A stretch of 25,983 bases of DNA from a virus. Position numbers and translations under genes: made by a program. The notes under the pieces are model-generated. The model was not told the origin of the DNA, ran no database searches, and saw only the letters and a list, made by a program, of their open reading frames with translations. Each line of letters starts with the position of its first letter. Positions within the stretch are counted from its first letter, which is position 1. The stretch spans positions 1 to 25,983 of IMG/VR virus record IMGVR_UViG_3300042691_040393. One strand, 5' to 3'. This document shows positions 1-25,983 of the stretch, piece after piece.

Positions 1-137
1 TGGCAGAGCACGCAATTGCTGGAGAGTGTATCATCCAACGCAACTTTAAGTGGTTTGTGCACAAGCTTGCAGGCTACGCTGGCAGTAGTGCAGTGTATGT
101 CGAAAAGGAGTTTGAAGAGGGCTTTGTTTTCTCCTAA
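1..137 (+). CDS. C-terminal end of a hypothetical protein (partial)
   Basis: An open frame enters from the left edge (first full codon at base 3) and ends at TAA 135-137, giving 44 residues. It begins AEHAIAGECIIQ and ends EFEEGFVFS. The composition is ordinary for a soluble protein, with aromatic residues, lysines and an acidic end, and the frame has no stop across the visible part. I do not recognise the family and the start lies outside the window. The stop is followed at once by the recurring AGTRTAGC motif and a GC hairpin, the same arrangement seen after the gene at 574-1257, which supports this stop as a real gene end. Confidence 0.6.
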   Translation, partial: AEHAIAGECIIQRNFKWFVHKLAGYAGSSAVYVEKEFEEGFVFS

Positions 138-176
138 AGTGTAGCAAACTCTCAGGGGGCAGAGTATAAAGCCCCC
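138..176 (+). promoter_or_regulatory. Recurring intergenic element, copy 1 (motif plus GC hairpin)
   Basis: The motif AGTGTAGCAAACTCTC starts directly after the stop codon at 137. It is followed by a perfect 6-bp stem, GGGGGC (155-160) with GCCCCC (171-176), and a 10-base loop AGAGTATAAA. No run of T follows, so it does not look like a classical intrinsic terminator. A closely related arrangement follows the gene ending at 1257, and a third motif copy lies at 1667. It could be a processing site, an RNA-stability hairpin or a promoter region. The role is unknown. Confidence 0.5.
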
Positions 177-199
177 ACCCATTCAATCGCCACAATGTT

Positions 200-361
200 A
201 TGACAATCCGCATCTCTTTTCTTGCACCTTACCCTCGCTTCAATGGTGAGAGAAAGCATCAGGAATTTGCAACGATTGCAGAGGCTAAAAGTATGATCGA
301 CTTTTATGATTCTCTGGGATATTATGATCCTAAGATCGAAACTTTTGTGGAAAAAGAATAG
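200..361 (+). CDS. Small hypothetical protein, 53 aa
   Basis: ATG 200 to TAG 359-361 encodes 53 residues beginning MTIRISFLAPYPRFNGERKH and ending KIETFVEKE. An earlier ATG at 195 hits a stop after one codon, so 200 is the usable start. No clear Shine-Dalgarno sequence precedes it. The protein mixes an aromatic N-terminal half with a charged C-terminal half and has no membrane segment. I do not recognise it. Its leader resembles that of the gene at 1320: the same motif and hairpin, a CAATC/CGC-containing spacer, and both genes open with ATGACAATC. The two may therefore be expressed in the same way, although the rest of the proteins are not alike. Confidence 0.55.
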   Translation: MTIRISFLAPYPRFNGERKHQEFATIAEAKSMIDFYDSLGYYDPKIETFVEKE

Positions 362-374
362 TTAAAGTTTTATG

Positions 375-476
375 ACAGGGGAGCCACAGCAGCTCCCCAC
401 GGCATGGTAGGATAGGTGAAACCGGCAGAGGGTCCGAAGCCCAGTGACGATAAGTGAGCCACGCTCACCCTGCCAT
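375..476 (+). ncRNA. Candidate structured RNA in the 362-573 spacer
   Basis: Several helices can be drawn. A 7-bp hairpin pairs GGGGAGC (378-384) with GCTCCCC (392-398). An 8-bp closing stem pairs ATGGTAGG (404-411) with CCTGCCAT (469-476), with one G-T wobble. Inside it are GGT/ACC (415-417 with 421-423), GGG/CCC (430-432 with 440-442) and a 6-bp hairpin GTGAGC (454-459) with GCTCAC (463-468). This is a multi-helix junction of about 70 nt. Features such as GGTGAAACC followed by a C-rich segment and a 3' end AGCCA...ACCCTGCC recall cobalamin-type riboswitches, possibly the shortened marine AdoCbl-variant class. That assignment is only a hypothesis from eye comparison. It lies upstream of the gene at 574. 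Other cyanophage RNA classes (wcaG, PhotoRC, Downstream-peptide) remain possible. Confidence 0.4.
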
Positions 477-573
477 AAATTAAATTTGTGAATGAATGTA
501 ACAGGATCCTGACATTGGGTCGCGGTGCGGCTGCCGATCGCCTACACTTTAGGAGTCGTCAGGGATTCCTTCC

Positions 574-1257
574 ATGCCTACCGCCACCGCCACCGATCGC
601 GCCGCCGCCCTCTCCCGCGCGGCAGCTCACGCCGCCCTGCGCGATCCGCAGCAAATGACCGTAACCGCGCGCGGCGAGCTTGTGAGCTTTAGCAGCCGTC
701 TTAGCGACGATGCCGCGCAGGATCTCCTGCAATGGTGCCAGGGATCGTTTGCACGGTCTCTTTATCAGCAGTCGCGCGATCGGCAGCTGTCAGCCTCCCA
801 GCTGGCATGGGCTCACAAGCTGTCCACGGATCTCCTGCAGGCAGAATCTGCAGAATCCCAGAATAGCGGTGAACCGCAATTTGGCCGCCTATTTGAGGTG
901 TTTAAGGCCGCAAAAGCTCGCGGATTGAAGCGTCTCACGCTGCGTTTGAGCGGTGTGAATGTAAAGCCTAGCCGTGATCTTACGATGCTGTGGGTTACTT
1001 CCCAAACAGAAAAAGAGGAAGGTAATTATGGTTTGCAACCCAAGTATCTGGGTAAAGTTACACCTAACCGCCTAGATTCTCGCCTCTCCGATGATGTCAA
1101 AGCCGTGCTACTTGAGGCAGCTGCTGATCCTCTCACCGCTGCAATCCGGTACGGTCGTGAAACCGGCAGCTGCAGCTGCTGCGGTCGTGATCTCACAAAT
1201 GCCGAGTCGATTCGCCTAGGAATCGGTCCTATTTGCCGTGAGAAGTTCGGCCTCTGA
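574..1257 (+). CDS. DUF6011-type protein with C-terminal zinc-finger-like motif, 227 aa
   Basis: ATG 574 to TGA 1255-1257 encodes 227 residues. AGGG at 561-564 lies 9 bases before the ATG and AGGAG at 551 lies further away. The last 28 residues hold cysteines at 200, 202, 203 and 221 in a C-x2-C-G-R-x-L and G-I-G-P-x-C pattern, typical of the DUF6011 family, which I take to bind a metal. The middle (about 105-165) looks like a small beta-rich domain seen next to this finger in other proteins. The first 50 residues are Ala/Arg-rich. Function is not known; nucleic-acid binding is a guess. The gene is strikingly GC-rich (46 of 60 bases are G or C in 601-660), unlike the structural block. The reverse-strand frame covering 1026-1307 is a shadow of this gene. 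Confidence 0.8.
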   Translation: MPTATATDRAAALSRAAAHAALRDPQQMTVTARGELVSFSSRLSDDAAQDLLQWCQGSFARSLYQQSRDRQLSASQLAWAHKLSTDLLQAESAESQNSGEPQFGRLFEVFKAAKARGLKRLTLRLSGVNVKPSRDLTMLWVTSQTEKEEGNYGLQPKYLGKVTPNRLDSRLSDDVKAVLLEAAADPLTAAIRYGRETGSCSCCGRDLTNAESIRLGIGPICREKFGL

Positions 1258-1298
1258 GTATAGCTAACTGTCCTGGGGTACGACATTAAACTGCCCCA
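1257..1298 (+). promoter_or_regulatory. Recurring intergenic element, copy 2 (motif plus hairpin)
   Basis: AGTATAGCTAACTGTCC begins on the last base of the stop codon of the DUF6011-type gene. It runs into a 7-bp stem, TGGGGTA (1274-1280) with TGCCCCA (1292-1298, one wobble), around an 11-base loop. There is no T run. The order (stop, motif, hairpin, spacer, ATGACAATC) is the same as at 135-208. Confidence 0.5.
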
Positions 1299-1319
1299 CA
1301 ATCCCATCGCTATTTGATC

Positions 1320-1646
1320 ATGACAATCGCAACTCGTGGCACCATTGTTTACACTCCCACCGTTAAGGATTGGGTTGGTTTGTATCTCGAACTGTTTGAG
1401 GTTGTTTTCTGTTTTATGGTTGCAATCCTGCGTGAGTTTGTATCACTTACTGTGCAGGCAGTTAAGTTTATTGAACAGTGGCAAGAATGGCGTTGGTTTG
1501 GTAGGTTGGGACCTGTAGAAGTTGGCTTCGATTGTCAACAACAATGGGATGATCTAGAGGTAGTTTGGTTTAGTTGGGATCGCAATTGCAAGGGGTTTAG
1601 CGTATACTGGTGTCGTCAAGATGGTTGGGTTAAGGTGAGCTGGTAA
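1320..1646 (+). CDS. Tryptophan-rich hypothetical protein, 108 aa
   Basis: I chose ATG 1320 over the in-frame TTG at 1314 because the ATGACAATC opening is shared with the gene at 200. TAA is at 1644-1646. The protein has a hydrophobic stretch at about residues 19-49 (LYLELFEVVFCFMVAILREF and onward) that could be one membrane segment or an amphipathic helix. It then has a Trp-rich half: 10 Trp in 108 residues, at 18, 54, 57, 59, 76, 83, 86, 97, 103 and 108. No family is recognised. The C-terminal half, with spaced W and alternating charged residues, may be a small beta domain. No ribosome binding site is obvious. Confidence 0.6.
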   Translation: MTIATRGTIVYTPTVKDWVGLYLELFEVVFCFMVAILREFVSLTVQAVKFIEQWQEWRWFGRLGPVEVGFDCQQQWDDLEVVWFSWDRNCKGFSVYWCRQDGWVKVSW

Positions 1647-1656
1647 CAGGTATTTC

Positions 1657-1697
1657 ACAGGTGCACAGTATAACTAACCGTGCACCTGTATTCTTTA
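1657..1697 (+). terminator. Long hairpin after the 108-aa gene, with motif copy 3 in its loop
   Basis: A perfect 10-bp stem, ACAGGTGCAC (1657-1666) with GTGCACCTGT (1680-1689), encloses a 13-base loop AGTATAACTAACC. The loop is the third copy of the recurring AGTATARCTAAC motif. The 3' side is followed by ATTCTTTA, which is only weakly T-rich, so this may be a terminator or a transcript-end stabiliser. It starts 10 bases after the stop codon at 1646. Confidence 0.5.
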
Positions 1698-1924
1698 TAG
1701 TATTAAAACCGTATAAAGGTATAAAGTGACAGTCTAGAAAGTGTCACAGGGACAGTTGCCCGATCGCCCATGCCGTGGTAGGGTTGGGCCATGCGTTAAA
1801 AAAGATGGGTCCCCATAAGCTATAAAGCTATCCACTCGCCTCATAAGTATCAAACGCATAAAAAAATCAAAAAACCCCCACAAGAAAAAAAATTCGCCCA
1901 CTATAAAAAATATTTCCAGACCTC
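1690..1924 (+). other. Gene-free stretch with a relative of the 375-476 element and short repeats
   Basis: I see no credible gene here. Direct repeats GTATAAAG lie at 1711-1718 and 1719-1726. A 6-bp hairpin pairs GTGACA (1726-1731) with TGTCAC (1742-1747). From 1746, ACAGGG, CCCA and TGGTAGG recur at the same spacing as at 375 (30 bases from ACAGGG to TGGTAGG in both). GCCCA (1766-1770) can pair with TGGGC (1785-1789). AAGCTAT occurs twice at 1817-1831. From about 1860 the sequence becomes A-rich with C runs, and composition shifts toward the AT-rich pattern of the rest of the window. Confidence 0.45.
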
Positions 1925-2116
1925 ATGCTAAAAGTAAACACAAAAACAATCTCTGCCAAAAAAATCCGCCGCCAAAAAAATCCCCCAAAACCTTATTGGA
2001 ATTTTTGGAAAGTTGTGTTTGCTGGTTGGTTAATTCGTTATCCGAAAACTTGCATAAAATTAATTGGTTTACCAATCGGATTCCTTTTAGTGATGATATA
2101 TAATGCAATCAAATAA
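1925..2116 (+). CDS. Small basic membrane-associated protein, 63 aa (hypothetical)
   Basis: ATG 1925 to TAA 2114-2116. Residues 1-23 are strongly basic (KTISAKKIRRQKNPPKP). They are followed by two hydrophobic stretches, about 25-37 (WNFWKVVFAGWLI) and 46-59 (LIGLPIGFLLVMIY), which could be one or two membrane passes. No signal peptidase site is seen. There is no clear ribosome binding site; the leader is A-rich. The next gene starts 8 bases after the stop, which suggests a small operon. A reverse-strand frame overlaps almost exactly. I prefer the + strand because all neighbours are on + and the residue pattern is more protein-like. Function unknown. Confidence 0.5.
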   Translation: MLKVNTKTISAKKIRRQKNPPKPYWNFWKVVFAGWLIRYPKTCIKLIGLPIGFLLVMIYNAIK

Positions 2117-2124
2117 AATACCTT

Positions 2125-2310
2125 ATGAATAAGATCTATCACATCTATGTAAGAAATGAATGCATTTACCATTCATTACCAAAAGAAGATTTCGATAAAC
2201 TGTGGGATTTCGTGAAAAAGCTCACATGGCTCACAGAGATCGATGAAACTGATATACAATATGAAGAGGTCACAATAAACAAAGAATTTGTTCTAAATTC
2301 TTCCTATTGA
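2125..2310 (+). CDS. Conserved cyanophage-type small hypothetical protein, 61 aa
   Basis: ATG 2125 to TGA 2308-2310. The sequence opens MNKIYHIYVRNECIYHSL, followed by a helical, charged stretch with KLWDFVKKLTWL and ends with an acidic segment and EEVTINKEFVLNSSY. From memory, short proteins with a YHIY...C.YHSL.EEEF pattern are common hypothetical genes in T4-like cyanophages, and I place this one there by resemblance only. It has no membrane segment and no known catalytic motif. It sits 8 bases after the 63-aa gene and before a late-promoter-like site. Confidence 0.7.
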   Translation: MNKIYHIYVRNECIYHSLPKEDFDKLWDFVKKLTWLTEIDETDIQYEEVTINKEFVLNSSY

Positions 2311-2315
2311 CAAAT

Positions 2316-2323
2316 CATAAATA
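2316..2323 (+). promoter_or_regulatory. Putative T4-type late promoter (CATAAATA)
   Basis: ATAAATA at 2317-2323 matches the core of T4 and cyanophage late promoters (TATAAATA / NATAAATA), which need the phage sigma gp55 and no -35 box. It lies just after the stop codon at 2310 and 36 bases before the glycosyltransferase-like start, a suitable place for transcription of 2359 onward. Confidence 0.55.
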
Positions 2324-2358
2324 GAACGCTAAAATTGAATTGGAGTTTATTTTAATCC

Positions 2359-3129
2359 ATGGCAAAAGGTTTTACTGTAAAAGCAAAAGCACCCACTACT
2401 GAAAGAGCAGAAGAGTGGGACTACGAAAAAATTAAAGAACGCATGAGAGGCAAAAGCATTGTATTTTGTCTACCAGGAAGAGGATGTTCATTTACTTTCC
2501 TCAAGGCATTTGTCCAATTATGCTTTGATCTAGTACAAAATGGAATGAGTATTCAAATTTCACAAGACTATTCATCCATGGTGAACTTTGCTCGTTGTAA
2601 GTGTCTAGGTGCAAATGTACTTCGTGGACCAAAACAGATTCCTTGGGACGGCAAATTACAATATGATTATCAACTATGGATTGATAGTGATATTGTTTTT
2701 GATTCTAGCAAATTCTGGCAACTTTGTGATTTAGCACTACCAGAAGAAGGAGAAGAAAAGGAAGTAGTTGCTGGCTGGTATTGTACTGAAGATGGTCGCA
2801 CTACATCAGTCGCCCATTGGCTCGAAGAAGAAGAATTCCGTCAGAATGGTGGAGTTATGAATCATGAGACTATCGAGAGTATCAGTAAGCGTCGTAAGCC
2901 ATTTACAGTTGATTATACTGGATTTGGTTGGGTTCTGATTAAAAATGGAGTATTCGAAAACCTTGAGTATCCTTGGTTTGCTCCAAAGATGCAACAGTTC
3001 GAATCTGGTGCAGTACAAGATATGTGTGGAGAAGACGTTTCATTCTGTCTCGATGCAAAAGAAGCAGGATTTGAAATCTGGTGTGATCCACGAATTCGAG
3101 TTGGTCACGAAAAAATCCGTATCATATGA
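2359..3129 (+). CDS. Glycosyltransferase-like protein (GT-A fold), 256 aa
   Basis: ATG 2359 to TGA 3127-3129, with GGAG at 2342-2345 upstream. The protein looks like a nucleotide-sugar transferase of GT-A type. IVFCLPGRGCS (34-44) begins the core. D109-S110-D111 in WIDSDIVF is a good D-x-D metal and nucleotide-sugar site. Residues 137-150 (VVAGWYCTEDGRTT) and the C-terminal GEDVSFC (224-230) with H250 resemble the acceptor-side and catalytic E-D part of such enzymes. In this family the D-x-D aspartates coordinate the divalent cation of the sugar nucleotide. Substrate and acceptor are unknown; it could decorate a virion or host surface glycan. T4-like cyanophages often carry such a gene beside structural genes. 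The next gene overlaps its stop by four bases. Confidence 0.8.
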   Translation: MAKGFTVKAKAPTTERAEEWDYEKIKERMRGKSIVFCLPGRGCSFTFLKAFVQLCFDLVQNGMSIQISQDYSSMVNFARCKCLGANVLRGPKQIPWDGKLQYDYQLWIDSDIVFDSSKFWQLCDLALPEEGEEKEVVAGWYCTEDGRTTSVAHWLEEEEFRQNGGVMNHETIESISKRRKPFTVDYTGFGWVLIKNGVFENLEYPWFAPKMQQFESGAVQDMCGEDVSFCLDAKEAGFEIWCDPRIRVGHEKIRII

Positions 3130-3266
3130 TCAATATCCTATACAAAGGAAGAAAAATTTATACAAATCTTACAGAAGAAGAATCAACAGAGATTCTTCTT
3201 GAACTCGCAGAAAAGTCTTACAATGGCGAGATTGATGCAAATGAAATTGAATTGGAGGAAGTTTAA
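3126..3266 (+). CDS. Small acidic conserved hypothetical protein, 46 aa
   Basis: ATG 3126 overlaps the preceding stop (ATGA), and TAA is at 3264-3266. The protein reads MINILYKGRKIYTNLTEEES and ends EIDANEIELEEV. The start is decided by the overlap, which implies translational coupling to the glycosyltransferase-like gene. I recall cyanophage ORFs with the same pattern (a short beta start, then TEEE, then a helix with an acidic end) in this genome position, but give no function. No cysteines, no membrane segment. Confidence 0.7.
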   Translation: MINILYKGRKIYTNLTEEESTEILLELAEKSYNGEIDANEIELEEV

Positions 3267-3409
3267 TGGCAAAAATTAAGAGTCTGAGTGGAGCAGTACA
3301 CATTGAATCCAAACCCAAAAAATCCCGACAGGGTGATGGGAAGCATACAAAGTATGCTGCATCGAGCAGGAATAAAGCTCGAAAGCCTAGCCGAGGGCAA
3401 GGGACTTAA
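3266..3409 (+). CDS. Small basic conserved hypothetical protein, 47 aa
   Basis: ATG 3266 shares its A with the preceding stop (TAATG), and GGAGG at 3254-3258 provides a good ribosome binding site. TAA is at 3407-3409. The sequence starts MAKIKSLSGAVHIESKPKKS and continues with RQGDGKHTKYAASSRNKAR, ending in GQGT. It is Lys/Arg/Ser-rich and low in hydrophobic residues, so it is probably disordered and may bind nucleic acid or a virion surface; that is inference. Similar basic proteins with an RQG.GKHTKYA segment occur, from memory, next to baseplate genes of T4-like cyanophages. Confidence 0.75.
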   Translation: MAKIKSLSGAVHIESKPKKSRQGDGKHTKYAASSRNKARKPSRGQGT

Positions 3410-3427
3410 ATAAAATAGAGTTATTAT

Positions 3428-3452
3428 AGAGTGCTACATGCACTCTTTTTTT
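3428..3452 (+). terminator. Strong intrinsic terminator
   Basis: A 7-bp stem AGAGTGC (3428-3434) with GCACTCT (3440-3446), a 5-base loop TACAT and a run of seven T (3446-3452) make a textbook intrinsic terminator. It closes the small-gene cluster that ends at 3409. The next coding start, ATG 3453, follows the T run directly, so that gene probably relies on read-through or on a promoter I cannot place. Confidence 0.8.
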
Positions 3453-3905
3453 ATGTCTAAAAAGGATTATATTTTAAACTGGATTAAAGAAATTTCTGAG
3501 ATTCATCCGGAATTGGGTGGGTTTTCTGTGTGTCCTTATGCCCGATTGGCCCTTTATGAGATTATAGATACTAGTGTAGAGAATATAACACCCGTTGAAG
3601 GGTATGATGTTGTTATTTTTATTATTGAAGATGATCTAAATTTAGACCAAGTTCAAAATTGGGTGGAATTTTACAATAAAAAGTACGAATCTTGGAAATT
3701 CTTTGAGGATTGTGCTACATATGACACTTACATCAACGGAATTAAAACAAATAATGGAAAATATAATCTAATTTTAGCTCAACCAAAGGAAAAATTAAGA
3801 AAATTTAGAGAAAAATTAGCAAAAACAGAGTATTATTCGCATTGGGATGCAGAATACCTAAAAGAAATACTGGAAGATGACTACGATTTGATTGACATGG
3901 GATAG
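3453..3905 (+). CDS. Conserved cyanophage hypothetical protein, 150 aa
   Basis: I take ATG 3453 as the start. The upstream in-frame ATG 3438 sits in the terminator loop and would add MHSFF read from the stem and T run. The protein begins MSKKDYILNWIKEISEIHPE and has the blocks GFSVCPYARLALYEII, YDVVIFIIEDD and FFEDCATYDTYINGIKTNNG, ending in an acidic helical tail. From memory this pattern is a conserved hypothetical protein in T4-like cyanophages. Two cysteines, one in each conserved block, could be functional. There is no known catalytic motif and no membrane segment. The TAG stop is at 3903-3905. Confidence 0.75.
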   Translation: MSKKDYILNWIKEISEIHPELGGFSVCPYARLALYEIIDTSVENITPVEGYDVVIFIIEDDLNLDQVQNWVEFYNKKYESWKFFEDCATYDTYINGIKTNNGKYNLILAQPKEKLRKFREKLAKTEYYSHWDAEYLKEILEDDYDLIDMG

Positions 3906-3948
3906 CAACCCCATAAAAAGTTCTGATTTTCACTAATCAAGAGCAAAA

Positions 3949-4203
3949 ATGACCAAAAAAGTAGACAAAAACCGAGAATACATGATGAATATGTGGGGAA
4001 CTGAATACTTATCGAGCGATTATGGGTGGGAGAGTAAACTCGAAAGACAAAAAATGCTCCGTGAGATCTCAAATGATGAGTTAACACCAAAAAAACATGA
4101 TTTTGTTTTACAAAATGAGTTACATTCTGTTATTCGTAATGATGATGACTATGACGATTGGGAATATGGGACAGAACCATTATATGAATTTAAAAAAATG
4201 TGA
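3949..4203 (+). CDS. Small hypothetical protein with acidic C-terminus, 84 aa
   Basis: ATG 3949 to TGA 4201-4203. The protein begins MTKKVDKNREYMMNMWGTEY, then has a mixed helical middle and an acidic stretch NDDDYDDWEYGTEPLYEFKK. No family is recognised, although its position directly before gp25 is a usual place for a short uncharacterised gene. There is no clear Shine-Dalgarno sequence. The stop codon partly overlaps the late-promoter-like site before gp25. Confidence 0.6.
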   Translation: MTKKVDKNREYMMNMWGTEYLSSDYGWESKLERQKMLREISNDELTPKKHDFVLQNELHSVIRNDDDYDDWEYGTEPLYEFKKM

Positions 4204-4210
4204 ATAAATA
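4203..4210 (+). promoter_or_regulatory. Putative late promoter before gp25 (AATAAATA)
   Basis: AATAAATA begins on the last base of the preceding stop codon; the ATAAATA core is at 4204-4210, 21 bases before the gp25 ATG. It fits the cyanophage late promoter NATAAATA and would drive the long baseplate operon. Confidence 0.65.
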
Positions 4211-4231
4211 AGATAGAAAAACATAAAATAA

Positions 4232-4633
4232 ATGTCAATAGAACGAATAAGTAAAGAATTTAAAGACATTAGTATGTCTTTCCAAGTAAATCCTTTTACT
4301 TATGACATTATTGGCATTAAAAATGAGACTGCAATTGCAAGATCAGTTAGAAATTTAGTATTAACCCTTCCAGGTGAAAGATTCTTCAATCAAAATCTTG
4401 GTTCTAGTGTAAATAAATTACTTTTTGAAAATATGGATGATCTAACTGCTGCAAGTATTCAAGATGAAATAAGAACGACAATCAATAATTATGAGCCAAG
4501 AGTGAATTTGAGGTCCGTAGAGGTCAATCCAGACTACGATCAGAATCAATTTGACATTACTATTACATATGACATCATAGGTATTGATGCATTACCACAA
4601 CAATTATCATTTGCACTATTACCAACAAGATAA
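4232..4633 (+). CDS. 25: Baseplate wedge subunit gp25
   Basis: ATG 4232 to TAA 4631-4633 encodes 133 residues, close to the 132 of T4 gp25. It fits the GPW/gp25 family: an N-terminal helix, DIIGIKNETAIARSVRNLVL, then LPGERFFNQNLGSSVNKLLF, then a helix and NNYEPRVNLRSVEV. In T4, gp25 is a wedge component next to gp6 and resembles the inner-sheath base of contractile systems, so it helps join the baseplate to the sheath. gp6 starts on the next base, so the two are probably translationally coupled. No Shine-Dalgarno is visible; the leader is A-rich. Confidence is high from motif and position. Confidence 0.93.
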   Translation: MSIERISKEFKDISMSFQVNPFTYDIIGIKNETAIARSVRNLVLTLPGERFFNQNLGSSVNKLLFENMDDLTAASIQDEIRTTINNYEPRVNLRSVEVNPDYDQNQFDITITYDIIGIDALPQQLSFALLPTR

Positions 4634-6550
4634 ATGTCCTTAGTAAATTTCACCAATCTAGATTTTGATCAGATTAAAATTTCAATTAGAGATTACCTGA
4701 GGGCAAACTCTAATTTTACAGATTATGACTTTGAAGGTTCTAATCTCTCTACCATCATAGATGTACTGGCATATAATACTTACATTGCATCATACAATGC
4801 AAATATGGTTAGCAATGAAGTTTTTATTGATTCAGCAACACTCAGAGAAAATGTAGTATCATTAGCAAAAAATATTGGATATTTACCAAAATCAAGAACA
4901 TCGGCAAAGGCAGTTATAAGTTTCTTTGTGGATTTATCGAATAGTACGAAAATCCCAAAATACTTAACTCTAAAAAAAGGAGTAGTATGTACATCTCCAA
5001 TAAACATATATTCAGAAAGCTATACTTTTTGTATATTGGATGACATAACTGTTCCTGTAGTCAATAATGTCGCACTATTTGAAGATATAACCATATACGA
5101 AGGAACCTATATGGTTTCTAATTTCTTGGTCGATTCTTTGAATCCAAATCAAAAATTTATTTTAAATAATGCGAATATTGATAGTTCTACAATAAGTGTT
5201 ACAGTAAGAGATTCTCAACAAAGTTCAGTAAGAAGACCATTTGTATTTTCTCAGAACATTATTGGGATTAACGAAAATTCAAAAATATATTTTTTACAAG
5301 AAGTAGAAGACGAAAGATATGAACTAATTTTTGGCGATGGAATATTTGGACAAAAATTAGAATCTGGAAATGTAATAGAGGTTTCATATTTAATTTCAAA
5401 TGGAGATGCAGCAAATAGAATTTCTACATTCAATTTTATAGGAAAAATTACAGATGATACTAATTCTGTTTTGACTGGTGAAGTATCGTTGGTAACTACA
5501 AATGTCATCTCTGATGGTGGCCTAGAAAAGGAATCAATTAGCTCAATTAAAAAATATGCCCCAAGATTATATTCTGCATATAATAGAGCAGTAACTTCAT
5601 CAGATTATGAATCAATCATAGCAAAAATATACCCAGAAACAGAATCTGTGTGTGCATATGGAGGCGAAGAGTTAGATCCACCACAATATGGTAAAGTTTT
5701 TATAGCAATAAAACCAAAGTATAATGGTACTTTTTTATCAAACACAATAAAAAATAATATACTAAATGAATTGAAAAAATATAGTGTTGCTGGAATTTTG
5801 CCTCAAATTATTGATTTAAAATATCTTTACATAGAAACAGACTCTGATGTATATTATAACAAAAATTTAACCTCCAATGTGAGCGATATATCAACACAAA
5901 TTACACAAAATATAACACTATATTCAAAATCAAATGACCTAAATCAATATGGATCAAAATTTAAATATAGCAAGTATCAGAAATTAATTGATGACAGTAA
6001 CTCAGCAATAACATCAAATATCACTAGAATTAAAATCAGAAGAGATCTTTCTGTTAGTCTATATCAACAAGCAATTTATGAAATATGTTTTGGTAATTCA
6101 TTTTTTATTAAAAACTGTGATGGATATAATATTCAAAGTTCTGGATTCAAAATAAGTGATTTTTCGGATACTGTTTATATTTCTGATATTCCAAGTCAAA
6201 CTAATGAAGAAATAGGAGAGTTGATTCTATTCAAATTACTTGGCCCTCAAGAACCACGGGTATTGAGGAGAAATATAGGTACAGTAAATTATAAGAAGGG
6301 AGAAATAATTACTTCTGTATTAAATATAATTTCTACTGACAAAAATATGGGAGGAAATCCAATTATACAAATATCAGCGACACCAAAATCAAATGATGTG
6401 ATTGGATTGCAGGACTTATATTTACAACTAGATATTAATAATGTGAAAATAGCAATGATTCCTGACCAGATATCATCGAGTGAAGATATATCTGGATCTC
6501 GTTATATTATATCATCCAGCTACACAGAAAATAATCTAGTAAGAAAGTAA
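4634..6550 (+). CDS. 6: Baseplate wedge subunit gp6 (baseplate J-like)
   Basis: ATG 4634 directly follows the gp25 stop, and TAA is at 6548-6550. The length of 638 residues is close to the 660 of T4 gp6. The N-terminal part (about 45-80) has YNTYIASYNANMVSNEVF followed by LRENVVSLAKNIGYLPKSRT, a signature of the gp6/baseplate J group. A second block, FGDGIFGQKLESGNVIEVSY (about 233-253), and SDYESIIAKIYPETESV (about 325-342) are also typical. In T4, gp6 dimers join neighbouring wedges into a ring around the hub. The stop overlaps the next start by one base (TAATG), so the wedge genes form one translational unit. Codons are AT-rich (ATA, AGA, TTA). Confidence 0.93.
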   Translation: MSLVNFTNLDFDQIKISIRDYLRANSNFTDYDFEGSNLSTIIDVLAYNTYIASYNANMVSNEVFIDSATLRENVVSLAKNIGYLPKSRTSAKAVISFFVDLSNSTKIPKYLTLKKGVVCTSPINIYSESYTFCILDDITVPVVNNVALFEDITIYEGTYMVSNFLVDSLNPNQKFILNNANIDSSTISVTVRDSQQSSVRRPFVFSQNIIGINENSKIYFLQEVEDERYELIFGDGIFGQKLESGNVIEVSYLISNGDAANRISTFNFIGKITDDTNSVLTGEVSLVTTNVISDGGLEKESISSIKKYAPRLYSAYNRAVTSSDYESIIAKIYPETESVCAYGGEELDPPQYGKVFIAIKPKYNGTFLSNTIKNNILNELKKYSVAGILPQIIDLKYLYIETDSDVYYNKNLTSNVSDISTQITQNITLYSKSNDLNQYGSKFKYSKYQKLIDDSNSAITSNITRIKIRRDLSVSLYQQAIYEICFGNSFFIKNCDGYNIQSSGFKISDFSDTVYISDIPSQTNEEIGELILFKLLGPQEPRVLRRNIGTVNYKKGEIITSVLNIISTDKNMGGNPIIQISATPKSNDVIGLQDLYLQLDINNVKIAMIPDQISSSEDISGSRYIISSSYTENNLVRK

Positions 6551-9500
6551 TGACAACTAAAAGAGTTAATATTTCATCCATAATAGAAACCCAATTTCCT
6601 CTTTTTATAAGAGAGGAATATCCACTAATAACTCAATTCGTATCTGAATACTATAAATCTTTGGACAACCAAGGACTAACTTACGATATTTTGCAAAATA
6701 TCGATCAATATGTAAAACTAGATCATATTACTAATTTAATTGAATTTACTAAGCTTTCTTCTGATTTGGATTTTATATCCACTGAAATTTCAGTATCTTC
6801 TACCGATGGATTTCCAGAAAATAATGGATTGATAAAAATAAACAATGAGGTAATATACTATAAGTCCAAAAATTCAACCACATTTTTAGATTGTATTCGA
6901 GGATTTAGTGGTGTAACTTCTTTTAACAGCTCAACTACTTCGGACCAACTTGTATTTTCTGAATCTAGTTCACAAGAACATAAAACAAACTCAACTGTAC
7001 AAAATTTAAGTATTTTATTTTTAAAAGAATTTTTTACAAAAATAAAGAAACAATTCATACCTGGACTAGAAAATAGAACTTTTTATAGTGATGGTGCGAA
7101 AAAAATAAACGAAAAGAATTTTATCATTCATTCCAAAGATTTTTATTCATCTAAGGGAACAAATAATTCATTTCAAATACTTTTTAAGGCAATATATGGA
7201 GATCCAGCCACAGTAATAAAACCAAGAGACTTTCTAATCAAGCCATCTGATGCAAATTATAAAGTAACAAGAGATATTGTAGTAGAGCCTATATTTGGAA
7301 ATCCAATCGATTTACGTAATCGTACATTGTTCCAAAAGCAATCACAAGAATTAAAAGAAACTTTTGCTACTGTAACTGAAGTAGAAGAAATCATAAGAGA
7401 CAATAAAAAATATTATATCATAAGTCTAGACTACGACTATGATAAAGATATAAATGTCGCAGGAAGTATATTTGGGGAATTTTCGATTTATCCAAAGACA
7501 AAATCTTTGGATTATGTCAAATCTAACTCTACGACAATACCAGTAGATTCAACAATAGGATTTCCGAATGAAGGGGAGCTTTTAGTAAAAGATTTTAGTG
7601 GCAATGATATTTTAATTTCTTATAAGTCAAAAAATAATAATCAATTTTTAGGTTGTAATATAACAGAAAATATTAATATAGGCGAAGATATTTGCTTAAA
7701 TGTCTATGCATACTCTATCGTAAATGGGCAGGAAGTAAAAGTTAGAGTTCTTGGTGTCATCAATAATGTCAATATCCCAATAAACAGCAAGTATTATGAA
7801 AAAGAAGACGTTATAAGTTTTAATACTTTAGGGAAAAAGTATAGTGATTTCAAATACAATGATTGGATAGTAAATGTCCCAAATAAACACTTAGTAAGTA
7901 GTTTTAGTAAATTTGGATTGAATCAGATTATAATCTATACCTATGATGCTACTACTATAAATCCATCAGACGAAGTATATATTCAATTTTTCGATTCTAA
8001 TTCCCAAAGATTAAAGGAAGAAATTTTTTCCGTTGTTCAAATATCACAAGATAGGAAATCATTTTATGTTACAAATGACTATAATATAGAAAAAATATAT
8101 TATATAAGAAAAAGAATAAAATTATATAATGACATCATAAGTAATGTCCAAAATGTATATGGTGACAATAAAAATAATGTTTACATTACATCTCAAACTA
8201 TTCCAGATTATATTGACTCAAATATAGAGAAAAGAAATTTTTCTATTGATATTTTTGGACTGTTGCAGTCATTAGAAAAATCTAAAGTTGGTGTTACAAC
8301 AACTTTAAATGATTTCAATCAAGCTATAGAGTTCAGCCAAATTCATGATTATAAAGATGGCGACTCCGTTGTATACATTCAAACACCAGAAACATACACA
8401 CTAATTAACGGCAAAAAAATAAACTTAAACATTTATAAAGGATTAAAAAAAAATAAAGAATATTATGTTAAGAATATATCAAATTACGAAGTAAATTTAT
8501 TTAATAGTAGGTCTGATATTTATTTCTCAAAATATAATTCAATATCTTACAATAGACTATATTCTCCAGTAAATTTAAAGGAAGTATCGTATTCAGAATC
8601 AGACAAAATAAATTTATTATCAAATAATTACTTTTTTCTGTCAAATGATTTTGTAGTATTGTTTGATGATTCGAATAACGTAGAAATTTGGTACTATTCG
8701 TATGAAGACAATCAATGGGAAAAAATTAATGCAGATATTAGTGGATTTTTATACTCACGAAATTTTTTAACCGAATCGAATCAAATAAAAAAATTAAAAA
8801 ACGTAGATTTAATCAAAAAAATATCTTCTCCCCAAATACCAAACATACTACAAGAAACAAAACCGGGAACAACTGGCATTTTAGTTAATGGAGTCGAAAT
8901 ACTAAATTATAAATCTAATGATTTTATCTATTATGGCAGTCTAGAGAAAATAGATATAGTTTCCGGAGGAGAGGAATATGATGTAATAAATATACCTTCA
9001 GTAGAAGTAATAAATGGAATATCAACAGTAACTTCCGCAAAAGTCCACCTAGAAGTTACTGGAAAACTAGAAAAAATTGAAGTTTTAGATGGTGGATTCG
9101 ATTTTATCGAAGAACCAAAAATAAAAATATCAGGAGGAAATGGCATTGGAGCTGAGGCAAAGTGCAATCTAATTCCATTTAATCATGAGGTAGAATTTAT
9201 TCCTTCTATATCATTTGTAAATTTAAGCACTAATGTAATTTCATTTTCTACTTATCATAAATTTAGAGATAATGAAGAAATAATATACCAAACAAATGGA
9301 AACCTTCCTATAGGTGGATTATCAACTTCTTCTACATATGTTGTAACCGTAAATGATGATTATTCCATTAAGTTACACAAAACCAAAAAAGATGCCTTAT
9401 CTGGAATAGCAATTACTTTTACTTCTTATGGTACAGGAACTCAAAAAATAATTGCAAAACAACAAAAATTAAAAATTGGATCTATATCCATAATTAATTC

Positions 9501-12500
9501 TGGAAACAACTACAAGAATAATTATGTATCAATAACAGAATCCGGAATTAATACCCATAGAAACGTAATTGTAGCGAATGATCATGGATATTTAACTGGA
9601 GACATAGTTGAGTATAGTTGCATAGGAACAAACCCAACTGGTCTTACTACATCAAAATATTATGTCAATACACTAAATGAGAATGAATTTAGATTATATC
9701 CAGTTGGAGTTGGATCTACTGTAAAAGATTTTTATTTTAAAACTGATCAATTTTTTGATTTTGTTGACTCTGGAATAGGTACGCATGTTTTTAAACACGA
9801 ACAAATAAAGGTAGAAGTAAATGGCTTGACTGGCATTTCTTCATTTTCAAAACAATTATTTAAACCAAATGTTAGACCAATATTTAGAGGAACTATTACA
9901 AATGCATACTTACAGGATGGTGGAATAGGATATGGTACATCTGAAATTTTAAATTATGAGAGACAACCAACATTTAATTTAAAAATTGGAAAAAATGCCC
10001 AATTAAAAGCAAATATATTGAATGGCACAATAAAAGAAGTATATGTCATTAATTCTGGGTCAGACTATTATTCTGTTCCTGACTTGATAGTTACTGGTTC
10101 CGGAGTTGGTTGTATATTAAGTCCAGAGTTGGAAGATGGAAAAATAAAAAAAGTGATAGTAATAAATGGTGGTTATGGGTATCAACAAAAAAATACAAAT
10201 ATAGAAATAAAAACATACGGAAAAAATTCCGTTTTATTTGCCAAAATTAAATCTTGGCAAATAAACTATGTTTCTAGAATACTCAATTCAAATAATTTAA
10301 AGTCACCTGATGATGGAGTGTTATACTTTGGAGAATACGATAAAATCAAATATTCTCATGCATATTGTCCAAATAAACTACGCCAAAAAATATATTCTAA
10401 ATTTTTGAATAATAAAAATGATACCGTAGTTCGAGCAGACTATGAAAATTCAACATCTACAATAAAATATCATTCTCCTATCATAGGTTGGGCATATGAT
10501 GGAAATCCAATATATGGACCCTATGGATATAGTAATCCAAATATAGTTGGAAACATCAGAAAAATGATATCTGGATATAAACAAAATCCAAAACTACATC
10601 CATCTAGGCCACCAGAAAAAATTAATGGAACTGTTATTTTTCCCATTGGTTCTTTTGTAGAGGATTACATTTATACTGGAAATGGCGATTTGGATGAGTT
10701 TAATGGTAGGTATTGTGTTACTCCTGAATATCCAAATGGAGTATATGCATATTTTGTCACTTTATCCGAAGATGATGACTTTATTCCTGAATTTCCATAT
10801 TTCATAGGAAACCAATACAAATCAACTCCAATAATTCAAAATTTTGATCCCAGATTATCTCAAAATTCTTTTGATTATAACTCTGCAAATTTATTGAGAA
10901 ATACAACTTTATACGCAATTGACTCAGAAAATTCCAGCTACGAGTTTTTGATTAATCCAGCAAAACAAATAAATCAAAATTCAAAGATTACTTCTATTCA
11001 ATATTCTTCATTAGATTCGATTGAAGTGTTGACTCCCGGTGAAGATTACTCTGTTGGGGATATAGTAAAATTTGATAATACTGGAACTAATGGAGAAGGT
11101 GCTAGTGCAATAGTAGACAGAGTAAAAGGAAAAGATGTAGTAAGTATAAAAAATACTAATTATTCAATACTTGATGTTGAACTATCAAAATTAAAAAATT
11201 CAAATACTATAATTGGAATTTGTACTTTACCACATACACTAAAAGATGTTGATTTTGTTTCAATAGTTGGGAATTATGATTATAGATTAGAAAGTAATCT
11301 AAGAATTGATGCTTATGTAGGAGTAAGTTCCAATACATTAACTTTAGTTTCTGGTATATCAAGTGCTTCAACAACAGGAATTATTACCGAGTTTCAAGTT
11401 GTTGGAAATTTAACGTACCCCAATATCATTGAAAATGATTTCTATGACATAGAAGGCGAGACATTAAAAATATTACAAATAAATCAAAATTCTTCTAGTA
11501 TAAAAGTATTAAGGCAGTCTACTGGAATTGCACATACAAATAATACAAAACTTGTAGAATTGACTAGAAAATTTTACTCTAATAATTTTAGTGAATATGT
11601 TACAGAAACAAGAAATAAAGAAATATATTTTAATCCTAACAATTCAGTTGGTTTTGGTACTACATCTGGTTCTACTATACAAGTAAACTATATTGGTATA
11701 GGAAGTACAACTTCACTTATTTCTGCTGGAAACATATACATCCCAAATCATGAATTATTAACAAATACAAAGTTAAAATATTTTACTAATGGTGGTTCTC
11801 CCATTCAAGTATCAAATGGAATAATAACATTTAATTTAGATACAGTAGAATCTTTATATTCAATTAAAATAACTAATAACATTATAGGAATTTCTAGTAC
11901 AAAAGTAGCAATAGGAACACAATCAAATTATGTTGGAATAGGAACAACAAACAATCCATTTTTATACTTTGTTGGGTATGGAACAAGTGATAACCATAGT
12001 TTTGTCACAGATTATCCGACCCAAAAAGCAAAAGTACAAAAAAATACAATTACAGTTTCTACAGCGTCTACTCATGGGTTATTAATAAACGATTTAATCG
12101 ACATATCGGTAATTTCTGGCGTTTCTACCAACATAAAAATACAATATAGTGACAAAAATAGGAGATTAACGTCAAAAGAAAAGGCATTTTCTGGAATAGA
12201 TACTTCTACAAGTATTTTTACTATAAACAATCACAATTATTATACTGGACAACCTTTAATTTATAAGTCTCCATCTCCACCTCCAAATTTAAACGATGAG
12301 TCAATTTATTATGTAAATGTCATTGACGAAGATAGATTCAAAATTTCAAAAACATATTATGATTCATTTGTAGAAAATAAAACTATACAGATAAGCACAT
12401 CTTCTTCTGGTGAGTTTAGACAAATAAACCCACGTATTTCTCTTATAATAGGACAAAAAGTTATTTTTGATCTGTCTGATTCTAGTTTATCTTTCAATGA

Positions 12501-14421
12501 TGGATTTGTTAATGTCCCTGCTTTTACTTTTGACATTTATTATGATCAAAATTGTAACCAAAAATATTATTATAATAATGTTGGAAAATTAGAAGTAATC
12601 AAGGCAGGTAACATAGGGATTGACAGCGGAGCAAGATTGGAATTAACTATATCGGATGAAACTCCAAAATCATTATATTATAAATTGAGTCCGGTATTTA
12701 GTGACGTTTTACCAGATAGTAAAAAAGAAATTTATATTGATAGTTCAGTATATCAATATAATATGTTAAACATATTTGATAGTGATTATTCTGGAATTCA
12801 ATATATTACTGGGATAGGATCAACAACGTTCGAATATCAATTAAATTATTCTCCGGAAATTGGAGAATATAATAATCAGAATGCTAAGTTGAACTACCAC
12901 ACAACTTCCAGAACTACATTAGGTGGAATACAATCAATAAAATTAATCTCTGGAGGGAAATATTATGAAAAATTACCAGGAATAAGTTCAATTACTTCAT
13001 TAAATGGAAAAAATGCTATAATTCTCCCAATAAGTAATTCAATTGGAAAAATAAAATCTACTTATTTAAATGATATTGGATACAATTACTCTATTGATCC
13101 TACAATTAGACCTACAATAACTCTACCTAGAATTGTAAGGATAGATCCATTTTCAACTATTGATAATATAACTTGTACTTTTATAGGAAAAAATTATAAT
13201 TATTCCCCAGAACTAGTTGTAATAGACTCCATTACAAATAATGTAGTAAACGACATAATCTTAGAATTTGATCATATCACTGGAAATGTTTTAATACTCA
13301 AAAATTCAAATGGATTTAATGGTGCTGAGCCAAAAATTATATCAATAAACAATTCAAATGGAATCGGAATACATTCACTATCTTACAATCAGTCTACTAA
13401 AATAGTTACTGCATACTTACAAGAAGAATATACAAATATAAATGAATTTCCAATTTCAATCCAGGATAAAATTTTTATAGAAAATACAGCAATATTGGAA
13501 ACAGATCCAAATTACATAGGTTACAATTCTAGTGACTACAATTATGAATATTTTCAAGTTACTGGAATAACAACTTCTATAGGCGGAAATAGAGCATACG
13601 TTCAGTATGATATGTCGGAATACACAAAAATAGATAAACAAATGGGAACTTTTGATTTTATCGGATCAAAAGGATCAATGGTAACTCAAAATAGTGTTCC
13701 AAAATTTAAATCAACAATTAAAGTGAATTCATATTTAATTGGAGAAAAAGTCAAATTTGACAATTTTGTTGGACAAATTAATAGTTGGAATGAAAAAACT
13801 AATTATGCTAAAATACAAACAACATCAGAAATAAACCTAAGTTCATTATTAGTGGGACAAACTTCTGGATCAATTGGAAAAATAGTAGAAATAATAAATT
13901 TTGAATCTGATTGTAATATTGATTATTATAATATTAGAACTAAAGGTTGGGAGGGCATATCTGGATTCCTGAACTTTAATTCTCAACGTTTACATGATAA
14001 TGATTACTATCAATATTTTTCATATTCGGTAAAATCTAGAATTCCATTGGAAAATTGGAGTGAATTAGTTGATTCATCTGTGCATACAATTGGATTTAAA
14101 AAATTTAGTGATCTGTCTATAGAATCAAAACCTACTGAATTCAGTGGAATATCTTCTACTCAAACTCAAGGTTCTTTTGTAGGAATATCGAATCTAAATA
14201 CCGTTATAGACTTGGAATCTATTAATGATTTTGACCTTGGATTGGAAACAAATGTATTTGAATTAAATAGTAATGTAGTTTCTGATGAAATTACATTCAA
14301 CTCTACAATATTACAGGATTATTCCCAATCTATAGGAAATAGAGCGTTAATAATAGATGATATAAGTAATGAGTTTAATACAAACAAAAAAGCAACTTTT
14401 GTAACTGCCATTAATATTTAA
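6550..14421 (+). CDS. Giant gp7-like baseplate structural protein with YHYH domain, 2623 aa
   Basis: ATG 6550 to TAA 14419-14421. The first 230 residues resemble the C-terminal part of T4 gp7: a helical start (FIREEYPLITQFVSEYYKSL) and, at about 196, DFYSSKGTNNSFQILFKAIY, which I match from memory to a T4 gp7 segment. Together with its place between gp6 and gp8, this suggests the wedge gp7 role. Domains: two GFP...EVIYY-type modules (nt 6793-6915 and 7540-7690); a series of GLxxxxxYYV modules (nt 8341-8525, 9241-9450, 9568-9793, 12223-12426); Gly-Gly/Tyr beta repeats (nt 8960-10210 and 11032 onward); a YHYH domain at about residues 1265-1430 with SPIIGWAYDGNPIYGPYGY and YCVTPEYPNGVYAY; and an IPNH-type module near 11731. 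T4 gp7 is 1032 residues, so this is far larger. Similar very large proteins occur in cyanophages. It has no signal peptide or membrane segment. Confidence 0.8.
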   Translation: MTTKRVNISSIIETQFPLFIREEYPLITQFVSEYYKSLDNQGLTYDILQNIDQYVKLDHITNLIEFTKLSSDLDFISTEISVSSTDGFPENNGLIKINNEVIYYKSKNSTTFLDCIRGFSGVTSFNSSTTSDQLVFSESSSQEHKTNSTVQNLSILFLKEFFTKIKKQFIPGLENRTFYSDGAKKINEKNFIIHSKDFYSSKGTNNSFQILFKAIYGDPATVIKPRDFLIKPSDANYKVTRDIVVEPIFGNPIDLRNRTLFQKQSQELKETFATVTEVEEIIRDNKKYYIISLDYDYDKDINVAGSIFGEFSIYPKTKSLDYVKSNSTTIPVDSTIGFPNEGELLVKDFSGNDILISYKSKNNNQFLGCNITENINIGEDICLNVYAYSIVNGQEVKVRVLGVINNVNIPINSKYYEKEDVISFNTLGKKYSDFKYNDWIVNVPNKHLVSSFSKFGLNQIIIYTYDATTINPSDEVYIQFFDSNSQRLKEEIFSVVQISQDRKSFYVTNDYNIEKIYYIRKRIKLYNDIISNVQNVYGDNKNNVYITSQTIPDYIDSNIEKRNFSIDIFGLLQSLEKSKVGVTTTLNDFNQAIEFSQIHDYKDGDSVVYIQTPETYTLINGKKINLNIYKGLKKNKEYYVKNISNYEVNLFNSRSDIYFSKYNSISYNRLYSPVNLKEVSYSESDKINLLSNNYFFLSNDFVVLFDDSNNVEIWYYSYEDNQWEKINADISGFLYSRNFLTESNQIKKLKNVDLIKKISSPQIPNILQETKPGTTGILVNGVEILNYKSNDFIYYGSLEKIDIVSGGEEYDVINIPSVEVINGISTVTSAKVHLEVTGKLEKIEVLDGGFDFIEEPKIKISGGNGIGAEAKCNLIPFNHEVEFIPSISFVNLSTNVISFSTYHKFRDNEEIIYQTNGNLPIGGLSTSSTYVVTVNDDYSIKLHKTKKDALSGIAITFTSYGTGTQKIIAKQQKLKIGSISIINSGNNYKNNYVSITESGINTHRNVIVANDHGYLTGDIVEYSCIGTNPTGLTTSKYYVNTLNENEFRLYPVGVGSTVKDFYFKTDQFFDFVDSGIGTHVFKHEQIKVEVNGLTGISSFSKQLFKPNVRPIFRGTITNAYLQDGGIGYGTSEILNYERQPTFNLKIGKNAQLKANILNGTIKEVYVINSGSDYYSVPDLIVTGSGVGCILSPELEDGKIKKVIVINGGYGYQQKNTNIEIKTYGKNSVLFAKIKSWQINYVSRILNSNNLKSPDDGVLYFGEYDKIKYSHAYCPNKLRQKIYSKFLNNKNDTVVRADYENSTSTIKYHSPIIGWAYDGNPIYGPYGYSNPNIVGNIRKMISGYKQNPKLHPSRPPEKINGTVIFPIGSFVEDYIYTGNGDLDEFNGRYCVTPEYPNGVYAYFVTLSEDDDFIPEFPYFIGNQYKSTPIIQNFDPRLSQNSFDYNSANLLRNTTLYAIDSENSSYEFLINPAKQINQNSKITSIQYSSLDSIEVLTPGEDYSVGDIVKFDNTGTNGEGASAIVDRVKGKDVVSIKNTNYSILDVELSKLKNSNTIIGICTLPHTLKDVDFVSIVGNYDYRLESNLRIDAYVGVSSNTLTLVSGISSASTTGIITEFQVVGNLTYPNIIENDFYDIEGETLKILQINQNSSSIKVLRQSTGIAHTNNTKLVELTRKFYSNNFSEYVTETRNKEIYFNPNNSVGFGTTSGSTIQVNYIGIGSTTSLISAGNIYIPNHELLTNTKLKYFTNGGSPIQVSNGIITFNLDTVESLYSIKITNNIIGISSTKVAIGTQSNYVGIGTTNNPFLYFVGYGTSDNHSFVTDYPTQKAKVQKNTITVSTASTHGLLINDLIDISVISGVSTNIKIQYSDKNRRLTSKEKAFSGIDTSTSIFTINNHNYYTGQPLIYKSPSPPPNLNDESIYYVNVIDEDRFKISKTYYDSFVENKTIQISTSSSGEFRQINPRISLIIGQKVIFDLSDSSLSFNDGFVNVPAFTFDIYYDQNCNQKYYYNNVGKLEVIKAGNIGIDSGARLELTISDETPKSLYYKLSPVFSDVLPDSKKEIYIDSSVYQYNMLNIFDSDYSGIQYITGIGSTTFEYQLNYSPEIGEYNNQNAKLNYHTTSRTTLGGIQSIKLISGGKYYEKLPGISSITSLNGKNAIILPISNSIGKIKSTYLNDIGYNYSIDPTIRPTITLPRIVRIDPFSTIDNITCTFIGKNYNYSPELVVIDSITNNVVNDIILEFDHITGNVLILKNSNGFNGAEPKIISINNSNGIGIHSLSYNQSTKIVTAYLQEEYTNINEFPISIQDKIFIENTAILETDPNYIGYNSSDYNYEYFQVTGITTSIGGNRAYVQYDMSEYTKIDKQMGTFDFIGSKGSMVTQNSVPKFKSTIKVNSYLIGEKVKFDNFVGQINSWNEKTNYAKIQTTSEINLSSLLVGQTSGSIGKIVEIINFESDCNIDYYNIRTKGWEGISGFLNFNSQRLHDNDYYQYFSYSVKSRIPLENWSELVDSSVHTIGFKKFSDLSIESKPTEFSGISSTQTQGSFVGISNLNTVIDLESINDFDLGLETNVFELNSNVVSDEITFNSTILQDYSQSIGNRALIIDDISNEFNTNKKATFVTAINI

Positions 14422-14426
14422 ATTAA

Positions 14427-17400
14427 ATGTCAAAAACCAGAGCTATAAAATTTTTTCTGACCATAAAAGACGAATCTTATACTGATAGAGTTCAGTCATC
14501 AATATTAACATTTATATATGATAATAATGATTTATTAGTAAATGATTATGGAAAAATATACACAGATGATGATCTTGGTGATTTTTCTGTATCTGCAATT
14601 TCAGATCAAGCGATTTTGGATTTTATCCCTTCAGATAATAGAATCAATGAATATAGCTATGGATACATTTATTATGATACTAAAAAATTCATTTCTGGTT
14701 CTTCATTTTTAAATTTGGGGAATTCTGTTAGTATAGCAACATCAAATACATCAATATCATCCGGAATTTCCACCACTATATTTAAAATCCCAGAGAAATT
14801 CGATTCTTCTAAATTGATTGTCGAATTATCTGGAGATAAAAATAAATATGAATTCATAGAAATAAATTTAGCTAGTAAGTCTTCTGGAATATTTTATTCA
14901 GAATATGGCAGAATAAATTCTAATGCAAATCCTTTAACTGGAATAGGAACATATCACTTTTATAAAGATGCATCAAACAACATTAATGTAGATTTTCATG
15001 CTTTTGATCTTTCAGAAAATTATACTTCAAATGTAGTTTCTGTGTCACTTGCAAAAACTGATTACGTGGGAATTGACACCAACCAATTAAAATATGCAAA
15101 TATTTCTTCTAATGTAGTATCGATTGCAGCATCAACTAGTCCAACTCAACAAGTAATATCTAATTATCCAATAGACTATCAATCTGCATATTATTTAATT
15201 AAAATAAATGACGTAACTAATGATAGAATTCAACTTTCTGAATTACTAGTGTTGAATAATTTAACAGAATCGGTATTTGTAGAATATGGAAAAGTTACTT
15301 CAGATGGTGATCTAGGAGTTTTTGATACTCTTGTGTCTGGTGTGTCGGAATTATATTTTACTCCAAATCCAGATATAGAAGTACAAATAACAATATATCA
15401 ACAATTTGTTGGATTTACGCAATTTGTTAATTACCCAAAAAAGATAGATTTAAAAAATTCAAATATAGTCACATCAATAAGTAAATTTGGTTATGGAGAT
15501 GACGAGAATAATAGAACTAATTTTGAGTTAACGCACAAAAATGTTCCAATATTTGAGAGAATATTTGATGGAAGTAATTCTTCAATAGTAAATTTAAGTA
15601 ACAATTCAATATATTTACCAAATCATTTTTTTGTTACTGGAGAAAAAGTAGAATACAGATCGGATGAATTCGATTCAAATTTAAATTTAAACTCGATAGG
15701 TATGGCATCTACTTATGTTTCTGGAATAGGGAGTACTGACAAATTGCCCAAAACATGTTACATATACAAATTTGATAATTCTAGAGTTGGTTTATGTTCT
15801 AGTCCAGAATACGCATTATTAGATCCACCCATATTGTTTGATTTTACTTCTTTGGGTACAGAAAATAAACATTATTTGACTTCAACAAAACAACATGTAA
15901 AGTCATTGATTTGTATCGATAATATTATACAGTCTCCAATTGTTGGTACTTATGTAACTACTACTTTACAACAGAATTTAACTAGATTTAGTGACGTTTT
16001 AGTTTTTTCTGGAATTTCATCATTTTTTGCTGGAGATTTAATACAAATAAATGATGAAATTATGAAAATAGAAGGTGTTGGAGTGGGCAGCACAAATTAT
16101 ATTACAGTAAAGAGGTCTTGGTTGGGCACTGGAATCTCATCCCACTACTCTGGTAATTTAGTAAAAAAATTAAAAGGTAATTATAATATAGTAAAAAATA
16201 CGATACATTTTGATTCTGCACCTTATGGTCCATTACTACCTGGAGAAGAATACGATACATCTACTTCTACATCGATAGAATCTTTAGTAAAATCAACGTT
16301 CCAAGGGAGAGTTTTCATTCGATCTGCAGACCCATCCATACCAGAGGAAACATATGAAAAAAACTATCTTTTTGATGATATATCAAACTCTTTCAATTCA
16401 ATTCAAAAGACATTCGAACTAAAGCAACAATCAGATTCTATAGTTGATTTTTATCAAGACTCTTCAATAATATTAATAAATAACCAACTTCAAACTCCAA
16501 CTAAAGATTTTACTTTAAGTGAATCGGGAGGAAAAACAAATATAATTTTCACTGGGACTGCAACTTCTGCAACATATGATCCAAATAATGCTAGTATACC
16601 AAGAGGTGGAATAGTAGTTTCTTTTGGGTCCACTTCTGGTTTTGGTTATCAGCCATTAGTTTCTGCTGGAGGGACTGCTATAGTTTCAATTTCTGGAACA
16701 ATTCAAGGAGTTAGTATTGGAAACAGTGGGTCTGGATATAGAAAAGATTTACAGTTAGTTAGAGTTGGGATACAGACATCAGATGAATCAACAGTAAATA
16801 TACAATTTATAGGGACAGCAACTGTATCAAATGGTAATGTAGTTTCTGTGGCCATTACCAATCCAGGGATTGGATATACACTATATCCTTTAGTTTATGA
16901 TACAATAACCACACAAACAGTTTCTATATCTTCCACAGAAATATTTTTAGAGGATATATCAAAAATACCAAATTCATATCCAGTATTGTCAATAGGCAAT
17001 ATTTTAAATAATGTCTCTATTGTGGGGATAGCAACATCTAGCGTATACATTTCAAGTTTAGATGCTCCATTGACTCCAATATCATCTAATTCTGAAGTAA
17101 AAGTTAAAACCTACAATCCACCAAAAGTAGTCTTTGATTCTCCATTGTCCTATAGTGACGTACCATTAAAATATAGTGGAAATGTTGGATTGGGAACAGA
17201 AGCAACTATAGATGTTGTTGTTGGTCAAGGATCTAGTATAATAGATTTTACGATAAAAAATTATGGATATTCTTATTCAGTAGGAGACATTTTGACATTG
17301 CCTACAACTGGAGCAATAGGAATACCAACTATGTCTCCATTTAGTGAATTTAAATTGACAGTAACAGAAACTTTCTCTGATAATTTTTTTGGATGTTCCA

Positions 17401-18929
17401 TAGGAAATATTAGAGTATTGGATGATATATCAGATTTAATTGATAGTAAAAGAAGAATTTTCCCACTATTTTATCAAGGAAATAGGTTTTCCATTGTAGC
17501 AAAACCAGGTTCAAATATTGATGTCAAAGCTACTCTTATAGTTCTGATAAATGGAATATTACAAGAACCTGGAGTTGGATATCAATTTAACGGAGGGAGT
17601 ATCATTTCCTTTGCTGAGCCATTAAAAGTGTACCCAAATGGAGAAAAAGATACATGTACTATTTTGTTTTATAGAGGAACAGATGGAATAGATGTGAAGG
17701 ATGTGGATATATTTGAAACTATAAAGAAAGGAGATAACATCGAACTAGATAGTGATGAATATAATTATAGACAAAAAACAAGAATAGTAGAAGAAATTAT
17801 TTCTACTGACGCAATCAAAACAAACTTATATAATGATTTTGGGATAGTAGAAAATGACGATCTGTTTAGGCCTCTAAATTGGACAAAACAAAGACAAGAT
17901 CTGATAATTCAAGGAAAACATATAACAAAAGATAGATTAGTATATGAACCATCCATTTTTCCTGTCACAAATATAATAAAAAATGTTGGTATTGGAACAA
18001 CTCAGATATATGTAAGAAGTTTGAAAACATTTTTTGATGGTAAGAATGAAAACAACACAACAAGTGACAAAAGCAATATAGAAATAATATCTTTAGATGC
18101 TTTAGTTTCTGCATCTGCAACTGCAACAGTCAATTCTAGTGGAGAAATAGTAAATCTTAATTTAACTTCTTATGGTAGTGGATATTATCAATCACCTTCA
18201 GTTTATATAGAGCCACCACAAGAAACTGGAACAATAGCAGAATATACTACAAATATATCAAATGGACAAGTAATTTCATTTAATGTAATTTCAGTTGGTA
18301 GTGGATATACGAGCACAAATCCTCCAATTGTCTACATATCTCCACCACAGATAAAAAAAGAAACCATAACTAACGTCAATTATTCTGGAGATTTTGGTAT
18401 TATTACTGGAATTGCAACTACATCGATTGCTGGTGTTGCACAAACTGGATTGATTTTCGATCTTTTAATTGAAGCAGATTCTCCATTAAGAAATCCAAAA
18501 TATGTAAATACGACCATTCAAACCAGTGAGATAAAGCAAGATTATTATTTTGAGGTATATGGTAGTAATGTTGGGTATGGTTTAACATCTATATCTAATG
18601 GGAATTCAGTTATTGGAATTGGAACAACTGGAATAGATAATATATATCGAGTGGCATCAGTTTCGATTGCACAAACTAATGCATATGGAATTGGATTAAC
18701 TAATGTCGCTAAGGTTGTTGTCAGTGTCCAAGGGTATAATAATATCAGTGGACTAGGGTTTAGTGGGTTTTATGGGAATTATAGTTGGGGACTAATACAA
18801 TTTGAAAGTAAGAACAGAAAAACACCAAAAGAGTTTTTGGTGAATCAAAATTATGGAGTAGTTGGTATTGACAGCACAGCTGTTGTAAGGAGAAAATCTC
18901 CACTTAAGTATTTTAATTATTTGACATAA
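14427..18929 (+). CDS. Large virion structural protein between gp7-like and gp8, 1500 aa
   Basis: ATG 14427 lies 5 bases after the previous stop; TAA is at 18927-18929. I do not know a T4 counterpart. It opens MSKTRAIKFFLTIKDESYTD and carries internal repeats: YGKIYTDDDLGDF (about 42) and YGKVTSDGDLGVF (about 288); an IPNH-like module (LPNHFFVTGEKVEYRS, nt 15617 onward); an INDEIMKIEGV...KRSWLGTG module (nt 16000-16175), the same type as the GFP modules of the 2623-aa protein; and several GSGY beta repeats (nt 16720, 16858, 17257, 18166, 18292). A LINGILQEPGVGYQFNGGSI segment (about 1039-1058) resembles phage tail-fibre-like repeats. It is probably a peripheral baseplate or fibre-associated protein. 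It has many Ser, Thr, Ile and Asn and no catalytic motif. Confidence 0.75.
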   Translation: MSKTRAIKFFLTIKDESYTDRVQSSILTFIYDNNDLLVNDYGKIYTDDDLGDFSVSAISDQAILDFIPSDNRINEYSYGYIYYDTKKFISGSSFLNLGNSVSIATSNTSISSGISTTIFKIPEKFDSSKLIVELSGDKNKYEFIEINLASKSSGIFYSEYGRINSNANPLTGIGTYHFYKDASNNINVDFHAFDLSENYTSNVVSVSLAKTDYVGIDTNQLKYANISSNVVSIAASTSPTQQVISNYPIDYQSAYYLIKINDVTNDRIQLSELLVLNNLTESVFVEYGKVTSDGDLGVFDTLVSGVSELYFTPNPDIEVQITIYQQFVGFTQFVNYPKKIDLKNSNIVTSISKFGYGDDENNRTNFELTHKNVPIFERIFDGSNSSIVNLSNNSIYLPNHFFVTGEKVEYRSDEFDSNLNLNSIGMASTYVSGIGSTDKLPKTCYIYKFDNSRVGLCSSPEYALLDPPILFDFTSLGTENKHYLTSTKQHVKSLICIDNIIQSPIVGTYVTTTLQQNLTRFSDVLVFSGISSFFAGDLIQINDEIMKIEGVGVGSTNYITVKRSWLGTGISSHYSGNLVKKLKGNYNIVKNTIHFDSAPYGPLLPGEEYDTSTSTSIESLVKSTFQGRVFIRSADPSIPEETYEKNYLFDDISNSFNSIQKTFELKQQSDSIVDFYQDSSIILINNQLQTPTKDFTLSESGGKTNIIFTGTATSATYDPNNASIPRGGIVVSFGSTSGFGYQPLVSAGGTAIVSISGTIQGVSIGNSGSGYRKDLQLVRVGIQTSDESTVNIQFIGTATVSNGNVVSVAITNPGIGYTLYPLVYDTITTQTVSISSTEIFLEDISKIPNSYPVLSIGNILNNVSIVGIATSSVYISSLDAPLTPISSNSEVKVKTYNPPKVVFDSPLSYSDVPLKYSGNVGLGTEATIDVVVGQGSSIIDFTIKNYGYSYSVGDILTLPTTGAIGIPTMSPFSEFKLTVTETFSDNFFGCSIGNIRVLDDISDLIDSKRRIFPLFYQGNRFSIVAKPGSNIDVKATLIVLINGILQEPGVGYQFNGGSIISFAEPLKVYPNGEKDTCTILFYRGTDGIDVKDVDIFETIKKGDNIELDSDEYNYRQKTRIVEEIISTDAIKTNLYNDFGIVENDDLFRPLNWTKQRQDLIIQGKHITKDRLVYEPSIFPVTNIIKNVGIGTTQIYVRSLKTFFDGKNENNTTSDKSNIEIISLDALVSASATATVNSSGEIVNLNLTSYGSGYYQSPSVYIEPPQETGTIAEYTTNISNGQVISFNVISVGSGYTSTNPPIVYISPPQIKKETITNVNYSGDFGIITGIATTSIAGVAQTGLIFDLLIEADSPLRNPKYVNTTIQTSEIKQDYYFEVYGSNVGYGLTSISNGNSVIGIGTTGIDNIYRVASVSIAQTNAYGIGLTNVAKVVVSVQGYNNISGLGFSGFYGNYSWGLIQFESKNRKTPKEFLVNQNYGVVGIDSTAVVRRKSPLKYFNYLT

Positions 18930-18932
18930 ATA
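18925..18932 (+). promoter_or_regulatory. Putative late promoter before gp8 (CATAAATA)
   Basis: CATAAATA overlaps the stop codon of the 1500-aa gene (18927-18929) and lies 18 bases before the gp8 ATG. Composition and spacing match the site before gp25, so gp8 and the DUF4815 gene could form a separate late transcript. Confidence 0.6.
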
Positions 18933-18950
18933 ATATTAAAAAATAGATAA

Positions 18951-20534
18951 ATGTCAGCAATTATAACTGATCAAATTAGAATACTAAATTCAAAAAGTTT
19001 TGTTAGTTCCTTAAAAACGGGAGAAAACAAATTATATACTTTTGTAGGTCTCCCAAATCAAACAGAATATCAATCAAATTGGGATTCTAATCCCCCACCA
19101 CCAAAAGATAGTTTTGATGATGAAAATGATTGTTGGGAAAATATGATATCATTAAAAAGAGTCAATCCGGACTCTGATGTTAGGCATGTAGTAAGAAGAA
19201 CCACTTGGGAGTCTGGAACTACTTATGACATGTATAGACATGATATAAGTAGGAATAATCCATCAAAACCATCTCAAAAATTAAATTTATATCAATCCAA
19301 TTATTATATTTTAAATAGTGATTATAGGGTGTATATTTGCCTCTATAATGGAGCATCACCAGAAAATAATTTTGAAGGAATACCATCAATAACTGAACCA
19401 ACTTTTACTGATTTGGATCCAAAGATAACTGAGGATGGATATATATGGAAATATCTGTATACATTAAATGTAGAAGATGTAATAAAATTTGATTCTTTAA
19501 ATTACATTCCGATTCCTTCTGATTGGGAAACTTCCACAAATTATGAATCAATAAGAAAAAATGCTTTAGAGAGCGGCCAAATAAAAGTAGTAGTAGTAAG
19601 AAATTTTGGAGAAAATTTAGGAGATCCAAATATATACACTAATATTCCAATTATTGGAGATGGATCTGGTGCAAAAGTTAGCATGATAGTTGGAAACGAT
19701 GCAAAAATAACCTCCGTAGTGGTAACAAATGGTGGTAGTAATTATACTTATGGTACGGTGGACCTGAGTGGCATATCATTTCCATCTGAAGCATCTTTGC
19801 CCAAATTTGATGTTATCATACCACCAAAAAATGGACACGCATATGACATTCATAGAGAATTGGGAGCTTATAATGTATTAGTATATTCTAGATTTGAAAA
19901 TGACCAAAATAATCCAGATTTTATCACTGGAAATCAAATATCCAGAATTGGAATAGTAAACAACCCATTGAATTATGGTTCTAGTATAATTTTAGATAGA
20001 GATGGAGTTAGTGCTACGTATGCACTTAAACTGATAGGAAAAAATTTAGTTGATGACTATAAAGGATTGACAATAGAGCCAGATTCAATAGTAACGCAAA
20101 CTGTTGGGACCGGAATTACTGCAATTGGTAAAGTGATATCATATGACAATAAAACTGGAGTATTAAAATATTGGCAGGATAGGTCATTATATGGTTTCAA
20201 TTTAGGTGGAGAATACGATTCTACCGGAACTAGAAAACCTGAAAATGTCTCTACTTATGGAAACGAAAAAGTTCAATTTACAAGTAATATTTTAGCTGGC
20301 GGATCTTTAGATATTTCTGGCTTTTCGTTAACTTTAAAAATAGATAGCAACTATACTGGCATAACAACAGTAATAAATAATGTTAATTATAATCTTGGAC
20401 AAAGATTTACTTCTGGCGTATCCACTCCAGAAGTAAAACCAAACTCTGGTGACATTATCTATGTGGATCACAGACCAGGAATAACAAGATCTTCTAATCA
20501 AAAAGAAGATGTGAAAGTAATCTTACAATTTTAA
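18951..20534 (+). CDS. 8: Baseplate wedge subunit gp8
   Basis: ATG 18951 to TAA 20532-20534 encodes 527 residues, longer than T4 gp8 (334). The start MSAIITDQIRILNSKSFVSSL, the block YRVYICLYNGASPENNFEGI, and EDGYIWKYLYTLNVEDVIKF followed by IPIPSDWETS are, from memory, hallmarks of cyanophage gp8. In T4, gp8 is a dimeric wedge protein that contacts gp7, gp6 and gp10. A GGSNYTYGTVDLSG repeat at about 259-274 matches the beta repeats of its giant neighbours, and the extra length lies around and after it. The next gene starts 15 bases after the stop. Confidence 0.88.
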   Translation: MSAIITDQIRILNSKSFVSSLKTGENKLYTFVGLPNQTEYQSNWDSNPPPPKDSFDDENDCWENMISLKRVNPDSDVRHVVRRTTWESGTTYDMYRHDISRNNPSKPSQKLNLYQSNYYILNSDYRVYICLYNGASPENNFEGIPSITEPTFTDLDPKITEDGYIWKYLYTLNVEDVIKFDSLNYIPIPSDWETSTNYESIRKNALESGQIKVVVVRNFGENLGDPNIYTNIPIIGDGSGAKVSMIVGNDAKITSVVVTNGGSNYTYGTVDLSGISFPSEASLPKFDVIIPPKNGHAYDIHRELGAYNVLVYSRFENDQNNPDFITGNQISRIGIVNNPLNYGSSIILDRDGVSATYALKLIGKNLVDDYKGLTIEPDSIVTQTVGTGITAIGKVISYDNKTGVLKYWQDRSLYGFNLGGEYDSTGTRKPENVSTYGNEKVQFTSNILAGGSLDISGFSLTLKIDSNYTGITTVINNVNYNLGQRFTSGVSTPEVKPNSGDIIYVDHRPGITRSSNQKEDVKVILQF

Positions 20535-20549
20535 TGTATTAGGATAATC

Positions 20550-23500
20550 ATGCCACAAAAAACTAATTTAAATACATATCCATATTTTGATGATTTTAAT
20601 CCAGATAATATATATCATAAGATACTATTTAAACCTGGTTATCCAATACAAGCAAGAGAGCTAACTTCTCTGCAATCCATACTACAAAACCAAATTGAGC
20701 AATTTGGAAAATGGGCATTTCAAGAAGGAAGTCCAGTAATATCTGGAAATATTACATATAATGATAGATATTATGCAGTAGAACTCAAAAATTCTTTTAA
20801 TGGCATAAATGTATTTGACTATTTCGGTCCTATTCCAGGAAAAATTATATTTGGTCAATCTAGTGGAGTAAGAGCAAAAGTAATAAGTTGTATAGGCCCA
20901 CAACAATCGGAAAGAAATAATACAACGATTTATGTTAATTTTATAGATTCTGATTATACAAATTCGGAATACATTGGATTTTCTGATGGTGAGAATTTAC
21001 TTTTAGAAGAAGATACGGCATTTATTATAGGAGAAAATCAAGATACAGTTCTAACAATAAGAAGAGGAGAAGCATTTGCTTCTACTATAGATAGAAATTG
21101 CAATTCTGTAGGATCCATTCTATCGATTGATTCCGGAGTATATTTTACAAGGGGATATTTTATAAAAAATGATCCACAATTTATCATATTAGATCAGTAT
21201 AACAATTCACCAAGTTATATTGTTGGATTTGAAGTACTAGAAGATATTATTACAGTTGAAGAAGATCAATTTTTAAATGACAATGCAAAAGGATTTTCAA
21301 ATTATGCAGCTCCTGGAGCGGACAGACTTGGTATATCACTCGTATTAACAAAAATAGGACTCGATGAAGATGTCCCGGACAATTTTATAAAGTTATTAGA
21401 AATCAATAATGGAGTCATACAAAGTATACAACAAAATCCTCGTTTAAATGAACTAGGAAAAGAATTAGCAAAAAGAACCTATGATGAGTCTGGGGATTAT
21501 TATGTTAAATCTCCAACTATAACAGCAAAAGAAACATTAAATAACTTACTTGGAAATGATGGCATTTATAATAAAAATCAAATAACATTCAATGAAAATA
21601 TACCAGATGAATCCTTAGGAACATATCAGATTTCTCCTTTAAAAGCATACATTAAAGGATATGAAGTTGATGTAATTTCTCCTGTATTTTTAGACTTCAA
21701 AAAGGCAAGAACAACTAAAAGATTAGAAAATCAAAGCATAGTATATAATACTGGATCGAATTTAACTTTAAACAGAGTATATGGTTCTCCAGTTGTAGGA
21801 TTTTCCACTTATACTTTAAGCCTAAGAAGTGATAGAATAGGAATAAATTCTTCTTCTCCAAATGGAAAAGAAATTGGTATAGCTAGAGTTTATGATTTTT
21901 CATTAGAATCCGGATCTTACGACTCTTTAATACCAAATGCAAATCAGTGGAATATATCTCTATATGATATACAAACTTACACAGAAATATCAATAAACGA
22001 ACCACTAACACTAAATGTACCTTCTTACATAAAAGGAAAATCTAGTGGTGCTAGTGGATTTTTGAGATTCAATATTTCAAATTCTGGTATATTAACTGCA
22101 TATAATATTTCTGGTAATTTCATACCTGGGGAAAAATTAGTTTTTAATGATGTAGAAAATGAAAATACTAGAGTTTCTACATTAATCACATCTCATACAA
22201 TAGATAGTGTAAAATCTGTATATGGATTAGTAGGTACTTCATATACTTTTTGTGCAGATACAGTACAAGATACGAAAAAATTGTTTTCAAATGTAGAGAT
22301 TACTAGTGTAGATTCTACTACAGGTATTTCTACCATAAAATCCAATATTCCAGTATTTTCTGGTATAGCCAAAAATAATGATTTAGTATCATACACTTCT
22401 CAAGGAAAAATATACCCAACATATGCCAAAGTAACAAATGTAACTGCAACTACTCTTACTTTGGCTGGATTGACTACTGTAACTGGAGTATGTGATGCCC
22501 AATTGCCATCTACAAATATACAAGTAACAGATTTAAAATTACTTGGAACGAAGAAAAATACATCAGATAATGAAAATCTTTACACAAAACTACCAAAAAA
22601 TGTAGTTAGTGATGTGGATTTGACTAATTCTAATTTGACTGTAAAAAAACAGTTTGATATAACTATAACATCAAACTCTACCGCAAATATATCCGCTGGC
22701 CAAAACGAAACATTTCTCCCATTTGACGAAGAGAGATATGTACTGACAACAGAAAATGGATTTACAGAAGTTTTAACAAACGACAAATTTGATATAACAA
22801 CATACAATAATTCTGGCGGATCTATAATAAAATTCAATGGACTGTCAACTAGTAGTGGATCGGCCAAATTAATAGCTACATTAACTAAAACTAATGTAGA
22901 GGCAAAACTAAAAAATAAATCTAAAATTAAATCAATTGTAGTAGATAAATCTAGATTAATTGGATCTGGAATTGGAGAAACTACTATTAATAATGGACTA
23001 GTTTATGGAAACTATCCATATGGAACTAGAGTAGAAGATGATGATATTTGTCTATTACAATCTGATGTAACTAAAATTTATGGAATATTTGAAAAATCAG
23101 ATAGTATAAATTTAAACTTGGATCCAACAACTCCAAGAATTACTTTAACAGAAATTAGAGGTATTTCTGGAAACACCAATGATATTTCATTAGGAGAAAT
23201 TTTTGTCGGAGAAGTAAGTAATGCGGTTGGAATTTATGCAGAAAAAATTGATCTTGGAACAATAGGATTTATATATTTAAATTCAAATTCATTCATTCGT
23301 GGAGAAACGATAACTTTTGATTCGTCTCAGATAACTGCCACCGTAAATTCGACTACTATTGGGGATAAAGATATAACATCAAATTATATTTTGGATGATG
23401 GACAAAGAAATTCAATATATGATTATTCGAGAATTACTAGAAAACCATCATACAAAGAACCAATAAGAAAAATAAAAATTTATTTTGAATCATCATCTTA

Positions 23501-25983
23501 TTCTCCATCTGATACTGGAGATATAACTACTGCAAATTCATATCAAAATTACGATTATTCAGAAATACCTAGTATTAATGGAGAAAGAAATAGTGATATT
23601 ATCGATGTTAGGCCAAAAGTAACTCAATATCAAGTAGTAGAAGGTACTAGATCACCATTTGAATTTTTAGCAAGAAATTTTTCAACATCATATAATAATT
23701 CTTCAAAATATGTTCTTGCATCAGATGAAAATGTCACTTTATCTTATTCCTATTATCTTCCTAGAGTAGATAAAATATTTCTCTCGAAAGATGCTTTATT
23801 CCAATTGAAATATGGGGAACCATCAGAAACCACTCAGTTTCCATATTCTTTGGATGATTCCATAGAAATAGCTACAATTTATGTTCCTGCATATACTTTT
23901 AGTGCCAGTGATGTTTCTATAGTTAAAAATGAATATAAAAGATATACAATGGCCGATATTGGCAAATTGGAGACTAGAATAGAGAATTTAGAATATTACT
24001 CTACTCTATCTTTATTGGAAAAAGAGACTGCAAACTTAGGTATATTCGATAATAACGGAAATCCTAGATTCAAATCTGGTTTTTTTGTTGACAACTTTAG
24101 TACTACTTTATATCAACAAAAAGATACCATAGTAAAAAATAGCATAGACAGACCAAATAATGAGCTAAGACCAACACATTATACTACTAATTGTGACTTG
24201 ATATTGGGAGAATCTTCCATAATATTGAATAAAGATTTGAGCATAGATATAAATTATTCAAATGATTTCATTTCTAGTAATATAAAGAAAACTGGAAAGG
24301 TAATAACATTAGACTATTCCGAAGTAGTAGAAAATACTCAGCCATTCTCCACAAGAGTAACTGAAGTTACTTCATATTCTACTGCAGAATATGTTGGAGG
24401 GATAACATTGAGTCCATCGTCTGATACTTGGATAAGTCAAAGAAAAACAAAGACTAATCTTGTAGATCTAGATGGAGTCATAACAGAAACACAAAGACAA
24501 ATTATAATAACAGAGGACACGGAAGAAACTGGATTTTCTGCTCCGATATGGAATGGGGGAAGTCTATGGACAAGAGATCTAATATCAACAGAACAAATTC
24601 CTTATATGAGAAAAAGGAATATAGAATTTAGAGCGGAACGAATGAAGCCATATACTAGATTATATGCATTTTTTGACAATGTAGATGTAAATAGACATAT
24701 AATTCCAAAATTAGTTGAAATTCAGATGACTAGTGGGGTCTTCCAAGTAGGAGAGACCATCACTGCAAAAATAGAAGATTCTTTTGGTTCTTGGATTTCT
24801 AGTATAGGAACAGTTCCAGAAATATTAAAACAAAAACTGAGACAAGAAGGAATTTCTATAGAAACTATCTCTGATTTGAAAAATTTAACTCTAAGTTCGA
24901 ATATTGGTATTAGCACTACATCAAACAATGCAGCAGCAAATATTATTTTAGATTATTTTAGATCATCTAACTACGAGTCAGAAAATGGAGGAAAATTTAG
25001 ATTGTGTACTCCAGACCATAAAATTGGTCCATATAATAGTCCAACTAAAAAATATAATGTAAATCCGTATGATAGAAGTCAAATTATACCTTCTACATAT
25101 TCGACTACTTCAAGTATATTAAATATTGATACATTTAGTCTTTCATATAAGGGACAATCCAATTTTTATGGAAATATAAAGATTGGAATGAAATTGATAG
25201 GAGAAACTAGTAATGCAACTGCAATAGTTAAAGACATAAAATTAATTACTGACGATTCTGGAACTGTAATTGGATCATTTAGAATTCCAAATACAGACAA
25301 TATTAATCAAATTGGAGATAGATTTACTTCAGGAGAAAAGGCATTTAGATTGACTAATAGTTCAACTAACTCTCTTATTCCTGGTGTGGTATTCACATAT
25401 GCGTATGAGAAATTTTATTCTCAAGGTACATTGAATAATGTAGAGGAGTCTACTCTTTCTGTTAGTCCTCCTAGCTATGCTCCAGAAATCCCTCCGCCAT
25501 TACCAATAGTATACAACTACAATTTCCCAGAATCGACTCCCCAAATTCCAAATTCGATTCCTCCAGTTATTCCATCGACTCCAGTTATTCCATCGACTCC
25601 AGTTATTCCAACAACACCACAAGATCCACAACCACAAAAAGTAATAAGTGTAAACCGAGGTGGACCAGTTTATGCGAATGGTGCCCAAAGAAGAATAGTT
25701 GAAGCATATTTGGATGCTCGTCCAAACTCAAATGTAACTACGGCACAACAAGTAGCTAATAGATTGGGTGTAAAGAATGTAGATACTCTTCCAAGTGGTT
25801 ACATACCACAAAATGATGGAGATAGAATAGTTAGACAGCTACAAAAACAATTAGATGCACCAGTTGTACCTGGACCTGGATCTTCTATGTCATCTGGCGG
25901 TGGTGGCGGCGGTGGCGGCGGTGGTTCGTCAGGCGGCGGTGGCGGCGGTGGTTCGTCAGGCGGCGGTGGCGGCGGTGGCGGCA
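20550..25983 (+). CDS. DUF4815-type virion structural protein (partial at right edge)
   Basis: ATG 20550 is preceded by AGGA at 20541-20544. The frame is open to the window end (1811 codons) and the stop lies outside. It begins MPQKTNLNTYPYFDDFNPDN and has the N-terminal block FKPGYPIQARELTSLQSILQ, typical of DUF4815 proteins of T4-like cyanophages. A coiled-coil block IGKLETRIENLEYYSTLSLL (about 1136-1155) and RNIEFRAERMKPYTRLYAFF (about 1353-1372) are also conserved. The position after gp8 corresponds to T4 gp9-gp10, pins that carry fibres, so a host-contact or fibre-attachment role is likely. The C-terminus changes character: Pro-rich repeats (nt 25484-25630), a charged helical segment (nt 25638-25860), then polyglycine with Ser-Ser spacers. 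Apart from the glycine codons the gene is AT-rich. Confidence 0.85.
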   Translation, partial: MPQKTNLNTYPYFDDFNPDNIYHKILFKPGYPIQARELTSLQSILQNQIEQFGKWAFQEGSPVISGNITYNDRYYAVELKNSFNGINVFDYFGPIPGKIIFGQSSGVRAKVISCIGPQQSERNNTTIYVNFIDSDYTNSEYIGFSDGENLLLEEDTAFIIGENQDTVLTIRRGEAFASTIDRNCNSVGSILSIDSGVYFTRGYFIKNDPQFIILDQYNNSPSYIVGFEVLEDIITVEEDQFLNDNAKGFSNYAAPGADRLGISLVLTKIGLDEDVPDNFIKLLEINNGVIQSIQQNPRLNELGKELAKRTYDESGDYYVKSPTITAKETLNNLLGNDGIYNKNQITFNENIPDESLGTYQISPLKAYIKGYEVDVISPVFLDFKKARTTKRLENQSIVYNTGSNLTLNRVYGSPVVGFSTYTLSLRSDRIGINSSSPNGKEIGIARVYDFSLESGSYDSLIPNANQWNISLYDIQTYTEISINEPLTLNVPSYIKGKSSGASGFLRFNISNSGILTAYNISGNFIPGEKLVFNDVENENTRVSTLITSHTIDSVKSVYGLVGTSYTFCADTVQDTKKLFSNVEITSVDSTTGISTIKSNIPVFSGIAKNNDLVSYTSQGKIYPTYAKVTNVTATTLTLAGLTTVTGVCDAQLPSTNIQVTDLKLLGTKKNTSDNENLYTKLPKNVVSDVDLTNSNLTVKKQFDITITSNSTANISAGQNETFLPFDEERYVLTTENGFTEVLTNDKFDITTYNNSGGSIIKFNGLSTSSGSAKLIATLTKTNVEAKLKNKSKIKSIVVDKSRLIGSGIGETTINNGLVYGNYPYGTRVEDDDICLLQSDVTKIYGIFEKSDSINLNLDPTTPRITLTEIRGISGNTNDISLGEIFVGEVSNAVGIYAEKIDLGTIGFIYLNSNSFIRGETITFDSSQITATVNSTTIGDKDITSNYILDDGQRNSIYDYSRITRKPSYKEPIRKIKIYFESSSYSPSDTGDITTANSYQNYDYSEIPSINGERNSDIIDVRPKVTQYQVVEGTRSPFEFLARNFSTSYNNSSKYVLASDENVTLSYSYYLPRVDKIFLSKDALFQLKYGEPSETTQFPYSLDDSIEIATIYVPAYTFSASDVSIVKNEYKRYTMADIGKLETRIENLEYYSTLSLLEKETANLGIFDNNGNPRFKSGFFVDNFSTTLYQQKDTIVKNSIDRPNNELRPTHYTTNCDLILGESSIILNKDLSIDINYSNDFISSNIKKTGKVITLDYSEVVENTQPFSTRVTEVTSYSTAEYVGGITLSPSSDTWISQRKTKTNLVDLDGVITETQRQIIITEDTEETGFSAPIWNGGSLWTRDLISTEQIPYMRKRNIEFRAERMKPYTRLYAFFDNVDVNRHIIPKLVEIQMTSGVFQVGETITAKIEDSFGSWISSIGTVPEILKQKLRQEGISIETISDLKNLTLSSNIGISTTSNNAAANIILDYFRSSNYESENGGKFRLCTPDHKIGPYNSPTKKYNVNPYDRSQIIPSTYSTTSSILNIDTFSLSYKGQSNFYGNIKIGMKLIGETSNATAIVKDIKLITDDSGTVIGSFRIPNTDNINQIGDRFTSGEKAFRLTNSSTNSLIPGVVFTYAYEKFYSQGTLNNVEESTLSVSPPSYAPEIPPPLPIVYNYNFPESTPQIPNSIPPVIPSTPVIPSTPVIPTTPQDPQPQKVISVNRGGPVYANGAQRRIVEAYLDARPNSNVTTAQQVANRLGVKNVDTLPSGYIPQNDGDRIVRQLQKQLDAPVVPGPGSSMSSGGGGGGGGGGSSGGGGGGGSSGGGGGGGG
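25563..25610 (+). repeat. 18-bp tandem repeat encoding PVIPST
   Basis: The unit CCAGTTATTCCATCGACT occurs at 25563-25580 and 25581-25598, and a third, truncated copy (CCAGTTATTCCA) ends at 25610. It encodes PVIPST PVIPST PVIP inside a proline-rich stretch of the last gene, probably an extended linker. Confidence 0.9.
25896..25983 (+). repeat. Polyglycine-coding 27-bp tandem repeat at the window end
   Basis: Two identical 27-bp units lie at 25905-25931 and 25932-25958; a third begins at 25959 and changes near 25980. Each encodes seven Gly plus Ser-Ser, after an initial longer Gly run that starts at 25896. The DNA is GGC/GGT-rich and stands out in an AT-rich gene. The window ends inside it, so the full copy number is unknown. 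Confidence 0.92.

Follow-up and report, generated by a model that had tools for sequence, protein, structure and literature searches.

A contig that ends in a run of glycines raises the question of what such a tail does on a phage baseplate protein. The window (the whole stretch of DNA analysed, 25,983 nucleotides, comprising the complete IMG/VR record IMGVR_UViG_3300042691_040393) breaks off inside the 27-bp tandem array that encodes this run. A first-pass annotation had described the array as Gly7-Ser2 repeats, which is correct for the repeated unit, and had likened the tail to T-even gp38 adhesins. The features of the locus are listed below, where half A denotes the N-terminal part and B the C-terminal part of a VrlC/DUF4815 protein encoded by two genes.

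18951 to 20534, plus strand: gp8-like baseplate wedge gene, directly upstream of half A (context)
20550 to 25983, plus strand: half A of the split baseplate protein (DUF4815/VrlC-like), open for 1811 codons up to the end of the contig, stop not reached
23721 to 24446, plus strand: best DUF4815 Pfam stretch, residues 1058-1299
25470 to 25640, plus strand: Pro-rich linker that differs among relatives and begins where homology to fused VrlC proteins stops
25561 to 25610, plus strand: 18-bp tandem repeat encoding STPVIP within the Pro linker (Tandem Repeats Finder, 2.8 copies, 100%)
25641 to 25883, plus strand: three-helix small domain of ~80 aa under purifying selection, found in this phage clade only in the collections searched
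25887 to 25983, plus strand: Gly/Ser low-complexity tail, with the contig end inside it
25905 to 25978, plus strand: 27-bp tandem array GGCGGCGGTGGCGGCGGTGGTTCGTCA (Tandem Repeats Finder, 2.7 copies, 100% matches)

The half A reading frame matches PF16075 (E 9e-50) and positions 1-1335 of phrog_358 (E 0). Its nearest relatives belong to the Kyanoviridae, whose VrlC proteins reach 37-44% identity in tblastn among the nearest. The gene comes after gp25, gp6 and gp8 homologues, and a relative from the split clade (G007) carries photosystem reaction-centre genes, supporting a cyanobacterial host. On these three grounds the earlier designation as a cyanophage baseplate protein holds. Both the DUF4815 core and the position after gp8 in the baseplate cluster agree with the VrlC/DUF4815 family. 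In L009, L012, L082 and others, the C-terminal PLAQSF part has a gene of its own, and its status is read from these relatives, as the window contig stops before that part. Most members carry PLAQSF on the same chain, but the Pfam domain itself does not include this trait, so that the protein belongs to the family by its core.

In frame, the tail reads MSS-G10-SS-G7-SS-G8, and a GGC/GGT-rich run containing the array spans 25895-25982. The longest Gly run in half A is 10 residues compared to at most 5 across 1000 shuffles of the same protein, so the run is not due to chance. No other Gly run above 2 was found in the window ORFs tested. The tail uses GGC (15) and GGT (10) but no GGA for glycine, whereas GGA is preferred in the remainder of the ORF (GGA 77, GGT 26, GGG 7, GGC 6), which indicates that the tail grew by local duplication. 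An assembly artefact was ruled out by independent contigs from other data sets with the same kind of tail, one complete (L009) and one ending in the array (L010). No long Gly motif was found elsewhere in the L009 contig, so that it is confined to this locus; G007 has one unrelated GGT run. Repeat tails of this type break metagenome contigs, and such genes are often seen truncated, with their ends missed.

The end of the tail was read from relatives. Contig L016 matches the window at every one of 8110 bases and breaks off within the Pro linker, and L010 ends after the first Gly units. L009, whose small domain is 91% and whose aligned core segment 95% identical to the window, contains a complete tail of ~80 aa rich in Gly, Ser and Met, which ends in SSMSNGR with a stop at 6489. 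Its six Gly segments of 7-13 residues are separated by SS. L102, which shares its data set (3300008113) with L016, begins with GGMGGSSMSNNR and a stop, followed by a SET ORF and then B. L102 is probably the continuation of the window, with no overlap between the two. The terminal SSMSN(G/N)R is common to L009 and L102. The stop after the tail in L009, together with L102, indicates that the chain ends with this tail, which does not lead on to another domain. A tail ending a DUF4815 baseplate protein had been proposed from the window alone and is borne out, and neither an invariant linker leading to an ordinary domain nor an assembly error was found. As had been anticipated, both length and arrangement vary among close relatives: G10-SS-G7-SS-G8 in the window versus G5-M-G4-SS-G8-SS-G5-M-G4-SS... 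over ~80 aa in L009. L010 has an in-frame stop inside half A (L010:1627), either a sequencing error or a broken gene; it breaks the codon alignment, and the core dN/dS of L010 was left out.

In most cyanophages VrlC is one chain of ~2520 aa, composed of the core, a linker of mostly 41-44 aa and a C-terminal part of ~820 aa that starts with D-PLAQSF. Homology of the window protein to VrlC proteins of isolate cyanophages stops near residue 1638. In L009, L012 and L082, B is a separate gene starting with MEIRSPLAQSF or MEVKNPLAQSF. In L009, the stop of A at 6489 is followed by B as its own 821-aa ORF (6912-9377); in L012, B begins at 6513, after the stop of A at 6480. The window reaches neither the stop nor B, and its split is inferred from these relatives. 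B matches the C-terminal part of phrog_358 (positions 1422-2054) and A the N-terminal part of the same PHROG, of which the fused VrlC of S-SM2 covers positions 1-2055. The S-SM2 protein (PF16075, phrog_358) shares the core, the place after gp8 and, in relatives of the window, the C-terminal part; it is, however, fused (~2520 aa) with a short linker, whereas in the window clade the protein is split and A carries a new linker, domain and tail. Residues 4-166 of B also match residues 791-946 of the DUF4815 chain of Staphylococcus phage 812 (ORF65, PDB 9euf), and the first ~610 residues of 9euf match the core. As both matches lie within 9euf, one chain holds both parts in phage 812. This 1152-aa chain has a homologous core and PLAQSF domain, but no such tail was found in it by sequence comparison.

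Fused and split forms numbered 77 and 5 in a first set of loci, several of which are views of one contig, and 54 and 27 in a second set. Of 60 isolate records drawn from all parts of the ranking, none has two features under a junction query, so no split form was seen among isolates. Upstream of B, the motif NATAAATA is present at -25/-26 in 10/10 close relatives, compared to 1.6% of 60-bp background windows. The same motif has been reported as the S-PM2 late promoter (PMC2984593), and before B it would act as a promoter. SET-domain ORFs (L009:6502-6870 and L117:4507-4914, ~42% identical) were seen only in the A-B gap, in two split-clade lineages; they may have some connection with the fission.

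In a tree of B, with linker and tail left out, a branch separates all 16 split rows from the rest (ultrafast bootstrap 92, SH-aLRT 94, recovered in 94% of bootstrap trees). A larger tree places the split group in a clade of 30 rows (support 100), 14 of which are fused or cut by the contig end. The fused relatives in this clade hold most of the measured expanded linkers, which are Pro/Arg-rich and 69-150 aa long. In S-SCSM1 (L007), for example, a low-complexity (PR)n repeat is found at exactly the same junction as in the window clade, in a VrlC that is still fused and with Pro/Arg where the window tail has Gly. This distribution suggests that linker expansion came first and fission second. It documents the fission of a conserved baseplate protein of T4-like cyanophages, with the expanded low-complexity linkers of relatives as an apparent intermediate state. 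A single split would have occurred in the ancestor of the phage clade, within the linker that joins the DUF4815 core to the ~820-aa PLAQSF part B. The new C-terminus of A would then have become a free end, on which a Pro-rich linker is followed by the conserved helical domain and then a low-complexity tail. B, in close relatives, has its own late-promoter-like motif and its own start.

At the same point, split relatives carry tails of quite different composition: PPRQ(N/D) (L012, L011, L103), PAPPK (L082), KPNP (L096, L107), Lys/Ser (L097) or Pro-rich (L104, L105). The last residue is K or R in 13 of the 16 split tails listed. Composition has turned over fully, while the layout of the region and a usually basic final residue were retained. 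Neutral slippage at a free C-terminus under relaxed constraint, leaving the tail without function, could account for this turnover and for the codon use with its trace of local duplication. We consider this rather improbable, as all complete window-type split tails are in frame, follow a Pro linker and mostly have a basic end, and the terminal SSMSN(G/N)R was kept between L009 and L102. The GC-rich repeat might instead be a DNA or RNA element, a G-quadruplex or hairpin that regulates how the downstream genes are expressed. Indeed, the array fits two-layer G4 patterns; however, the sister lineages L012 and L082 have the same A-B order without such a motif in the tail, and this explanation has hardly any probability. 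No structured RNA or tRNA was found in the window.

The proposed likeness to gp38 was not supported by any of the features tested. A gp38-like adhesin would have its Gly runs as polyglycine-II helices with SS or M at the turns, bind the host and change host range as the array changes. The Gly runs of about 8 residues in gp38 of Salmonella phage S16 (PMC6851490) do resemble the window tail, the six segments of L009 are similar in length to the gp38 glycine-rich motifs, and the array differs between relatives. S16 gp38, however, has ten glycine-rich motifs with short hypervariable segments between them, and such loops were not found here; only SS or M stand between the Gly runs, so that the turns lack variable residues. 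S16 gp38 further has a beta-helix scaffold beneath its poly-Gly domain and an N-terminal helical bundle with conserved Trp by which it docks on gp37; it caps gp37, and its gene lies with that of the gp37 tail fibre. None of this was found at the window locus. The helical domain preceding the tail lacks Trp in 11/11 members and has no PDB fold match, and no gp37 neighbour is present: the upstream neighbour is gp8, and on the downstream side the relatives have SET/B followed by other ORFs. A Pfam scan of the C-terminus (E up to 10) gave no match, to a gp38 family or otherwise. Glycine itself is not conserved in the orthologous tails, which are rich in Pro/Arg/Gln, Pro/Ala/Lys or Lys/Ser and almost without Gly. 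Structure prediction of the C-terminus, as the first-pass annotation had proposed, gave no gp38-like beta-helix: AlphaFold left the tail without structure (pLDDT ~40, no strands), a predicted disorder that comes from a run on 5 aligned rows and concerns poly-Gly, whose structure is hard to predict. A gp38 homologue was ruled out on the unstructured tail and the lack of Pfam and PDB fold matches, and a gp38-like adhesin is very unlikely, which corrects a tempting annotation. In the window's own subclade, the strongly Gly-selective tail could still have a specific structure and may form a polyglycine-II bundle.

In contrast to the tail, the small domain gave a confident three-helix model (pLDDT 84; tail ~40). 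Its dN/dS of 0.06-0.39 indicates purifying selection. The Pro-rich linker before it was predicted to be disordered in L009 by AlphaFold, mostly at low confidence. No relatives of the small domain were found in Pfam, PHROGs, PDB (sequence or fold), viral folds, isolate phages or genome contigs. Other split lineages have unrelated modules in the same C-terminal slot: a novel ~150-aa domain in L112-L116, a Hint-like domain with an S74 fragment in L117-L119, and others in L111 and L168. S74 chaperones usually occur on tail fibres. The slot, with its small domain or replacements, might therefore be a swapped host-contact module that the tail only spaces or protects. We regard this as possible but doubtful, as the small domain has no fold or sequence match to any binding domain and is conserved rather than fast-evolving. 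If a host-range role exists at all, the small domain or the swapped modules are better candidates for it than poly-Gly. Still more tentatively, fission may have turned an internal linker into a free, exposed module slot, where plugged-in domains and tails of the poly-Pro or polyglycine-II type change the contact of the baseplate with the cyanobacterial surface.

The split, the single clade, the turnover of the tail and the NATAAATA motif are established at the level of sequence, and the role of the tail is most likely that of an exposed flexible spacer. We consider it likely that the poly-Gly stretch is a disordered, slippage-prone C-terminal tail of half A of a once-split VrlC/DUF4815 protein. 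As a spacer or tether on the baseplate, it would hold the small domain or the end of A. A and B would still assemble side by side, like the fused protein; this predicts that the two VrlC parts assemble as separate chains with the junction exposed.

Several minor observations were made. The Hint/intein-like domain (L117:3035-3409, also in L118 and L119) is part of the A tail, at the point of fission, and matches PT-HINT with E 2e-5, below the curated cut-off. The S74 chaperone domain (L117:4170-4480) is broken over two frames with a short overlap, a pattern also present in L119 from a different data set, and may reflect a programmed frameshift or a true split. In G007 a photosystem reaction-centre gene (PF00124) is interrupted (L182:2119-2371 and 2628-2863); the region contains two group I introns and a PhotoRC-II RNA. 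The GC-rich 5' end of the window was ruled out as a chimera, as it is kept in relatives. In the window, a DUF6011 ORF (574-1257) lies within a stretch of up to 60% GC in a genome of ~30% GC and is kept in G007, and an element of ~50 bp (428-483) is found again at five sites on the minus strand of the G007 5' region.
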